This document shows positions 1 to 64,000 of a stretch of 64,000 nucleotides of DNA, piece after piece. A program made the position numbers and the translations under genes. Location: the NCBI RefSeq assembly GCF_009392895.1, contig NZ_CP045488.1, positions 2,170,001 to 2,234,000 of the forward strand, written 5' to 3'. Source of the DNA: Natronorubrum aibiense. GTDB taxonomy: Archaea > Halobacteriota > Halobacteria > Halobacteriales > Natrialbaceae. Every line of letters begins with the position of its first letter. Position 1 is the stretch's first letter. Below the pieces are notes generated by a model. It was given only the letters and a program-made list of their open reading frames with translations, made no database searches and was not told the DNA's origin.

Positions 1-1488
1 GTCGAGTTCGTCGGCGAGATGGGTCTGTAACGTCTCCTCGTCGGTGTCGCGTCCATCTCCAAGTACGACGCAGGCCAGCGGCCGTTCCTGCCATTTCTCG
101 TGGGGCACGCCGATGACGGCTGCCTCGACGACCGCCTCGTGGGCCATCAGCGCGTTCTCGAGTTCGATCGAGGATATCCACTCGCCGCCGCTTTTGATGA
201 CGTCTTTGGCGCGGTCGACGACCTCGAGGTAGCCGTCCTCGTCGACGGTGACGATATCGCCGGTTTTGAGCCACGACTTTTCGAAATCGTCTGCGGTCGC
301 GTCGGGTCGGTTGTAGTACTCCGAGACGACGGTGGGCCCGCGAACCCAGAGCTCGCCGGCGGCCTGCCCATCCCACGGAACTTCCTCGCCGGCATCGTTC
401 ACGACGCGCATCTCGAGGCCCGGCGAGAGCAATCCCTGCTTCTTGCGCTTGTCGTACTTCCGGCCGCGGTCCCAGTCGTCCATCTGCGATTTCGGCCGGG
501 AGACGGAGCCGATGCTCATCGTCTCGGTCATCCCCCATGCGTGTTCCATCGTGACATCGAACTCGTCTGCGTACCGGCGCATAACGTCTTCGGGGGCCGC
601 GCTGCCGCCGACGACGATTCGCTCGAGGGAGGAGAGGTCGCCGCCGTGTTCGTCGATGTGCTCGAGTAGGTTGATCCAGACCGTCGGGACGCCGGCGGTC
701 AGCGTGACGCCCTCGCGTTCGATCAGTTCGAGCAGGTCGGAAGACGTCGGAGACGGGCCGGGATAGACCTGGGTCGCGCCGGCCATCGTCGCCGCGTAGG
801 GGAACTCCCAGGAGTTGACGTGGAACATCGGCACGACGGGCATCACGACGTCGCGCTCGCTGATGTTCAGCCCCGCGGGCGTCATCACCATCATCGCGTG
901 AGCGTAGATCATCTTCTGGGTGTACTCGACGCCTTTCGGTCGCCCGGTCGTCCCGGACGTGTAACACATGCCGGCAGGAAGGTCTTCCTCGAGCGGCGGC
1001 AGCTGCTCGTCTGCGATCGGATCGTGCGCGTCGAGCAGATCCTCGTAGGCGATCGCGTCGATCTCAGTGTCGGGGACGGAGTCGGCCATGACGACGACCT
1101 CGTCGACTGGGAGGTCGTCCCAGAGTCGTTCGATCGTCTCGAACGGGTCCCCCGGATCGACGAACAGGATGTCGTCGTCGGCGTCCTCGACGATGTGGAC
1201 GATGTCCTCGTCGCCGAGCACGGCGTTGATCGTGTGCAACTGCGCGCTCGATAACGGGGCCGCGAAGTAGGTCTCGAAGTGTCGATGATGGTTCCAGCCG
1301 ACCGTGCCGATCCGATCGCCGGGACCGAACCCGCGGCCGGTGAGCGCGGCGACCAGCGATCGCACGCGGTCGCCGAACGCGTCGTACGTGTAGTCGGAGA
1401 TCCCGTCGTGAGTCCGCGAGACGACCCGCGTTTCGGGGTAGAGATTCGTCGGCCGCCAGAAAAACGGCCGCAGCGTCAGGTCGGTCAT
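1..1488 (-). CDS. Acyl-CoA synthetase / AMP-dependent ligase (3' end cut by window)
   Basis: An AMP-forming ligase of the medium/long-chain acyl-CoA synthetase type. It would activate a carboxylic acid through an acyl-adenylate and transfer it to CoA in the cytoplasm. 496 codons are visible from the ATG at 1488 and the frame is still open at base 1, so a short C-terminal piece is missing (family members are usually about 540 residues). The adenylate-forming signature [16 protein letters not shown] is present, followed by the WGMTE motif and the [10 protein letters not shown] and [14 protein letters not shown] motifs of the ligase core. The start lies one base after the livF stop codon, so the gene is probably the last member of the transporter operon. 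Substrate chain length cannot be read from the sequence; neighbouring liv genes hint at branched or organic acid catabolism, which is inference. Confidence 0.9.
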
Positions 1489-1489
1489 G

Positions 1490-2206
1490 TTAGGCGACCT
1501 CCTCCGGTGAGACGGCGAGGTACTTCTCGAGGAGGTCCTCACGCGCTTGGATCTCCTCGACTGATCCTTCGAAGACGATCGATCCGGTGTCGATGACGTA
1601 GCCACGCGTCGCCAACTCGAACGCGAAGTTGACGTTCTGCTCGGAGAGCAGGACAGTCACGTCCTCGTCGACGACCGCCTGAAGCATCTCCTGTAAGTCG
1701 TCGACGATGACTGGGGCGAGCCCTTCGGTTGGTTCGTCGAGCAAGAGCAACGAGGGCCGTTGCACGAGCGCGCGTGCGACCGCGAGCATCTGCTGTTCGC
1801 CCCCACTCAAATTCTGGGCGTCGCTCGTCCGCAGGTCGTCGAGGATCGGGAACAGTTCGTACATCTCCTCGATCGGTTTCGGGTCGGCGGCGAGTTTGTG
1901 TGCAAGCACGAGGTTCTCGTGAACCGATAGGGTCGGGAACACCCGGCGGTCTTCGGGCACCAGATTGATGCCGCGCTCGTTTAATTTGTCGGGCGATTTC
2001 CCGACGATGTTCTCGCCGCGGTAGACGATCGAACCGCGCCGCGGCGGCGTTACGCCCATAATCGATCGCATCGTCGTCGTCTTCCCGGCCCCGTTTCGGC
2101 CGAGTAAGGCGACGACTTCGCCCTCCGCGAGCTCGAGTGAGACGTCGTGGAGGACGTGGCTATTCCCGTAGTACGTGTCGATAGCGTCGAGTTCGAGTAC
2201 TGTCAT
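1490..2206 (-). CDS. livF: Branched-chain amino-acid type ABC transporter ATP-binding protein LivF
   Basis: One of two cytoplasmic ATPases that power a high-affinity importer of the branched-chain amino acid/amide family. The 238-residue product has Walker A LLGRNGAGKTTT near residues 33-44, the ABC signature LSGGEQQ, and Walker B LLLLDEPTEGLAP. The short form without the extra C-terminal LivG tail and the DEPTEGLAP wording are typical of LivF. Its start overlaps the livG stop by 4 bases (ATGA), so the two are translationally coupled. Substrate specificity of the system is decided by the binding protein and could be amino acids, amides, urea or small organic acids. Confidence 0.93.
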   Translation of the reverse strand: MTVLELDAIDTYYGNSHVLHDVSLELAEGEVVALLGRNGAGKTTTMRSIMGVTPPRRGSIVYRGENIVGKSPDKLNERGINLVPEDRRVFPTLSVHENLVLAHKLAADPKPIEEMYELFPILDDLRTSDAQNLSGGEQQMLAVARALVQRPSLLLLDEPTEGLAPVIVDDLQEMLQAVVDEDVTVLLSEQNVNFAFELATRGYVIDTGSIVFEGSVEEIQAREDLLEKYLAVSPEEVA

Positions 2207-2970
2207 ACTGCCTCACTGCCCAGGTAGGCTTCCGTCACGCGTTCGTCCGAGAGGACAGTCTTCGGGTCGCCGTCCGCGAGGACTGCCCCGTCGGCGAGAA
2301 CGACGATCCGGTCGGAGATGTCGGTGACGACGCCCATGTCGTGTTCGGTGACGACGAACGTGGCGTCGATGTCTGCGTTCAGTTCGTTGATCAGCGAGAC
2401 GATCTCTTTCGTCTCGGTTGGGTTCATCCCGGCCGTCGGCTCGTCGAGTAAGAACACCGTCGGCTCGATCGCGAGCGCGAGGGCGATCTCGACGTTGCGC
2501 TTTTCGCCGTGGCTCAACTCGTCACACGTCACTTCCGCCATGTCGGCGAGGTTCGTGAGTTCGAGCAGCTCGTCGACGTCGGCGTTGAGTTGCTCGTCGT
2601 TGGCCGCACGCGAACGGATATCGAGCGTCCGCCCTTCGTGAGCGATTCGGGCGACCTGGACGTTCTCGCGGATGGTCAACCGTTCGAAGATGTTGGTGAT
2701 CTGGTACGACCGCGAGAGGCCGCTCTGGGCCACGACGTGGGGTAGTGCGTCCGTAATGTCCTGCAGGGCACCGTCCTTCCGGAGTCGGATCGCGCCCGAA
2801 GTCGGTTCGAGCACCCCCGTCAGCAGGTTGTAGAAGGTCGTCTTTCCGGCCCCGTTCGGGCCGATGATACTGGTGATTTCGTCTTCCTCGAGTTCGAGCG
2901 AGACGTCGTTGACGGCGACGAGGTCGCCGAACTGTCGGCGGAGATTTTCGGTTTCGAGAACTGTCGTCAT
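2203..2970 (-). CDS. livG: Branched-chain amino-acid type ABC transporter ATP-binding protein LivG
   Basis: The second ATPase of the importer. The 255-residue protein carries Walker A IIGPNGAGKTTFYN, a signature loop LSHGEKRNVEIALAL (the form LSHGE is common in LivG), Walker B VFLLDEPTAGMNP and the H-loop EHDMGVV. The GMNP wording and the C-terminal extension AYLGSEAV are typical LivG features. It overlaps livM by 4 bases upstream and livF by 4 bases downstream, so the operon order is binding protein, H, M, G, F. Confidence 0.93.
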   Translation of the reverse strand: MTTVLETENLRRQFGDLVAVNDVSLELEEDEITSIIGPNGAGKTTFYNLLTGVLEPTSGAIRLRKDGALQDITDALPHVVAQSGLSRSYQITNIFERLTIRENVQVARIAHEGRTLDIRSRAANDEQLNADVDELLELTNLADMAEVTCDELSHGEKRNVEIALALAIEPTVFLLDEPTAGMNPTETKEIVSLINELNADIDATFVVTEHDMGVVTDISDRIVVLADGAVLADGDPKTVLSDERVTEAYLGSEAV

Positions 2971-4145
2971 TGGTCATTCCCTCCATCAGCAGCATCGCTT
3001 CGTCCGATCGACGTGAGGCGATCGCCTACCGATTCACTGACGAACGACGCTGCAGCGCCAGCGCCGTCGCGTTCGTACACTGTCTGGACCTCGAGGAGCC
3101 ACGCGTGGAGCATGACGAGCCCGCCGACGGCACCCTGCTTGAAGTAGAGCACGGTGACGATGAGCATGACCCCGAAGAAGAACTCCCAGTAGGCCTCGAG
3201 CGCCGGGAAGCGGCTGATCCCCCAGCGGACGTAGAGGTAGATTAACGCGCCGATGATTGGCCCGCCGAAGAACGTCGCGCCGCCGATGACGGTTGCCACG
3301 ACGGCGGTCGCACTCTGTGACCAGTGGGAGTGGTACGGCGACGCGACGCTCGCCAGTCCCGCGATCAGAACGCCGGCGACGCCAACGAAAAACGCCGAGA
3401 GGATGAACGTCATCCACCGGTGGTGCCGAACGTTGACGCCGAGTGCGGCGGCTCGATCGGGACTCTCGCGGATCGACTTACAGATCGTCCCGAACGGTGA
3501 GTTGACGATCCGCCAAATGGCGTACGTCGACGCGAGGACGATCGTCAACGTCAGATAGTAGTAGACCCGCCGATCGCCGAGTCTGAACTCCATCCCGCCG
3601 AGTTCGACGAACCCGAGCAAGACGAGCACCCCGTCGGTGCCGTTCGTGAGTCCGGCGGGGTTCTGGAGGATCAGCGAGTAGCCGAGCATCCCGAACGCGA
3701 GCGTGATCAGCGCGAAGTAAATCTCCTCGAGTCGAACGGAGAGCCAGCCGACCGGAATCGCGATCAGCACGACCAGCAGGACGCCGACGAAGCTGCCGAC
3801 GGCGAAGGTCACGAGCGGGGCGATACCGCTGCCGACCGCATCCGCGATGGTCGGCTGGAGGTCGCGCATGACGATCGCGAGCCCGTACGAGCCGCCGGCG
3901 AAGAACAGCGCGTGGCCGAACGAGAGCAGGCCGGTGTAGCCGTACAGGAGGTTGAAGGCGAGCGCGAACAGCGCGATGATCATGAACTCGGTGAACAGGT
4001 ACACCTGGAAGGTAGGGCCGAGTCCGATCAGGACCAGCCCGACCAACCCCAGCAGGGTGAATCGTTCTCTGGTCCAGCCGTTCTGGACGGCCTCCCGGCC
4101 GAACGTGCCGATCCGTGTCCCGAGATCGTTGTCTTGCGTACTCAT
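2967..4145 (-). CDS. livM: Branched-chain amino-acid type ABC transporter permease LivM
   Basis: An integral membrane permease that forms the import channel with LivH. The 392-residue protein has many hydrophobic segments and the conserved GYTGLLSFGHALFFAGGSY region near residue 70 that defines LivM-type permeases. The region around ALGVNVRHHRWMTF is the cytoplasmic coupling loop that contacts the ATPases. The N-terminal 30 residues and the C-terminal 45 residues are hydrophilic additions, probably haloarchaeal. Overlap of 4 bases with both neighbours shows it lies inside the transporter operon. Confidence 0.92.
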   Translation of the reverse strand: MSTQDNDLGTRIGTFGREAVQNGWTRERFTLLGLVGLVLIGLGPTFQVYLFTEFMIIALFALAFNLLYGYTGLLSFGHALFFAGGSYGLAIVMRDLQPTIADAVGSGIAPLVTFAVGSFVGVLLVVLIAIPVGWLSVRLEEIYFALITLAFGMLGYSLILQNPAGLTNGTDGVLVLLGFVELGGMEFRLGDRRVYYYLTLTIVLASTYAIWRIVNSPFGTICKSIRESPDRAAALGVNVRHHRWMTFILSAFFVGVAGVLIAGLASVASPYHSHWSQSATAVVATVIGGATFFGGPIIGALIYLYVRWGISRFPALEAYWEFFFGVMLIVTVLYFKQGAVGGLVMLHAWLLEVQTVYERDGAGAAASFVSESVGDRLTSIGRSDAADGGNDQ

Positions 4146-5029
4146 TCGCCGAACCCTCCGAACAGCCCTTCCGGACGGAACAGCAACACGAGGACCATCG
4201 CGAGAAACGGAATCGCGACGTGTCCGGCCGCCATAAACTTCGGTCCAATCGCTTGCAGCGTGCCGACGAACATCGCGCCCACGAACGCCCCGGAGAGCGA
4301 GCCGAGGCCGCCGATGACGACGATGATGAACGCGTCGATGATGACCTGTTCACCGAGTCCCGGACTGATCGACTGCAGCGGTGCAGCCAGTGCTCCGCCG
4401 AGTCCGGCGAGGAAGCTCCCCAGGAAGAAGACGCCGGTGTACAGCCGCGGCACGTCGACCCCGAGGATCGATGCCATCTCCCGGTCCGACGATGTCCCGC
4501 GGACGAGCGAACCAAAGTACGTCTTCGTGATGAACACCCACAGCCCGACCATGACGACGAATGCGGCACCGATGACGAATAGTCGGTAGGCGGTGAACGA
4601 ACTGCCGCCGATCGAGACGGGGAAGTCGAGCACTGCCGGCGGGTCGAGCGAGTACGACTTCGAGCCCCAGATGAGCCGTATTGCCTCGTGAGTGATGAGA
4701 ACGAAGCCGAAGGTGACGATCAACTGGTCGAGATCACCGTCGAGTCGCCCGTACAGTGGCCGGATCGTCCCGACTTCGATGAGGACGCCGATGATGCCGA
4801 CGGCCGTCGCACCGAGGAGGACCGCGAGCCAGAAGTTATCGACGAGGTTGTTCGTCACTGCCAGCGCGACGTAGGCTCCGATCATGTAGAACGCCCCGTG
4901 TGCGAAGTTCAGGACGCCCAGCACGCCGAAGATCAAGCTCAGGCCGACGGCGATCAGGAACAGGCGACTCCCGAGACTGAGTCCATTAATAACGTCCGAC
5001 AATCCTATAAACGCAATCGTATTTATCAT
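4142..5029 (-). CDS. livH: Branched-chain amino-acid type ABC transporter permease LivH
   Basis: The partner permease of LivM. The 295-residue hydrophobic protein shows the LivH motif GVLGVLNFAHGAFYMIGAYVA near residue 40 and the coupling-loop region REMASILGVDVPRLY. The start MINTIAF lies 43 bases downstream of the binding-protein gene. A TATA-like run sits about 20-26 bases upstream of this ATG, so livHMGF may also be transcribed from their own internal promoter. That would let the binding protein be made at a different level, which is common in such operons. Confidence 0.92.
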   Translation of the reverse strand: MINTIAFIGLSDVINGLSLGSRLFLIAVGLSLIFGVLGVLNFAHGAFYMIGAYVALAVTNNLVDNFWLAVLLGATAVGIIGVLIEVGTIRPLYGRLDGDLDQLIVTFGFVLITHEAIRLIWGSKSYSLDPPAVLDFPVSIGGSSFTAYRLFVIGAAFVVMVGLWVFITKTYFGSLVRGTSSDREMASILGVDVPRLYTGVFFLGSFLAGLGGALAAPLQSISPGLGEQVIIDAFIIVVIGGLGSLSGAFVGAMFVGTLQAIGPKFMAAGHVAIPFLAMVLVLLFRPEGLFGGFGE

Positions 5030-5047
5030 TCTTGTATAAGTATCAGG

Positions 5048-5056
5048 TTATATATC
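5048..5056 (-). promoter_or_regulatory. Possible internal promoter (TATA box) before livH
   Basis: Read on the minus strand the sequence is GATATATAA, an AT-rich run in an otherwise GC-rich stretch, 19-27 bases upstream of the livH ATG. This is close to the spacing expected for an archaeal TATA box of a leaderless or near-leaderless transcript. Placement is by eye and no transcript data are available. Confidence 0.35.
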
Positions 5057-5072
5057 AGCGGCGACGAGTTCG

Positions 5073-6374
5073 TTAGACCCCCGAGGGAAGGTCGGAGTCG
5101 CCGAGCGCGTCGTTTATCACGTCCGGTGTGGCCTCGTAGACCTCGACCGGATCGAGGACGTTGCTCTCCCACTCGTCGTCGTAGCTAACCGTCCCCCAGA
5201 TCGATGGCACAGTCGCCTGATTCGTCTCCTCGTTAAACTGGTAGTCACCGACCGGACCAGAGTGCTCCATGCCGGTGAACGCATCCACCAAGTCGTCCGA
5301 CCCAGTGCTTCCGGCCGATTCGATCGCCTCTTTGTACATGTAAACCGCCCGGTAGGCACCCTCGGCATTGTACGTCGGGAGGGTGTCGTACTCGTCGGTG
5401 TAGCGCTCGCGGAACGAGTTGTTCTCGTCGCTGTCCGGGACGAACGGATCGTACCGCGTCGAGGCGTGTTCCCCTTCGACCAGCGGCGAGCCATCGGCAG
5501 GGAGATCCGTCCCCATACCGACGCTGAAGAGCGTGTAGTCGATCTGGTCGAACCAGCCAGCGTTCTCGGCCTGCCCGAGGAACGTCGTCAGGTCGGCCCC
5601 CCACAGCGGCGTGATGACGCCGTCCGGGTCCGCGTCCATGATCGAACTGATGTACGGCGAGTAATCACCCGTCTCGAGTCCCGGGAACTGTTCCGCTGTA
5701 AACTCCGCGTCGACGTCGAGTCCCTCACAGAACGCCTGGAAGTAGTCCCAGGTCTGGTATCCGAACGCGTAGTCCGGACCGATCGTGGCCCACTCCGTCG
5801 CGTCGAGTTCTTCGGCCGTTCGAGCGGCGCCGTAGATGTCCTGTGCGAGGTTGTTGGCGTTTCGGAAGACGTAGTCGTTACCGACCGAGTCCTCGTGTTC
5901 ACCCTCCGGCGACGTCAGAAACGGCGTCGCTGCGTGCGTGGCCATAAACGGCATCTGGAACTGGGCGACCTGTGGTGCCAGCGCCTGTGCGACGCCACTG
6001 CTGTCTAACCCGAAGAGCCCGTCGACGTTTTCTTCTTCGATCAGACTCCGTAACTGACGGCCCGCCGTGGTGGCGTCGGCTTCGGTGTCCCGAGAGATAA
6101 TCGTGACCTCCTCACCGTCGATCCCGCCGTCATCGTTGATTTCGTCGGCGGCGAGTTCGTATCCTCGTTCCGCTTCTTCACCGTACAGCGATGCGAATCC
6201 GGAGGTGATGTAAAGTGCACCGAGCGTGACCCCCTCATCACTGCCGCCGCCGAGACAGCCTGCAACCGTCGCGAGTCCTGCTCCAGCGGCGGTCGTTTTC
6301 AGAAACGTTCGTCGATCGACACCTACCGAGTTCGCTGCCGCTCGCGAATCGTTGTTCTTGTGACCATTCCCCAT
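5073..6374 (-). CDS. Tat-exported lipoprotein substrate-binding protein of the liv transporter
   Basis: An extracellular binding protein of periplasmic-binding fold type I that captures the substrate and delivers it to LivHM. From the ATG at 6374 it is 433 residues. The N-terminus has a twin-arginine motif VDRRTFLK followed by a hydrophobic stretch and a lipobox TVAGC with the lipid-anchored Cys at residue 40, a typical haloarchaeal Tat lipoprotein. The mature part begins VTLGALYITSGFASLYGEEA, matching the start of leucine/amide-binding proteins. A TTG 21 bases further upstream would add seven residues, but the ATG is preferred because it leaves a conventional Tat signal. The ligand is unknown. 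Confidence 0.92.
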   Translation of the reverse strand: MGNGHKNNDSRAAANSVGVDRRTFLKTTAAGAGLATVAGCLGGGSDEGVTLGALYITSGFASLYGEEAERGYELAADEINDDGGIDGEEVTIISRDTEADATTAGRQLRSLIEEENVDGLFGLDSSGVAQALAPQVAQFQMPFMATHAATPFLTSPEGEHEDSVGNDYVFRNANNLAQDIYGAARTAEELDATEWATIGPDYAFGYQTWDYFQAFCEGLDVDAEFTAEQFPGLETGDYSPYISSIMDADPDGVITPLWGADLTTFLGQAENAGWFDQIDYTLFSVGMGTDLPADGSPLVEGEHASTRYDPFVPDSDENNSFRERYTDEYDTLPTYNAEGAYRAVYMYKEAIESAGSTGSDDLVDAFTGMEHSGPVGDYQFNEETNQATVPSIWGTVSYDDEWESNVLDPVEVYEATPDVINDALGDSDLPSGV

Positions 6375-6729
6375 GTTATTGCTAACCACAAACAATCACG
6401 GATCCAACTCTGTATGGTGAATATAAATAAATTATGTTTATTTAAAATACATATAGTATCGTAATCACTATTGGGAAATTCAGTGTCACTACGCTTTGAT
6501 CGGTGAGGGTTGTGTCTCGATTAGCCACCAGAGCGACTTCGTACCAGTGTACTATTAATTAATCTAGTCTGCCATTCCGCAGTACCATCGAACAGTTGGA
6601 GATTCGGGTGGCGACGATCGACGTTCGACCGTGCCTTCGTATCAGAACGTGTAGGGCTCCTTGCCGAGGTTATCAGATGTGGTAATATGCACGTGACTTT
6701 TTTGAAGGGGGAAAGATAGGTTGATTTCA
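6375..6729. promoter_or_regulatory. AT-rich divergent intergenic region between liv and pil operons
   Basis: About 355 bases without a convincing gene, separating the two divergent operons. A long AT-rich patch (roughly 6419-6463) contains, on the minus strand, a TATA-like box over about 6421-6432. This lies about 50 bases upstream of the binding-protein ATG and would allow a short leader. On the plus strand, purine-rich GAAGGGGGAAAG ends about 12 bases before the pilB ATG and could serve as a ribosome-binding site. A 69-codon minus-strand reading frame here (6521-6730) lacks haloarchaeal amino-acid bias and is not called. Confidence 0.45.
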
Positions 6730-9700
6730 ATGGCTATTGACGAGGGCGATCAATCAGATGCCGGGAAATTTTCTGAGGGCGAGGCATCTGAATCGGTGTC
6801 GGAAGACCGAACATCCCACGAGTCGGACACGGATTCGGGCGTCCGCGTCGGTGAGTACACGTGGGCAGACTTCATGGCGGACCACGGCTACGGCGACGAA
6901 GTTTCTACGCTCTATCCCGATGATCCCGAACCTGCAGCCGACGATCAACTCGGACTCGATACCGACGAACCGGTCGAACCGACGGTCCCGCGTGGTGACG
7001 ACTGGGCCCGAGTCGACTTCGATCCCGAAGCGTATCTCGGCAGACATCCGGACACGCTCGAGTCGGTCATCGCTGACCCGGCGAAACCGAACGCCGAAAC
7101 GCTGTGGAAAATCTTTCTCGAGTACGTCGATCCGGAGACGACACCCGTCACGAAAGACGTCTGGACGTGGGAACACTACAAATGGGAGTACTACTACGAG
7201 GACGACGGCTCCCGCCCGCGCGATGCAAACGGCGAGATCATCCGCCACGACAAGGAAGACGCGCTCGGTTTCGATCCGGACACCATCGAACAGCGACTGT
7301 TCGCCGGCGACGAGGCCGCGATGGTGTTGGACGAACTCGTCGAGGAACGAACCGTCAACGTCCAGGCGGATATCGACGAAGACGACTTCTTCTCGACGGC
7401 CACGGGCAACACGACCGTCACCAACCGCTACGACCTCGAGAAGGCGGTCCCGATGGACAAGAAGACCCACTTTCGGGAAGTCGAGCGCTACTGGGTGAAC
7501 AAACCCTACGCCTGTGTGGTCATCTTCCACTCCGAGAAGGAAAACGAGAAGAAGTACTACATGATCGAGCCGTACCGAAACGAGATCGAGCAGGAACTTC
7601 AGGAGTTCCTCTCGGGCAAACTCAGGACGGCGATCAAGTACTCCGAGGACGGGATCAAAGAGAAAGCGACCGAGGACGGTCGCCGAACCGTGATCGAAGA
7701 GGAAACCCGGCGCTTGCTGAAACGGTACGATCTCTTCGAACAGGCGTCAGGCGGGACCCAAAAGAGCCTCCTCGAGACGCTACAGACGTTGCTCGATGAC
7801 GACGACGAGGACGACGAGGTGGAATCCGGCCCCGACCCGCTCGAGGGAATCTCGGTACGGCCCGAACCGGCGATTCTCGAGGACGATCCGGACACGCTCT
7901 CGGAGTATCAAGTCGAGAAACTGCTGTACTTGCTCAAGCGTAATTTCATCGGCTACGAGCGTATCGACGGTATCAAACACGACATCAACGTCGAGGACAT
8001 TTCCGTCGACGGCTACAACTCGCCCGTCTTCGTCTACCACTCGGAGTACGAACAGATCATCTCGAACATCTACCACGGCAAGGACGAACTCGACGACTTC
8101 GTCGTCAAACTTGCACAGCGCTCGGGCAAGGGGATCAGTAAACGTCTCCCGCAGGTCGACGCGACACTCCCCGACGGATCGCGTGCGCAGTTGACATTGG
8201 GGCAGGAGGTTTCCGACCACGGGACCAACTACACTATCCGGCAGTTCAAGGACGTTCCGTTCACCCCGATCGACCTCATCAACTGGAATACGTTCAGCCT
8301 CGATGAGATGGCGTTTCTCTGGCTCGCTATCGAGAACCACAAGAGCCTGATCTTCGCCGGCGGGACGGCATCCGGGAAGACGACCTCGCTGAACGCTGTC
8401 TCACTGTTTATCCCGAGCAGCGCGAAGATCGTCTCCATCGAGGACACCCGCGAGGTCGAACTCCCACAGCGAAACTGGATCGCGAGCGTCACGCGCCCGT
8501 CTTTTGCCGACGACGAGCAGGGTGACGTCGACGAGTTCGACTTGCTCGAGGCCGCACTACGGCAGCGACCCGACTACATCGTGATGGGTGAGATCCGTGG
8601 TGAAGAAGGTCGAACGCTGTTTCAGGTCATGTCGACGGGGCACACCACCTACACGACGTTCCACGCCGACTCCGTCGACGAAGTTCTCAAACGCTTCACG
8701 ACGGACCCGATCAACGTCTCGAAGACGATGTTTACGGCGTTGGATCTGGTCTCGATCCAGACCCAGACCCGGGTACAGGGGCGGAAGGTGCGTCGGAACA
8801 AGTCACTAACCGAAATCAACCACTACGAGGCCGAACACGACGAGATCAACGTTCAGGACGTCTACCAGTGGCAGGCCGAAACCGACGAGTTCCTCAAGAT
8901 GGGGGACTCGAACACCTTAGAGGAGATCCAGTTCGACCGCGGCTGGAGCAAAGAGAAACTCGAGGAGGAACTGTTCAAACGCGAGGTCATCATCGCCTAC
9001 CTCATCAAAAACGGGCTCAACACGTACGCGGAGGTCGCCGCGACCGTCCAGGCGTTTATCAACGATCCGGACACGATCCTGACGCTCATCGCGAACGGCT
9101 ACCTCGAGGACAGCCTCGAGGACTTACGCGAGATGGAAAGCGTCCTGATCGACGTGGATCAGGAAAAAGAGGAACTCGTGCCCCGACCCGAGGCGACCGA
9201 CGAGACCTACAACCTCTCGATGGATCTCTTAGAGCGAGCCGAGGAGTCGCTGTTCGAGGAGTACCGCGGGAAGGTTCCGAGCGGTCTCGCCAGCGCACTT
9301 GGCGGGGTCGAAGTGGAAGAAACGGTCGAGGTCGACCGCGCCGATACCGACGAGTTCGAGTTCGCCGGCGAGGTCGACGGCACCATCGACGAAGAGACGT
9401 GGGAACTCGGGAACAGTTCGACCGCGTTCGGCGCTGATTCTGGCGGCGACACCGACGAACCCGCGTGGCTCAGCGATGACTCCGGCTTCGACATCAGCGA
9501 CGCTGGCGCGGACCTCGAGTCAAGCGCCGAGGCTACGGCCGACACTGCGACGCCCGACGACGCCGGTGACAACTCGAGCCCCGTGGATCAAGACGGGCCC
9601 ACGGCTGGCGGCGAGGCCACCACGGACGAGCCAGTGGCGGAGGGGGCCCTCCCTGCAGCGAGGTCGGAGACCGACTCGTCGCAGTCGGATGCAGACGCAG

Positions 9701-10443
9701 ACGAGCACCCGGCCACCGTGGAGACGACCTCCGAAACGCCGACCGTCGACTCGACGGAACCGACCGATCTGGACGACGATACCGCTTCGACGCCCGGCCC
9801 TGCAGACGCCACCGACACCCCAGACGAGCTCGGCGGGCTGTTCGATGACATCGACGAGACCGTCGACACACTCGAAACTGGCGAGGGCGCGCCACCGGAG
9901 GCTGCGTCGCGCGCGGACACTACCGACAACGACCCCGAGTCGATGTTCCAAGACGATGAGTTCGAGTCGATTTTCGATCCCGAGTCGGCCGACGATGCGG
10001 TCGGTGATTTCAGCGACCAACTCGAGCCGACCGAGGCGGACGAGCGGACATCCGATGCGGACGAGTTGGACGACGACACGGCAACCGATGACGCAGTCGA
10101 GTCGCCACCGGCAGACCTGGAGGTAACGATCGATATTCCGGACCCCGACGCAGACGCCACGGACGAGTCGGAAACGAACATCGACACGGAAGCCGAGCGC
10201 GACTCAGATGTGGAAGCCGACGGCGAGACCGCATCCGAAGCTAACACCGATAGCACCGACTCGATTTTCGCCAGTGACGACGTCTCGATCTTCTCCGACG
10301 ACGAGGCGGAGACGACGGACGACGGCTCGTTGTTCGACGACAGTAACACACCGGCCGAGACGGACGAGTCGATTTTCAGACGAAGCGATGAGGCAGACGG
10401 TGACGAGGCGAACGACGATCGTGACGAGGAGACCGACGCATGA
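6730..10443 (+). CDS. pilB: Type IV pilus assembly ATPase PilB with a long acidic C-terminal tail
   Basis: A hexameric secretion ATPase of the GspE/VirB11/archaellar family that powers pilus assembly from the cytoplasmic face. The 1237-residue protein has Walker A GGTASGKTT at about residues 544-552 and the Asp/Glu-box region IVMGEIRGEEGRTLF near 617-632. It also has the MSTGHTTYTTFHADS histidine motif. The catalytic part ends near residue 870. The remaining ~365 residues are Asp/Glu/Ser/Thr-rich, look disordered and carry repeated S-I-F-type motifs. Typical haloarchaeal PilB proteins are shorter. The ATG at 6730 is chosen over an in-frame TTG at 6721. The gene overlaps pilC by 4 bases and starts the pilus operon. 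Confidence 0.9.
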   Translation: MAIDEGDQSDAGKFSEGEASESVSEDRTSHESDTDSGVRVGEYTWADFMADHGYGDEVSTLYPDDPEPAADDQLGLDTDEPVEPTVPRGDDWARVDFDPEAYLGRHPDTLESVIADPAKPNAETLWKIFLEYVDPETTPVTKDVWTWEHYKWEYYYEDDGSRPRDANGEIIRHDKEDALGFDPDTIEQRLFAGDEAAMVLDELVEERTVNVQADIDEDDFFSTATGNTTVTNRYDLEKAVPMDKKTHFREVERYWVNKPYACVVIFHSEKENEKKYYMIEPYRNEIEQELQEFLSGKLRTAIKYSEDGIKEKATEDGRRTVIEEETRRLLKRYDLFEQASGGTQKSLLETLQTLLDDDDEDDEVESGPDPLEGISVRPEPAILEDDPDTLSEYQVEKLLYLLKRNFIGYERIDGIKHDINVEDISVDGYNSPVFVYHSEYEQIISNIYHGKDELDDFVVKLAQRSGKGISKRLPQVDATLPDGSRAQLTLGQEVSDHGTNYTIRQFKDVPFTPIDLINWNTFSLDEMAFLWLAIENHKSLIFAGGTASGKTTSLNAVSLFIPSSAKIVSIEDTREVELPQRNWIASVTRPSFADDEQGDVDEFDLLEAALRQRPDYIVMGEIRGEEGRTLFQVMSTGHTTYTTFHADSVDEVLKRFTTDPINVSKTMFTALDLVSIQTQTRVQGRKVRRNKSLTEINHYEAEHDEINVQDVYQWQAETDEFLKMGDSNTLEEIQFDRGWSKEKLEEELFKREVIIAYLIKNGLNTYAEVAATVQAFINDPDTILTLIANGYLEDSLEDLREMESVLIDVDQEKEELVPRPEATDETYNLSMDLLERAEESLFEEYRGKVPSGLASALGGVEVEETVEVDRADTDEFEFAGEVDGTIDEETWELGNSSTAFGADSGGDTDEPAWLSDDSGFDISDAGADLESSAEATADTATPDDAGDNSSPVDQDGPTAGGEATTDEPVAEGALPAARSETDSSQSDADADEHPATVETTSETPTVDSTEPTDLDDDTASTPGPADATDTPDELGGLFDDIDETVDTLETGEGAPPEAASRADTTDNDPESMFQDDEFESIFDPESADDAVGDFSDQLEPTEADERTSDADELDDDTATDDAVESPPADLEVTIDIPDPDADATDESETNIDTEAERDSDVEADGETASEANTDSTDSIFASDDVSIFSDDEAETTDDGSLFDDSNTPAETDESIFRRSDEADGDEANDDRDEETDA

Positions 10444-12494
10444 GCTTGCGAACCGACAACAGCGGCGGAGCCGGCAGCCTCTCGAGTGGCTCGGACGTTT
10501 TAGGTGAGACGTTCTACCCCCTGTACGACCGGCTGTTCAGCGAGGATAGCGAGTTCGTCGGCGACGTCGAGACGAAACTCGCACAGGCTCGAATGACCGA
10601 TACGGTCGAACTCTACCTCTCTCGAGCCCTCGGCATCGGCTTCATCAGCGGGCTGGCACTCTGGCTGCTCGGCCTCCTGCTCGGCTACGGGCTGTTCGCG
10701 ACCGGGCTCATTCAGGTCGACGTAATCATCGGCTTCCCCGTCAGCAGCGAGACGGTTCTCACGCTCATCGAAACGCTTCGAGTGCCGGCACTTATCTTCG
10801 TCACCGGCCTCGTCTTCGGCTCGATCGGCTTCGGGATCGGCTTCGGCTCACTGGTCGCGATCCCCTACTCGCGTGCGTCGACTCGCAAGCGCGAGATCAA
10901 CATGCTCCTGACCGATTCGGTGTCGTTCATGTACGCGCTGTCTGTCGGCGGCCTGAACCAACTCGAGATCATCGAGGCGATGGCCCAGGCCGACGACACC
11001 TACGGCGAGGTGGCGATGGAGTTTCAGAGCATCGTCAAAGAGACCGAATACTTCGATATCGACTACCGAACCGCGATCAGAAAGCAGGCCCTCGAGACGC
11101 CGAGCGACGAACTCTCGCAGTTCCTGACCGACATGCTCTCGATCGTCAACAGCGGCGGCGACATGGAAAGTTTCCTCGAGGACAAAAAGGAAAAACACCT
11201 GCGAACGGCCAAACAGGAACAGGAACTCACCCTCGAGACGCTCGAACTGTTCGGCGAAATGTACATGACGCTGTCGCTGTTTCCGCTGCTGTTGATCATC
11301 ATCATGGTCGTCATGCAGATGATCCCGCAGGCGGACGTGACGAATCAGATGCTGTATATGACCGTTTACGGGCTGATTCCACTAATCGGCATCGCGTTTC
11401 TCGTCCTGGTTTCGACGGTCAAACACGACGAGCCGGGCGACGGTTATCTCTCGATGGGGAAGACGGAACAGCGCATCGAAACCCAGCGAGATCAGGGCCT
11501 GTTGAACCTCGGGCTCGTCGAGCAGTTCACGGGCGAGTACAGCGTCTTCGACCGTATCAAAAACCGCGAAGGAACCTACGAGACGAAAGAGGTCCTCCAG
11601 CGGCCACACATTTTCTTCCGAGACAACCCCCTGTTTACGCTCGCGTTGACGCTGCCCGCCTCGCTCGTGATCGTCGCCACGGCGATGGTCAGCGGCGCGG
11701 CACCGACGTCGTGGGACCAGCTGCTCGGCAACGCCGTCTGGGGGACGTTCATCTACGTCTACGTGCCGCTGTACGTGATGGCAATTCCGCTCGCAATCTT
11801 CCGCGAGTGGAACGTCCGTCACAGAAACGCCGTCGTCAGTCAACTCTCCGAAGACCTTCGGAAACTCTCGAGTTCGAACGACACCGGGCTGACGCTGCTC
11901 GAGTCGCTCAAGGCGGTTTCGGAGACGACGAGCGGCAAACTGGCCCGCGAGTTCGAGATGATGCACACGAAAGTCAACTACGGAACGGGCCTGAAACAGG
12001 CGTTCATCGAATTTAACAACAAATACCACATCCCGCGACTCGCTCGGACGACCCGACTGATTACCGAAGCCCAGGAGGCGTCGAACCAGATTTCGGACGT
12101 CCTCCGGACCGCCGCCCGCGCCAGCGAGAACCACGACGATATCGAACGCGAGCGCAAATCCCGCACGCGGATGCAGGTCGTGATTATCATCATGACGTTC
12201 ATGACCGTGCTCGCGGTGATCGCGATCCTCAAGACCCAGTTCATCGACACCATGGCCGGCCTCGAGTCGACCAGCAGCGATTCGGGTGGCGGTGGTGAGC
12301 TCGCACAGGCCGACCTGAGCGAGAACATTCAGGTCGATATGCTGGCCGTGTTGTTCTTCCACGCCGTGACGATGCAGGCGATCATCTCCGGGTTCATCTG
12401 TGGCTACATCCGGGACGCCGACCTGCTGAGTGGGCTGAAGTATGCCGTTGCACTGGCAACGATCGCACTCGTCGGCTGGACGCTGGTGGCCTGA
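10440..12494 (+). CDS. pilC: Type IV pilus platform membrane protein PilC (TadC/GspF family)
   Basis: The membrane platform on which PilB acts during pilus assembly. The 684-residue protein has about nine hydrophobic segments and two related cytoplasmic domains. Each resembles the GspF fold: one around residues 140-270 (LTDSVSFMYALSVGGLNQLE), the second around 465-590 (SQLSEDLRKLSSSNDTGLTL). Duplicated GspF-like domains and large size are usual for archaeal PilC/ArlJ-like proteins. The ATG overlaps the pilB stop (ATGA), indicating coupled translation. The next gene begins one base after its stop. Confidence 0.9.
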   Translation: MSLRTDNSGGAGSLSSGSDVLGETFYPLYDRLFSEDSEFVGDVETKLAQARMTDTVELYLSRALGIGFISGLALWLLGLLLGYGLFATGLIQVDVIIGFPVSSETVLTLIETLRVPALIFVTGLVFGSIGFGIGFGSLVAIPYSRASTRKREINMLLTDSVSFMYALSVGGLNQLEIIEAMAQADDTYGEVAMEFQSIVKETEYFDIDYRTAIRKQALETPSDELSQFLTDMLSIVNSGGDMESFLEDKKEKHLRTAKQEQELTLETLELFGEMYMTLSLFPLLLIIIMVVMQMIPQADVTNQMLYMTVYGLIPLIGIAFLVLVSTVKHDEPGDGYLSMGKTEQRIETQRDQGLLNLGLVEQFTGEYSVFDRIKNREGTYETKEVLQRPHIFFRDNPLFTLALTLPASLVIVATAMVSGAAPTSWDQLLGNAVWGTFIYVYVPLYVMAIPLAIFREWNVRHRNAVVSQLSEDLRKLSSSNDTGLTLLESLKAVSETTSGKLAREFEMMHTKVNYGTGLKQAFIEFNNKYHIPRLARTTRLITEAQEASNQISDVLRTAARASENHDDIERERKSRTRMQVVIIIMTFMTVLAVIAILKTQFIDTMAGLESTSSDSGGGGELAQADLSENIQVDMLAVLFFHAVTMQAIISGFICGYIRDADLLSGLKYAVALATIALVGWTLVA

Positions 12495-12495
12495 A

Positions 12496-13020
12496 ATGAG
12501 CCGAAAACGAACGCAGAACGGATCGAAGCGCACTCGAGGTCGCCGTCAACGGACGGTCTCGCTCTCGCTTCGTGATCGTGGCCAGACCACGCAGGATTTC
12601 GCGATCGGGATCGGTGTGTTCATTCTGGCCGTCGCCTTCGTGTTCTCGTTTCTGCCGACGATCCTGACGCCGTTCGACTCGTCGGTCAGCGGTGGACAGA
12701 CGGCACAGGCAGACCGGATCGCGGATCGACTGGTCGACCACCTGTCGGAGGACGCCGACGAACCGAATTCGATCGATAGCGACGACTTCGAAGAGATCGA
12801 TAATTCCGAGAAAATCGGCGATACCGTCGGCCTTCGGACAGCGGGCGATCGAGTGAACGTACGTATCGAATATCTCGACGAGAGTGAGACCGTCGACGAT
12901 CTGGTTATCGGTGACGAGTATACCGACCAGTCAGCCGCCAGTTCGGCTCGAATCGTGACGCTCGAGGACAACCCAGACGGCTGTGAAACAGCGTGCCGGC
13001 TCGTTGTGAGGATCTGGTGA
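12496..13020 (+). CDS. Pilin-like membrane-anchored protein 1 of the pil operon
   Basis: A 174-residue protein with a very basic N-terminus (residues 1-35), then DRGQTTQDFAIGIGVFILAV, a hydrophobic segment preceded by the D-R-G-Q signature, and an extracellular acidic domain. This arrangement is that of a type IV pilin or minor pseudopilin with a prepilin-peptidase signal. The best-fitting family from memory is haloarchaeal DUF7287; this is not verified. The domain ends with a CETACRLVVRIW segment whose two Cys may pair. The chosen ATG lies one base after the pilC stop; an earlier in-frame start overlaps pilC and is rejected. Confidence 0.8.
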   Translation: MSRKRTQNGSKRTRGRRQRTVSLSLRDRGQTTQDFAIGIGVFILAVAFVFSFLPTILTPFDSSVSGGQTAQADRIADRLVDHLSEDADEPNSIDSDDFEEIDNSEKIGDTVGLRTAGDRVNVRIEYLDESETVDDLVIGDEYTDQSAASSARIVTLEDNPDGCETACRLVVRIW

Positions 13021-13024
13021 TAGA

Positions 13025-13675
13025 ATGAGAGACAGTAGTTCGACTGATCGAGGACAGGCCTACACCCTCGAGGGGTTCATCAGTGCGATGGTCGTCCTGA
13101 TGGCGCTGCTGTTGGCGTTGCAGTCGGTCGTCATTACGCCGACGACCGGCGGGTTGACGGACCGAACGGTCAAATCACAGGTGCAACAGGAGACACAGGA
13201 TGCGCTGGTGGTCGCTGCGACGGCAGACCACGATGGAAAAAAGAATCTCTCCGAGATGGTTCGCTACTGGAACGACACTGAAGGAGATAACGGGGAGTTC
13301 CACAATGCGAGTGAAAGCGACGATGTACCGGGGTACTACAACGCCTCGAGTCAGACGGAACTCTACGAGGAGTTCGTTCTCGGAGAGATTCTTGCCGATC
13401 GGTTCACCGAACGCGGACTGAGTTACAACGTCGAACTCGTCTACTGGAACGAAAGCCGAGGGGTGCACGAAAGCGAGTATCTCGTCTATCAGGGCGAATC
13501 AGAAGCCGTGACGGCGAGTTACATGGTGACGTTGTTTGAAGATGACGATCTACTGGAGAGTGACAGCGACGTCGGTGGAAGTGACAACTATCCGATTGCT
13601 AGAGGAACTGAGGATGACGGTGATGATGACTCCGAGATCTACAACGTGGTGGAGGTGCGCGTGTCAGTATGGTGA
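13025..13675 (+). CDS. Pilin-like membrane-anchored protein 2 of the pil operon
   Basis: A 216-residue protein beginning with a short polar head, STDRGQAYTLEGFISAMVVL and a single hydrophobic helix, followed by a hydrophilic, acidic domain predicted outside the cell. The D-R-G-Q motif before the helix is shared with its neighbours and is consistent with processing by the archaeal prepilin peptidase. From memory the family is DUF7288, found beside pilB/pilC in many haloarchaea; unverified. It ends YNVVEVRVSVW, resembling the hydrophobic C-terminus of its upstream neighbour (RLVVRIW). The gene follows the previous one by 4 bases and overlaps the next by 7. Confidence 0.8.
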   Translation: MRDSSSTDRGQAYTLEGFISAMVVLMALLLALQSVVITPTTGGLTDRTVKSQVQQETQDALVVAATADHDGKKNLSEMVRYWNDTEGDNGEFHNASESDDVPGYYNASSQTELYEEFVLGEILADRFTERGLSYNVELVYWNESRGVHESEYLVYQGESEAVTASYMVTLFEDDDLLESDSDVGGSDNYPIARGTEDDGDDDSEIYNVVEVRVSVW

Positions 13676-14220
13676 TTGATCGTCTTCGAAACCGACGGCG
13701 TGATCGCGACGACGGCCGTTCCGATAGAGGACAGGTGATCCTCATCGGTGCAATCGCACTTGCGTTCATCATTCTCGGCGTCGTCGTCGTCTTCAACGGC
13801 GTCGTCTACACCGAGACGCTCTCGTCGGCCGAGACAGATCAGAGCGCGACCACCGCCGAAGCGACCGAACTTGAGGTCAAACAGGGAGTTGCGTGTTTGG
13901 CCGCCGAGGTAGAGGATGATGTATCGATAACCGATTTAGAAGGAGAGGACTTGGAAAATAATGGCGATCTGACAGAGAGTGGTACTGAGGCGGTAGACGA
14001 CTACTGGGAAACAAACGTCGAAACGTTCGACGAACGATATCGGAACGCGACAGCCCACTCGAGGCCAGCAGTGGTGGCTATCGACGACGATGCTGAGTTC
14101 ACCCTCGATGGGGATAACGTCATACTGGATGGTGATCTGACAGTCACGATTACGTACGACACCAACGACCTCAGGTACGAACGAACGGTCGACGTCAACC
14201 CGGAGGCGTGTCCATCATGA
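13669..14220 (+). CDS. Pilin-like membrane-anchored protein 3 of the pil operon
   Basis: A 183-residue protein with a strongly basic head (RLRNRRRDRDDGR), then SDRGQVILIGAIALAFIILG, a single transmembrane helix and an extracellular domain. The D-R-G-Q motif and helix fit an archaeal pilin signal. From memory it matches the DUF7261 family of pilus-associated proteins; unverified. Two Cys (in GVACLAAEVE and the C-terminal PEACPS) could form a disulfide. It overlaps the upstream gene by 7 bases and the downstream gene by 4 bases. Confidence 0.8.
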   Translation: MVIDRLRNRRRDRDDGRSDRGQVILIGAIALAFIILGVVVVFNGVVYTETLSSAETDQSATTAEATELEVKQGVACLAAEVEDDVSITDLEGEDLENNGDLTESGTEAVDDYWETNVETFDERYRNATAHSRPAVVAIDDDAEFTLDGDNVILDGDLTVTITYDTNDLRYERTVDVNPEACPS

Positions 14221-14723
14221 TCCGACGGACCCACAGCGGGACGGACCGCGGGATGTCGATCGCGCTCACGCACGTCCTGACGATTGGGATTACGACGATC
14301 CTCATCGCCATGCTGTTGATGTCCGGGAGTACGATGCTGGACACGGAGACCGAACGGTCGACGCAGACGTCACTCGAGACCATCGGCGAACGGTTGGCCG
14401 GCGACATCGACAATGTCGATCGGATCGTAGCCGACAGCGATGACACGGTGACGATCACGGCGGAGCAGCCGCGGTCGGTCGCAAACTCGAGATACACCGT
14501 CGAGTTGCGCGACGACTGTAGCGAGGAGGACGCCTCGCTGCTCGAGGAATCCGATTCAACTGCCTGTCTACGGCTCACGGCCCAAGACGTCGACGTCGTC
14601 GTCTACGTACCCGTCGCAGTCGACGGAGAACGGATCAAAGAACTGCAGTCCGTTCGAGGCGGGACGATCGAGATCAAATACGAGGACGAGGATGACGGCA
14701 TCGAACTGGAGGCGGTGAACTGA
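14217..14723 (+). CDS. Pilin-like membrane-anchored protein 4 of the pil operon
   Basis: A 168-residue protein: basic head, TDRGMSIALTHVLTIGITTI, one hydrophobic helix and an extracellular domain with two Cys (RDDCSEEDA and STACLRL) likely to pair. From memory it resembles DUF7266; unverified. The ATG at 14217 overlaps the previous stop (ATGA); an upstream GTG at 14208 is possible but less likely. The product ends KYEDEDDGIELEAVN and its stop overlaps the next start (TGATG). Confidence 0.78.
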   Translation: MIRRTHSGTDRGMSIALTHVLTIGITTILIAMLLMSGSTMLDTETERSTQTSLETIGERLAGDIDNVDRIVADSDDTVTITAEQPRSVANSRYTVELRDDCSEEDASLLEESDSTACLRLTAQDVDVVVYVPVAVDGERIKELQSVRGGTIEIKYEDEDDGIELEAVN

Positions 14724-15532
14724 TGCGACGAGACACACCGGCCACGACCGACCGGGCAGTCTCCGAAGTCGTCGCCTTCGTCCTCGTCTTCGCGATTATC
14801 CTCGGCTCCGTCGGTATCCTGTACTCGACCGGGTTTCAGGCGATGGACGACTATCAGGAAACCGAACAACTCGTCAACGCCGAGCGGGCGATGGATGCCC
14901 TCGCATCCAATTTCAACGACATCATCCGGTACAACGGCGTCAACCAACGCTACGGTGAACTCTCGTTGCGGGGTGGGGCTGTCAGATCGAGTGACAGTGG
15001 AACCAATCTCGACATTTTGATCGAGAAAGATGATGAGAACAGGTCAATTTCTGACAGGGATGACGCGGAGTTCTTGCAGTACTACACCGGCGAAACGCTC
15101 GATTTAGGCGAGTTCGCTTATACGTCGGATGGTGATCGGATCGCATACGAGGGTGGTGGCCTCGTCCGTGGCGATGACTCCGAAGACTGGAGTCTCGTTC
15201 GTAAACAGCCCCACATAACGTGTAGCGATGATCGCGAGGCAGCGGTAATCTCGCTCGTTACGATTTCGGCAGACGACCGGTCGGTCCAGAGCAGCAGCGG
15301 ACTGGGCGTCACGATGTCCGTCGAAAACCGCAGTAGTGCGGTTTACACCGACGATGTCGATAGCGTGTCCATCACCATCGACGACGACGATACCGCATAC
15401 AACGACGCGTGGAACTCGACTCTCGACACTGATCGTGGCTGGACGGACAACGACAACGGAGACGATCTCAGACGAACGTGTCCTGCCGACCGAGTCGTCG
15501 TCACCATCGTCGAAGTCGACCTCGAGTACTGA
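14723..15532 (+). CDS. Pilin-like membrane-anchored protein 5 of the pil operon
   Basis: The last and largest of the five pilin-like proteins, 269 residues. It starts with TTDRAVSEVVAFVLVFAIIL, very close to the classic haloarchaeal pilin start (R-A/G followed by V-S-x-V and a hydrophobic helix). An extended extracellular domain with the segment FNDIIRYNGVNQRYGELSLRGG follows. From memory it is the DUF7289 family; unverified. Two Cys (HITCSDD and RRTCPADR) sit in the outer domain. Its size suggests a minor pilin or tip protein rather than a major filament subunit. The gene ends the operon, 5 bases before a convergent gene. Confidence 0.8.
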   Translation: MRRDTPATTDRAVSEVVAFVLVFAIILGSVGILYSTGFQAMDDYQETEQLVNAERAMDALASNFNDIIRYNGVNQRYGELSLRGGAVRSSDSGTNLDILIEKDDENRSISDRDDAEFLQYYTGETLDLGEFAYTSDGDRIAYEGGGLVRGDDSEDWSLVRKQPHITCSDDREAAVISLVTISADDRSVQSSSGLGVTMSVENRSSAVYTDDVDSVSITIDDDDTAYNDAWNSTLDTDRGWTDNDNGDDLRRTCPADRVVVTIVEVDLEY

Positions 15533-15537
15533 CGGCG

Positions 15538-16800
15538 CTACGATTGCTCCCAGTCGCCGGTCAACATCGCCCGCAAGCCCGCTCGAGCCACCAGTGCCTC
15601 GACGCGTGCGGCCCGCGTGTCGACATCGCCAGCCGTCTCGAGGTAGAGTCCGTTCGAAAGCTGCTGAGGCGCGGTCATCGGCGTCCCGTCGGCGTGTGTC
15701 GGTGCATCGTTCAGGACGGCACGGCCGTCGGCCGCCTCGTCGGGCTGCCAGGGGACGGACACGCCGGAGAGGCCACGGTCGAAGAGATACTCCGCGACGC
15801 CGACGAGCGCCTGGGCCGAACTCGAATGGCCGATTGCACCGATCGAGGTCCGATCGTTGAAAAATCGGACGACGTACTCGCCGTCGTCGGTGGCGTCCGA
15901 ATCGTCTGGCTCGTTCGCGTGATCGTCACCGCTAGTCGTCGGTGTCGCTGAGTCGGTTCGGTCACTGGCGTCCGTTTCGGAGGGCTGTAACGTCTTGGTT
16001 GACTCGGTGGCCGAATTTTCGTCGATATCTTCGTGACTCGTATTCGAGTCGCCCATCGGCTCCGGCTGTCGGTCGACCGCTGGGCTATCACCGTCTGAAA
16101 TTTCAGTCTCGGAGAACTGGATTGAGACGTTCGATTCGGTCGGTGCCTCGAGTGCACCGCCTGACCGACCGGAACCTGTCTCGGCAAACGAAGCGACCAG
16201 CTGCTCGAGAAATCGGTCGGCGGCGGATTCGAACTCCGATCTGTAGGCATCGCCCCCTTCGGTTGTCGCCACGAGTTCCGCAACGATCGAGTCGGCGAGT
16301 GCCGTGCGCTCGACGGCGAGCTGACGGGCGATATCCGTCCGAGCGTGGTGCTCGAGATGTCGACTGAGTCGCTCGTGCGAGTAGTGTGCGAGCGCGGCCT
16401 CATGATCGGGCAGTGACGACCGACGGCAGGCCAGTTGTTCGACGTCGGTCGTGCCGGCGAGAAAGAGAAACGTTCGGCCGTTAGTGTAGATCGCACGGTC
16501 GACGCCCGTCCAGGCCATCGTCTCGAGCAGGGAGACGGCGCGAGCTTTCTCGAGCGACGCGTCGAACGGTTCGGTAGCGACGAACAGGGCTGGAATCCCG
16601 TCGACCGAGCAGACGTACTCGAGAGCGGTCCCATCGACAGTCATCTCGGTCATACACGTGTCGGAGTGGATGTCCCAGCCGAGCGTCTCGAGAAACGGAT
16701 CGACGAGCCAGGCACGCGTTTCCCGGCCTGTCGTCGGCGGTGTCGAGTCGACGAGCGCTCGGCTGCGACTGATGAAGGCACGCAGATCGGGGGTACTCAT
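15538..16800 (-). CDS. Unrecognised protein with a degenerate type I restriction HsdR-N-like domain
   Basis: A 420-residue cytoplasmic protein whose function I do not recognise. Residues 1-130 resemble the N-terminal nuclease-like domain of type I restriction R subunits: helix, then TRAWLVDPFLETLGWDIHSD, a strand hairpin ALEYVCSVDGIPALFVATE, and later TNGRTFLFLAG. The usual metal-binding D...E-x-K residues are not in place (LEYV and VATE), so nuclease activity is doubtful. Residues 190-305 form an acidic, Ser/Thr-rich linker. The last ~110 residues form a separate domain (YVVRFFNDRTSIGAIGHSS...). It lies convergent to the pilus operon and upstream of it, in the same orientation, lie the che genes. 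Confidence 0.6.
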   Translation of the reverse strand: MSTPDLRAFISRSRALVDSTPPTTGRETRAWLVDPFLETLGWDIHSDTCMTEMTVDGTALEYVCSVDGIPALFVATEPFDASLEKARAVSLLETMAWTGVDRAIYTNGRTFLFLAGTTDVEQLACRRSSLPDHEAALAHYSHERLSRHLEHHARTDIARQLAVERTALADSIVAELVATTEGGDAYRSEFESAADRFLEQLVASFAETGSGRSGGALEAPTESNVSIQFSETEISDGDSPAVDRQPEPMGDSNTSHEDIDENSATESTKTLQPSETDASDRTDSATPTTSGDDHANEPDDSDATDDGEYVVRFFNDRTSIGAIGHSSSAQALVGVAEYLFDRGLSGVSVPWQPDEAADGRAVLNDAPTHADGTPMTAPQQLSNGLYLETAGDVDTRAARVEALVARAGLRAMLTGDWEQS

Positions 16801-16887
16801 ACTAGTGCGTGTTCGCCGAACCGGTATGTAAGCTCCCGTGTGTGTTTCAGCCGCCGCAATCGCCCGGAGAAACGCCGGCGTGTCGCC

Positions 16888-17739
16888 TCACAGGTGTGAG
16901 GTCGATTCCGACCGTTCGCGGGTCAGCCCGCTGGCCTCCGTCGGTTCGCGGTGATAGATCCGGAGTCTGGCATCACGGACCGTAAACGCGGATTTGAGGT
17001 TGGGGGGAATCGTCTCGGCCTTGCCAATGACGAGCGTCCCGTCCTGGCGGATCGATCGGGCGATCGTTCGGAGCATCGACTGTTTGTACTCGTTGTCGAT
17101 GTAGATGAACAGATTTCGACAGATCACGAGATCGAACCCCGTTTTGGGCTCGTCGTTGATCAGGTCGTGGCGTTCGAAGGTGACGTTGTGTTTGATACCG
17201 TCGTTAATCCGAAAAGTGCGGCCATCCCGGTCGACGTACGCGCTGTAGTCGTCGAGAAAGTCGAGTTGCTCGTCGATGTCGACAGTTCGAGACGCCTCGT
17301 AGACGCCGTTTCTGGCCGTCTCGAGCGCCGGTTCGCTGATGTCGGTCCCGAGAATGCGGACGGCGGACTCGTCGATTGCCGGCGTGTCGTGGGCGAGCAT
17401 CGATACCGAGTACGGTTCGCGGCCGTCCGCACACGCAGCGCTCCAGACGCGAACAGTGTCGTTGGCGTCGGTAAGCGACGCCAGTACCTCACGGATCCCC
17501 GCCCAGACGTTGGGATTGCGAAAGAAACCGGTGACGTTGATGCTCAGCGCATCGAGGAGTGCGTCTCCTTCGACGGGATCGTCTCGAAGCGTCTCGAGGT
17601 AGTCCGCGTACGTGTTGCTCTGGGTCCGACGCATCCGCGAGGAGATCCGCCGGTCGAGATAGCTGTCGTTGTAGTGACTGGTCGCGAACGCCAGTTCGTC
17701 TTCGACGTACGTCAACAGCTCCTCGAAGTCGTCGCTCAC
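16888..17739 (-). CDS. cheR: Chemotaxis protein methyltransferase CheR
   Basis: Transfers methyl groups from S-adenosylmethionine to glutamates of the transducer proteins, the adaptation step of taxis. The 283-residue protein shows the N-terminal all-helical CheR domain (residues 1-75) ending in the ALSINVTGFFRNPNVW motif, the SAM-binding segment VRVWSAACADGREPYSVSM, and DLVICRNLFIYID further on. It overlaps cheD by 4 bases, so methylation and deamidation enzymes are co-translated. The C-terminal ~20 residues are a polar tail. Confidence 0.95.
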   Translation of the reverse strand: MSDDFEELLTYVEDELAFATSHYNDSYLDRRISSRMRRTQSNTYADYLETLRDDPVEGDALLDALSINVTGFFRNPNVWAGIREVLASLTDANDTVRVWSAACADGREPYSVSMLAHDTPAIDESAVRILGTDISEPALETARNGVYEASRTVDIDEQLDFLDDYSAYVDRDGRTFRINDGIKHNVTFERHDLINDEPKTGFDLVICRNLFIYIDNEYKQSMLRTIARSIRQDGTLVIGKAETIPPNLKSAFTVRDARLRIYHREPTEASGLTRERSESTSHL

Positions 17740-18257
17740 AGCTCTAGCACTCCGTTATCGGCATCTTCGTTGGCAGTCTTGACGACCAGTGTCCCCGTTC
17801 CGGGCGTGAACTCGACGGTTCGACCGTGCTCTCCGCCGACGTCTTCGGCGACGAGCGGAACGCCGAGTTTCTCGAGTTCGTCTCTGGCTGCGGCGATGTT
17901 TCGCTGGCCGACGCCTTCGCCGAAGCTCTCGAACTCGAACATATCGCTGCCGCCGGCGATTTTCGCTTCGACGGCGATGTAGCTGGCTCCTTGTTCGACC
18001 ATCCGTCGGAGCAGCGCTCGGATCGCGGTGTCGGCGTACTTGCCGGGTTTCCGATCGCTGTTTTCGGCAGCGTCACCGTCCGGTAACATGACGTGTGCGA
18101 GACCGCCGATGTCGCTGTCCGGGTCGTACAGTGCGATCGCGAGACACGAGCCCAGCCCGTAGGATTTGAGCGTGTCGTCGCCGTCGCTGACGACCAGTTC
18201 GGAGATTCCGACCTGCACCGGTGTCGGTGCACCTGGCTCGCTTCCGTACGTCTTCAT
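17736..18257 (-). CDS. cheD: Chemoreceptor glutamine deamidase CheD
   Basis: Deamidates glutamines of transducers and partners with CheC in adaptation. The 173-residue protein has the catalytic region SYGLGSCLAIALYDPDSDIG with the nucleophilic Cys, followed by GGLAHVMLPDG with the active-site His, and a later helix DELEKLGVPLVAEDVGGEHGR. The start overlaps the upstream cheC stop by 4 bases. The CheD-CheC adjacency is a regular archaeal and Bacillus-type arrangement. Confidence 0.95.
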   Translation of the reverse strand: MKTYGSEPGAPTPVQVGISELVVSDGDDTLKSYGLGSCLAIALYDPDSDIGGLAHVMLPDGDAAENSDRKPGKYADTAIRALLRRMVEQGASYIAVEAKIAGGSDMFEFESFGEGVGQRNIAAARDELEKLGVPLVAEDVGGEHGRTVEFTPGTGTLVVKTANEDADNGVLEL

Positions 18258-19510
18258 GTGTTATCGAGTTCCTGAAATTCGGCCGTCGTCGGCGCGTCCT
18301 CGATTCGATCGACGTCGAGGTCATTCAGCGCACGCTCCAAGTCGTCTTCGTCCGGGATCGCGTACACTTCACAGTCGAACTCCCGGCCATCGGCCGTGAC
18401 GACGGTGTCGAAGACGAACGTAAACTCTTGGTTCTCTCCGAGTTGGATGATCACCGGATCGACGGCCGCGGCACCGATATCGTGGATGAACTCCGGTGGG
18501 GAGTGGTCGATGGTCGTATCCAAGACATTCGCCCAGCCGTCGAGGAAGCCGCTGGCCATGATGTTGCCGAGTTCGGTAATCGCACTCGTCCCCATCTCGC
18601 CGAAGCCGTCCTCCTCGACGTCCATCGGGACCATTGCATCGACGATTTCGTGGGCCGACTCCTCGTCGAACAGAAAGAGGAGATAGCCACTCGGCAACCC
18701 GTCGAACTCGAATGCGACACCAACCAGCGTTTCGTCGGGCAACTGTTCAGGGATCGTCTCGAGTGAGACGAAGTTGAGCCGGCGAATCTCGACGCTGGTG
18801 TCGATGCCGGTCAGCGTCGTCGCCGTGTTGGCGATCTCTTCGGCGCCTTGTTCGGCCATGCGGTCGAAGCCGTCGAGTTTGTCGTACTCGATGCCGCCGC
18901 TGGTTCGCAGGCGATCGAGCAGCGACGACATCGACTTCCGTTTGGGAAAGAGGTAGTGACTGAAGCCGATTTCGGTGCCGACAGTTTCGATTCGACTTTG
19001 AAAGAGCAAGGCGAGGTCGTCGTCGTCGGGCGTCTCGTCGATGCCGTCGAAAAAGAGTTCGGCAGACTGGCCTTCGACGAATTCGGGCGTCGAGACGTCG
19101 ATAACCGCTTCCAGAACGTCGGCCCACCCGTCGACGAACCCGCTGTTCATGATGTGGCCGGCTTCGGTTGCGGCGCTTTTGGTCATCTCGTCGAACTCGC
19201 TGTCGGCGACGTCGATAGCATCGGAATTCGACTCCGCGAGCAGCGTTTCGATGATTCGAAACGCGCTCTCTCGCTCGAAGACGATCATCGAGTACCCCTC
19301 GATAGCACCGGTCAGTTTGACTCGGACGCCGACTTTCTCCGTCGCATCTTCGAAATCGCGACGGATCTCTTGGCCGCGCATGAAGTTGAGCTTCGTGACG
19401 CCGACTTGCGTCTCGACGCCGGTCATGTGAGTCAGTCGACCCGCGGCGAGGCCAGCCCCCTCTCGAGCCATCTGGTAGAACGTACCGAGTGCGTTGACGT
19501 CGAGTTTCAT
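18254..19510 (-). CDS. cheC: Double-domain CheC-type chemotaxis protein
   Basis: A 418-residue protein made of two CheC-like halves (about 1-200 and 205-415). Each contains the helix signature E-x-G-N/H-I-M-x-S-G-F-x-D-G-W-A-x-V-L: AGHIMNSGFVDGWADVLEA in the first half and LGNIMASGFLDGWANVLDT in the second. CheC proteins interact with CheD and dephosphorylate CheY-P. The motif TSAITELGNIM keeps the E-N pair used for phosphatase activity, while the first half has E-H in place of E-N, so the second half is the better candidate for catalysis. It overlaps neighbours by 4 bases on both sides. Confidence 0.9.
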   Translation of the reverse strand: MKLDVNALGTFYQMAREGAGLAAGRLTHMTGVETQVGVTKLNFMRGQEIRRDFEDATEKVGVRVKLTGAIEGYSMIVFERESAFRIIETLLAESNSDAIDVADSEFDEMTKSAATEAGHIMNSGFVDGWADVLEAVIDVSTPEFVEGQSAELFFDGIDETPDDDDLALLFQSRIETVGTEIGFSHYLFPKRKSMSSLLDRLRTSGGIEYDKLDGFDRMAEQGAEEIANTATTLTGIDTSVEIRRLNFVSLETIPEQLPDETLVGVAFEFDGLPSGYLLFLFDEESAHEIVDAMVPMDVEEDGFGEMGTSAITELGNIMASGFLDGWANVLDTTIDHSPPEFIHDIGAAAVDPVIIQLGENQEFTFVFDTVVTADGREFDCEVYAIPDEDDLERALNDLDVDRIEDAPTTAEFQELDNT

Positions 19511-20112
19511 GTTGTCGGCGTTTCCATGTTGTTGACCATTTCGACGAACTCCGCTAACTCGGGGAACGCATAGATCTCGGCCTCGATCTGATAGCTCGGC
19601 ACGGTCAGATCCGAGTCGAAAAACAGCGCGAGGTCGTCGTTGCCGAGGTTTGCCGTTCGGGTGACGACCTCACCCGTCTGTGCGTAGACGAGTTGAGGGG
19701 CTGCGATATCGATGGCGCGACCGAGCACGTCGGCCCAGCCGTCGATGAAGCCACTCGCCATCATGTTGCCCATCTCTTCGACGGCGCTTCTGGCCATCTT
19801 GCCAGAAACGTCGGAGATGTCGTCGACGACGTCACGCAGCATGATTGCCGTGATTTTCTTCGCGCTCGCCTCCGGAAAGAGGATGAGAATGTGTCCGTGG
19901 GGCGGATCGAGCAGTCGGACGCGAACGCCGACTCGCTTTCCGGAATCGAGTTGTGACTCGATATCGTCGACGTCGATGAAGTTCGTCTTCGTGACCTCCA
20001 TCTGGGCGTTTTCGCCCGTCAGTTTGCTCATGTTGTCGGCGACGCCGTTCGTCCCGACTTTTGCCATTTCGTTGATAAAGCTCAGCTTTCGAATATCGAC
20101 CATTAGCGTCAT
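19507..20112 (-). CDS. cheC: Single-domain CheC chemotaxis protein
   Basis: A 201-residue CheC paralogue with one domain and the motif AVEEMGNMMASGFIDGWADVL. The E-x-x-N pair (E and N of EEMGN) is intact, consistent with CheY-P phosphatase activity. Together with the double-domain neighbour this gives three CheC domains in the cluster. An ATG at 20103 (MVDIRKL) is an alternative start. The 34-base gap to cheA is short, so it is likely co-transcribed. Confidence 0.9.
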   Translation of the reverse strand: MTLMVDIRKLSFINEMAKVGTNGVADNMSKLTGENAQMEVTKTNFIDVDDIESQLDSGKRVGVRVRLLDPPHGHILILFPEASAKKITAIMLRDVVDDISDVSGKMARSAVEEMGNMMASGFIDGWADVLGRAIDIAAPQLVYAQTGEVVTRTANLGNDDLALFFDSDLTVPSYQIEAEIYAFPELAEFVEMVNNMETPTT

Positions 20113-20146
20113 GAATTCCTCCGTGGGTGTGGGTGTTGATTTATTG

Positions 20147-23100
20147 TCATAGTGTCGTCACATCTAAGATGTTGACTACTTCTCCCCGCCCCCGTACCGT
20201 CGCACCGCTGAGCCCCGGAATACCGCCCATGAACCCCTCGAACGGCTTGACGACGACCTCCTGTTGCCCGTGGACGCGGTCACAGTGTAACACGACCGGC
20301 CGGATGTCGTCTCGAATACGGACGAGCATCCCGTCGCCGTTGTCCCCAGCTCGAGGCGTCTCGAGTGCGTCGTCGAGTTGGATCACCGAATACGCGTCGT
20401 CGTCTTCGGGCAAGGCGGCGTGGCCGTCGACCTGTTCCAGTCTGTCGGCGGGTTCGATGTCCAGGACGGCTTTCGTCGGGACACCGAACTCCTCGCCGCC
20501 GCTTTCGAGGAAGAGCACGTCGTCGATTGCCACCGTCACTGGAAGCGTCATCGTCACACGCGTTCCCTCGCCGGGATCGCTGTCGATCGAGACGGTCCCC
20601 TCGAGGTCCTCGATCGTTCGCTTGACGACGTCCATCCCGACGCCGCGGCCGCTGACGTCCGTGATCTCGTCGGTCGTCGAGAGTCCGGAATGGAAGATGA
20701 GATCTGCAGCGTCATCGTCCGACAACGCGGCGGCCTCTGATTCGGAGAGGACGCCGGCGTCGACGGCCTCCGATCGAAGCCGGTCCGGATCGAGCCCGCT
20801 CCCGTCGTCTTCGACCGTAATCGTCACGCTGTCACGCGAGCGCTCGGCGTGAACTTCGACGGTTCCAGTTTCGGGTTTTCCGGCTGCCTCGCGCTCTTCG
20901 GGCAGTTCGATGCCGTGATCGACGGCGTTGCGGATCAGGTGAGTCAGCGGATCGCCGATTCGATCGAGAATACTGCGATCGAGTTCGACGTCCTCACCGG
21001 TTATTTCGAACTCGACCGCTTTGTCCTGCTCTCGAGCGATGTCACGAACCACGCGCGGAAGCCGGTTCGTCACCGTCTCGAGTGGCACGAGTCGGACGTC
21101 CATCACCGTCTCCTGCAGTTCCGTGGTCAGATCCGAGAGATCGTCGAGTTCGGCCTCGAGTGCGGCCGTGTCACCGCCGTCGGTCACGGCGTCTCGGAGT
21201 CGGACGCGTGTCGTGACCAGCCCCTCGACGAGCGTGAGCAACGAATCGATCTGGTCGACGTCGACCCTGATCGACTGACTCTCATCGGATTGCTCGTCGG
21301 CATCGGACCGATCGGCTGTTTCCGGAACCGTAATCTCCGGAATCTCGAACGTCGGTTCATCGATCCGTCTGACGACGTCGTCGTCAGCCTCGTCTTTCGC
21401 TTCGGCTGAATCGTCACCGAACGATTCCGTGGAAGACTGCGAAAACGTGGTCGGCTCCGTTTCACCGGTGTCGTCGGGATCGAAGTCGTCGCCGAATGCG
21501 TCGTCGAAGTCGTCGTCGCCGAAGACGTCATCGGCGAACGCGTCATCAAATCCGTCGTCGACGTCCTTCCCGAACGTGTCGTCGAAACCGTCATCGAACT
21601 CCTCGTCGAACGTCGAGAAGTCGCCCACACTCTCGTCGAACGCGTCGTCCGACTCGGTGAACGCGGTGTAGTTCTCGACGTCGTCGTCAGCGAACGGATC
21701 ATTGGTTTCGTCCTCGAGTGACTCCGCTTCGTCGGAGCCGTCAGTCAAGTCTGCTGTGTCGGCCTCGTCGGCCACCGCATCGACGTCATCGCCCTCGAGA
21801 CCGTCGTCCGTCTCGCTTGGTGTCCGTGCCTCGAGGTCGGCGTCGACAGCCGACGTGGCGTCGACGGCCGTCTCGGACTCGAGTGCTGACTCGTCTGCGG
21901 CTGTCGCCGACTCGTCCGCTGGCGAACTGGTGGCGTCCAGTTCGTCCGCTGGCGGTGTGTCGTCCGCAGCCGCTTCGGGTTCGGCTGATGTCGATACCGG
22001 CTCGACATCGGCCGTCGACTCCGCAGCCCGCTCCGACTCGAGGTCGTCTGACTCGAGTGCGGCGTCGTCGGGGTCGTTTTCGTCATCGTCGGCCTCACCG
22101 AAGCTGTCGTCGACGACCTCGTTTGCAGCGACGTCGTCGGCTGGCTCGGTCTCGTCGAGGAACGTGTCGTCGTCGATGTCGACGTCCTCACCGATGAGTT
22201 CGTCCATCTCGACTTCGTCGTCGCTGTCGAACTCGTCGAACTCGAGCTCGTCGAGTTCGTCCTGCAGTTCGTCGAAGCCGACCATCTCGACTTCGGATTT
22301 GAGTTCGTCGAACACGGCGCTGGCGTCGTCGACGTCGTCATCGGCCGCAGCCGACGACGGAGCAGTGTCCGGATCGCTCGGTTCGTCCCATTCGTCGACG
22401 ACAGTCGACGCCGCGTCGGCCGTCGGCACGTCTTGCTCGTCGTCGAATAGGTCATCGTCGCCGAGCAGATCGTCGAACGAGCCAGCTTCGCCCATATCGT
22501 CGAACACGTCGAGATCGTCGTCGTCGACGTCCTCGACCATCTCGTCTAAGTCGTCGAACTCGTCGAACTCGTCGAGCAGTTCGTCGACCTCGAGTGCTTT
22601 GGCCTCGTCAGCGGAGAGATCGTCACCGGGCTCGGCCGATTGCGAACCGTCCGCTTGCGTCGGCTCCGAGGGCTCCTCGAGCGCGTCGAATCGATCCGTT
22701 ACGGTGACGAGTTCGAAGTCCGCTACTTCGTCGACCGGCTCGAGGCCGGACGTAATCGCGGCTTCACCGACCGCGCTGGCGAAGACGGCATCGACGCGGC
22801 CGTCGTCGTTCCCGGCCTCGATGTCGCGTCGGGGTGGCTCGGTGCCGAGCAGTTCGAACGCATCGATCAGTGCATCGACGACGAGCACGCTGGTGTTGAC
22901 GCCGTCACGCTCCGTAAGCGCGAGTCGGGCCAGATACAGCTCGTGTTCGTCGTCTGCGGGGGGATCGATTCGCTCGAGGATGGCGTCGATCTCCTCGGTC
23001 GATGGTGTCGTGACGCCCGTCGCCTCGGACTGGCCGTCGAGGTGTGCGCGGAGTGCCTCGATCGTCGCCGACGGATCGGTCTGGACCTCGCCGGTGGCCG

Positions 23101-23404
23101 CAACCTCGTCGATCAGCGTCTCGAGTTCGTCGACGCCCTCGAAGATTACGTCCATCAGTTCGGGTGTCACCTCGAGGTCGTCCCGCCGGACGGCATCGAG
23201 CAGGTCTTCGATCGCGTGTGCGAGATCGCTCGCGGACTCGAGGCCCATTGCCCCGCAGTTGCTCTTGAGCGTATGCGCGACACGGAAGATACTCTCCATG
23301 GCCTCGTCGTTGGTCGGCTCGCGCTCGAAGGTGAGCAACGCGTTGTTCAACTCCGTAATTCGTTCTTCGCTCTCTTGGACGAAGTCGGTCAGATAATCAG
23401 TCAT
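20147..23404 (-). CDS. cheA: Chemotaxis histidine kinase CheA with a very long acidic linker
   Basis: The central kinase that phosphorylates CheY and CheB in response to transducers. From the ATG at 23404 it has 1085 residues, far more than the usual 650-700. Domains in order: Hpt with VAHTLKSNCGAMGLE holding the phospho-His near residue 45; a P2-like domain about 135-245; an acidic linker about 250-690; dimerisation helices (IDSLLTLVEGLVTTRVRLRD); ATPase with HLIRNAVDHGIE, DDGSGLD and GRGVGMDVV; and a CheW-like domain starting VAIDDVLFLESGGEEFGVPT. The linker holds repeated FDD-x-F units. A GTG 12 bases upstream is an alternative start. It overlaps cheB by 8 bases. Confidence 0.93.
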   Translation of the reverse strand: MTDYLTDFVQESEERITELNNALLTFEREPTNDEAMESIFRVAHTLKSNCGAMGLESASDLAHAIEDLLDAVRRDDLEVTPELMDVIFEGVDELETLIDEVAATGEVQTDPSATIEALRAHLDGQSEATGVTTPSTEEIDAILERIDPPADDEHELYLARLALTERDGVNTSVLVVDALIDAFELLGTEPPRRDIEAGNDDGRVDAVFASAVGEAAITSGLEPVDEVADFELVTVTDRFDALEEPSEPTQADGSQSAEPGDDLSADEAKALEVDELLDEFDEFDDLDEMVEDVDDDDLDVFDDMGEAGSFDDLLGDDDLFDDEQDVPTADAASTVVDEWDEPSDPDTAPSSAAADDDVDDASAVFDELKSEVEMVGFDELQDELDELEFDEFDSDDEVEMDELIGEDVDIDDDTFLDETEPADDVAANEVVDDSFGEADDDENDPDDAALESDDLESERAAESTADVEPVSTSAEPEAAADDTPPADELDATSSPADESATAADESALESETAVDATSAVDADLEARTPSETDDGLEGDDVDAVADEADTADLTDGSDEAESLEDETNDPFADDDVENYTAFTESDDAFDESVGDFSTFDEEFDDGFDDTFGKDVDDGFDDAFADDVFGDDDFDDAFGDDFDPDDTGETEPTTFSQSSTESFGDDSAEAKDEADDDVVRRIDEPTFEIPEITVPETADRSDADEQSDESQSIRVDVDQIDSLLTLVEGLVTTRVRLRDAVTDGGDTAALEAELDDLSDLTTELQETVMDVRLVPLETVTNRLPRVVRDIAREQDKAVEFEITGEDVELDRSILDRIGDPLTHLIRNAVDHGIELPEEREAAGKPETGTVEVHAERSRDSVTITVEDDGSGLDPDRLRSEAVDAGVLSESEAAALSDDDAADLIFHSGLSTTDEITDVSGRGVGMDVVKRTIEDLEGTVSIDSDPGEGTRVTMTLPVTVAIDDVLFLESGGEEFGVPTKAVLDIEPADRLEQVDGHAALPEDDDAYSVIQLDDALETPRAGDNGDGMLVRIRDDIRPVVLHCDRVHGQQEVVVKPFEGFMGGIPGLSGATVRGRGEVVNILDVTTL

Positions 23405-24665
23405 CGATCTCACCATCCGTACTGAACGCGTCGACGATCGCCTCGACGAGAGCCGTCACGGGCACGACGGCGTCGACATAGCCCGTTTCGATTGCCTGAC
23501 AGGGGATGCCAAAGACCGGACTCGTCGCCTCGTCCTGGGCGATGGTGTGCCCGCCGGCAGCCTTGATCGCTTCAATCCCGGCCGCACCGTCACTACCCAT
23601 ACCGGTCAGGACAACGCCACAGAGTCGGTCCGAAACCGTCTGGGCAGCCGTCCGCATCGTCACGTCGATTGCCGGCCGGACGCCATGGATCCGCTCGCCC
23701 TCGTCGAGACGTACTCGAAGCCGTCCGTTGACGTTGCTTGCCACCTCGAGATGCGCGTCGCCCGGGGCGACCGCTGCCTCGCCGGGACGAAGCAGGTCGC
23801 CGTCGGCTGCCTCACGAACGTCGTACTCGCTGCGTGCGTCGAGGCGCTCGGCGAAGCGTTCGGTAAACTCCGCGGGCATGTGCTGGACGACGAGAACTTT
23901 CGCGTTGAGGTCGATCGGCAAGCGGTCGAACAGCCCTTCGACGATCTTCGGCCCGCCGGTCGACGCACCGATGACGATCGTCGGGTGCGCCGCGAGGTCG
24001 TCCTCGAAGCCACCCAGCGATCGAGTGACGTCGGTGACGGACTCCGTTGATTCGGCCCTCGGACCAGCGGTGGCAGCCGTCTCGAGGTCGGGACCCGCCG
24101 GTGGGCTGTGTGCCCGTTCGCTTCCGGTCGACGGCTCGGTATCGGCGCCGGTCCCCGCCTCAGCCTCGCCGCCAGCGACCGCTCGACTCGCCGCGCTCGT
24201 ATCGGCGACACGAGCCGACGCCGAACGCGTCGCGTATGCGGACGCGGCGGCGCGGGCGAGTGCGACCGATGAGGCGTTGGCAGCTGCGAGTTCGTCGACC
24301 TTCTCGACGACCTCGGTGGTGAGGTGGGTCACCGTTCGCGAGTCCGACCCGTCGGGTTTGTGCAGAAAATCGACCGCCCCTCGCTCGAGGGCGTCGAGCG
24401 TCGCTTCCGCCCCGCGGTCGGTGTGAACGCTGAGCATGAGGATCAGCGTCGGGTTCGTCGCCATGATCCGTTCGACGGCGTCGATCCCGTTGCACTCGGG
24501 CATTTCGACGTCCATCGTGATGACGTCCGGATCAGACGCCGCTGCGCGTTCGATCGCTTCCGTGCCGTTGCTCGCCGTCTCGACATCGTAGCCGGCCGCA
24601 GTGAGTGCGTTGCCGATGACTGTTCGCATAAACTGAGAGTCGTCGACAACGAGTACTCGCGTCAT
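23397..24665 (-). CDS. cheB: Chemotaxis response regulator / methylesterase CheB
   Basis: Removes methyl groups from (and deamidates) transducers when phosphorylated by CheA. The 422-residue protein has an N-terminal receiver domain (VLVVDDSQFMRTVIGNAL, with the phospho-Asp in ITMDVEMPECNG) and a C-terminal esterase domain. The catalytic Ser lies in VIGASTGGPK, the His in VLVVQHMP, and the Asp in GMGSDGAAG. A linker of about 90 residues rich in Ala, Ser and Glu separates the domains, longer than in bacteria. The ATG overlaps the cheY stop by 4 bases. Confidence 0.95.
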   Translation of the reverse strand: MTRVLVVDDSQFMRTVIGNALTAAGYDVETASNGTEAIERAAASDPDVITMDVEMPECNGIDAVERIMATNPTLILMLSVHTDRGAEATLDALERGAVDFLHKPDGSDSRTVTHLTTEVVEKVDELAAANASSVALARAAASAYATRSASARVADTSAASRAVAGGEAEAGTGADTEPSTGSERAHSPPAGPDLETAATAGPRAESTESVTDVTRSLGGFEDDLAAHPTIVIGASTGGPKIVEGLFDRLPIDLNAKVLVVQHMPAEFTERFAERLDARSEYDVREAADGDLLRPGEAAVAPGDAHLEVASNVNGRLRVRLDEGERIHGVRPAIDVTMRTAAQTVSDRLCGVVLTGMGSDGAAGIEAIKAAGGHTIAQDEATSPVFGIPCQAIETGYVDAVVPVTALVEAIVDAFSTDGEIDD

Positions 24666-25024
24666 GCCGCAACGACGTCCGAAAGGGCCTTTCTGACGCT
24701 GTGTTCTTCGAACGGTTTCGTTACGTATCCGTCCGCACCAGCCTTCACTGCGAGTTTCATTTTCTCACGCTGTCCGACACTCGTACACATGATGACCTGC
24801 GCGCCCGGATCGATCTTCTTGATCGCCGCGGTCGCTTTGATGCCGTTTGCTTTCGGCATCACGATGTCCATCATGACGATATCGGGGTCGTGTTCTTTGT
24901 ACAGTTTGACTGCTTCGGCGCCGTTGGACGCCTCTCCGACGATGCGGTAGTCCTGTTCCAAAATTTGGCGCAGTAAATTCCGCATAAAATGAGAGTCGTC
25001 CACGATGAGCACCCCTGTCGACAT
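24662..25024 (-). CDS. cheY: Chemotaxis response regulator CheY
   Basis: Single receiver domain of 120 residues that, when phosphorylated, signals to the motility motor. Acidic pocket VDDSHF near residues 8-13, phospho-acceptor Asp in DIVMMDIVMPKANG, the Thr/Ser switch in MCTSVG, and the conserved Lys in GYVTKPF are all present. It is the first gene of the minus-strand che operon: cheY-cheB-cheA-cheC-cheC-cheD-cheR. A TATA-like box ATTTAT lies about 40 bases upstream. Confidence 0.95.
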   Translation of the reverse strand: MSTGVLIVDDSHFMRNLLRQILEQDYRIVGEASNGAEAVKLYKEHDPDIVMMDIVMPKANGIKATAAIKKIDPGAQVIMCTSVGQREKMKLAVKAGADGYVTKPFEEHSVRKALSDVVAA

Positions 25025-25062
25025 TCAGTAGTACACCACCCGCTGATAACAATACGACTACC

Positions 25063-25096
25063 ATAAATGCTGTCTCTCTATTATCAAGAATGATAA
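25063..25096 (-). promoter_or_regulatory. Putative cheY operon promoter with an adjacent inverted repeat
   Basis: On the minus strand a TATA-like ATTTAT occupies 25063-25068, about 39-44 bases upstream of the cheY ATG. Directly upstream at 25081-25096 is a perfect inverted repeat TTATCA-N4-TGATAA. A further TTATCAG half-site lies downstream at about 25044-25050. A position just upstream of a TATA box suits an activator site, but the repeat could also be chance in an AT-rich gap. Confidence 0.4.
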
Positions 25097-25174
25097 GCCT
25101 CGAGTACGGGAGTGTGACCCCGGTTAGCGTCGGCATTGGGTTTCCGGGTGCTCGGCGGGCGATTCCGTAACCGG

Positions 25175-25978
25175 TTATTCTCGATGGCCGGATGCCTGCA
25201 AGAGCCGGTCGACGTCAAGTACCGGCGTCACCTCGATGATGAGTTCGCGGCGTGGTTGTGCGTCGTCGGCCGCTGGTGTGGCCGTATCGGCAGCGTCGAC
25301 GGTAAACGGCGTTCCGGCGTCGTCGTCGGACCGGTCGCTGAACGTCCCGCGCGTCGACGACAGGAGCCCGGAATCACCGGTGCTGGCCGCAGTTTCGCGT
25401 CCGATCGTGCGGTCGGCGTCGGCGTCCGCGTCCGAGCGGTTCGTAGTACTCCCTCCGTCGTCGGCCTCGGATTCGTGGGTCTGTTCGATCAACGCATCGA
25501 CGAGCGGGTGTGTGAGGGCGTCGCCGGAGAACGGCCGCTCGTCGATCATCGACTCGTCGAGCACATCGCTTACGGGAATCGCCTCGACGCCGATGACGTC
25601 GTCGACCCGAACCGCTGCGGACTGTTGGTCCGCCGGGCGATCGAGTACCAAGAGGCGTTCTCGAGTTCGGCCGCGGTCGCCGTCGTCGCTCGGAAAGTGA
25701 ACACTGGGATCGATCACCGCAGTGACCTCACCGCGAAGGTCGACCATCCCTTCGATGGCGGGTGGTGTCCGCGGGACTCGCGTCAGTTCGTCGGGGCACT
25801 CCGCAAGCGTCCGAACGGTGTCGACCGACACCGCGAGTCGGTGGGTACCGCTCTCGAAAAACACGAACCGTTCGCGTTCTTCTCGCTCTTCGTCCGTCTC
25901 ATCCGTATCCTGTCGCCGCTGGCCGTCGGTACCGTCGATATCGATGCCGAGAAGCTTTTCTGAGAGATCCGGGGCCAT
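25175..25978 (-). CDS. cheW: CheW-type coupling protein with acidic insertion
   Basis: Adaptor that links CheA to transducers. The 267-residue protein has a CheW-like fold: FVFFESGTHRLAVSVDTVRT, the segment TRVPRTPPAIEGMVDLRGEV, and VTAVIDPSVHF, with RLLVLDRPADQQSAAVRVDDVIG following. Between about residues 160 and 240 there is an acidic, Ser/Thr-rich stretch, after which IIEVTPVLDVDRLLQ completes the fold. CheW proteins are normally about 150 residues, so this insertion is unusual. It is transcribed separately from cheY, with its own TATA box upstream. Confidence 0.85.
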   Translation of the reverse strand: MAPDLSEKLLGIDIDGTDGQRRQDTDETDEEREERERFVFFESGTHRLAVSVDTVRTLAECPDELTRVPRTPPAIEGMVDLRGEVTAVIDPSVHFPSDDGDRGRTRERLLVLDRPADQQSAAVRVDDVIGVEAIPVSDVLDESMIDERPFSGDALTHPLVDALIEQTHESEADDGGSTTNRSDADADADRTIGRETAASTGDSGLLSSTRGTFSDRSDDDAGTPFTVDAADTATPAADDAQPRRELIIEVTPVLDVDRLLQASGHRE

Positions 25979-26004
25979 GTTCCTGCTCGTGTATCAAGTG
26001 CCAT

Positions 26005-26013
26005 GAATAAAAA
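26005..26013 (-). promoter_or_regulatory. TATA box for the cheW gene at 25175-25978
   Basis: The minus strand reads TTTTTATTC at 27-35 bases upstream of the cheW ATG. This spacing puts the transcription start at or next to the start codon, as is usual for leaderless haloarchaeal mRNAs, and it supports the chosen start. Confidence 0.5.
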
Positions 26014-26102
26014 CGTTGACTCCCGCTTGGACCCGTTCCGGACCACCGAACGCCGTTCTTACACGCATCTATCAAGTTGCTATAGCGGTAGAACATCCGG
26101 AA

Positions 26103-26110
26103 ACATTATT
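26103..26110 (+). promoter_or_regulatory. TATA-like box for the second cheW gene
   Basis: The sequence ACATTATT lies 27-34 bases before the ATG at 26137, giving leaderless spacing. Together with the opposite box at 26005-26013 it makes this gap a divergent promoter region for two cheW-type genes. Confidence 0.4.
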
Positions 26111-26136
26111 CGCACTCGACCGAAGTACACATCAGC

Positions 26137-26601
26137 ATGGACTCGGCCGGACACCGCGACACCACCGACAGTACCGAGACCGTGACCGTTCTCACGTTCG
26201 ACCTCGAGACCGAACGGTACTGCGTCAGAGCCGACGCCGTCGCCTCCGTCCTCGGCGTGACGGACGAGCAATCCATTGCGATGGCCGACGACCCGTGGAA
26301 CGCGGGCTCGGTTTCGGTCGCCGGTGAACGCGTCCGCGTCGTCGACCTCCCGCGGGCGTTTACCGCCGCCTCGCGGACGACCGCGAGAATCGATGACCCA
26401 AAGCTACTCGTCTTTACTACCGCCGATACCGACGGTGCCTACTACGGCTGGCTCGTCGACGACGTCGATACGACGCGAACGATCGACGCTGCTCGCCTCG
26501 AGCCAACCCAGACGAGTTCGCGGCTGGCACACGTCAAGGGTCGGCTCGAAATCGACGGCGACGACGTTATCTGGCTCGACGAGCGGACGATCCACGGCTG
26601 A
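26137..26601 (+). CDS. cheW: Second CheW-like coupling protein
   Basis: A compact 154-residue CheW-domain protein: VTVLTFDLETERYCVRADAV at the start, VAGERVRVVDLPRAF in the middle, LLVFTTADTDGAYYGWLVDDV and a C-terminal HVKGRLEIDGDDVIWLDE. It keeps the alternating strands of the double SH3-like CheW fold with little extra sequence. It is transcribed divergently from the larger cheW and could link CheA to a different set of transducers; that is inference. Confidence 0.85.
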   Translation: MDSAGHRDTTDSTETVTVLTFDLETERYCVRADAVASVLGVTDEQSIAMADDPWNAGSVSVAGERVRVVDLPRAFTAASRTTARIDDPKLLVFTTADTDGAYYGWLVDDVDTTRTIDAARLEPTQTSSRLAHVKGRLEIDGDDVIWLDERTIHG

Positions 26602-26693
26602 GCACGAATCGGCACTCGAGGAACACGAGCAGCGGGCCCACGACAGGTTGATACAATCCGTTTCGGTTCGGTGCAGTCCGGGTGGCAGTCGGA

Positions 26694-27467
26694 CTACCGC
26701 AGCCCCGGCGGCGGCCCGTCGTCGGAATCGTCGTCGAGTTCGACGTCTAACCCTAGCTCCTCACGCTGTTCTCGGAGTCGCTTGACCTGCCGGTAGTAGT
26801 AGACGGCACCGGTACCGCCGGCCAGGACGACGATCGTCACGAGTCCCATAAAGAGCGGGATATCGCGGGTTAGGTAGTATCGCAGCGAGATCGGACTGTC
26901 GACTTCCTCCCACGTTAGTCGCTCTTGATCGTCGACGATCTCTCGCTCGTAGCCACTCGGCGTGACGTCGCCGAACAGGAAGTTCGACGTCCGATGGCCG
27001 TCGGGGATCGTTACCTCGTACGATCCCTCGACATACGCTGGGAGTGTGAACGTTTTACGCCCGGCCTCACCCGAGAACGCGAGCGTGCCGTTGCCGTCGG
27101 GCACTCGGACGTCGGTACTCGTATCGCCCTGTTCGATGTCCAGTTCCGACCCCGTCACCTCGGTTCCGTTGGGATACCAGTATCGGACGCTGTGGATATC
27201 GAGTGCCTGATCGCTGTAGATGTTCGATCGATACAGCGAGAGTTCCTCGGTGTCCTCTAAGTCGTAGACGGCACGGTACTCGCCGTTGCTCGTCAGACTG
27301 CCGTCTTCGATGTCGATCGCGACGTCCGTATCGCGCTCCCGAAGGTCGTCGTACTCCTGCTCGCGGTCGAGTTCTTCGTCGGGAATGCCGCCGGAGAACG
27401 CCGAACAGCCGGCTCCGACGACGAGCAAGCCGACCACGAACACCGCAAAAACGAGCCGTCGATTCAT
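26694..27467 (-). CDS. DUF5803-type membrane-anchored lipoprotein
   Basis: A 257-residue exported protein. The ATG at 27467 gives MNRRLVFAVFVVGLLVVGAG followed by CSAF, a Sec signal with a lipobox (VGAGC). An extracellular domain follows, then one transmembrane helix near residues 210-235 (IPLFMGLVTIVVLAGGTGAV) and a short basic/acidic cytoplasmic tail ending PPPGLR. From memory it matches DUF5803, regularly found next to tfe and the DUF2110 gene in haloarchaea; unverified. A longer reading frame upstream overlaps the neighbouring gene and is not used. Function unknown. Confidence 0.75.
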   Translation of the reverse strand: MNRRLVFAVFVVGLLVVGAGCSAFSGGIPDEELDREQEYDDLRERDTDVAIDIEDGSLTSNGEYRAVYDLEDTEELSLYRSNIYSDQALDIHSVRYWYPNGTEVTGSELDIEQGDTSTDVRVPDGNGTLAFSGEAGRKTFTLPAYVEGSYEVTIPDGHRTSNFLFGDVTPSGYEREIVDDQERLTWEEVDSPISLRYYLTRDIPLFMGLVTIVVLAGGTGAVYYYRQVKRLREQREELGLDVELDDDSDDGPPPGLR

Positions 27468-27468
27468 C

Positions 27469-28146
27469 TTACGGAACAACGCAGCGAAGTTCCGCCGGGA
27501 GATACTCGCCAACGCTCGCGAGCAGTCCCGGTGGATCGGTGTCTTCGGTGCAGATGACGCTCTGTTCTAAGAGGCCGAGTCGCTCGACGGTGACGTAGTC
27601 GTTGGCGTGCCCGGCACGGTTGAGCGTCGCTCGAACCTCCGCGCGGGTGGCGCTGTTAACGTTGAGCCGCCCGTTCCCGCGGGTCCACTCGTAGAGACGG
27701 TCCTGTGCTTCCTCGGCGAGTCGCGATGGCTTGTCGTCGCCGTAGACGAACTCGAGTGGCATGTGCTGGACCAATCCGTACCGTTCGCGGATCTGGGCAG
27801 GTGTCCCCTGACCGAGTCCGAGTTGGTCGGCCGGAATCCGCACGCCGTCGCCCTGCCCGGCGTCGAGGACGAAGCCGTCGTTGTCCCACGACTCGAGGGT
27901 CCCGACGTACGTTTCGCCGGCCTCGAGGTCGGGGACGATTTCGCCGAACTCCTCGCCGAGGACGTTTCGCGCGACGGTGGCGTCGTCGCCCTCGATCGTG
28001 ACGGAGGGGAAATCGTCGTGCCGGATTCCAATCTCGAACTCGACGTCGAGGTCGCCGATCTCGTTGGTGACAAGCGAGCGAAGCGAGTCGAGCGAGCGCT
28101 GGCGAGCGTCGCCCTCGACGTAAATCTTGGTTGCGAGTACGACCAT
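27469..28146 (-). CDS. DUF2110 family protein
   Basis: A 225-residue cytoplasmic protein starting MVVLATKIYVEGDARQRSLD at 28146, where the start overlaps the tfe stop (TAATG). It has an S1/OB-like middle part (GETYVGTLESWDNDGFVLDA) and a C-terminal helical segment GRLNVNSATRAEVRATLNRAG similar to helix-hairpin-helix motifs. DUF2110 genes sit directly after tfe in many archaea, which hints at a link to transcription or nucleic acids. The role is unproven. Confidence 0.8.
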   Translation of the reverse strand: MVVLATKIYVEGDARQRSLDSLRSLVTNEIGDLDVEFEIGIRHDDFPSVTIEGDDATVARNVLGEEFGEIVPDLEAGETYVGTLESWDNDGFVLDAGQGDGVRIPADQLGLGQGTPAQIRERYGLVQHMPLEFVYGDDKPSRLAEEAQDRLYEWTRGNGRLNVNSATRAEVRATLNRAGHANDYVTVERLGLLEQSVICTEDTDPPGLLASVGEYLPAELRCVVP

Positions 28147-28670
28147 TAGGCGTCCGCGTCGATGTTGAGTTCGTCCTCGAGCGCGTCGAGGCGATCGTCC
28201 ATCGATCTGACGAGTCGGTCGTTGTCCATCGATTCGAGCGGCGAGCCACATTCGGGACATTCGAACCCGAAGTCCATCGCCTCGCCGAACTCGAAGCGGA
28301 TGGAACAGATCTCACAGAGATAGAACTCGTGGTTGCGCTCGTACTCCCGGCGCTCTTCGAGCGCGTCGTGGAGTCGGTACATCTCCTCTTCTAAGTTCTC
28401 CGGGATGTTGTCGTACTCGAAGGTCCAGAGATAGGTCAGCCACCCCGAGTCCTCGTCTCGCAGCCGTCGGTAGGTTGCGAGGTCGTTTTCGTACAGAATA
28501 AACAGCGCCCGGCGTACGTCGTTCAACTCGAGGTCCAGATCCTCGGCGAGCTCCTCGTCGGTCACTTCCCCGTCCGGCGGCGCTGCCGCGACGGGCATTC
28601 CCGTGGGACCGACCAGCTCGTGTAAATACTTCTGGATGACCGGATCCTCGAGCAGGTCCTCAAAAGCCAT
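28146..28670 (-). CDS. tfe: Transcription initiation factor E, alpha subunit (TFE)
   Basis: Archaeal homologue of TFIIE-alpha, which helps open the promoter with RNA polymerase. The 174-residue protein has an N-terminal extended winged-helix domain (residues 1-90: VTDEELAEDLDLELNDVRRA) and a zinc ribbon with CEIC and CPEC pairs (YLCEICSIRFEF... FECPECGSPL). A C-terminal acidic helix ends DELNIDADA. Size and layout match haloarchaeal TFE. It is first in a minus-strand operon with the DUF2110 and lipoprotein genes. Confidence 0.95.
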   Translation of the reverse strand: MAFEDLLEDPVIQKYLHELVGPTGMPVAAAPPDGEVTDEELAEDLDLELNDVRRALFILYENDLATYRRLRDEDSGWLTYLWTFEYDNIPENLEEEMYRLHDALEERREYERNHEFYLCEICSIRFEFGEAMDFGFECPECGSPLESMDNDRLVRSMDDRLDALEDELNIDADA

Positions 28671-28762
28671 TACCTACGTGTAACGCCGTCTGGCCATTAA
28701 GTCTTGTCAACTGCCCCGCGTCGGGGGAACGTACAGGTGGCTGGGCGGCCGTTCTCGAGACG

Positions 28763-29755
28763 ATGACCACCGACACCGGAGCGGACTCCCCGGGCGAGTG
28801 TGAACCGTCGACGGTCCATCGCTTCGAGTTCGACGTGCCCTGGCCGCCGAAACACGTCGCCGCGTACGTCATAGATGGGCCCGAACCGATCCTGATCGAC
28901 GCCGGCGCGCCGGACGACGACGGACAACGGGCCCTCGAGGCCGGCCTCGAGCGAATCGGCTACGCACCCGACGAGATCGACCACGTACTCGTAACCCACC
29001 CCCACAGCGATCACATCGGACAGGTCCCGACACTCCGTGCCGGCGGCGCGACGGTTTATGCACCAGCGGTCGCGCTCGAGCGACTCGCACGCGATCCGGC
29101 GACTGTTCGGTCGACCGTCCGCGATACGGCCGTTTCGGCCGGCTACCACGGCTCGGCGCTCGAGAACGTGGTCGACGATCACGTGGAGTCGTTCCAGCGG
29201 GCTCGGCGATTGCTCGAGCCCGGTTCGACGGTCCCGATCGAACGGGGTGCAACGTGGCCGGTCGGCGGCCGCGAGTTCACTGCCATCGCAACACCGGGCC
29301 ACGAGACGAGTCATCTGTGCTTCGAAGCCGCTCTCGAGGAAACGAGGGTGCTGTTTACCGGCGACGCGCTCATCGAACCGTTCCGCGCCGGCGCGTTCGA
29401 CGTCGGACTCGAGTGGGGTGCCTACGACGGTCTCGAGCGGTACGCGACGGCGATGGATCGACTGGAAGAGACGACGGCGACGCACGGATTTCCCGGTCAC
29501 GGGCCCGTCTTCGAGGAACCACGTCGAGTCGTCGAACACACGCGCGAGCGGATCGAGACGCTGATCTCGGAGACCCGAGACGCACTAGCTGCGATCGAAC
29601 CCGCCACGCCGCTCGCGGTGGCCGAACGACGGCTTGGCAGCGTTCGCTACACCGCTCCCGTGATGGATACAATGGCCGCACTGGGGACGCTCGAGCGGCA
29701 GGGAGCAGTGACGTTCGTGCTCGAGGACGGTGTTAGACGGTATCGAACGATCTGA
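28763..29755 (+). CDS. Metallo-beta-lactamase fold hydrolase
   Basis: A 330-residue zinc hydrolase of the glyoxalase II/LACTB2-like branch. Metal ligands are visible in VLVTHPHSDHIGQVP (H-x-H-x-D-H), the GHETSHLCFE region, and the Asp of VLFTGDALIEP, with HGFPGHGPVFEEP near residue 240. A C-terminal helical domain from about residue 255 (RVVEHTRERIETLISETRDA) resembles the winged-helix tail of LACTB2-like proteins. Specific substrate is unknown. It is divergent from tfe and appears monocistronic. Confidence 0.85.
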   Translation: MTTDTGADSPGECEPSTVHRFEFDVPWPPKHVAAYVIDGPEPILIDAGAPDDDGQRALEAGLERIGYAPDEIDHVLVTHPHSDHIGQVPTLRAGGATVYAPAVALERLARDPATVRSTVRDTAVSAGYHGSALENVVDDHVESFQRARRLLEPGSTVPIERGATWPVGGREFTAIATPGHETSHLCFEAALEETRVLFTGDALIEPFRAGAFDVGLEWGAYDGLERYATAMDRLEETTATHGFPGHGPVFEEPRRVVEHTRERIETLISETRDALAAIEPATPLAVAERRLGSVRYTAPVMDTMAALGTLERQGAVTFVLEDGVRRYRTI

Positions 29756-29772
29756 ACGAACCGTCCGATCAC

Positions 29773-29994
29773 TCACTCGGCGGATTCCGCGTCGGCGCTC
29801 TCTTTCGTTTCACGAAGCGTGTTCCAGACGGTCGCGGCGATAACGAGGACGAGCGCCATCGCGAGCCCGTAGAAGGCACCCATGGCGATCGCCGCCGGAA
29901 GCGTGTGGCCAGTCGCGAGCAACACGATGATATTGAGAACGATGAGGACTGGTCCGAGCATGTACCACTCGATCGGTGTCCGTGGAAGCGACAT
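29773..29994 (-). CDS. Small two-helix membrane protein
   Basis: A 73-residue hypothetical protein from the ATG at 29994 (MSLPRTPIEW); an upstream ATG at 30006 would add four residues. Two hydrophobic helices (MLGPVLIVLNIIVLLATGH and AIAMGAFYGLAMALVLVIAA) are followed by an acidic tail. No function is recognised. Residue bias and codon use fit the genome, so it is probably real. Confidence 0.65.
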   Translation of the reverse strand: MSLPRTPIEWYMLGPVLIVLNIIVLLATGHTLPAAIAMGAFYGLAMALVLVIAATVWNTLRETKESADAESAE

Positions 29995-30060
29995 CGCAGA
30001 GCCCATACTGGGTTGTCTCCCCGGTCGCAGAAAAACCTATACTGTCGGCGATCCGGCTGA

Positions 30061-30609
30061 CTACTCTTCGTCGATCGACTCGACGCGCTTACCGGTTGCC
30101 ATCGGGATCACCTGCCGGTCCGCGTCTTCCCACTCGCGCTCGAGTTCTTGGCCCTCGAATAGCCGGTCCAAAAAGACTGCGAGGCCGGCGACCTCGGAGT
30201 GGGGCTGGTTGGTGACACCGACGTTCCAGTTGGCCTGCTCGTAGACGTCGAACGGGACCTTTTCGGCACCGACGACGACGAGCAGTGGTTCGCCATCGTC
30301 CTGATGGGCGGCTCGAATCTCGGCTTCGACGTCTTGGACGCGCTCGCCGTACATCGTGAGGTGGACGACCTTCCCCGCCCAGTTGCGAAGCATCGCCTGC
30401 GGTGAGTCGGTCAATTCGACGTCGAAGGGGCCACCGAACCGGTTGGTGATGTCCGAGACGGTCGCTTTCGACTGGCCGGCATTGTCGGGAAAACAGACGC
30501 GATCAGCACCTAACGCCCGCGCAGTCAACCCGACGTGGGTCGTCATCCGCTCGTCCCGTCCGGGCCGATGACCGAGCCGGAGGACGGTGACTTCGGCTGT
30601 TCCGTTCAT
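30061..30609 (-). CDS. trm56: tRNA (cytidine(56)-2'-O)-methyltransferase Trm56
   Basis: SPOUT-class enzyme that methylates the ribose of C56 in the T-loop of archaeal tRNAs using S-adenosylmethionine. The 182-residue product starts at the ATG at 30609 with MNGTAEVTVLRLGHRPGRDE followed by RMTTHVGLTARALGA, the hallmark of this family. The knotted SAM-binding end is visible in LLVVVGAEKVPFDVYEQANWNVGVTNQPHSE (residues about 105-135, only the ends matter here). A longer upstream frame adds Cys-rich residues unlike the family and is rejected. Confidence 0.93.
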   Translation of the reverse strand: MNGTAEVTVLRLGHRPGRDERMTTHVGLTARALGADRVCFPDNAGQSKATVSDITNRFGGPFDVELTDSPQAMLRNWAGKVVHLTMYGERVQDVEAEIRAAHQDDGEPLLVVVGAEKVPFDVYEQANWNVGVTNQPHSEVAGLAVFLDRLFEGQELEREWEDADRQVIPMATGKRVESIDEE

Positions 30610-30710
30610 GACTGGGTATTTCCCTGTCGTGCATATGTGGATTCGGATTCGGCGACCCTCGAGCGATCGCGGATGCGCAGATATTTGTTCACACGTTACG
30701 AATGACACAC

Positions 30711-30926
30711 ATGAGCAATGAGAAGGCACCGGTGTTTTCGGACGGCTTCGCCGTTCCGATAACCGGACTGCTGGCGTTCCTGTTCGCGATCATGGCCGGA
30801 ATGACCGTCACGCCGGCGCTGTCCGGTTCGCTGACCGACATCGCGATCCCGGTCTCATTCGGGCTCGCTAGTCTCTTTTGTTTCCGACTGCGACAGCAAG
30901 CGATCGCGAGCCAAACAGAGAACTGA
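30711..30926 (+). CDS. Small two-helix membrane protein
   Basis: A 71-residue hypothetical protein starting MSNEKAPVFSDGF, with helices around VPITGLLAFLFAIMAGM and IAIPVSFGLASLFCF. The ATG at 30711 is preferred over 30702 because a TATA-like ATATTTG at 30681-30687 sits 24-30 bases upstream, matching a leaderless start. It is divergent from trm56. No function is recognised. Confidence 0.6.
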   Translation: MSNEKAPVFSDGFAVPITGLLAFLFAIMAGMTVTPALSGSLTDIAIPVSFGLASLFCFRLRQQAIASQTEN

Positions 30927-31034
30927 ACGCGCCGAAGACACTGCTTCTATCCACTCATCGACCCAGCAACCGGCAGTACGATCAGCTACGTCGGCAGTGC
31001 AGTCGACTCGAGCGAAAAGAGCGGCCGATCGCCG

Positions 31035-31253
31035 TTACTGCTGTTTGGCGATCTCGAGCGAGAAAAAAAAGCCGAAATACGCCGGGATGCCGGCGGCCAT
31101 GAACATATAGAAGGCCCACGTGGGCGACTCGGGAAAGACGTAATCGAAGAGCACGCTCACGAGTGTGACCCAGACGACGGCGAACATCAGGTCGTAGACC
31201 ATTCCGTGTCGGTTCTCTTCGACGTGTTCTCGAAAGCGATCAGCGAAGCTCAT
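31035..31253 (-). CDS. Small two-helix membrane protein
   Basis: A 72-residue protein starting MSFADRFREHVEENRHGMVY with two hydrophobic helices (LMFAVVWVTLVSVLFDYVF and AFYMFMAAGIPAYFGFFFS) and a short EIAKQQ tail. The ATG at 31253 is used because the longer frame overlaps the UspA gene out of frame. It lies downstream of the symporter-UspA genes and may be the last gene of that unit, 88 bases after uspA. Function unknown. Confidence 0.65.
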   Translation of the reverse strand: MSFADRFREHVEENRHGMVYDLMFAVVWVTLVSVLFDYVFPESPTWAFYMFMAAGIPAYFGFFFSLEIAKQQ

Positions 31254-31341
31254 CGTGTCGGTCCTCCAGTATCTATCAGCAACGTTCGTTTCATATGTTA
31301 AGAAAAGAACCCGGAATACGTCAGTCTTGTGCGTTCGCGGC

Positions 31342-31803
31342 TCAGTCGTCTTCTTCGTAGTCGACGACCAACACGGGCGTGTGCGTCGAGCGCAGGACGC
31401 GTTCGGTGACGCTCCCGAGTAGTGCGCGCCGGACACCCGAACGGCCGTGGCTGCCCATCACGATCAGATCGATGTCGTGATCCTCTGCGTAGTGGGCGAT
31501 CACGCGGTGTGGCTGGCCGCCGGCGTGGTGTTCGATCGCGGAGAGTCCGTGCGCCTCCGCATTTTCCGTGACATAGCCGGTCGCCGCCTCGGCGTCCTCA
31601 CGGAGTTCCGTCATGCCGGCGAAGTCGCCTTGCTGAATGCGGTCGACCTGTTCGGTGCCAAGCCCGTAAGCGACTGCATCGGTGTCGGCGATGTACAGCG
31701 CGTGGATTTCGGCGTCGTATTTCTCTGCGAGGTCGACTGCTGTATCGACCGCGAACTGTGCGACTTTGCTGCCGTCCGTGGGGACGAGTATGCGTTCGTA
31801 CAT
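31342..31803 (-). CDS. Universal stress protein (UspA family)
   Basis: A 153-residue single-domain nucleotide-binding stress protein: MYERILVPTDGSKVAQFAVD at the start and the ATP-binding motif VMGSHGRSGVRRALLGSVTERVL (G-x2-G-x9-G-S/T type) at the end. Usp proteins often sit beside transporters in haloarchaea and may regulate them. It follows the symporter gene by only 3 bases, so co-transcription is very likely. Confidence 0.9.
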   Translation of the reverse strand: MYERILVPTDGSKVAQFAVDTAVDLAEKYDAEIHALYIADTDAVAYGLGTEQVDRIQQGDFAGMTELREDAEAATGYVTENAEAHGLSAIEHHAGGQPHRVIAHYAEDHDIDLIVMGSHGRSGVRRALLGSVTERVLRSTHTPVLVVDYEEDD

Positions 31804-31806
31804 TGA

Positions 31807-33507
31807 TTAGTCATCCGCAGGTGCGTTTCCGTTCCGTTCGGCGACGACGTCCGCCGCGGTCTTGTCTTTCGGCATCGGCTCGGGACTGTGGCACTGTCGA
31901 ACCATCTGCTTGGTTTCCAGTGGCGGTTCGTCAGTGATGAGAGAGACGATGATGGTGACGGCGAAGACGATCGGCACGCCGATGAGTCCAGAGCCGATAG
32001 CTGGCATCCACGTCGAGATGACCTCGATGCCGAGCCCCTCGCCGCCGTTGACGAGACCGAAGTTCCCTTCGTTGAACATCGGGATGAACCAGACGATGAT
32101 GCCGGTCACCATGCCGGAGAGTGCACCCGGACGGTTCGTGTTCTCCCACCAGAGGCCGAGGAAGAACATCGGGAACAGCACGATCGCAGCCAGCGAGAAC
32201 GCGAACCCGACCAGTGCCGCGATCGGCTGCTGGGGGTCCAGCGCGAAGATGATCGAGAGCACGCCGATAGCGACGATGCTCAGGCGACCGACGAGGACCT
32301 GCTGGCGCTGCGTGGCATCCTCGTTGATGATGTTCGCGTAGATGTCGTGGGAGATCGCCGACGATGCGGCGATGAACAGTCCGGCCGTCGTTGCGATCGC
32401 TGCGGCGATACCGCCTGCTGCGACAAAGCCGACGAACCACTGCGGCAAGTCAGCGAGTTGAGCTGCCGTCACGACGAGGACGTCGGCTGCTGCACCGCTC
32501 ATGCCGGGATCGCCGTAGACGGCGCCGATCTGGTCGCTGTAGAGACTCACACCGATCGCCGCGAAGGCGGGTGCGCTCAGGTACAGGAGGGAGATGAAGA
32601 ACAGCCCCCAGGTGCACGACCAGCGGGCGATCCGTTCGTTCTGGACCGTGTAGAACCGGACCAGCACGTGTGGGAGGCCACACGTCCCGAAGACGAGGCT
32701 GAAACAGGTCGCAACCCACAGGTAGTAGCTCCCGCCAACGAAGGGGTCCGAGAACTCGGACGAGAGGCTGTCGATCATCATCCCGTACTCGAGTTGCGGA
32801 AGCACCGTCGTGTAGCCGGTTGTCCAGCCAGTGGCGACCAATCCGAGCAGGAACGCGACGATGAGGATGATGTACTGCAAAACCATGTTCTTCGTCGCCC
32901 CGAGCATCCCCGACAGCGACAGGTAGCCGATCGTGATGACCATGAAGATGATCATCATCGTCTGGTAGGCGCTCAGTGCGCCGCCGGTGATCGCTGACCA
33001 GTCGCCGAGGATGTACATGCCGACGAGACCCATCCCGCGGGCCTGTCCGAGCGTGTAGACGAACCCGATGAGGAACGTCGTGATTGCTGCGAGGGCACGT
33101 GCGGTGTCGGAGTTAAATCGATCCCCGACGAAGTCCGGTGCGGTGTACTTTCCGAACCGGCGCATCTGTGCGGCCATGAAGATCAGCAGAATGAAGTACC
33201 CTGTCGTCCAGCCGACGACGTATGCCAGTCCGTAAACGCCGGATAGTGCGACTGTCGCCGCCACACCGAGGTACGTCGCGGCCGACATCCAGTTGGCACC
33301 GATCGCCATCCCGTTCTCGATGTTCCCGATCGACCGACCGGCGACCCACATGTTGTCCGTGTCGGCGACCTTGTACATGAAGCCGGCCACCATGAACGTC
33401 AACATCATCCCCACGACGATGAGCGCCGGAAGGGCCTTAAACGAGATGTCGAGACCCTGTGGGAGCATATCCGACTGCAGCGGCATCGCAACCATCGCGT
33501 CGATCAT
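31807..33507 (-). CDS. Sodium:solute symporter (acetate/organic acid permease, VC_2705-like)
   Basis: A 566-residue secondary transporter of the sodium:solute symporter family with about 13 hydrophobic helices. Motifs include FMVAGFMYKVADTDNMWVAG near residue 45, GANWMSAATYLGVAATVALS, and FTVQNERIARWS-like FYTVQNERIARWS, the family-typical region. The pairing with a DUF4212 small subunit and closeness to two acetyl-CoA synthetase genes points to acetate or a related short-chain acid as substrate (inference). Its start overlaps the DUF4212 stop by 4 bases. Confidence 0.88.
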   Translation of the reverse strand: MIDAMVAMPLQSDMLPQGLDISFKALPALIVVGMMLTFMVAGFMYKVADTDNMWVAGRSIGNIENGMAIGANWMSAATYLGVAATVALSGVYGLAYVVGWTTGYFILLIFMAAQMRRFGKYTAPDFVGDRFNSDTARALAAITTFLIGFVYTLGQARGMGLVGMYILGDWSAITGGALSAYQTMMIIFMVITIGYLSLSGMLGATKNMVLQYIILIVAFLLGLVATGWTTGYTTVLPQLEYGMMIDSLSSEFSDPFVGGSYYLWVATCFSLVFGTCGLPHVLVRFYTVQNERIARWSCTWGLFFISLLYLSAPAFAAIGVSLYSDQIGAVYGDPGMSGAAADVLVVTAAQLADLPQWFVGFVAAGGIAAAIATTAGLFIAASSAISHDIYANIINEDATQRQQVLVGRLSIVAIGVLSIIFALDPQQPIAALVGFAFSLAAIVLFPMFFLGLWWENTNRPGALSGMVTGIIVWFIPMFNEGNFGLVNGGEGLGIEVISTWMPAIGSGLIGVPIVFAVTIIVSLITDEPPLETKQMVRQCHSPEPMPKDKTAADVVAERNGNAPADD

Positions 33508-33956
33508 TCGCTGACACCTCCGTCAGCGGCGGTCGCATCGTCGGACGTCGTTTCGGTCGGCTCCGGTGCGGCCGTCGGCTGTTCGATCCCGTACTTGTCG
33601 TCGATCTGGTCGCGTTTGCGCGCGTACCACACCGAAAGGATCAGCGCTGCGCCGGGGCCGACGATGGCGAGCAGGAAGTAGTGAAGCGGGAATCCGATCA
33701 CCGGCATCTGCGTCGTCATCACGTCGGGTGCGATGCGAGTCAACGTGATCGGGCCGAACGTCGTCAGCGCCCAGATGGCGAAGCCGAGCCAAATAACTCG
33801 CAGGTGGTCCCGCATGAACGGGGTTGCCGGCTTCAACAAGTTGATTTCGACGTCGAGGTAATCGACCTGCTTCTCTCGTTCCACGTCGCTCATTCCGCCG
33901 TCGGTCGCCACTTCGCGGGTGTCGTGTTCTGAATCGTGGTTCGTATCTGCTGTCAT
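33504..33956 (-). CDS. DUF4212 small subunit of the sodium/solute symporter
   Basis: A 150-residue membrane protein with two helices (residues about 52-75 and 86-112: HLRVIWLGFAIWALTTFGPI and FPLHYFLLAIVGPGAALILS), as in the sodium/substrate symporter small subunits. The N-terminal ~35 residues and the C-terminal ~35 are acidic and polar. It precedes and overlaps the large symporter gene. An internal ATG (MSDVEREKQVDYLDVEINLL) at 33893 is an alternative start. Confidence 0.88.
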   Translation of the reverse strand: MTADTNHDSEHDTREVATDGGMSDVEREKQVDYLDVEINLLKPATPFMRDHLRVIWLGFAIWALTTFGPITLTRIAPDVMTTQMPVIGFPLHYFLLAIVGPGAALILSVWYARKRDQIDDKYGIEQPTAAPEPTETTSDDATAADGGVSE

Positions 33957-34110
33957 TGGTAGTTGCCTCTTCTTTCGTGGTTCGGTTTGCTCGGCACGCT
34001 GCCGTCCGCGCTGACGGTGCGTCCGAAATTATGGGTGATATTCTCTGTCATGAGATTTGGCCTGTGTTCGTGTCGTCCGTGGGTGTTATTTGAAAGAAAG
34101 TGCCCCCGAG

Positions 34111-36084
34111 TTAGCTTTCGTTGACCTGTGCTGCGATATCGTCGACGACTTCTGGGTTGCGCAGCGTCGACGTCGTGCCGAGTTCGTTGCCGCTCGCGAT
34201 GTCCTCGAGCAGTCGGCGCATGATCTTCCCGGAGCGCGTCTTCGGCAGCTCGGGCGTAAAGATCACTTCCTCGGGTTTGGCGATCGGACCGATCGAGTCG
34301 AGGATCGCCTCGACGGCTTTCTCCTCGAGTTCCTCGCCGGCTTCGTAGCCGTCTTCGGGGATCGCGTAGACGTAGACGGCCTCGCCTTTGACCTCGTGGT
34401 CGCCGCCGACGACGGCGGCTTCGGCGATGCCCTCGACACCGACGACGGCCGACTCGATCTCCATCGTCCCCAGTCGATGACCGGAGACGTTGATAACGTC
34501 GTCGACGCGGCCGAGAACGGTGATGTAGCCGTCTTCGTCGATCTTCGCGCCGTCTTCGGGGAAGTAGACCCACTCGTCGTTCTCGGGGTCGGAGTACTCC
34601 GTCCAGTACTCCTCGACGAAGCGCTCGTCGTTCCGGTAGAGCGTGCGCAGCATGCCGGGCCACGGTTTCTGGACCGTCAGATAACCCGCCTGTCCGGCCT
34701 CGACTTCCTCGCCGGTTTCGTCGACGATCTTGGCGTCGATGCCGGGCAGGCCGGGACCGGCGGAGCCGGGTTTCATCTCACCGACGCCGGGCAGCGTCGT
34801 AATCATGTGGCCGCCGGTTTCGGTCTGCCACCAGGTGTCGACGATCGGGCACTCGCCGCCGCCGATGTGGTCGTAGTACCATTTCCACGCGCGTGGATTG
34901 ATCGGCTCCCCCACAGTGCCGAGCAGACGCAGCGATGACAGGTCGTGTTGCTCTGGGTACTCTTTGCCCCACTTCATGAACGCACGGATGGCCGTCGGCG
35001 CAGTATAGAAGACGTCGACTCGGTTTCGCTCGATGATGTCCCAGAAGCGGTCCTTCTCTGGGTAATCCGGCGTACCCTCGTACATCACGGTGGTCGTTCC
35101 GAGCGCGAGTGGCCCGTAGAGGATGTAGGAGTGACCCGTAATCCAGCCGATGTCGGCCGAGCACCAGTAGGTGTCTTCGGGTTTTAGGTCGAGCACCGAG
35201 TGGGACGTCCACGCGGAGTAAGCGAGGTAGCCACCCGTCGTGTGTTTGACGCCTTTCGGTTTGCCCGTCGTTCCCGACGTATACATCAGGAACAGCATGT
35301 CCTCGGAGTCCCGAGCGACCGGTTCGACGGTTTCGCCAGCGTGCTCGTCGATGAGCTCGTCGTAGTCGTGCTGGTTCTCCGAGAGGGAGTGTTCGAGGTC
35401 GTCGCCGAGTCGGTCGACGACGACGGTCGTCGTCTCGTGGTCGACGTCTTCGAGTCCCTCGTTGGTCTTCGAAATGTGGTCGAGTGCGTCCCCGCGACGG
35501 TAGTAGCCGTCACAGGTAATCAGGTACTCGCTGTCGGCGTCGTTCATCCGGGTCGCCAGCGCGTCGGCCGAGAAGCCGGCGAAGACGACGCTGTGTGGGG
35601 CACCGAGACGGGCACACGCGAGCATCGCGATCGGGAGCTCCGGCACCATCGGCATATACAGCGTGACGACGTCGTCTTCCTCAACGCCGAGGTCACGCAG
35701 CGTCGCCGCGAACTCGTTGACCTCGTTCAGCAGGTCACCGTACGTGTACGTTCGCGTCTCGCCGAGTTCGCCCTCCCACTTGATTGCGGCTCGGTTTTTC
35801 GCCCCGTCCTCGACGTGGCGGTCGAGACAGTTGTACGAGGCGTTGATCTTCCCGTTCGTGAACCACTGGTAGCTGGGGGCATCCGATTCGTCTAAGACGT
35901 CGTCGTACTCCTCATCCCAGTCGAGGAACTCCGCAGCGCGTTCCCAACATTCCGGCCAGTTTTCTTCGAACTCCTCATAGATCCCCGGATCCGAGACGTT
36001 CGCCTGTTCGACGAACGACTCGGGCGGTTCAAACGTGTCTTGCTCCTCGAGTCGAGCCTCGAGGCTGCCATCCTCCTGTGACAT
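34111..36084 (-). CDS. acs: Acetyl-CoA synthetase (copy 1)
   Basis: AMP-forming ligase that converts acetate, ATP and CoA into acetyl-CoA. From the ATG at 36084 it has 657 residues, the family norm. Visible motifs are YTSGTTGKPKGVKHTTGGYL, DIGWITGHSYILYGPL, VDTWWQTETGGHMIT and the C-terminal LPKTRSGKIMRRLLED. The last of these carries the catalytic Lys that is acetylated in regulated Acs enzymes. The longer upstream frame (to 36249) has Cys-rich, non-family sequence and is rejected. A TATA-like sequence lies 27-35 bases before the ATG. Confidence 0.94.
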   Translation of the reverse strand: MSQEDGSLEARLEEQDTFEPPESFVEQANVSDPGIYEEFEENWPECWERAAEFLDWDEEYDDVLDESDAPSYQWFTNGKINASYNCLDRHVEDGAKNRAAIKWEGELGETRTYTYGDLLNEVNEFAATLRDLGVEEDDVVTLYMPMVPELPIAMLACARLGAPHSVVFAGFSADALATRMNDADSEYLITCDGYYRRGDALDHISKTNEGLEDVDHETTTVVVDRLGDDLEHSLSENQHDYDELIDEHAGETVEPVARDSEDMLFLMYTSGTTGKPKGVKHTTGGYLAYSAWTSHSVLDLKPEDTYWCSADIGWITGHSYILYGPLALGTTTVMYEGTPDYPEKDRFWDIIERNRVDVFYTAPTAIRAFMKWGKEYPEQHDLSSLRLLGTVGEPINPRAWKWYYDHIGGGECPIVDTWWQTETGGHMITTLPGVGEMKPGSAGPGLPGIDAKIVDETGEEVEAGQAGYLTVQKPWPGMLRTLYRNDERFVEEYWTEYSDPENDEWVYFPEDGAKIDEDGYITVLGRVDDVINVSGHRLGTMEIESAVVGVEGIAEAAVVGGDHEVKGEAVYVYAIPEDGYEAGEELEEKAVEAILDSIGPIAKPEEVIFTPELPKTRSGKIMRRLLEDIASGNELGTTSTLRNPEVVDDIAAQVNES

Positions 36085-36110
36085 GATACAACAATTCAAT
36101 ATGCTACTAC

Positions 36111-36119
36111 CATAGTAAA
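36111..36119 (-). promoter_or_regulatory. TATA-like box for acs copy 1
   Basis: Minus-strand TTTACTATG lies 27-35 bases upstream of the acs ATG at 36084, the spacing of a leaderless promoter. The rest of the 246-base gap up to the regulator gene shows no gene. The fit to the haloarchaeal TATA consensus is moderate. Confidence 0.35.
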
Positions 36120-36330
36120 GCCGGCATCTAGTTGTGCAAAATCGGGCGGCGAACGGGGCGAAAATATAGTGGATATTGACTGTATTAGGAAGGGACATCT
36201 GGTTATATGCGGCTGACTCCCCGATAAATCGGTCGCGCGACGCAGTCACCGCCGCCTGTCACGACCAGTCACGGCTAGAACTGACGGTGATCACTCACCG
36301 TCGTCTAGAGGCTTAGTATCCCCGCCACCG

Positions 36331-38562
36331 TCACTCGCTGGCGGACGAGTCGATGTTTTCGCTGGCCGGATCGTCGAAGAACGTCCGCAGGAGTTCGTGT
36401 TGGCCCTTCCGGAGGTGATTGTGTAGCGTCGGCGAGGAGACGCCCATCGCATCGGCGATCTCCTCGGCAGTACTCTCTCGGGGCCAGTCGTAGTAACCGC
36501 CGAAGTACGCCGCCCGCAGCGACGCCTCCTGTCGGTCCGTCAGGCGGTCCTCGAGGCCCTCGCGGAACTCGCGGGCGGTCTGGACGGTGCGTTCGGCCTC
36601 GCGTTTGCCGACCAGTTCCGAGTTCGGGAACCCGGAGCGCAGGCCGGCGAGAATCGTCCGCAGGTCGGCGTCGGCCGCCGATTCGGCCGTAATCGTCGTC
36701 ACGCCGCCTTCGGTGATCGCGTCGATGACGGTGACGCCGTACTCGGTGAGCGTCAGCGTCGGCGAGGAGCCCTCGACGACGAACTCGACGCGCCAGCCGT
36801 CCTTGTCGGTCTCGACCAGCCGACAGTCGTCGATGCCGGGGTCGTCCGCCGCGAGGTCGAAGACATCGGCCGGCGAGGCGTTCTGCAATCGCACGTAATA
36901 CAGTTGTGTCGACTCGGAAATCGGCACGAGCGAGTCGAGTTCGAACCGACAGCCCAGTTGCTGTGAGGCGTCGACAAAAAACGAATCATCGTCTCGACAG
37001 GCGAACTCGAGTTCGACGACGCGATCGGAGAGTAAGAGGTTCCGTCGCCGGATCGCGGCGATCGCATAGCCGATCTGCTTCCCGATCGTCTCGAGCCACT
37101 GGCGTTCGTCGGCGTCGAACGCCTGCAGTCTGTCGGTTGCGACCGTCAGCGTGCCGTAGGTCGTATCGCCGTAGCACAGTGGCACGCGCGCGAGCGACCC
37201 CGAGTCGTCACGGTTCGTCCCGCCCTCGCCGTTCTCGATGTCGAGGTCGACGTCGGTGACGACCGACACCGTGGCTTCGCCGTCGTCCGTGGTCGCGCCG
37301 TCGTCGTGCCACTCCTCGGGCACGAGCCGGTCGACGTCCGCGGGTTCGATCCCGCTCGAGGCACGCCAGTCCGTCCGCCGCTCCGTGATAGTCGCCCGGT
37401 CGATCCAGGCGTACTCGTAGGCTCGGCCGCCGGTCAGTGCCGTACAGGTTCGCGTCTCGATCTCCTCGTGGTCGGTCGATTCGAGCAGCGACCGGGCGAC
37501 GGCGCGGTGGGCTCTCGCGACCGCGTACCGGCCCTCGAGTTCGTCGCGTCGCGACCGGACTCCCTCGAGTTCCTCGTGGGCTCTCGAGACGTCGCGGACG
37601 AAGACGGCAAACCCGCGGTGACGGCCGCGGTCGTCTCGCATCGGCGAGATAACTTCGGTCGCCCGGAACTGCGAGCCATCTTTGTGCACGCGCCAGCCCT
37701 CGTTTTCGTAGCCGGATTCCTCCAAGGCCGCCGACAGCGCCCGTTCGGGCGTGCCGTCGTCGACGGCCGTGTCCGTATAGAACGTCGAGACGTGCGTGCC
37801 GACGATTTCGCCGGCCCGATAGCCGAACATCGACGCTGCACTTCGATTCCAGCGTTCGACGTAGCCCTCTGCGTCGAGGCGGATCAGCGCGTATCGATCG
37901 CTCGCGGCCAACAGCAGTCGGATCACACTGTCGTCGCTGACCATCGAGCCGGCCTGCGTCCGCGAGCGACTGTGTGCCGGTCCGGACGGCCGTTCGACGG
38001 CGTCGAAGGCGTCGACGATCTCCGCGTCCGTCGGCTCGGGGAGATACGGCTCGAGTGCCTCGAAACTCCCCCAGCCGCCGACGGTCTTGACGACTCGAGG
38101 GTTGACCGCGTGGTCGACGAGCGCGGTGTGGGCGAAATACTGGCGCAGGTCGCTCGTCGAGAGGTCGGCCAGCGCCGGCTGCTCGTAGATGTCGCTGGCT
38201 CGCTCGGCGACGTCCGAAACCAGCATCTGGAGGCGTCGTGCCGTGACAGGGAAGATTCGATCGTCGGGAGAGAGGTCGTTGCTCCGGGCGTATCGCCGCA
38301 GCTCACGTTCGACGTGGGTCGGCAGATACGACGTTCGGCCGTCTCCGTCGTCGACGGCAGGCACACGGATCAGGTATCGCGGCGGATCGATCCGGACCTG
38401 TTCGATGCTCTCGATGGTCAGTTCGGTGAGTTCCGTCGGGCGAAGCCCGACGTCACCACAGAGGCGAACGACGAGCGCCTCGCGGTACGTTTCGGCGGCG
38501 TCGAGGAGCGACTCGTAGCGCTCACGCGAGAGCACCGCCGAGTCAGTCACCTCGAGACTCAT
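36331..38562 (-). CDS. HTH_10 (Bat-type) regulator with N-terminal tyrosine-recombinase-like, PAS and GAF domains
   Basis: A 743-residue cytoplasmic regulator. Residues 1-180 match the catalytic fold of tyrosine recombinases: Arg41 in GLRPTEL, STSDLRQYFAHTALV with Arg140, Trp164 in GGWGS, and Tyr173 in LEPYL. The usual His of H-x-x-R is Ser137, so the active site is partly degenerate. A PAS domain follows (about 205-325), then GAF (about 345-500), a bacterio-opsin-activator domain (about 520-670), and a C-terminal HTH_10 (TAEEIADAMGVSSPTLHNHL). It lies between two acs genes in the same orientation and is a candidate regulator of acetate or energy metabolism. Confidence 0.85.
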   Translation of the reverse strand: MSLEVTDSAVLSRERYESLLDAAETYREALVVRLCGDVGLRPTELTELTIESIEQVRIDPPRYLIRVPAVDDGDGRTSYLPTHVERELRRYARSNDLSPDDRIFPVTARRLQMLVSDVAERASDIYEQPALADLSTSDLRQYFAHTALVDHAVNPRVVKTVGGWGSFEALEPYLPEPTDAEIVDAFDAVERPSGPAHSRSRTQAGSMVSDDSVIRLLLAASDRYALIRLDAEGYVERWNRSAASMFGYRAGEIVGTHVSTFYTDTAVDDGTPERALSAALEESGYENEGWRVHKDGSQFRATEVISPMRDDRGRHRGFAVFVRDVSRAHEELEGVRSRRDELEGRYAVARAHRAVARSLLESTDHEEIETRTCTALTGGRAYEYAWIDRATITERRTDWRASSGIEPADVDRLVPEEWHDDGATTDDGEATVSVVTDVDLDIENGEGGTNRDDSGSLARVPLCYGDTTYGTLTVATDRLQAFDADERQWLETIGKQIGYAIAAIRRRNLLLSDRVVELEFACRDDDSFFVDASQQLGCRFELDSLVPISESTQLYYVRLQNASPADVFDLAADDPGIDDCRLVETDKDGWRVEFVVEGSSPTLTLTEYGVTVIDAITEGGVTTITAESAADADLRTILAGLRSGFPNSELVGKREAERTVQTAREFREGLEDRLTDRQEASLRAAYFGGYYDWPRESTAEEIADAMGVSSPTLHNHLRKGQHELLRTFFDDPASENIDSSASE

Positions 38563-38699
38563 GGTTCGCTGTTTCTAACGACACGAATATAATTGTGTCG
38601 GCGGTCGCACTGTTTGCGACGATATCCTGTATTATCGCCAGTCTGAATCTCGTTCTCCATTTCGCTTCAATTGATTCTCCGAAACCAGTACTGTCGCGT

Positions 38700-40679
38700 T
38701 CACTCCTCGCCGATCTCCGCTTGAATTTCGCCGACGATCTCCGGATTGCGCAGCGCGCTCGTATCGCCGAGTTCTTCGCCGTTCGCGACGTCCTCGAGCA
38801 GGCGGCGCATGATCTTCCCCGAGCGCGTCTTGGGGAGTTCGGGTGTAAAGAGGATCTCCGTCGGCCGCGCGATCGGCCCGATCGCCGTTTCGATGCTGTC
38901 GACGATCGCCTCGCGCACGTCCGTGTCGTCGTAGCCACCTTCGGTGCTAACGTAGGCATAAACGTCCGTCCCCGTCGTCTCGCTCGAGCGGCCGACGACA
39001 GCGGCCTCGGCGACGCCTTCGACGCCGGTGATCGCGCTCTCGATCTCCATCGTACTCAGTCGACGACCGGAGACGTTGATGACATCGTCGACGCGGCCGA
39101 GGACGGTGATGTAGCCGTCCTCGTCGATCCGGGCCGCGTCGCCGCTGAAGTAGCGCCAGTCATCGTTTTCGGGGTCTGAAAAGCGATCCCAGTACTCCGT
39201 TCGGAAGCGTTCGTCGCCGTCGTACAGCGTCCGGACCATTCCCGGCCACGGGCGAGCAATGGTGAGATAGCCGGAGTCGCCGGGGTCGACCTCGGTGCCG
39301 TCCTCGTCGATCACGCGGACATCCATGCCGGGGAGGCTCGGTCCAGCCGCGCCGGGTTTCATCTCGTCGACGCCCGGAAGCGTCGAGACCGTTACGGCAC
39401 CCGTCTCGGTCTGCCACCAGGTGTCGACGACCGGACACTCCCCGTTGCCGATGTGATCGTAGTACCAGTTCCACGGCCGGGGACTGATCGGTTCGCCGAC
39501 CGTCCCGAGCAACCGCAACGAGGAGAGCTCGTGGCGGTCGGGATACTCTGGCCCCCATTTCATGAACGCGCGGATGGCCGTCGGTGCCGTATAGAAGATA
39601 TCGACCGCGTTCCGGTCGACGATCTCCCACAGCCGGTCCCGGTCGGGATAGTCGGGCGTGCCCTCGTACATCACCGTCGTCGTTCCGAGCGCGAGCGGGC
39701 CGTAGATGATGTACGAGTGGCCCGTAATCCAGCCGATGTCGGCCGCACACCAGTAGGTATCCTCAGGCTTGACGTCGAGGACGGCGTGGCTCGTCCAGGC
39801 GGCGTGTGCGAGATACCCACCCGTCGTGTGGACGACGCCTTTCGGCTCACCGGTCGTGCCAGACGTGTACATCAGAAACAGCATGTCTTCGGCGTCTCTG
39901 GGCACTGGATCGACGGTTTCACCAGCGAACAACTCCCGAAGTTCGTGGTAATCGTACTCGTCGTCGCCGAGGACGTGTGGTAGGTCGTCGCCGAGTCGAT
40001 CGACGACGACCGTCCGGACGTCTTGCTCGAGTTTGAGCAGGGCGTTGTCGGCCTTACTCTTCTGGTTGAACGCGTCCCCGCGTCGGTAGTAGCCATCACA
40101 GGTGACCAGAAATTCGCTATCGGCGGCGTCCATCCGGGTCGCCAGCGCATCAGCAGATAGCCCCGCAAAGACGACGTTGTGCGGGGCACCGATCCGAGCA
40201 CACGACAGCATCGCGATTGGCAACTCGGGAATCATCGGCAGATAGATCGTTACGACGTCGTCTTCTTCGACGCCGAGTTCCCGCAGGGCCGCGGCGAACT
40301 CGTTGATCGCGACGTAGAGGTCCCGATAGGTGTACGTTACTCGCTCGCCGTGTTTGCCCTCCCACCGGATTGCGGCGTGGGTCTTGCGACCCGACTCGAG
40401 GTGCCGATCGACGCAGTTCGCGGCGGCGTTCAGTTTCCCGTCGGGAAACCACTGATAGAACGGGGCGTTCTCGTCGCGGAGGACGGTCTCGTACGACTGG
40501 TCCCACGAGAGCAAGTCGGCGGCACGCTCCCAGCACTCGGGCCAGTTCTCCTCGAACTCGTCGTAAATCCCCGGATCCGAGACGTTCGCCTGTTCGACGA
40601 ACGACGCTGGAGGGCTTCGGGGCGATCCGGTGAGGACAGGACGGTCGCGTCCCCACCCGTTCCGATCGACCATATTCAT
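38700..40679 (-). CDS. acs: Acetyl-CoA synthetase (copy 2)
   Basis: A second full-length AMP-forming acetyl-CoA synthetase, 659 residues, highly similar to copy 1 over most of its length (shared FVEQANVSDPGIY, YTSGTTGEPKGVVHTTGGYL, VDTWWQTETGAVTVS, LPKTRSGKIMRRLLED). The N-terminal ~25 residues differ, with a basic-polar lead MNMVDRNGWGRDRPV instead of the acidic one. A TATA box about 26 bases before the ATG supports this start. Substrate preference could be acetate, propionate or similar acids. The pair probably arose by duplication. Confidence 0.93.
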   Translation of the reverse strand: MNMVDRNGWGRDRPVLTGSPRSPPASFVEQANVSDPGIYDEFEENWPECWERAADLLSWDQSYETVLRDENAPFYQWFPDGKLNAAANCVDRHLESGRKTHAAIRWEGKHGERVTYTYRDLYVAINEFAAALRELGVEEDDVVTIYLPMIPELPIAMLSCARIGAPHNVVFAGLSADALATRMDAADSEFLVTCDGYYRRGDAFNQKSKADNALLKLEQDVRTVVVDRLGDDLPHVLGDDEYDYHELRELFAGETVDPVPRDAEDMLFLMYTSGTTGEPKGVVHTTGGYLAHAAWTSHAVLDVKPEDTYWCAADIGWITGHSYIIYGPLALGTTTVMYEGTPDYPDRDRLWEIVDRNAVDIFYTAPTAIRAFMKWGPEYPDRHELSSLRLLGTVGEPISPRPWNWYYDHIGNGECPVVDTWWQTETGAVTVSTLPGVDEMKPGAAGPSLPGMDVRVIDEDGTEVDPGDSGYLTIARPWPGMVRTLYDGDERFRTEYWDRFSDPENDDWRYFSGDAARIDEDGYITVLGRVDDVINVSGRRLSTMEIESAITGVEGVAEAAVVGRSSETTGTDVYAYVSTEGGYDDTDVREAIVDSIETAIGPIARPTEILFTPELPKTRSGKIMRRLLEDVANGEELGDTSALRNPEIVGEIQAEIGEE

Positions 40680-40700
40680 TTGAACCCAAGGCAGTCAGTG

Positions 40701-40710
40701 GAATAAACGT
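40701..40710 (-). promoter_or_regulatory. TATA box for acs copy 2
   Basis: Minus-strand ACGTTTATTC is centred about 26 bases upstream of the acs ATG at 40679, in a GC-rich background, giving a leaderless transcript. It supports 40679 rather than the in-frame ATG at 40673 as the start. Confidence 0.5.
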
Positions 40711-40886
40711 TCCTCCGCGGCTTTTTTATCGGGTTCGTCGTGTCCGTTTGTTCTGATACGTTGCGCTCTCGAGCGCGTGCGTAGGAACAAAAGTAGCAGC
40801 GATACCGATCCACCACCGACCGTCTCTGTCGGCAGTTGCAGTTCGTCTCTGGGGCTGTCGGTCCGTGACGACCACGACGAGCGTGG

Positions 40887-41381
40887 TTAGTCGATCGTCG
40901 AGTCGATATCCGAGATGTCTTCGGAGTCGATGTCTGCGCCGGGTTCACGAACGACGTACACGTCGTAGCGCTGATCGTTTGCGACCGGGCTGCCGACGCT
41001 CGACTGTGGAGCGATCACCGAGCCAGCGTTCTCCGAACCGATGAACACGACCGATGCATCGATCTCGCCGGCGATTCGCCGGATCTCGCGAACGACGTTC
41101 GTCGTCGAGGTCGATGTCGGTTCGTCCGAATTTACGCGCTCGGTGCGGACGGTCGCTTCCGGCGCGACGTCGGCAGCCCGCGTTTTCATCCCCGCTTCGA
41201 TCGTTTCGGGGTCGAACGGCTCGCCGTCGGTGATCCAGCCTCGCTCTCGAGCGTATTCGGCGTCGTCCGGAATGACCGTCAGGGCGACGACCTCTTCGTC
41301 GAGCAACTCACCGAACGTGGCGGCTTTCTCGAGGGCGTTTCGAGCCAACTCCGAACCGTCGAACGGGACGAGTAGCGTCAT
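40887..41381 (-). CDS. Universal stress protein (UspA family), divergent type
   Basis: A 164-residue Usp-fold protein: MTLLVPFDGSELARNALEKA at the start, then EEVVALTVIPDDAEYA. The C-terminal nucleotide-binding loop is altered: VVFIGSENAGSVIAPQSSVG lacks the usual G-x2-G-x9-G-S pattern, so it may not bind ATP like the other two Usp proteins in the window. It ends in an acidic tail. It lies between acs copy 2 and another uspA, all on the minus strand. Confidence 0.8.
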   Translation of the reverse strand: MTLLVPFDGSELARNALEKAATFGELLDEEVVALTVIPDDAEYARERGWITDGEPFDPETIEAGMKTRAADVAPEATVRTERVNSDEPTSTSTTNVVREIRRIAGEIDASVVFIGSENAGSVIAPQSSVGSPVANDQRYDVYVVREPGADIDSEDISDIDSTID

Positions 41382-41443
41382 ACCTCTATCTCATACGACA
41401 GCCGAGGTAAATGTTCGGTCTCCAACAACCGGACCCGATCGCC

Positions 41444-41875
41444 TCACTCGGATTCGTCGATGACGAGTACTGGCCGGGTCGTGGACCTGACGACGCGGTC
41501 GACGGTGCTGCCGAGGAGCGCCCGTCGAAACGACGAGCGGCCGCGGGCGCCGATCACGATCGCACTCGCGTCCTGTTCGTCCGCGTACGCGATGATCTCC
41601 TCATATGGTACGCCGGACCGAATCGTCGTTTCGACCGCCACGTCGGCGGCGGCGGCCGCCTCGGTGACGACCTCGAGGGCCTCGCTCGCTTGCTCGCGTT
41701 GCCGTCGCCTGACTTCGTCGGGATCGACGATCGCATTGTCGTACTCGGTTCGGCGCTCGAGGACGGCGATTCCGTACAGCCTCGCGTCGAACCGGTTGGC
41801 GAGTTCGACCGCGTGCGAGATGGCCTCGCGCGCCGTCTCGCTCCCGTCAGTCGCGACCAGAATCGACTCGTACAT
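41444..41875 (-). CDS. Universal stress protein (UspA family)
   Basis: A 143-residue Usp from the ATG at 41875 (MYESILVATDGSETAREAIS), with the nucleotide-binding motif VIGARGRSSFRRALLGSTVD and the C-terminal VLVIDESE. A longer frame up to 41965 adds residues without family resemblance and is not used. It may be co-transcribed with the neighbouring uspA 62 bases downstream. Confidence 0.88.
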   Translation of the reverse strand: MYESILVATDGSETAREAISHAVELANRFDARLYGIAVLERRTEYDNAIVDPDEVRRRQREQASEALEVVTEAAAAADVAVETTIRSGVPYEEIIAYADEQDASAIVIGARGRSSFRRALLGSTVDRVVRSTTRPVLVIDESE

Positions 41876-41992
41876 GCGCCCTCGTACAGCGTACTCCCAG
41901 TAAGTCCTGTCCTTGTTCCCGTCGCCGATCGATTCCCCCGCCGACGGATCGAAACCTCGTAGCACTATATGGCTGGGTTCGTACGTCCACGT

Positions 41993-42208
41993 ATGACTGA
42001 GGAAGTCCCGGTCAAGCGCACGGATCTCCTTGTCCTCATCGGTGTCTCGCTCGTTGGCGGGGTCCTCATCGCATCGCTGATCCTTACGCCAACGCTTTCC
42101 ACACAGTATATCAGTACGATTCTCCTGAGCATGGTGTTGCTGGCGTTTTTCCTGTTCTTGCCGGTGATGGGCGTGCGACTGTTCATCGACGACAGAAACG
42201 ACGAGTAG
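41993..42208 (+). CDS. Small two-helix membrane protein
   Basis: A 71-residue protein starting MTEEVPVKRTDLLVLIGVSL, with two hydrophobic helices up to residue ~60 and a short basic/acidic end RLFIDDRNDE. An in-frame ATG at 41969 would add 8 residues; that ATG lies in a TATATGG context that may itself be the TATA box (about 41967-41972), 21-26 bases before 41993. I therefore prefer 41993. Function unknown; divergent from a uspA gene. Confidence 0.65.
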   Translation: MTEEVPVKRTDLLVLIGVSLVGGVLIASLILTPTLSTQYISTILLSMVLLAFFLFLPVMGVRLFIDDRNDE

Positions 42209-42281
42209 TCGCCAGCGATCGCGCCCGTCTTACCGCCAGCGCCAACCGACGTGTCGTCGGGAGACTCTCGAGACCCGATCC

Positions 42282-42302
42282 TGCGACGTTTCTGACGTCG
42301 CA
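42282..42302. repeat. Short perfect hairpin downstream of the small membrane gene
   Basis: TGCGACGT and ACGTCGCA form an 8-base perfect stem with a 5-base loop (TTCTG), about 75 bases after the stop at 42208. It lacks a T-run, so it is not a classic terminator. The surrounding gap 42209-42403 shows nothing else I can support. Confidence 0.4.
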
Positions 42303-42403
42303 CGTCCTCGTCGCGGGCGACATGCTGCCATCCATCAGCGCCTGCTGGCAGGAGCGTCGTCCGAATGGCGAGCCGTGGCGAAAAGACTTCAGCGGTCTCT
42401 TGC

Positions 42404-42489
42404 CTATAGTAACGACTGAAACGGTTTACACACCGATCGTACAGCTGTCGTGCGATCGGGTGTGCACTGACGTTCAGTGGCTACTATAG
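42404..42489. repeat. 86-bp imperfect palindrome, MITE-like element
   Basis: The ends read CTATAGTAACGACTGAA (left) and, as reverse complement of the right end, CTATAGTAGCCACTGAA: 14 of 17 bases agree. The middle also pairs imperfectly around GATCG...CGATC, so the whole element can fold into one long hairpin. Both tips carry CTATAG. It lies in the gap between two converging genes. From memory, very similar palindromes recur in Natrinema-type genomes. That points to a non-autonomous miniature transposable element or a dispersed regulatory palindrome; unverified. Confidence 0.7.
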
Positions 42490-42532
42490 CTCCCGGCGAT
42501 TTGGACGGCCACCGACTACCTCGAGCAGTCGA

Positions 42533-43450
42533 TCAGTCCTTGTCGGGCATCGTCGAGTGGCGAACCGGCCCTCTCATATCAGCGCGCTCCGACGGCGGTG
42601 GCGCCATCGTCGAGTAGCGCGTTCCGCTGCCACCGGATGTGCCGCGGTTCCGATCCGATCCGAGGTCGACGTCGAGCAATCCGTCGTCTTCAGTATCGCT
42701 CTCGGTCTCAGTCGTGTCATTCTCGATGACACTTTCGTCTTCGTCGCTGGCGGTGCTGGCACGCGCTTCCTCGAGTCGGTCCTGGAGGTGCTCGAGGTCG
42801 TCGCTGATCCCGTCGAACGAGGACTCCATCGCCGACCGGAGCTGGTCGCCGAGATCGCCGGGCGTCTCTGCCCCGTCAGCATCGGATTCGTCGCCGGCCG
42901 GTGCTTCGTCCTCGTCACTCCCGAGAACACCGTCGAGGCCAGTGGCCTCGCTGACTGTCTCAGCGGCCGACTCGATCGTCTCTCGAGCGCCATCGTCGTC
43001 GCTTTCGGACTCGTCCGTGTCCTCGTCAGGTGTGTCCGATCCAGTGTCAGTCTCCGGTTCGGAGTCGTCGTCCTCCGCCCCGTCGTCGATCGACTCCCGT
43101 AACTCGCCGACGGCTCCCTCGAGCGTCTCGTCATCGCCCCGGTCGGCGAGTTTCGAGAGGGCTATCAGTCGCTGTAACGCCTCGACGTGCGCCGGCTCAC
43201 CCTGGGAGATCGCCTCGGGAATCGAATCCGGTTCGGTCCCGTCCGGGAGCGTGTCCAGACCGACTGCCTCGAGCAGGTCGTCCGGGTCGGCCGACTCGAG
43301 CAGGTCGTTCGCCTTCGCTGCGGTCTCGAGCAAGTCCGTCTGTGCCGTCTCGGCGTCCCCGTCCGAGTCGGTCGTCGCGACGAGCGAGCCGCTGGACGTA
43401 TCGGCCTCGCGCAGTACCTCGTTTACTCGTTCGCGGAGTTTTTGACTCAT
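42533..43450 (-). CDS. Unrecognised acidic protein with C-terminal basic RxSTM motifs (glycine-zipper operon, gene 4)
   Basis: A 305-residue soluble-looking protein of unknown function. Residues 1-125 are helical and less charged (MSQKLRERVNEVLREAD; VEALQRLIALSKLADRGDDE). Residues 125-260 are mostly acidic and disordered but include a 23-residue helix-like module at 154-176 (GARETIESAAETVSEATGLD). That module recurs in the upstream neighbour. A coiled-coil-like segment follows (SDDLEHLQDRLEEARAS). The tail turns basic and repeats R-Y/H-S-T-M twice (TRYSTMAPPP, VRHSTMPDKD). It is the last gene of a four-gene minus-strand unit, 51 bases after its neighbour. Confidence 0.75.
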   Translation of the reverse strand: MSQKLRERVNEVLREADTSSGSLVATTDSDGDAETAQTDLLETAAKANDLLESADPDDLLEAVGLDTLPDGTEPDSIPEAISQGEPAHVEALQRLIALSKLADRGDDETLEGAVGELRESIDDGAEDDDSEPETDTGSDTPDEDTDESESDDDGARETIESAAETVSEATGLDGVLGSDEDEAPAGDESDADGAETPGDLGDQLRSAMESSFDGISDDLEHLQDRLEEARASTASDEDESVIENDTTETESDTEDDGLLDVDLGSDRNRGTSGGSGTRYSTMAPPPSERADMRGPVRHSTMPDKD

Positions 43451-43501
43451 CTGTCGTGTCTCGACTCTAAAGCCGCACCTCGAGGCGGCGGTCTCGATCG
43501 A

Positions 43502-44392
43502 TTACTCGGCTTCCGCGTCCGCCTCGTCCGCCGATTCGGCTTCTGACTCGTCGTCTGTCACTGCCGCGACGATCTCGTCGGTCATCTCTTCGCGACTGAG
43601 GTTTGCCTTCACGTCGACGTCCTTTGCGATGGACTGCAGATCGTCGTAGGACATCACCCCGAGGAAGTCCGTGAGGGTCTCTTTTCGGAGCCCTTCGATA
43701 TCCTTGACTGACGTATCGGAATCGTCTTCGCCATCCGATTCGGAATCGGTCGCCTCGTCGCTTTCGTCCGCCGTCTCCGCCTCGGCGTCCGATTCGTCGT
43801 CGCTTTCCGTTTCGGCTTCGCTGTTCTCCATCGTCTCGTCATCTCCAGATTCGTCCGCATCGTCGTCTGTCAAGACCTCGTCGAGCCCACTGGCCTCGCT
43901 CACGTCTGTGGCGACTGACTCGACCGCCTCTCGAGCACCGGTATCCTCGCTTTCTTCGTCGGCGTCGTCGCTCTCTGCGTCGGCATTATCCGCCTTGGCC
44001 GCCGATTCGTCTCCGCTGGTATCGCTCTCGAGAAGTCCCTCGAGGCCATTTCCCTCGGTTGCACGCTGGGCCAGCGACTGAACCGATTCCGCCGCGTCGT
44101 TGTCCGCAACCGTCTCGCGGATGGCGTCACGGACCGCCGTCGTGAGATCCGACTGCAGTTCGTTCCGGTCTTTGTCCGCTTCGATCCCCTCCGCCATCGT
44201 CTCGTGGACCGCACGGCCGATCGACGACCCCAGTTTCCGTCCCATCTGAGCGCCGAACTCGCGACCGACTGCGGCACCGAGCTCGCCGCCGTCGATGCCG
44301 TCTTCGATGGAGCCGTCTCCGAGGAGATCGGTCACCTCGACCTGATTGCTCACCTCCCGGGCGACCAGCTGTTTCAGTCCGGCGTCACTCAT
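43502..44392 (-). CDS. Unrecognised acidic glycine-zipper protein with C-terminal SAP/Rho-N-like domain (gene 3)
   Basis: A 296-residue protein. Start at 44392 (MSDAGLKQLVAREVSNQVEV) is preferred because GGTGAG lies about 4 bases upstream; an ATG at 44425 is the alternative. Residues 35-62 form a glycine zipper with G every third or fourth position (GELGAAVGREFGAQMGRKLG), expected to pack tightly or insert in a membrane. After a long acidic region come the module GAREAVESVATDVSEASGLD (from about residue 152) shared with the downstream gene, and a C-terminal helix-extended-helix of SAP/Rho-N type (RKETLTDFLGVMSYDDLQSI). No known family is recognised. Confidence 0.75.
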   Translation of the reverse strand: MSDAGLKQLVAREVSNQVEVTDLLGDGSIEDGIDGGELGAAVGREFGAQMGRKLGSSIGRAVHETMAEGIEADKDRNELQSDLTTAVRDAIRETVADNDAAESVQSLAQRATEGNGLEGLLESDTSGDESAAKADNADAESDDADEESEDTGAREAVESVATDVSEASGLDEVLTDDDADESGDDETMENSEAETESDDESDAEAETADESDEATDSESDGEDDSDTSVKDIEGLRKETLTDFLGVMSYDDLQSIAKDVDVKANLSREEMTDEIVAAVTDDESEAESADEADAEAE

Positions 44393-44449
44393 CGAACTCA
44401 CCTTGAGGCGAGCCATCCGCGTCATCGAGCAGTTGAGACGATAGCATGG

Positions 44450-44926
44450 TTATTCTTCCTCGTCCGTCGCTTCGTTTTCGTCCGCGGCCTCAGCATCCTC
44501 GGCTTCGGATTCGGCGTCGTCGACGTCTTCGCTCGTGTCGCTTTCTCCCTCACGTTCTGTGTCGTCGCCGGTGGCTTCGGCGTCTTCCGCGTCCGGATCT
44601 GCATCCGATTCGTCTTCCTCCGTTGATTCGTCCTCGTCATCCGCCGCAGATTCGCCTTCGTCTTCCTCCACGGTGTCGTCTGCAGGCTCTTCGTCGGGAC
44701 CGAGCAGTTCCTCGACGACCAGCTCACCGATCGTCCGGCCGAGGGATTCGCCGACCTTTCGGCCGACGAGTGCGCCGATCTGGCCGCCGAGCGCTTCGCC
44801 GAGGGGCTTTTCGTCGTCGATCTCGTCTTCCCACTGGGTTCCCTCGACGAGTTCGTCGACGTCGACGTTCTCGGCGATCTTCCCATAGTCGATCCGCTGA
44901 GTCACTGATTTCGATTGCTCACTCAT
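44450..44926 (-). CDS. Unrecognised acidic glycine-zipper protein (gene 2)
   Basis: A 158-residue protein. Residues 1-40 are polar, 43-67 form a glycine zipper (GEALGGQIGALVGRKVGESL, then GRTIGELVVEELLG), and residues 77-158 are almost entirely Asp, Glu, Ser, Ala and Thr. The zipper aligns well with that in the downstream neighbour, so the two are paralogues in this part. The ATG lies 2 bases after the upstream stop. It could associate with a membrane or with the downstream paralogue; function unknown. Confidence 0.75.
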   Translation of the reverse strand: MSEQSKSVTQRIDYGKIAENVDVDELVEGTQWEDEIDDEKPLGEALGGQIGALVGRKVGESLGRTIGELVVEELLGPDEEPADDTVEEDEGESAADDEDESTEEDESDADPDAEDAEATGDDTEREGESDTSEDVDDAESEAEDAEAADENEATDEEE

Positions 44927-44928
44927 GA

Positions 44929-45963
44929 TTACGCCTCCGCCTGTGACGCTGTGTCGGACTGAGCGTCCGATTGAGTCTCTTCGCGCTCCGGCTCGAGTTG
45001 CTCGATCAATTGCTCGATCACCTGACTGACGATCGTCGCCACGAGGTCTTCGATCGGGAAGCCGGGGATGAGCCCGAGTAGCTTCTCTTTCAACCAGCTA
45101 CCAGCGGCGGCGATCCGACTCTCGGACTCGTCGCTCGTGTCTTCGTCCGCCTCGGGCGTTTCGGCGTCCGCGTCCTCGTCAGGGGTCTCTTCCGTGTCGG
45201 CCTCCTCATCAGGGGTCTCCGCCGTGTCGGCTTCCGCTTCATCACCGCCGAGGTTGAAGAGGCTGCTGAGCAGTTCCCGTGGCTTGTTCGCCAGTCGACC
45301 GAGGAACGCTTTCGGTTTCTCGAGCAGGCTGCTGAGCAGCTCCTTCGGCTTACCAAGGAGTGACGACACCGCGTCCGACAGCCCGCCAGCACCATCGAGA
45401 AGTCCCGTCACCGCGGACAACAGGTTCCCGAGCAGGTTGTTCTCACCCGGCCGGGCCGAGATGTCGAGCGTTACCGGGTTCAGGTTTACTTCGAGGCCGA
45501 GTAGATCGAGGAACAGACCATCGAGATCGAGATGGAGGACGCCGGATGCATCGTCGTCCTGATAGACGTCCTCGGCGTCTTCGACGTGGTATTCGTCTTC
45601 TGACTCCGTCGCCTCATCGTCGGCGTCCGCTTCCGTCTCAGTGTCTTTCAGTTCCGCCGCGTCTTCCTCGTCGCCTTCGACAGCCGCTTCAGTTTCGGCT
45701 TCGTCCTCGGCCTCGTCTGTTTCGTCCTCGCTGGCGGCTTCGTCTTCGTCCTCGGAGTCCGACTCCGGCGGCTGCTCCTCGAGGGTCTCGCCGGACTCGG
45801 TCGCTTCGTCGGCTTCATCGGCTTCGGCTGAAGATCCCGACTCGGATTCGTCGTCGGCAGCCGACTGCGACTCCGCTTCGTCTTCGGACATTGATTCGGA
45901 GTCATCTGACGCTTTGCTCTCGTCGCCTTCCTCCGTCATCTCGGCCTGACCGCCGTCCGTCAT
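44929..45963 (-). CDS. Unrecognised protein with LLGL-NLLGNLL domain and three 11-residue amphipathic repeats (gene 1)
   Basis: A 344-residue protein starting at 45963. Residues 1-140 are acidic and disordered. Residues 143-191 form a hydrophobic domain (LDLLGLEVNLNPVTLDISA then RPGENNLLGNLLSAVTGLLD) that recalls a motif in bacterial proteins of unknown function. Residues 205-237 are three tandem 11-mers: KPKELLSSLLE, KPKAFLGRLAN, KPRELLSSLFN. Acidic ETPDE-type repeats follow (248-270), then a C-terminal amphipathic region (GSWLKEKLLGLIPGFPIEDL). An in-frame ATG at 46080 overlaps a TATA-like box and is less likely. First gene of the operon. Confidence 0.75.
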   Translation of the reverse strand: MTDGGQAEMTEEGDESKASDDSESMSEDEAESQSAADDESESGSSAEADEADEATESGETLEEQPPESDSEDEDEAASEDETDEAEDEAETEAAVEGDEEDAAELKDTETEADADDEATESEDEYHVEDAEDVYQDDDASGVLHLDLDGLFLDLLGLEVNLNPVTLDISARPGENNLLGNLLSAVTGLLDGAGGLSDAVSSLLGKPKELLSSLLEKPKAFLGRLANKPRELLSSLFNLGGDEAEADTAETPDEEADTEETPDEDADAETPEADEDTSDESESRIAAAGSWLKEKLLGLIPGFPIEDLVATIVSQVIEQLIEQLEPEREETQSDAQSDTASQAEA

Positions 45964-46078
45964 CACCCTGCAGTCAGTCGATCTTACTTGCCCGTCGACG
46001 TGGCGGTTCCTCGAGCGGACCCAGACCGCCACTGGATCCGAACACTCCTCAGATCCGTCATTTTCTAGTCCCGGTGTC

Positions 46079-46086
46079 ATTATACC
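46079..46086 (-). promoter_or_regulatory. TATA-like box for the glycine-zipper operon
   Basis: Minus-strand GGTATAAT occupies the region just upstream of an in-frame ATG at 46080, overlapping it. A transcription start some 25 bases downstream, near 46055, would leave a leader of about 90 bases to the ATG at 45963, in front of which AGGGTG could act as a ribosome-binding site. The 262-base gap 45964-46225 holds nothing else I can support. Confidence 0.4.
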
Positions 46087-46225
46087 GAAAACACACGGGC
46101 GTAGGCGTTGTGGGAATTGGCCTTGCGTGTGCGACCGCGCAGTCGGGATCGACAAGCGACGAGTACGCTGGACTCGAGACGTGGCCGAGCCGCGGATCGA
46201 ACCGCGAACGAGCTCGGAAAAGACG

Positions 46226-47506
46226 TTACTCGAGCGACCCGACGCGCAGTGCGTACTCGCCGCGCTGGTCGCCCTCGTCGTGGTATTCGACGGGCTCTTC
46301 GATCGCGGCGATGGTCTCGCCGTCGACGGCAGCGGCGGTCGCGATTCCCGCGAGCGAGTCGACGCCGGTCGGACCGGACTCGAGGTCGAACCGGCGAACG
46401 GCGTGGGTTTCGGGGTCGCGAACGCGGAAGTTCTGGGCACACGGCGCGACGAGCGTGTCGCCGTCGGTGGCGAGCCCGTGGACGAACCCGCGCACCTGTT
46501 CGTTCCACAAGAGGTCACCGTCGGCATCGAACGTCGCGATCCGATGCTCGTTCGGATGACGACCCTCGGTCTCGCGGCGCTCGAGGGCGTAGGTGTTCCC
46601 GGTGACGAACGCTGTGCGGCCGTCGTTCGCGTAGACGTGGTTCGGGTAGGCGTACAGCGTCTCACCGTCGATCTCAGTTTCGACCGCCAGATCGACGTGC
46701 CAGCGTTCGGCCCCGGCGGGGCCGAGCAGGTAGCCGCACTTGTCGCCGTGACTCGAGACCGCGATCGTCTCGCCGTCGAACGAGATATCGCCGACGCGTC
46801 GGTCGCCCTCGGTGCCGGGGTCCCAGGTCCACTCGAGGTCGCCCGTGTCCGTCTCGAGGACGACGAGGCCGTTGTCGTGGTCGCCCATGCAGCGATTGTA
46901 GCCGACGGACAAACGGTCGCCGTCAGCGTCGAGATCCAGCGCGATCGGTGAGGCGTCGGTCTCGTAGCTCCAGCGAACCGAGCCGTCGGGATCGAACGCG
47001 TAGACGGCGCTGTGCCACTGGCGGCGCTCGCCGTCGCGTTCGTAGCGTCGCACGGCGGCGTACAGCAACTCGCCGTCGGTCTCGAGCGCGACGACGTAGG
47101 GAAGGTAGAAGATCGTGTCTGTGGTCGCCTCGCCGACGTCCGCGGCCGTCTCATATCGCCAGCGTTGCTCGCCTGTCTCGGCGTCGTAGACCGCGATCGC
47201 CCCCGATTCGCCGCGGCCGGCGACGACGACTGCACCAGCGCTGCCGGCTGGTTCGTCGCTCTCGAGCGTTGCGATTCCGACCGCGTGATCCGGATGCGCG
47301 GCCGTCCAGCGGGGCTCGAGGGAGTCGACATCACGGGCAGTCACGGTCCCGTCCCACTCTCCGGTCACGACGAGGTCGCCATTCGTTGCGACCGCAGAGC
47401 GGGTCCACATGTGTCGGCTGCGGGCCGGGTCGATGTCGCCGAGCGGGAGTCGTCGAAGCGATAGCTCGCGCTCGGAGTCGGGGTCGAGGTCTGCAGTGCC
47501 TGCCAT
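46226..47506 (-). CDS. PQQ/WD-like beta-propeller protein of the cobalamin cluster
   Basis: A 426-residue protein built from repeated four-stranded blades, for example DLVVTGEWDGTVTARDVDSL, GAIAVYDAETGEQRWRYET, GLVVLETDTGDLEWTW and HRIATFDADGDLLW. No signal peptide is seen, so it is probably cytoplasmic. The ATG at 47506 has GGAG at suitable spacing upstream; a GTG at 47512 would also be in frame but too close to that site. It follows a DUF3209 gene and CbiX, and its likely role is as scaffold or binding protein in cobalt/corrin chemistry (inference from position only). Confidence 0.8.
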   Translation of the reverse strand: MAGTADLDPDSERELSLRRLPLGDIDPARSRHMWTRSAVATNGDLVVTGEWDGTVTARDVDSLEPRWTAAHPDHAVGIATLESDEPAGSAGAVVVAGRGESGAIAVYDAETGEQRWRYETAADVGEATTDTIFYLPYVVALETDGELLYAAVRRYERDGERRQWHSAVYAFDPDGSVRWSYETDASPIALDLDADGDRLSVGYNRCMGDHDNGLVVLETDTGDLEWTWDPGTEGDRRVGDISFDGETIAVSSHGDKCGYLLGPAGAERWHVDLAVETEIDGETLYAYPNHVYANDGRTAFVTGNTYALERRETEGRHPNEHRIATFDADGDLLWNEQVRGFVHGLATDGDTLVAPCAQNFRVRDPETHAVRRFDLESGPTGVDSLAGIATAAAVDGETIAAIEEPVEYHDEGDQRGEYALRVGSLE

Positions 47507-47508
47507 GC

Positions 47509-47880
47509 TCACTCCTCGACCGGGAACGTCTCGTGGAGGGTATCGTGGGCCTCACCGAGTCCGTCGACGATGCTCTCGCTCTGGACGGCCAGTCGCTGGA
47601 TCGCCCGCTCCGCATTGCGGACCTCGAGCAGCCGCCCTCGAGTGTACCCGTATTCGGGACCGTCGCTGTCCATCTCGCCGACTTCCGCTTCGAGATCGAC
47701 CAGTGCGGCGTCGAGGTGGCGCTGGAGTTCGGAGAGGGTATCGGCCTCGACGAGCCCTTCGATGGGCCCCTCGAGGTGGCCTTCGAGTTCTTTCTCCGCG
47801 TGCTCGCGGGCGTGTCGGTCCCCGACGCCGAGGACGTTCATCAGTCCGAGTCGTAGTGCTTCGATTTCGTGGCAGCTCAT
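47509..47880 (-). CDS. DUF3209 family protein next to CbiX
   Basis: A 123-residue helical, acidic protein beginning MSCHEIEALRLGLMNVLGVG. Its only Cys, at residue 3 next to a His (CHEIE), could bind metal. From memory it matches DUF3209, recurrently found beside cobaltochelatase genes in haloarchaea and some bacteria; unverified. The size, His/Glu content and position suggest a cobalt-handling helper. It is 56 bases downstream of cbiX and directly before the propeller gene. Confidence 0.8.
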   Translation of the reverse strand: MSCHEIEALRLGLMNVLGVGDRHAREHAEKELEGHLEGPIEGLVEADTLSELQRHLDAALVDLEAEVGEMDSDGPEYGYTRGRLLEVRNAERAIQRLAVQSESIVDGLGEAHDTLHETFPVEE

Positions 47881-47936
47881 GGTTGTGTTCTGTAATGATG
47901 GCTGTATTAGGTTTCGTCTGTGTGCCTATTCGTCCC

Positions 47937-49163
47937 TTAGAGGGTCTGATCGACGAGATCGCTCACGATGCGATCCCGGTCGAGGTGATCTGCGACGAGT
48001 CGTTCGGCGTCGTCGGCCGCGACGTCGCCGTACCAGACGCCGTCGGGGTAGACGGCGACCATCGGCCCGTCGCCGCAGCGGCCCAGACACGACGACCGCG
48101 TGATGCGGGCGTCGCAGTGGTCGGAGTCGCGCGCTTCCTGCCGAAGGCGCTCGAGGACCGCCGGCGAGCCCATCTTCGCGCAGGTCTGGTTGGTACAGAC
48201 CGCGACGTGCTTTGCGGGCGCGTCGTGGCTGTGGGGTTCGTCGTCGATATCCTCCCGGTCGGCGTGGGCCTCCTGATGGGCGAGCGCACGCAACATCGCT
48301 CGTGCGCCGCCGACGTCTTCCTCGTAGCCCTCGAGATCGATCTTGTACTTGCACGTGTCACAGGACATCTCGACGCTGCCCGACCTGGCCTCCTGCCAGC
48401 GGTCGGCGAAGACGTCCAGCAGCCGCGAGTCCGTGCCGAGCGGGTCGCCAGCCAGTGCGTCGACGTAGGGGTAGTCCGCGTCGAACTCCGCGGTCCAGTC
48501 GCGCACGCGCTGGGTGAGGACGCCGTCGCCGAGCATGTACGGGAGGACGACGACCGCGTCGGGGCGGTGTTTCGAGAGGCCGTGGAGGGTGTCCTCGAGC
48601 GTCGGTTCCGTGACGCCGATGAACGTCGCCTCGACGCGGTCGAAGTCCCGGCCCTCGAACAGCAGGCGAGCGAGTTTGTGAACGTCACCGTTGGCGTCCG
48701 GATCGCTCGAGCCGCGACCACAGACGACGACGGCAACGTCGTCCTCCGTGCGGTCGACGCCCAGCTCCGATTCGACCGCACCGGCGCGGTCGTCGAGCAG
48801 GTCCAGAATCGCCGGATGGATGCCCAGATGCGCGCCGTTTCTGATTTCGACGTCGTGGGTCGCTCGGGCCTGCTCGATCGCCAGCGGGACGTCGTTTTTG
48901 ACGTGGCTCGCGGCGAACAGCGAGCAGTGGACGACGGTTACCCGCGACGTGACGGCTGCGAGTCCTGCGATAGCGTCGTCGATCGCCGGCTCCGCAAGCT
49001 CGAGAAACGCTGCATCGACCGGAATTCCCAGTCGTGACTCGAGGTCGGCAGCCAGTTCGCGGACCTGTTCGTTCGACTTTTCCCGGCGGGAGCCGTGGCC
49101 CACCAGTAGGATGGCTTCGTCGTCGAACGCGGACGTGGATGTGGAATCGTCGGATGTGCTCAT
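47937..49163 (-). CDS. cbiX: Sirohydrochlorin cobaltochelatase CbiX fused to a ferredoxin-like domain
   Basis: Inserts cobalt into sirohydrochlorin, the early cobalt-insertion step of anaerobic cobalamin synthesis. The 408-residue protein has two CbiX domains (long form): ILLVGHGSRREKSNEQVREL with metal-binding His near residue 23 and VTVVHCSLFAASHVKNDVP near 77-95, then VVVCGRGSSDPDANGDVHKL and VVVLPYMLGDGVLTQRV. A Cys-pair segment CDTC, a His-rich linker (HQEAHADREDIDDEPHSHD) and a thioredoxin-like [2Fe-2S] ferredoxin end (CTNQTCAKMGS and SSCLGRCGDGPMVAVYPDGV) follow. Such CbiX-ferredoxin fusions are known in archaea. Confidence 0.92.
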   Translation of the reverse strand: MSTSDDSTSTSAFDDEAILLVGHGSRREKSNEQVRELAADLESRLGIPVDAAFLELAEPAIDDAIAGLAAVTSRVTVVHCSLFAASHVKNDVPLAIEQARATHDVEIRNGAHLGIHPAILDLLDDRAGAVESELGVDRTEDDVAVVVCGRGSSDPDANGDVHKLARLLFEGRDFDRVEATFIGVTEPTLEDTLHGLSKHRPDAVVVLPYMLGDGVLTQRVRDWTAEFDADYPYVDALAGDPLGTDSRLLDVFADRWQEARSGSVEMSCDTCKYKIDLEGYEEDVGGARAMLRALAHQEAHADREDIDDEPHSHDAPAKHVAVCTNQTCAKMGSPAVLERLRQEARDSDHCDARITRSSCLGRCGDGPMVAVYPDGVWYGDVAADDAERLVADHLDRDRIVSDLVDQTL

Positions 49164-49211
49164 TGTCGGTGTCGTCGGGTAGTCAGCGGAGTCGATACGG
49201 TGTTGAACTGG

Positions 49212-49955
49212 CTACTCGCCGTAGCTGTCTGCCTGTGCGATGCTTCGCTCGAGTTTCCGGCGGCGGCTCGGTGCGAATAGGCCAGTTGCCTCGCAGCCTT
49301 CGTAGAGCCACGTTCCAAACTCGGGGACAGCAGCGTCGTCGACGCCGAACCAGTAGCCCCCCGAGGACGTCGCCGAAAGCTCGCTGACGGCTGTGTCGAT
49401 CGGGCAGTCGGCAAGTAGTTCTTGGGTCGCCTCGAGCAGCGTGCGGTCGTCGTGGACGAACGAAATGCCGACAGTGCCACTCGAGGACTTGAAACAGATC
49501 GTCCCACAGCCCTCGAGCAGACCCCGAAGGAGTTCGCGATCGTGACTCGAGAACGCGCCGAAGCGGTAGTTTCCGCGGCCGTCGACGGGCAGCGAGAGTG
49601 CGCTGGTGCGACCCAACAGCTCCTCGCTGTCCTCGTCGATCGAGAGCGTGTACTCGTCTTCGGTGCGCGTGATCGACGTGTCGTGGGCGTACTCGCGACT
49701 GGTCGTCTCGTGGTCGACGTTGCCGCCTACGATTGCGGCGAGCACCTGCGCGGCGTGCTCGTCGGTGGTGACGACCTCGAGACGCTCACAGCGTCGTCGT
49801 TCGCTGTCCGTGATGCTCGCTTCGCTTCGAACCACGCGCCCACTCCCAGCGACGTGGCCCCAGAAGTACGCCGTCGCGGGGTGGCCCGCGAGCGGATCCG
49901 ATGGGACCGCGACCTCGAGGGTGTCGCCCTCGATCACCGATTCGGCGTCGCTCAT
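49212..49955 (-). CDS. LAGLIDADG-like protein of the cobalamin cluster, catalytic acids apparently lost
   Basis: A 247-residue protein not recognised as any cobalamin enzyme. Residues 27-41 (ATAYFWGHVAGSGRV) and 142-153 (LLRGLLEGCGTI) each look like the LAGLIDADG helix of homing endonucleases. The second is followed by a strand-helix pattern (GTVGISFVHDDRTLLEATQE) usual for that fold. Ser or Cys stands where the metal-binding Asp/Glu normally ends each motif (AGSG, EGCG), so cleavage is unlikely. It overlaps the ferredoxin gene by 4 bases and is inside the operon, so it is probably a repurposed DNA- or corrin-related binding protein (inference). Confidence 0.7.
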   Translation of the reverse strand: MSDAESVIEGDTLEVAVPSDPLAGHPATAYFWGHVAGSGRVVRSEASITDSERRRCERLEVVTTDEHAAQVLAAIVGGNVDHETTSREYAHDTSITRTEDEYTLSIDEDSEELLGRTSALSLPVDGRGNYRFGAFSSHDRELLRGLLEGCGTICFKSSSGTVGISFVHDDRTLLEATQELLADCPIDTAVSELSATSSGGYWFGVDDAAVPEFGTWLYEGCEATGLFAPSRRRKLERSIAQADSYGE

Positions 49956-50218
49956 TCGCCCACCTCTCGGACGACAATGGCGTCCGTCGGGCAGGCCGCC
50001 GCGGCTTGGTGGGCTTCCTCGATGCGATCGTCGTCGAACGTTGCGACGACCCGTTCGACGGTGTCGGTGACCTCACCCTCGCAGTCGTAGACCGGATCGG
50101 CGTCCGGATCGACCGTTGCGAGGCCGTCCGCGCCTTCGATAAATCGCGGATCGCGAGTCAGGCAGGCGAAGATGCCGTCGCAAGCGTCCTTTTCGATGGT
50201 GACTTCGTAGCGTGGCAT
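49952..50218 (-). CDS. Ferredoxin of the cobalamin cluster
   Basis: An 88-residue single-cluster ferredoxin-like protein: EKDACDGIFACLTRDPRF with Cys at about residues 13 and 18, and HQAAAACPTDAIVV at the end, with another Cys in VYDCEGEVTD. The spacing differs from the classical C-x2-C-x2-C, suggesting a 3Fe-4S or modified cluster. Similar ferredoxins occur in haloarchaeal cobalamin operons, where they may feed electrons to ring-contraction or reduction steps. It starts 2 bases after the cbiH stop. Confidence 0.8.
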   Translation of the reverse strand: MPRYEVTIEKDACDGIFACLTRDPRFIEGADGLATVDPDADPVYDCEGEVTDTVERVVATFDDDRIEEAHQAAAACPTDAIVVREVGE

Positions 50219-50220
50219 GA

Positions 50221-51210
50221 TCAGTAGTCGTACTTCGTCTCGTAGCCACGCGGCGTGACCATCCGGTCATCCCAGACGTAGGTGTCCTCGGTGCCGACGA
50301 CGATCGTCGTCGTCATGTCGATGATCTCGTTCTCACCGAGCTCCTTGAGTTCGCCGAGGTCGGTGATCATCACCTGCTCGTCGTCCCGTCCAGCGCCGTG
50401 GACGATGCCGACCGGCGTGTCTTCGTCGCGGTGGGTCAGCAGGATCTCACAGCATTTCTCGAAGTTCTCGCGGCGCTTGCGACTCCAGGGGTTGTAGATC
50501 GTGATGGTGAAGTTCTCGCTCGCGACCGCGTGCAGTCGCGACTCGATCTCTGGCATCGGCACCAGATGGTCCGACAACGAGACCGAGACGGTGTCGTTCA
50601 CCAGCGGTGCGCCCAATCGAGCCGCACAGGACTGGGCCGCCGGCACGCCGGGCACGACCTCGAAGTCGACCATCGAGGCCGTCGCGCCCTTGGACTCGAG
50701 GATCTCGAGGGCCAGCCCCGCGAGCGCGTAGACGTTGGGGTCGCCGCTGCCGACGATCGCCACGTCGTTGCCCGCGAGCGTGCGGTCGATCGACTCTTCG
50801 GTCCGCGAGACCTCGCCACACATCGGCGTGTCGTAGATGTCGTCGGCCTGCTCGGTGATCTCGTCGGGAATCAGCTCGATGTAGGTCGTGTAGCCGACGA
50901 TGTGGTCGGCCTCGAGCAGGGCGTTCTTGGCTCGTTCGGTCATCCCCTCCGGATGGCCGGGGCCGAGTCCGACGGCGATCAGTTGTCCGGGTTCGGCGTC
51001 GAAGTCGTCTATCGTCGCGCCAACTTCCTGCTCGTTCGAGTCATCGTCCGAATCGGAACTCGAGGCCCCGCATTTGGATCTGCTCGAGTCGTCGGTGGTC
51101 TCGCTCGACGAGCCACCGCATTTGGAGCCACTCGAGGTTTCCGTTTCGGTCGTCGAGGCGCCACATTTGGAAGTCGATTCGTCAGCGTCTGCATCAGTAT
51201 CTGTACTCAT
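50221..51210 (-). CDS. cbiH: Cobalt-precorrin-3 C17-methyltransferase CbiH (copy 1) with Cys-repeat N-terminus
   Basis: SAM-dependent methyltransferase that methylates C17 and drives ring contraction. The 329-residue protein has the tetrapyrrole methylase fold from about residue 75: LIAVGLGPGHPEGMTERAKN, VAIVGSGDPNVYALAGLALE, and VVPGVPAAQSCAARLGAPLV. The first 65 residues are an extra acidic tail with three Ser-Lys-Cys-Gly motifs at 14-17, 29-32 and 45-48. A C-terminal end matching the second copy (TRKR-free TYVWDDRMVTPRGYETKYDY) shows the relation between them. The second cbiH gene lies 12 bases upstream. Confidence 0.92.
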   Translation of the reverse strand: MSTDTDADADESTSKCGASTTETETSSGSKCGGSSSETTDDSSRSKCGASSSDSDDDSNEQEVGATIDDFDAEPGQLIAVGLGPGHPEGMTERAKNALLEADHIVGYTTYIELIPDEITEQADDIYDTPMCGEVSRTEESIDRTLAGNDVAIVGSGDPNVYALAGLALEILESKGATASMVDFEVVPGVPAAQSCAARLGAPLVNDTVSVSLSDHLVPMPEIESRLHAVASENFTITIYNPWSRKRRENFEKCCEILLTHRDEDTPVGIVHGAGRDDEQVMITDLGELKELGENEIIDMTTTIVVGTEDTYVWDDRMVTPRGYETKYDY

Positions 51211-51222
51211 GGTATGATTGTC

Positions 51223-52092
51223 TCAGAAATCGTCGACGTCACGCCCGCCGCGCGGGGTGACGAGATACGTTCGGTCGTCGTTACGCCAGGTGTCGGTCTC
51301 GTGGTTGCCGATGATCAGCGAGGTTCCCATTCCGGAGACCTTGTCGTCGTGGTCGACAGCCTCGCCGAGCGTCGTAATGAACTCGCTCTCGCCGTTTCGG
51401 CCGGCGTCTTCCCGGCCAGCGTCGTTGACGATGGCCACGTAGGCGTCGTCGGTCCGCTCCTCGCGGACGATTTCGACGGCCTTCTCGTAGTTTCGCCAGC
51501 AGTTGTAGAGGACGATCACGAAATCCGAAATCGCCGCTGCGCGCAGTTTCTCCTCGATCTCGTCCCAGCCGCGCCACTTGTCCGACAGCGAGATCGTACA
51601 GAAGTCGTTACACAGTGGCGCGCCGACGTTCGCCGCGCCGCCGAGTGCCGCCGTGAGGCCGGGGACGATCTCGATCGGCACGTCCGTCGCGCCCTCCTCG
51701 TCGGCCATCTTGAAGATGAGATCCGATTTGCCGTAGACCGAGGGGTCACCGCCCGAAACGTGGGCGACGTCTTTCCCCTCGCGGACGTAGTCGAACGCCG
51801 CGCGAGCGAGTTCGATCTGCCGTCCCATCGTCGAGCGGACGATTTCCTGTTCGAACCCGTCGTCTCGAACCGCGATCCCGTCGTCGCCGAAGTCTTGCGG
51901 GAGCGTTCCATCCTCGCGCAGGAATTTTTGATAGAGACTCGAGGCGATGACCACGTCCGCCGATTCGATGACCTCCTTGGCCCGCATGGTCATGTGCTCA
52001 GGCAGGCCGGGACCGATACCGACGACGTAGAGGGTACCGTAGTCCTCGGGGGTGCCACCAGCGTCGGGTGTCGCATCAGCGTCGGAACTCAT
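51223..52092 (-). CDS. cbiH: Cobalt-precorrin-3 C17-methyltransferase CbiH (copy 2)
   Basis: A 289-residue paralogue of the adjacent CbiH: LYVVGIGPGLPEHMTMRAKE, AHVSGGDPSVYGKSDLIFK and VPGLTAALGGAANVGAPLCN, plus the C-terminus TYLVTPRGGRDVDDF. The N-terminus has a short acidic lead without the Ser-Lys-Cys-Gly repeats. Two CbiH genes in tandem are usual in haloarchaeal cobalamin clusters; one may be specialised for ring contraction and the other for methylation (inference). It overlaps cbiG by 4 bases. Confidence 0.92.
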   Translation of the reverse strand: MSSDADATPDAGGTPEDYGTLYVVGIGPGLPEHMTMRAKEVIESADVVIASSLYQKFLREDGTLPQDFGDDGIAVRDDGFEQEIVRSTMGRQIELARAAFDYVREGKDVAHVSGGDPSVYGKSDLIFKMADEEGATDVPIEIVPGLTAALGGAANVGAPLCNDFCTISLSDKWRGWDEIEEKLRAAAISDFVIVLYNCWRNYEKAVEIVREERTDDAYVAIVNDAGREDAGRNGESEFITTLGEAVDHDDKVSGMGTSLIIGNHETDTWRNDDRTYLVTPRGGRDVDDF

Positions 52093-53081
52093 CGCCCGAT
52101 CGCCACCGTAACCTCGTTCTCGTAGCCGATCTTCTCGAGGATCAGTTCCTGTTCGGCCCCGCCAGCGATCGCGGAGGCCTCCGAGACGCCGGGCCAGCCG
52201 ATCAACTCCTTCGATTTCGAGGGCGTCGGCCCCTCGTGGTCGAGCAGCGTCTCCTTGTCGAACGCAACGACGCCGAGGTCGAGTTCTTGGGCCGCCTCGA
52301 GCAGCCCCGGTTCGTCTTCCTTGCGAGTCGCCGTCGCGACGAACTCGACGTCATCGAGGTCGTAGTCGGTCTGCTCTATGGCTTGTTCCCACGCGGCGAG
52401 GAACGACTCCGTGCTCGCGCCGGAGACGCTCCCGGTGCCGATGACAACGCCATCGTCCTTGTTGCGCTTGAGGACGGTGACGTCGTCGCCGACGAGGACT
52501 GCCTTCGGGCCCTCGAGTCGGGCGACGGGGTCGAGGTTGTCGTCGAGGACGGCGAGATTCGTCTTGACCGTCGAGTCGCCGTTGACGACGTGGGCGTCCA
52601 TCGCCTTCGCCTTGGACTCAACGCCCTGCTTGCCGGCGGCCTCGCTTGCGGTGGTCATGGCCGGCACGGCACCCATCGTCGCCAGATCCTGTGCGACCTG
52701 ATTCGCGCCGTGGTGGCCGCCCGTGATCGGGATGGCCCACGTCAGTTCCTCGTCGACGACACAGATCGCGGGATCGTCCCACTTATCGTCTAACAGATGC
52801 GCGGTCTTGCGCATTGCAATTCCGGAAGCCATCAGACCAATAAAGCAGTCGTACTCGCCCCAGTGCTCCTCGAAGACGTCGCCGTGATACTCGAGGATCT
52901 CGATCGTCTCGTAGCGATCGCCGATCTCGGCTTTGATCTCCTCGGCGGTGTCCATCTTGCGCCCGAAGGAGACGATCGCGATCTCCTCGGCGATTTCGCC
53001 GTCCGAATCCGGCGTCGAACAGTGGCCGCCGCCGGAGTTCGATTCGTTCGTTGTATCCGTGTTTTCAGTGTCTGAACTCAT
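52089..53081 (-). CDS. cbiG: Cobalt-precorrin-5A hydrolase CbiG
   Basis: Opens the delta-lactone and releases the extruded C20 fragment as acetaldehyde in the anaerobic pathway. The 330-residue protein has an N-terminal CbiG part (FIGLMASGIAMRKTAHLLDD, WAIPITGGHHGANQVAQDLA) and a C-terminal CbiG domain (GVVIGTGSVSGASTESFLAA, EFVATATRKEDEPGLLEAAQ). The first 30 residues are polar with Gly-Gly-Gly-His-Cys at about 17-21, a possible metal site. It starts 195 bases after the cbiF stop, so the operon has an unusual internal gap here. Confidence 0.93.
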   Translation of the reverse strand: MSSDTENTDTTNESNSGGGHCSTPDSDGEIAEEIAIVSFGRKMDTAEEIKAEIGDRYETIEILEYHGDVFEEHWGEYDCFIGLMASGIAMRKTAHLLDDKWDDPAICVVDEELTWAIPITGGHHGANQVAQDLATMGAVPAMTTASEAAGKQGVESKAKAMDAHVVNGDSTVKTNLAVLDDNLDPVARLEGPKAVLVGDDVTVLKRNKDDGVVIGTGSVSGASTESFLAAWEQAIEQTDYDLDDVEFVATATRKEDEPGLLEAAQELDLGVVAFDKETLLDHEGPTPSKSKELIGWPGVSEASAIAGGAEQELILEKIGYENEVTVAIGR

Positions 53082-53276
53082 TGTGTAACCTCCGTCGAAT
53101 CGAAATTGTCCTGTCCACCGCGGGGGCGGGACTGAAAGGGGCTGGCGGGCTCGGTCCGGTGAGCCGACGTAAGCACTGGACTGAGCGAGGCCGCGAGCGA
53201 AGGAAGCGCACAGCGAGGCGCAACCGGTCGAGCGCGGCAGCCCCTTTCACCGTGTTCGCGCTCTCTATGCTGTCGT
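53082..53276. repeat. Structured intergenic gap inside the cobalamin operon
   Basis: A 195-base gap with no gene. TGAAAGGGGCTG at 53133-53144 and its exact reverse complement CAGCCCCTTTCA at 53238-53249 form a 12-base perfect inverted repeat enclosing 93 bases. The inner part is GC-rich with purine-rich GCGAGC-type runs. From memory, similar ACTGAAAGGGGC sequences recur between genes in many haloarchaeal genomes. It could be a dispersed repeat, a transcript-processing or attenuation structure. Confidence 0.55.
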
Positions 53277-54212
53277 TCAATCATCACTCGCCTCCGACTC
53301 ACTCGTATTCTCCGACGAAGAACCGCGATTCGCCCAGTCGCCGTAGAGGAACGAGCGCTCGTAGCCCGCACCGGTCACCGCATCGCCGATGACGACCAGC
53401 GCCGAGGCGCGGTAGCCCGCTTCCTCGACTTTGTCCGCGATCGTCCCGATATCGCCGATGATGACGTCCTCGTCCGGCCACGACGCGTGGTAAATCACCG
53501 CAACCGGCGTCTCGGGGTCGTGGTCGTCTTCGAGCAGTCGCTCCATCGTATCGCGAACCGCGTGGGTCCCGAGATAGATACAGGTCGTCACGTCGCCCAT
53601 CTCGACGAACTCGGAGATGTGGTCTTCCTCCTCGGTCAGGGTCTTGCCCTGCGGTCGGGTGAACGCGACGTGGTTCGAGACCTCGTTGAGCGTCAGTTGG
53701 GTCCGCAGCGTCGCGCTCGCGGCAAAGGCCGACGTGACACCCGGCACGAAGTAGGTCGGCACGCCCTCGTGCTCGAGCGCGTCCATCTGCTCTAAGGCGG
53801 CCCCGTAGATGGCGGGGTCGCCGCTGTGCAGGCGGACGACGTTCTCGCCGTCCTCGTAGGCATCCCGCATCAGCGGGATCAGTTCCTCGAGGTCTTTCCC
53901 CACGGAGTTCACGAGGTCGGCGTGGGCGCAATACTCGTCCAGCAGTTCGCTGTTGACCAGCGACCCGGCGTGGACGACGAGGTCGGCTGCCTCGAGCAGT
54001 TCCTTTCCGGCCACGGTCAGCAGTCGCGGGTTACCGGGCCCGGCCCCGACGAAGGGAACGCCCTCCTGCTCATCGCCAGCGCTGTGCTCGAAGATTCGGT
54101 CGTCCAGTTCCTCGCGACGGCGCTCGCCCTGTGCGTCGATCGCCTCCTGCGGTTTGCCGCCCTCCGCTGGGACGGCGCTGTCTGTCTCGTCGGTCGTATT
54201 CGTGTTCGTCAT
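53277..54212 (-). CDS. cbiF: Cobalt-precorrin-4 C11-methyltransferase CbiF
   Basis: Methylates C11 of the corrin ring. The 311-residue protein starts at 54212 (MTNTNTTDETDSAVPAEGGK), one base after the cbiL stop. The methylase fold begins near residue 50 (VPFVGAGPGNPRLLTVAGKE), with VVRLHSGDPAIYGAALEQMD and YFVPGVTSAFAASATLRTQL. The ending TGAGYERSFLYGDWANRG is typical of CbiF. A longer frame upstream is an antisense artefact in the cbiL region. The acidic tails at both ends are haloarchaeal additions. Confidence 0.93.
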   Translation of the reverse strand: MTNTNTTDETDSAVPAEGGKPQEAIDAQGERRREELDDRIFEHSAGDEQEGVPFVGAGPGNPRLLTVAGKELLEAADLVVHAGSLVNSELLDEYCAHADLVNSVGKDLEELIPLMRDAYEDGENVVRLHSGDPAIYGAALEQMDALEHEGVPTYFVPGVTSAFAASATLRTQLTLNEVSNHVAFTRPQGKTLTEEEDHISEFVEMGDVTTCIYLGTHAVRDTMERLLEDDHDPETPVAVIYHASWPDEDVIIGDIGTIADKVEEAGYRASALVVIGDAVTGAGYERSFLYGDWANRGSSSENTSESEASDD

Positions 54213-54213
54213 C

Positions 54214-55020
54214 TTAGTGGCCTCCACAATCGCCGTGCGCACAGCCTTCGGCCAGCTCGAGATCGACAAGCGTTCCCCCGTCCGCGACCGGCTCGCCGCT
54301 CGTCGACTCCTCGTCGCTCGAGGAGTCCGCAGCATCGGTCTCGAACGCTGCCGTCGCCTGTTCGACCTCGAGGTCCGCCTTCTCGGCGTAGGCGAGCGTA
54401 TAATAGTCGCGCTCGTCGATCTCTGACGGATCATCGGTCACCAGCGTCTCGCCCTGTTCCATGAACAGCCGGCGGCCGTAGGTTACCTCGTAGCCGGCCT
54501 CGAGGAGGCCCTCGTGGGTCGCCGGCGCGTCGGTGACTTTGAACAGGATCAGCCGATCCGGCCCCGTTGGACTCGCCCCGTTTGCGGCCTCGCGAAGCGA
54601 GAGGCCTGCGCCGGCTTCGATCTCGACGCCCATCGCGGTCGCAAACGCCGTCACGGCACTCACGCCGGGGACGATCTCCAACTCGACGTCGGGGTGGAAC
54701 GCATCGATCGTCCGCCGGAGGTGGCCGAACGTCGAGTAGACGTTCGGGTCGCCGAGCGTGACGAAGGCGACGTCACCGTCGCGTGCGTTCGGGGCGATCT
54801 CGGCGGCAGCCTCCTTCCACGCCGACCGCAGCTTTTCCTCGTCTTTCGTCATCGGGAAATCAAGGTCCCCGATCTTCGACTCGTCGACGTGCTCGAGTGC
54901 GACGGACCGCGAGAGGCGACCCGGTGAGTAGACGACGTCACACGTCTCGAGAACGTTCTGTCCGCGAACGGTCACGAGGTCGGCTTCGCCGGGGCCGAGG
55001 CCGACGCCGTAGAGCGTCAT
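54214..55020 (-). CDS. cbiL: Cobalt-precorrin-2 C20-methyltransferase CbiL
   Basis: First methylase specific to the cobalamin branch, methylating C20 of cobalt-factor II or precorrin-2. The 268-residue protein shows LYGVGLGPGEADLVTVRGQN, FPMTKDEEKLRSAWKEAAAE (typical CbiL region), FVTLGDPNVYSTFGHLRRTI and EIVPGVSAVTAFATAMGVEI. It ends with an acidic stretch and a Cys/His-rich tail CAHGDCGGH (residues 260-268) that may bind cobalt or another metal. It overlaps cbiT by 4 bases. Confidence 0.93.
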   Translation of the reverse strand: MTLYGVGLGPGEADLVTVRGQNVLETCDVVYSPGRLSRSVALEHVDESKIGDLDFPMTKDEEKLRSAWKEAAAEIAPNARDGDVAFVTLGDPNVYSTFGHLRRTIDAFHPDVELEIVPGVSAVTAFATAMGVEIEAGAGLSLREAANGASPTGPDRLILFKVTDAPATHEGLLEAGYEVTYGRRLFMEQGETLVTDDPSEIDERDYYTLAYAEKADLEVEQATAAFETDAADSSSDEESTSGEPVADGGTLVDLELAEGCAHGDCGGH

Positions 55021-55604
55021 CGCTGGCTCCCTCCATCGTCAGCCCCGCCGCTCGCTGTCGCGCTCCCGACCAGCATGTAGACCGGGTTGTCCGAGTCAAA
55101 ACTCGTCGCGCCGGCGAGTTCGTAGCCGTGGCTCACCTGAAACTGGACGACCTCCTCGAGAATCCCGCGCTCGCGGAAGGCTTCTGTCGCCCTGCCGGCG
55201 ACCTCGAGTCGCGAGACGTTCATGACGATTCGATCGACCTCGGTGTCGACGGCGTGGTCGAGGACGGCCTCGAAATTTCGACTGCCGCCCAGAAAGAGCG
55301 CGTCAGCGTCGGCGGGTACTCCCTCCGGCGCTTCCGTGTTCTGCAGTTCGACATCCGCTCGAATCGCGTCCTCGTTGGCGGCCAGATTCCGCTCGGTCGT
55401 CTCGAGGCGTTCGGGTTTCCGCTCGAGGGCGGTCACTCGCCCGGCTCGCTGTGCGGCTTCGATCGTAATGGCTCCCGTACAGGAGCCGACCTCCACGAAG
55501 TGGTCGTCGGTCTCGAGTGCGAGTTTCGAGTGGACGACGGCTCGGACCTCCGGCTTGGTCGGCCCGGCCTTCGCGTCGTGTGGCAGCGCGATAGGTGGCA
55601 TCAT
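55017..55604 (-). CDS. cbiT: Cobalt-precorrin-6B C15-methyltransferase (decarboxylating) CbiT
   Basis: SAM-dependent methyltransferase that methylates C15 and removes the acetate carboxyl at C12. The 195-residue protein has a Rossmann methylase fold: PHDAKAGPTKPEVRAVVHSK (the conserved GPTKPEVRA), VEVGSCTGAITIEAAQRAGR and ADALFLGGSRNFEAVLDHAV. It is the first gene of its operon and overlaps cbiL by 4 bases. Alternative ATG codons at 55604 and 55601 differ by one residue. An inverted repeat lies just upstream. Confidence 0.93.
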   Translation of the reverse strand: MMPPIALPHDAKAGPTKPEVRAVVHSKLALETDDHFVEVGSCTGAITIEAAQRAGRVTALERKPERLETTERNLAANEDAIRADVELQNTEAPEGVPADADALFLGGSRNFEAVLDHAVDTEVDRIVMNVSRLEVAGRATEAFRERGILEEVVQFQVSHGYELAGATSFDSDNPVYMLVGSATASGGADDGGSQR

Positions 55605-55628
55605 CCGGTGGAACAGCGGCCGCCCCTA

Positions 55629-55642
55629 AAACAATTTTGTTT
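55629..55642. promoter_or_regulatory. Inverted repeat at the likely promoter of cbiT
   Basis: AAACAA-TT-TTGTTT (14 bases) is a perfect two-armed palindrome at 25-38 bases upstream of the cbiT start. This is where a TATA box of a leaderless transcript would sit, in an AT-rich patch of a GC-rich genome. It could be an operator for a cobalamin- or cobalt-responsive repressor, or a chance feature of an AT-rich promoter. Confidence 0.4.
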
Positions 55643-55821
55643 GTTATAGATCAATCTGGATTGCCAAACTAAGAGTGTGATAGAACAAGCTCACTTGTGA
55701 ATATGGCGTTGGATGTCTCGCTGTCCGATCTATTCTCAGCCGGAACAGGTTCCAGCGTCCGCCACAGTCGTGACTGACTCGAGTGACGGGGGCTGCAAGG
55801 ACGCCTGCTCTCGGCGTCGGC

Positions 55822-56745
55822 CTACTCGGGTTCGACCGTCACGTCGAATTTGTCGTGCCACCGATAGCGTCGGCCACCCCAGATGAACGATCGACGGGCC
55901 AACCCATACACCAGCAGTGGGATCGCCGCGATCACCACCGGGTACGTGGAGAGAAACGTCCAGCGTCGAATGCCGAAGGCGGCATACACGCTGGCCATCG
56001 AAAGCGTCACGAGCGCCAGTGCAGGGAACGGAAACAGCAGACAGCCAGCAGCCAATCCGGTCCCGAAGGCCGCTTGAGCGGCAGTTCCCGTGGGATCGTA
56101 CCGGTAGACAATCTGTGTAAATCGGACCTGCGTCTCGAGTGTCTTGCGGATCGACCCACCGGTCTCGACGTATCGGGTTCGCTTGACGGTCGTGAAATCG
56201 ACGTGTTCCATAAGCAGTCCGTCGTCGCTCACCGTTCGCCGAAGGGCCTCGAGAAACGCCGCCTCGTCGTCGAGGTCGTCGCGCTCGAAGACGAGGGAGC
56301 CGGCCCACGGAATGTCCGCGAGGAAGACGGCGAGTGTCCCGCTGAGTGCGTAGAGTGGCTCGAGCGCCGCGGCGAGTGGGTCCTGCCCGACGAAGACGGG
56401 CAACTCCGACGTCGGCCCGTGGCGGTCGTAGTCCACACGCAGCCGTGCGAGCCAGTCCGGCGGATGGTGAAAGTCATCGTCGGTCCAGACGAACCGGTCG
56501 TGTTCGGCCGCCTCCATCCCAGCGGCGATCGCGTTGGCCTTGCCCGAACAGCCCTCAGGGTCGCCCGCGACCACCAGCCGAACGCTGTCACCGAACTCGT
56601 CGATGCGGTCGACGATGGCGGGTACTGTGTCGTCACAGACGACGAGCAGTTCGTCGGCCGATCCGAGTTGGGCGGCGATCTCCTCGCAGGCGTCGCTCCA
56701 GCCCTGCGTCGGTAAGATGACGCTCGTCGGCGTCGCGGTTGCCAT
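55822..56745 (-). CDS. Glycosyltransferase family 2 with C-terminal membrane segments
   Basis: A 307-residue membrane-bound glycosyltransferase of GT-A fold. It starts MATATPTSVILPTQGWSDAC; the usual donor-binding region appears as ELLVVCDDTVPAIVDRIDEF, and the metal-binding acidic triad as RFVWTDDDFHHPPDW. Two or three helices lie near residues 215-285 (FGTGLAAGCLLFPFPALALV, STYPVVIAAIPLLVYGLARR). It is flanked by cobalamin genes on both sides but fits no cobalamin step. It may act in lipid or surface sugar transfer and sit there by chance or co-regulation. A longer frame to 56817 is rejected. Confidence 0.8.
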   Translation of the reverse strand: MATATPTSVILPTQGWSDACEEIAAQLGSADELLVVCDDTVPAIVDRIDEFGDSVRLVVAGDPEGCSGKANAIAAGMEAAEHDRFVWTDDDFHHPPDWLARLRVDYDRHGPTSELPVFVGQDPLAAALEPLYALSGTLAVFLADIPWAGSLVFERDDLDDEAAFLEALRRTVSDDGLLMEHVDFTTVKRTRYVETGGSIRKTLETQVRFTQIVYRYDPTGTAAQAAFGTGLAAGCLLFPFPALALVTLSMASVYAAFGIRRWTFLSTYPVVIAAIPLLVYGLARRSFIWGGRRYRWHDKFDVTVEPE

Positions 56746-56803
56746 ACTCCTAGTTGTTAGTGAACTGTAATAGATTCCGGGCCAGCAAGGTTGGTAGTCG
56801 TGG

Positions 56804-58168
56804 CTATCGGGATCCATCGAGCGTCTCGAGGAACCGATCGAACGCCCCGCTTTCGGGGTGGACGTGGACGTAGGTGCCGAGCGAGTTGTACTCAGTCAGC
56901 CCATCGTAGCCGCCGTCGATCCCGTCGCCGCGCACCGTCTCGAAGGCAAACCGGGCGTCGGCGTCGACGTCGGCACTCGAGTAGTGGAACTCGTGGCCCC
57001 GAATCCGATCGCCGGCGTTTGCGGTGAGCGTCCCTTCGGTGGCCTCGAGTTCGACGTGATCGAGCGCCTGATAGCGGTCGTGCATGGTTACGTCCGCCGG
57101 GAGGATACCGGCCATCTCGCACGTCTCGCCCTCAGCCGTCGTCAGCGACTGACTCATAGCCATCAGGCCGCCACACTCCCCGAGGACGGGCAGTCCCTCA
57201 CTTGCCAGTGTTCCGAGTTCGGCGAGCGTGCCGGCCGACTCGAGGGCTGCGGCGTGGAGTTCGGGGTACCCGCCCGGCAGATAGACGCCGTCACAGTCGG
57301 GGACCGGATCGCCCGCGACTGGCGAGAACGTGACCAGATCGGCCCGTTCGCGAAACCGCTCGAGCGTGGCTGGATACCGGAAACAGAAAGCAGCATCGTC
57401 GGCGACGGCGACCGTGGCGTCGACCGATTCGGGTTCGTCCTCGACCGAGGTTTCGGGGGCGACCGCCTCGCTCGCCACCGCAGCCAGCCGCTCTGCCGCG
57501 AGCGAGTCGGCGGCCTCCCGCAACGCCTCGCGCGGCAGTGCAGCCTCTTCACCCATCTCGAGGCCGAGGTGTCGGTCCGGAATCTCGAGGTCGTCGTTCG
57601 GCGGGATTCGCCCGAAGTACTCGAGGTCCTCGGGCAGCGCGTCGCGGATCCCCTGCTCGTGGCGGCCGCCGTGGGCGCGCTGGGCGACGATGCCGGCGAC
57701 CTCGATATCGCGGCCGATCGTCTCGGCGTAGCGCTGGAAGCCGAGCGCCGTCGCCGCGACGCTTTCCATCCCGGCTTTCGCGTCGACGACCAGCACGACC
57801 GGGAGGTCGAGGGCTTCGGCGACCATCGCCGTGCTCGAGCCGTCGCCGTCGTACAGTCCCATCACACCCTCGACGACGCAGATATCGGGGGACGACGTCC
57901 CCCGGGCAGACGGGTGTGACCCGTCGACGTCGCCCTCGCTGCGGGCGTAGTTGCGCCGGAGACCGTCCTCACCACAGAGCCACAGATCGAGCGTCCGGGA
58001 GGGACGGCCAGCGATCGCCTCGTGGTGGCTCGGATCGATGAAATCCGGGCCCGCTTTGGCGGGCTGGACCGCGTAGCCGGCGTCCTCGAGCGCCTGAATA
58101 ATTGCGAGCGTCGCGACCGTCTTCCCGACGCCGGAGCTGACGCCGCCGAGGACGAATCCGTTCATCAT
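56804..58168 (-). CDS. cbiA: Cobyrinic acid a,c-diamide synthase CbiA
   Basis: Glutamine-dependent amidase that converts the a and c acetate side chains of cobyrinic acid to amides. The 454-residue protein has an N-terminal P-loop-like ATP domain (LGGVSSGVGKTVATLAIIQA), VCVVEGVMGLYDGDGSS-like CVVEGVMGLYDG, and a C-terminal type I glutaminase: LPGGYPELHAAALE, PVLGECGGLMAMSQSL with the catalytic Cys, and RIRGHEFHYSS with the active-site His. ATG codons at 58168 and 58165 are adjacent. It lies 58 bases from the glycosyltransferase gene. Confidence 0.93.
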   Translation of the reverse strand: MMNGFVLGGVSSGVGKTVATLAIIQALEDAGYAVQPAKAGPDFIDPSHHEAIAGRPSRTLDLWLCGEDGLRRNYARSEGDVDGSHPSARGTSSPDICVVEGVMGLYDGDGSSTAMVAEALDLPVVLVVDAKAGMESVAATALGFQRYAETIGRDIEVAGIVAQRAHGGRHEQGIRDALPEDLEYFGRIPPNDDLEIPDRHLGLEMGEEAALPREALREAADSLAAERLAAVASEAVAPETSVEDEPESVDATVAVADDAAFCFRYPATLERFRERADLVTFSPVAGDPVPDCDGVYLPGGYPELHAAALESAGTLAELGTLASEGLPVLGECGGLMAMSQSLTTAEGETCEMAGILPADVTMHDRYQALDHVELEATEGTLTANAGDRIRGHEFHYSSADVDADARFAFETVRGDGIDGGYDGLTEYNSLGTYVHVHPESGAFDRFLETLDGSR

Positions 58169-58351
58169 TGTACTTTCGTTCGGACAAATCGACTTGAATC
58201 CGTCGGTGAGCGGTGTCGGACAACCGAAACGAACGTGCGGATCAGACGCGTTCGCCGAGCGGCGGTTCGGGATGGACTCGAGTGACGACTGAGTGACACT
58301 TCACCGACGAGTTTAACCGATCGAATCGGGTACGACCGGTCCCCGATTTCC

Positions 58352-58522
58352 ATGACCGACGAACCCACGTCCCTGACCGACCACCACCTTCGAGAGGCGC
58401 TTCGACACCTCAAGGAAGCCCAAAACGGCGACCTCCGGAAGACGAACGCGATCGCGCTCGAGCAGGTCTCGAACACGGTCTCGATGGTGCTACGTGAGCA
58501 CAGCGAAGACGGCCAGCGATAG
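58352..58522 (+). CDS. Small helical protein (56 residues) inside the cobalamin cluster
   Basis: A 56-residue reading frame, ATG to TAG, beginning MTDEPTSLTDHHLREALRHL and continuing with a single amphipathic helix (RKTNAIALEQVSNTVSMVLR) and a polar end EHSEDGQR. Codon use and acidic/helical composition fit the genome. It sits in the gap between cbiA and cbiE on the opposite strand, abutting the cbiE stop. Its TATA/ATG context is not strong, and function is unknown, but the regular heptad-like pattern makes a real small protein plausible. Confidence 0.6.
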   Translation: MTDEPTSLTDHHLREALRHLKEAQNGDLRKTNAIALEQVSNTVSMVLREHSEDGQR

Positions 58523-59362
58523 TTAGACCGGCTGTCGCACCGCGAGAACGATCAGATCGGAAAACGGTGTGTCTTCTTTCCCACTGCCGCCAGCGTGCTC
58601 GGATAGCGCTGCGAGCGTAAAGCGGTGAATTTGCTCGTCTTCGTGGGTTAGCTTCTCGAGTACCAGCGCCTCGAGATCCGGCTCGGCCCCCTCTTCGAGC
58701 AGGAACTGGGCGATATCGCCGGGCATCCGATCGTAGGGTCGCGGAAGCACGAGAAGATGGCGTTCGTCCGCCGTCACGGCGGTTGCGAGTCGGTCCATGT
58801 CCGCCTCGAGGTCGCCGCTTTTGTGCAGCGTGACGAACTCGGTGTCCTCCATCGGCGTTCGGGCGCGGCTGGCGGCCAACTGGATCGAAGAGATGCCGGG
58901 GACGACGCGTATCGGCGTCTCTGGATCCGAACCGTTCACCGCATCCTGACGAGCCTGCGAGTCAGGGCTCGTGGAAGCGCGTTCCACGGCGTCCTGAACC
59001 TTCCCGACGAACTGATACCCTGAGTGGTTGGGATCGCCCATCGCGACCGCAGTGCCCGACTCGCCGGCGGCGACCCGGTCGGCGAACTCCTCGAGCGCCT
59101 CGGCTTCGTCTTTGTAGCCACAGGTCAGCAAGTTGGCGTCGGTGAGGTCCTCGACGAACTCGACGACCGTGGTGAAGCCGACGACGACGTCGGCCTCGCG
59201 GATCGCGCGTTCGCCTCGCGGCGTGAGATACTCCTGATTGCCCGGCCCAACGCCGACGGCGTAGACCGGCTCATCCGTCGCGTCCTCGATGTCCGGCTCC
59301 GGCGTTGCCGCGGCGAACGTCGCCGGATCCGGCCCCGACTCGAGATCGTACTCGTCGCTCAT
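58523..59362 (-). CDS. cbiE: Cobalt-precorrin-7 C5-methyltransferase CbiE
   Basis: Methylates C5 of the corrin ring. The 279-residue protein begins with ~30 acidic residues, then PVYAVGVGPGNQEYLTPRGE and AVAMGDPNHSGYQFVGKVQD. RVVPGISSIQLAASRARTPM and LPRPYDRMPGDIAQFLLEEG complete the fold. The ATG at 59362 shares one base with the cbiC stop (TGATG). C15 methylation/decarboxylation is encoded separately by cbiT, so this is the CbiE-only form rather than a CobL fusion. Confidence 0.92.
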   Translation of the reverse strand: MSDEYDLESGPDPATFAAATPEPDIEDATDEPVYAVGVGPGNQEYLTPRGERAIREADVVVGFTTVVEFVEDLTDANLLTCGYKDEAEALEEFADRVAAGESGTAVAMGDPNHSGYQFVGKVQDAVERASTSPDSQARQDAVNGSDPETPIRVVPGISSIQLAASRARTPMEDTEFVTLHKSGDLEADMDRLATAVTADERHLLVLPRPYDRMPGDIAQFLLEEGAEPDLEALVLEKLTHEDEQIHRFTLAALSEHAGGSGKEDTPFSDLIVLAVRQPV

Positions 59363-60123
59363 CACTCGCCCTCCGTCGGGTGGCCGCCGGATCGAGCCGC
59401 TCGCGTTTCGGCGTCGATATCCAACTCGAGGTCGTCCGTCCGGACGTCTTTCGCAACGTGGATCAGCTCGTTCGTCAGCGCGGCCGCGAGGCCGCTGCCG
59501 CCGCGACGGCCGACGTTGGTGATCGCCGGCACGTCGTATTCCTCGCTGACCTCGCGAATCCGTTGGCGGCTCTCCTCGGCCTTGACGAAGCCGACGGGGG
59601 TCGCAACGATCACCGCGGGGCGCGTGCCGTTCTCGATGCAGTCCGCGAGCGCGAACGCGGCCGTCGGGGCGTTGCCGATCACGGCGATCGAACCGTCGTA
59701 GACGCCCTGTTTGTCGAGTTCGAGCACCGAGGCTGCGGTTCGGGTCATCCCCGTTTCCTTTGCCAGTTCGGCCCCGTTGCCGATCGCCTTGCGCTTCTCG
59801 CAGTTGTGGCCGCGGCCGGTGATCCCGGCTTTCGACATCGTGATATCGGTGACGATGGTCGCCTCCTCGAGGATGGCCCGCGCGCCGGCGCGAACTGGTG
59901 CGTCCTTGTCGTCGCCGAGGTCGTCGCCGCCGGTAAACTCGATCAGATGCTGGAACTCGATGTCGCCCATCGAGTGGACAGACTTCTGTCGAATCCGGTC
60001 GGCCAGCGTCTCGTCGGGCACGAACTGCCGGACGATGTCCATGCTTGTCTCCGCGATATCCATCGCCTTCTGCGTGGTCGCGCCCAGATCGGCGTACTCG
60101 TCCTCGAACTCGTGCTCAGTCAT
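59362..60123 (-). CDS. cbiC: Cobalt-precorrin-8 methylmutase CbiC
   Basis: Moves the methyl group from C11 to C12, giving cobyrinic acid. The 253-residue protein has the family's catalytic His in RIRQKSVHSMGDIEF near residue 50, TIVTDITMSKAGITGRGHNC, SIAVIGNAPTAAFALADCIE and ATPVGFVKAEESRQRIREVS. The product ITNVGRRGGSGLAAALTNEL completes the fold. It overlaps cobN by 8 bases at its start and cbiE by one base at its stop, so the three are co-transcribed. Confidence 0.94.
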   Translation of the reverse strand: MTEHEFEDEYADLGATTQKAMDIAETSMDIVRQFVPDETLADRIRQKSVHSMGDIEFQHLIEFTGGDDLGDDKDAPVRAGARAILEEATIVTDITMSKAGITGRGHNCEKRKAIGNGAELAKETGMTRTAASVLELDKQGVYDGSIAVIGNAPTAAFALADCIENGTRPAVIVATPVGFVKAEESRQRIREVSEEYDVPAITNVGRRGGSGLAAALTNELIHVAKDVRTDDLELDIDAETRAARSGGHPTEGE

Positions 60124-63100
60124 CGTTGGTCACCTTCATCGTCGGGTTGGTCGTCCGCACCTCGAGATCTCCCTCGACCTCGAGGTTCAGATCGCGCAGC
60201 CGGTCGACCGTCTCGTCGTCGGCGTCCCAGAGATCGCGTTCGATGGCCTCGAGCAGCGTGTCTGTGATGGACTCGAGCGCCCACGGATTGACCTCGCGCA
60301 TCCACTCTTGTCGGTCCTCGTCGAAAGCGAACTTCGCGGCGACTTCCTCCCACAGTGTATCCGAGACGACGCCGGTGGTCGCGTCCCAGCCCAGCGTCAC
60401 GTCGACCGTCGTCGAGAGGTCTCCCGCACCCTTGTAGCCGTGTTCCTCCATCGACTCGAGCCAGTCGGGGTTGAGCACGCGAGCGCGCATCGCTTTGCGG
60501 ACTTTCTCCTCGTTCGTGTAGACCGAGACGTTGTCCGGGTCCGAGGAGTCGCCGACGTAGGAGGCGGGCTCCTCACCCGATATCTCCGACACCGCGGAAA
60601 TGAACCCGCCGTGGAAGGCGTACCAGTCCGAGGAGTCGAACTCGTCCTGTTCCATCGTGTCCTCGATCTTTACGGTGGCGTCGACGCTCGAGAGTCGCCG
60701 TTCGAAGGCGTCGTGGGCGTCCGATACCCGACCGCGCGACCCCATCGCATAGCCGCCCCACTGGACGTAGACGCTCGCGAGATCCGAGCGGTCGTCCCAG
60801 TTGCCCTCATCAACGGCCTTGTTCGTGCCGGCTCCGTAGCCGCCGGGTTTCGTCGTGAACACGCGGTGTTTCGCCGCTTTTCGAGCCTCTTTCTCGTCCA
60901 GTCCGTCGTCCTCGAGGTCGGCCTGCTCTTCCTCGACGTGTTTCTTCACGTAGTTCATCTCGTGGGGTTCGTCGAGGTCGACTACGGCATCGACGGCGTC
61001 GTGGATGACACCCGCCGCGGCAGGGAACGCATCCCGGAACAGCCCGGAGACGCGCGTGGTGACGTCGATTCTGGGTCGATCGAGTTCCTCGAGTGGGATC
61101 GGCTCGACGTCGTCGATGCGACCGGCGTCAGTCCACTGGGGTTCGACACCCATCATCGCGAGCACCTGTGCGATCGTCTCGCCGCGGGTGCGTACTGTGG
61201 GGGTCCCCCACGCCACGACGCCGATTTCCTCGGGATATTCGTCGTTTTCGTTGTAGTGGCGCTCGAGGACGCCCTCGGCGACCTCGCTTCCGACCTGCCA
61301 GGCGGCCTTCGCTGGCACCTTGCGCGGATCGAGCGTGTAGAAGTTTCGGGCCGTGGGCAGTAAGTCGACGCCACCACGGGTCGGCGCGCCCGATCCACCC
61401 GGCGGGACGTACTCGCCTGATAACGCGTCCGCAGTTCGCGGGATCTCGTCTTCGGCCCCCTGCACGCGGGGCTGGGCCTCCTCGCAGATGTACGCGAGGG
61501 CCTTCCGGAGGTCGTCGTGGGCCCCCGGCTTCGCCCGCGCGTCGCCGATCGTCTCGAGGTCGACGATCAGGAGGTTGATGTTGACCTCACCGTCAGACTT
61601 CGTTTGACGAGCCTCGTCCTCGCGGCGCTCGGACGAGACGTCATCGGCCCCCATCTCTCGTTCCGAGACGGGGACGTCGAACTCGTTCGCCGCCAGTGTC
61701 TCGATCAGGTCGACGCTGGTCTCGTAGACCACGTCAGCAGCCTCGGCGTAGGTCATGCCGAGCGCGTCGTCGTACTCGCCCGGCGACTCGAGCATCGTTT
61801 CGTAGTCGACGCCCAGCGCGCCCGCCACGCTCTCGCGCAGGCTCGGCGCGCCGGGATTCTCGAGGCGGGTCAGCGCGACGAGATACTCCACGAGGCGCTC
61901 GCCTTCTGGCGGCTCGGACATCGTATGGAGCCCGAGTCGGATCTGGGTCGTTTTGACGTCGGTGAGATACTCGTGAATCCGTTCGACGAGGTCGTCGATC
62001 TCGAGTTCATCGCCCTCGACGATGCCTTCAGCGAGCGTCGAGCCGGCCTCGTCGGGGCCGCGGACGTCGGCTTTCTCGTCGATGGTGCCCGCGATTCCGA
62101 GTTCGACCGCGAGATCCAATTCCTCGACTTTCTCACGCATGAGATCCTCGAGGTGTTCGCCGTCGTCGGCGCGGGCGTCTTCCATCCCGGCCTCGCGGTA
62201 CTGGTTGGCCAGTTCCTCGAGTTCGGATAGTTCGTCGTACGTGCCGGCGTTTCGCATGACTGGCGTGAGGTAGTCGACGATGGCGGCATAGGAGCGCCGC
62301 TTGGCCTGGGTTCCCTCGCCGGGGTTGTTGACGATGTAGGGGTAGACGTTCGGAACGTCGTCGATCAGCTGATCCGGCGCGCTTGCGCCGTTGAGTCCGA
62401 CCGTTTTGCCGGGGAGCCACTCGAGGCTGCCGTGGGTTCCGAGGTGGACGACCGCGTCGGCCTCGAACTCGTTTCGGAGCCAGCCGTAGAAGGCGTAGTA
62501 GTCGTGGGGTGGCTGCAGGTCCGAGTCGTGGTAGACTTTCGAGGGGTCCATCCCGAACCCGCGCGGGGGCTGGACGGTGACGAGCACGTTGCCGAACTCG
62601 ACGCCCGGAATCGCGAACGGACGGTCGGGAACCTCGCCCCACTCCTCGAGAACGTTCTCCTGAAATCGCTCGTCGGCGTCCGAGAACCACTGCGCGTAGG
62701 TATCTGCGGAAACCACGTCGACCGACAGGTCGCGGACGTCTTCCGGGGCGACCCAGCGATCCTCGAGGGTGAGCTGGGCGGTCAGTTTTTCGACGAGCGT
62801 CTGCCCGTCCTCGGGCATGTCGTCGCCCAGCTCGTAGCCGCGGGCCTCGAGTTCGGAGAGCAGGTTCACGGTCGACTCGGGCGAATCGAGCCCGAACGCG
62901 GTCCCGATCCCGTCGTCGCTCGGCGGGTAGTTGTGGAGGACGACTGCAACTCGCTTGTCCTCGTTGGGGGTGTGTCGTAGTTGTGCCCAGTTGACCGCCA
63001 ACCGCGTGGCGTGGTCGATCCGGTCGTCGATCGGGAAGTGATGTTTCGGCGCGCTGCCGATGCCGGCCTCGTCGTCGGTGCGCTCTTTGCCCGAGATGGG

Positions 63101-64000
63101 GTGCGTGATGACGTTGCCGTCGAACTCCGGCAGCGCCACAGAGAGGGCGAGTTCGAAGCCCATCACGCCCGTATCGCCGGATTCGTACCGCGAGCGCGAG
63201 CGCATCGTGGTCACGGTCTGGAGCACGGGAACGCCCAGTCGGTCGAGGAAGACGTCCTCTGCGCTCGAGCCCTCATCACTCGCACTGCGGCCGCGCTCGT
63301 CCATCGAGAGCGAGAACATAAACGAAGAGAGCACGGCGTCGACGATCGGCTCGCCCGCGTCGTCTATCAGCCACGTGTCGGTCACCCACTCGGCGTCTTC
63401 CTGTTCGTTCGTGTCCGTCGCCGGATTACAGAAAATCGGCAAGGCGTTCGCGCCCTGCTCCTCGAGCGCCCGGACCTGTGCGTCGACGTAGCGGGTGTTC
63501 TCGTGGGTCCAGTGGGACTCGTAGAACCAGACCGCGACCGTCGGCTTGTCGTGGTCGTGGGTCTCGAGCAGTTCTTCGTACTCGATTCCCGGATAGTCGG
63601 GGTGGTAGACGCCCTCCGTCGGGAGGGCCGTCGGCTCGTCGTAGTCGACGTCGCGGCCCTCGTACTCGGATACGAGGAAGCGACACAGGTTCGCGACGTT
63701 GATCGTCCCGCCTTTTTCGAGGTACTCGTAGGCGCGGTCGCGATGGGCCGCACTGACCGTCGTGTCCTCGACGGCGTAGGCGTCGCCGGTCGCCTTGACG
63801 ATCAGGGGAACCCCCGCCTCCTCGAGCGTGCCCGTCGCGTACTCGTAGCCCGGCATGCTGTCTTCGGCCCCGTGCAGCCAGAAGACGGCTGCCGTGGCGT
63901 CGCGCAATTCCTCGACGAACTCCTCGATATCGGCCTCGCTTTCGAGGTCGCTTTCCGAGCGGACGACCAGCTCGACGTCCTCGAGACGCTCGGCAGCCCG
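60116..64000 (-). CDS. cobN: Cobaltochelatase large subunit CobN (5' end beyond window)
   Basis: Catalytic subunit of the ATP-dependent cobaltochelatase, related to magnesium chelatase ChlH. 1294 residues are visible and the frame is open at base 64000, so only a short N-terminal part is missing. Conserved segments include VVHLGTHGSLEWLPGKTVGL, VYPYIVNNPGEGTQAKRRSY, YGAGTNKAVDEGNWDDRSDL and the C-terminal VDVTLGWDATTGVVSDTLWE. The protein overlaps cbiC by 8 bases. The ChlI/ChlD-type AAA partners are not in this window. An internal TTG at 63907 is not the real start, because the frame continues upstream. Confidence 0.92.
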   Translation of the reverse strand, partial: RAAERLEDVELVVRSESDLESEADIEEFVEELRDATAAVFWLHGAEDSMPGYEYATGTLEEAGVPLIVKATGDAYAVEDTTVSAAHRDRAYEYLEKGGTINVANLCRFLVSEYEGRDVDYDEPTALPTEGVYHPDYPGIEYEELLETHDHDKPTVAVWFYESHWTHENTRYVDAQVRALEEQGANALPIFCNPATDTNEQEDAEWVTDTWLIDDAGEPIVDAVLSSFMFSLSMDERGRSASDEGSSAEDVFLDRLGVPVLQTVTTMRSRSRYESGDTGVMGFELALSVALPEFDGNVITHPISGKERTDDEAGIGSAPKHHFPIDDRIDHATRLAVNWAQLRHTPNEDKRVAVVLHNYPPSDDGIGTAFGLDSPESTVNLLSELEARGYELGDDMPEDGQTLVEKLTAQLTLEDRWVAPEDVRDLSVDVVSADTYAQWFSDADERFQENVLEEWGEVPDRPFAIPGVEFGNVLVTVQPPRGFGMDPSKVYHDSDLQPPHDYYAFYGWLRNEFEADAVVHLGTHGSLEWLPGKTVGLNGASAPDQLIDDVPNVYPYIVNNPGEGTQAKRRSYAAIVDYLTPVMRNAGTYDELSELEELANQYREAGMEDARADDGEHLEDLMREKVEELDLAVELGIAGTIDEKADVRGPDEAGSTLAEGIVEGDELEIDDLVERIHEYLTDVKTTQIRLGLHTMSEPPEGERLVEYLVALTRLENPGAPSLRESVAGALGVDYETMLESPGEYDDALGMTYAEAADVVYETSVDLIETLAANEFDVPVSEREMGADDVSSERREDEARQTKSDGEVNINLLIVDLETIGDARAKPGAHDDLRKALAYICEEAQPRVQGAEDEIPRTADALSGEYVPPGGSGAPTRGGVDLLPTARNFYTLDPRKVPAKAAWQVGSEVAEGVLERHYNENDEYPEEIGVVAWGTPTVRTRGETIAQVLAMMGVEPQWTDAGRIDDVEPIPLEELDRPRIDVTTRVSGLFRDAFPAAAGVIHDAVDAVVDLDEPHEMNYVKKHVEEEQADLEDDGLDEKEARKAAKHRVFTTKPGGYGAGTNKAVDEGNWDDRSDLASVYVQWGGYAMGSRGRVSDAHDAFERRLSSVDATVKIEDTMEQDEFDSSDWYAFHGGFISAVSEISGEEPASYVGDSSDPDNVSVYTNEEKVRKAMRARVLNPDWLESMEEHGYKGAGDLSTTVDVTLGWDATTGVVSDTLWEEVAAKFAFDEDRQEWMREVNPWALESITDTLLEAIERDLWDADDETVDRLRDLNLEVEGDLEVRTTNPTMKVTNDD

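Follow-up and report, generated by a model that had tools for sequence, protein, structure and literature searches.

A candidate gas-vesicle accessory operon of four acidic proteins in Natronorubrum aibiense

Gas vesicles are protein balloons that enable cells to float, and their biology is based on few models with a 14-gene gvp set. Four adjacent genes of Natronorubrum aibiense, found in a stretch of 64,000 nucleotides (the window), raise the question of what their acidic products do together. Comparison of their sequences across haloarchaea suggests that the operon is, in all likelihood, an undescribed accessory module of the gas-vesicle system.

The four genes and their products

The four co-directional ORFs were found on the minus strand (46080-42533), where an earlier note on this DNA had placed them, and are lettered A-B-C-D in their order along it. 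The spacings given there (2, 57 and 51 bases) are correct with that note's start codons. With its start, gene A spans 44929-45963 (344 aa); with ATG 46080 the product is 383 aa. Relatives of A keep a conserved in-frame N-terminus (MTxGLEDDGSEECSDPV...) ahead of 45963, so ATG 46080 is probably the true start. The upper coordinate of C is 44392 with the start in the note and 44425 with the longer ORF. The features, all on the minus strand, are:

46081..46200, minus: upstream region with conserved element CGCACACGCAAGG...CCACAACG (family alignment), probable promoter region
44929..46080, minus: gene A, acidic protein combining a hydrophobic core, 11-mer amphipathic repeats and a C-terminal helix (ORF, orthologues)
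45391..45546, minus: A core domain SGVLHLDLDGLFLDLLGLEVNLNPVTLDISARPGENNLLGNLLSAVTGLLDG, homologue of a bacterial secreted Cys-pair domain (sequence relatives)
45253..45351, minus: three 11-residue amphipathic repeats of A, KPKELLSSLLE KPKAFLGRLAN KPRELLSSLFN (periodicity)
44989..45099, minus: C-terminal helical segment of A SWLKEKLLGLIPGFPIEDLVATIVSQVIEQLIEQLEP (conserved in family alignment, helix in model)
44450..44926, minus: gene B, acidic-tailed glycine-zipper protein (ORF, conservation)
44699..44803, minus: B glycine zipper LGEALGGQIGALVGRKVGESLGRTIGELVVEELLG (shuffle test, conservation)
43502..44425, minus: gene C, glycine zipper, acidic middle and SAP-like C-terminus (ORF, conservation)
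44201..44290, minus: C glycine zipper, within one long predicted helix (shuffle test, model)
43541..43708, minus: SAP/Rho_N-like domain of C (weak profile matches, predicted structure)
42533..43450, minus: gene D, GvpI-type paralogue (hhalign against GvpI-position proteins)
42536..42622, minus: C-terminal double motif of D TRYSTMAPPPSERADMRGPVRHSTMPDKD, common to GvpI (orthologue motif count)

All four proteins are acidic (D+E 30-41% in each). Long Asp/Glu tails had been described for all of them, but the acidic stretch of D lies mid-protein and its end is the STMP motif. The hydrophobic domain with 11-mer repeats reported for one protein belongs to A, and the repeat is real: lag-11 identity stands 18 s.d. 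above shuffles (34 orthologues), and the peak of the hydrophobic moment lies at 98.2 degrees per residue, equal to 11 residues in 3 turns. These repeats are positively charged. The A core, modelled at low confidence as four strands followed by a helix, shares ~60-70% identity over about 50 residues with secreted bacterial domains. The latter are widespread (Actinobacteria, Chloroflexi, Acidobacteria, Bacteroidota; pattern CDILxLxLGPLxLxLLGLxV...GNLLGNLLCAVAGLLD), and their Cys-pair family has no name in the libraries searched. Foldseek found no match for the A model, which carries little weight given the quality of that model (poor, mean pLDDT 61), and a PDB sequence search with the A core and C as queries returned nothing meaningful.

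Seven glycines at four-residue spacing were present in both B and C, an arrangement matched by 0/20,000 composition shuffles, in agreement with the glycine zippers noted before in two proteins. Against the Pfam glycine zipper PF13488, B scored 13.3 bits, below the cut-off of 25. The SAP/Rho-N-like end ascribed to one protein was located on C, with weak sequence support (Rho_N in 6/36 and SAP_new25 in 5/36 members, all weak) and a structural match of the model end to the 2rno SAP domain (Z 5.6, rmsd 2.8 A over 62 residues). This domain is near-invariant among C orthologues. Searches of Pfam, NCBIfam and PHROGs with the four proteins gave weak matches only, many of them composition-driven. No curated family fits, as the earlier note had held, but relatives were found for the A core, in the bacterial secreted domain family, and for D.

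Profile-profile comparison (hhalign) of D with GvpI-position proteins of gvp clusters gave a probability of 99.0 (E 6.6e-18) over most of D. Two ST[MVIL]x motifs fall within the last 45 aa in 39/40 D orthologues; the GvpI of Halobacterium salinarum has HSTMP...HSTVP. In the GvpI-position alignment the second motif is followed by a terminal R[IL]YGxR box, whose YG and R are invariant. This box is absent from the window D, which stops at the second motif. By its sequence, D is therefore a paralogue of the GvpI-position protein, distinct from GvpI itself. The position between gvpH and gvpJ in the window genome is occupied by another D-like protein (L150:6861-7769), and gvp clusters of the window's family retain their own GvpI-position protein besides D. 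GvpI is a haloarchaea-specific accessory protein whose deletion results in longer vesicles (PMC9501494).

Association with gvp genes

The A-B-C-D order is kept at nearly all of 40 loci of the window's family (Natrialbaceae), including those with differing flanks, and A orthologues adjoin B, C and D at nearly all loci examined. B was matched in 89/101 genomes of the family, with C usually close by. The four genes thus co-occur in other genomes, and their conserved order supports the earlier proposal that they work together. A link of the cassette to a cobalamin cluster was ruled out, since flanking genes vary.

Co-occurrence was assessed in 392 genomes of the order, using an A-core profile for the cassette and PF00741 for GvpA. 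Cassette and GvpA were both present in 133 genomes, GvpA without cassette in 30 and neither in 229; no genome had the cassette without GvpA (p ~1e-75). Outside the window's family the counts, with both, cassette only, GvpA only and neither, were 50/0/27/219 (p ~3e-37), and the association held at genus level there (p ~4e-10), all these p-values being inflated by phylogenetic non-independence, with GvpA absent from most haloarchaea sampled. An A-core match could not simply be equated with the cassette, as solo Tat-exported paralogues exist (G170, G180, G107; L115, L132, L133). These were left out of the count together with weak matches in G224 and G375 and a fragmentary one in G186; including the set-aside matches gives four extra cassette-positive genomes lacking GvpA, all solo or weak. 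In Natrinema (g8), all 16 cassette-bearing genomes had GvpA and 3 of the 4 others lacked it.

Where gvp genes have been lost, the cassette is absent or remains as a pseudogene. One genome without GvpA (G096) retains frameshifted relics of A and C, and another, whose gvp cluster lacks gvpN (G310), has frameshifted A and D. The cassette lies inside gvp clusters at 17/32 loci outside the window's family and at 2/40 within it. The order in Halocatena salina NZ_CP096022 is gvpF-gvpG-gvpH-[A]-[B]-[D]-gvp-gvpK-gvpL-gvpJ, the three cassette genes each being annotated 'hypothetical protein'. In the window genome the operon is outside the gvp cluster, the distance being about 1.1 Mb in the window's family. 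Comparison of the gvp intergenic and ABCD upstream regions revealed short matches and no clear common motif, each having its own conserved element (TGCAAGCA; ACGCAAGG).

Relation to GvpC and possible roles

GvpC was detected in 12/30 GvpA genomes without the cassette and in 1/133 with it, a near-exclusion (p ~2e-9). The sole genome with both, G036, has two gvp clusters, with gvpC in one. The PF05465 search missed a divergent GvpC in G006, and a broader GvpC profile was then used. In gvp clusters of the window's family with gvpN located, gvpN directly follows gvpA, leaving no space for gvpC. Neither PF05465 nor the broader profile matched in the window genome (G000); A is therefore not classed as a GvpC, only as possibly similar in action. 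Across the 163 GvpA-bearing genomes of the sample the cassette is commoner than GvpC (133 vs 13). The idea that every GvpA genome carries one or the other was ruled out by ~16-18 with neither, so neither is indispensable. In two GvpA genomes lacking both, a solitary B-type zipper protein is encoded next to the gvp cluster.

Because the cassette occurs only with gvp genes, decays alongside them, often lies in their clusters, includes a GvpI-like protein and nearly excludes GvpC, an accessory role is indicated. The best overall explanation, which we consider likely, is a gas-vesicle accessory operon that may coat or shape the vesicle in lineages without GvpC. Speaking against it are the distance from the gvp cluster in the window's family, the upstream regions with no clear common motif, the GvpA genomes with neither GvpC nor A, and the unrelated sequences of A and GvpC. 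The suggestion in the earlier note of a membrane or inclusion-surface assembly pointed in the right direction as to inclusions, gas vesicles being protein inclusions; a membrane role is not favoured over the gas-vesicle role. That reading of the four genes contained no gas-vesicle link.

An operon of the same system might do something other than coat. The SAP-like domain of C could bind DNA or RNA, the zipper scaffold positioning, clustering or partitioning vesicles or their nucleation sites in the cell, or regulating gvp expression, with A covering the scaffold. The SAP-like C-terminus, seen in the C model and weak profile matches and near-invariant in orthologues, speaks for this, as does the occurrence of the cassette with or without GvpN when GvpC was always accompanied by GvpN in genomes tested. 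SAP-like folds also make protein contacts, however, and the near-exclusion with GvpC suggests a coat or shape role; we regard this alternative as rather unlikely.

Two further explanations place the proteins elsewhere. Were they to build a separate cytoplasmic or membrane structure in species that are also buoyant and aquatic, their association with gvp genes would be purely ecological. The amphipathic helices of A might bind membranes, and most of the window's family shows no gvp linkage. Ecology alone predicts neither the position of the cassette within gvp clusters in many lineages, the GvpI-type paralogy of D, the joint decay nor the exclusion of GvpC, making this very improbable. Alternatively, A might sit in the envelope or be secreted, as are the bacterial and Tat-exported proteins related to its core, and the operon would connect vesicles to the cell envelope; the bacterial identity noted above is in its favour. 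Yet none of the A sequences read has an evident signal peptide, and most lack the Cys pair (L114 retains it), which fits a cytoplasmic protein, and the secreted haloarchaeal paralogues are solitary, without B, C or D following. This explanation appears marginally less probable still.

Within the favoured gas-vesicle reading, replacement of GvpC by the cassette as coat or stabiliser is, judged from sequence, a little short of an even prospect. The hydrophobic core and 11-residue amphipathic helices of A would attach it to the outside of the GvpA shell, with its acidic tails pointing to the cytoplasm. The glycine-zipper helices of B and C may form an oligomeric scaffold on or around A, which the SAP-like end of C would anchor to either nucleic acid or a protein partner. 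The STMP motifs of D could dock to GvpH/GvpL-type partners, and D might adjust vesicle length and growth, like GvpI. How the tasks are shared out among A-D is the least secure part of the proposal and is doubtful. It is conceivable, somewhat less so than replacement itself, that haloarchaea have two alternative outer-shell systems, the GvpC coat or an unrelated cassette A-D that replaced it. The latter would, with similar reserve, have been built on a relative of a secreted bacterial domain with glycine-zipper and SAP-like partners.

A 2015 review lists gvpC-less gvp clusters in species of Natrialba, Natrinema, Halopiger, Natronobacterium and Haladaptatus and calls these species vesicle-negative, the cause being unexplained, so that no vesicles are documented in cassette-bearing lineages (PMC4390858). 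The cassette was found in relatives from four of the five genera (Natrialba, Natrinema, Halopiger, Haladaptatus), whose gvp systems may look incomplete merely through four unrecognised genes. Should the cassette be an alternative to GvpC, it would account for possible vesicle stabilisation in most gvp-bearing haloarchaea and supply new shell proteins for gas-vesicle engineering (imaging, antigen display). For gvp reconstruction the standard host is Haloferax volcanii, which lacks gvp genes.

Comparison with known systems

The haloarchaeal gvp cluster (gvpACNO + gvpDEFGHIJKLM, the p-vac of Halobacterium salinarum) encloses ABCD in many haloarchaea and shares with it the paralogy of D to the GvpI-position protein. 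Its 14 described genes include no counterpart of A, B or C, most members of the window's family carry ABCD apart from gvp, and cassette-bearing clusters lack gvpC. GvpI resembles D in the C-terminal double motif (xSTMP/STVP) and in profile; H. salinarum GvpI is 144 aa, whereas D is longer and acidic, and the GvpI gene lies between gvpH and gvpJ, ~1.1 Mb from the window D. The bacterial Cys-pair domain has a homologous core but is secreted, cysteine-bearing and solitary, whereas A is an acidic, apparently cytoplasmic protein that has B, C and D as companions. Glycine zipper families (PF13488, PF05433) have the spacing seen in B and C, and SAP/Rho_N domains (PF07498, PF18953) may resemble the terminal helices of C, which are SAP-like in the model; the B match is sub-cut-off, the C matches are weak, and the acidic tails and genomic surroundings are different. 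A is unrelated to GvpC in sequence and has no Halo_GVPC (PF05465) repeat, its repeat length is 11 against about 32, and its hydrophobic core domain is absent from GvpC. Both are large and acidic with amphipathic helical repeats, and may occupy the same position on the vesicle; GvpC and the cassette are near-complementary in distribution.

The operon and its conservation

Rereading of the open reading frames confirmed the four genes of the window where the earlier note had placed them:

44929-45963, or from an ATG at 46080, minus strand: A, for which relatives suggest the longer start
44450-44926, minus strand: B
43502-44425, minus strand: C
42533-43450, minus strand: D

Family-library searches returned no curated family for A, B, C or D. 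Seven glycines at a spacing of four occur in both B and C, which none of 20,000 shuffles equalled, and the C-terminal end of C is predicted to form a SAP-like helix bundle. A contains 11-residue repeats (lag-11 identity 18 s.d. above shuffles, 34 orthologues). The hydrophobic moment of this repeat stretch peaked at 98.2 degrees, and its charge was slightly positive (+0.05 per residue) against an overall mean of -0.24 for A.

B was matched in 89 of 101 Natrialbaceae genomes, usually accompanied by a nearby second match that corresponds to C. Forty loci from across the family, none longer than 19 kb, were compared: in nearly all, A-B-C-D were consecutive and on one strand, typically with a 4-base overlap or 2-base gap at the A/B junction; the flanking cobalamin and uspA-acs genes often differed. 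The cobalamin cluster immediately upstream in the window (46226-51210; PQQ-repeat protein, DUF3209, CbiX, CbiG-like, ferredoxin and CobJ-type genes) was kept beside the operon in only about half of the examined Natrialbaceae loci. Upstream of A (46081-46200) lies a conserved element, CGCACACGCAAGG...CCACAACG, present in most family members.

Across the Halobacteriales, a profile of the hydrophobic A core matched in 139 of 392 genomes. Zipper modules were found within a few kb at 32 of 35 loci outside the family, most with SAP-like and D-type modules too; the other three were solo A-core paralogues. Gene order, strand and domain fusions varied among the 32, so genome stability alone does not account for the strict order in the family. 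By eye, extra Ig-like domains (carboxypeptidase-regulatory-type) were seen in some A proteins (L113:5505-8036, L110:6337-7689) and in one B relative (L113:8677-9468).

Association with the gas-vesicle system

Judged by gene content and neighborhood, the cassette of A to D is associated with the gas-vesicle system. Clustering of neighbor genes placed Gvp proteins beside many outside loci, and when this was tested directly, 17 of the 32 outside loci lay within a gvp cluster, as did 2 of the 40 family loci. The public record of Halocatena salina (NZ_CP096022) reads gvpO-gvpA and gvpF-gvpG-gvpH-[A]-[B]-[D]-gvp-gvpK-gvpL-gvpJ, with A, B and D annotated only as hypothetical. In the 4.35 Mb window genome, three GvpA-type genes are present, and gvpA-gvpN-gvpO together with gvpF to gvpL form a cluster ~1.1 Mb from the operon.

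GvpA (PF00741) was found in 163 of the same 392 genomes. Once solo Tat-exported paralogues and weak matches had been taken out, 133 genomes had both cassette and GvpA, none the cassette without GvpA, 30 GvpA alone and 229 neither; cassette surroundings were read in the listed loci, the remaining members of the 133 being scored by profile match alone. The genomes are a sample, and the association p-values ignore shared ancestry; a genus-level test, co-losses and linkage in separate families pointed in the same direction.

In Natrinema, GvpA was present in 16 cassette genomes and missing from three of four cassette-less ones. The C profile gave no match in 44 of 49 cassette-less genomes tested. 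The five exceptions comprised one fragmented assembly, two marginal matches, G096 and G310. In G096, which lacks GvpA, A and C survive as frameshifted relics; G310 has a gvp cluster without gvpN, and its A and D are frameshifted while B and C are still open. Among the open-licence papers searched, none linked gas vesicles to glycine zippers or to SAP domains.

A separate conserved element, around TGCAAGCA (GCGACTGCAAGCACCAC), was seen in the gvpF-gvpA intergenic region L150:9233-9584 and 20 related regions of the family. It is likely a regulator site, of which we found no description in the literature consulted.

GvpC, GvpN and the cassette

Across these genomes GvpC and the cassette nearly exclude each other. 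Combining Halo_GVPC with a broader profile, GvpC was found in 12 of the 30 cassette-less GvpA genomes versus 1 of the 133 cassette genomes. The latter (G036) is a Natrinema-type genome with two gvp clusters (C1:2333594-2335813 and C1:2910493-2911719), of which only one contains gvpC. With PF05465 alone, G149 and G163 each gave a single sub-threshold-like match (E just below 0.001) away from gvp genes, which the broader profile did not confirm. Both GvpC and the cassette are absent from about 16-18 GvpA genomes. In two of these, a lone B-type acidic glycine-zipper protein adjoins the gvp genes (L284:6635-7042, L285:10246-10656).

Wherever gvpN was located in family clusters, it directly follows gvpA. 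This agrees with a 2015 review describing species of these genera without gvpC (PMC4390858), whereas a 2022 review table lists gvpACNO for some of these species (PMC9501494), which was not seen in the genomes here. GvpN occurs in all 12 cassette-less GvpC genomes and is missing from many cassette genomes. The cassette-holding gvp clusters (the gvp-linked loci of L107-L141) lack both gvpN and gvpC; several genomes of one group (f14) encode GvpN elsewhere.

Origin of the parts and possible roles

The A core shares 60-70% identity over 50 residues with a domain of secreted proteins of Actinobacteria, Chloroflexi, Acidobacteria and Bacteroidota that has an invariant cysteine pair. This domain is widespread in bacterial loci (L197-L247; CDILxLxLGPLxLxLLGLxV...GNLLGNLLCAVAGLLD), and we found no function for it. 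Solitary Tat-exported versions also occur in haloarchaea. In A, the cysteine positions are mostly serine or another residue (the pair is retained in one locus, L114) and no signal peptide was seen. Both features fit a cytoplasmic derivative, the inferred direction of change being from the secreted domain to the A core.

We propose that A would coat or stabilize the vesicle by amphipathic helices, that B and C could build an oligomeric scaffold and that D might tune vesicle growth. Alternatively, the cassette may position vesicles, or bind DNA via C.

Alignment evidence relates D to GvpI. In family clusters, the gvpI position is occupied by a 303-aa protein (L150:6861-7769) that shares its domain with D and whose C-terminus aligns to H. 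salinarum GvpI (NPAAHSTMPP...HSTVPKTPKYS...RLYGQR). Of 40 D orthologues, 39 have two STMP-type motifs in their final 45 residues, and hhalign of D versus the GvpI alignment gave a probability of 99.0 (E 6.6e-18). H. salinarum GvpI is non-essential, its loss giving longer vesicles, and forms a heterodimer with GvpH (PMC9501494). GvpI ends in an RLYG box, whereas D lacks it; because of this difference, we refer to D as a GvpI-type paralogue.
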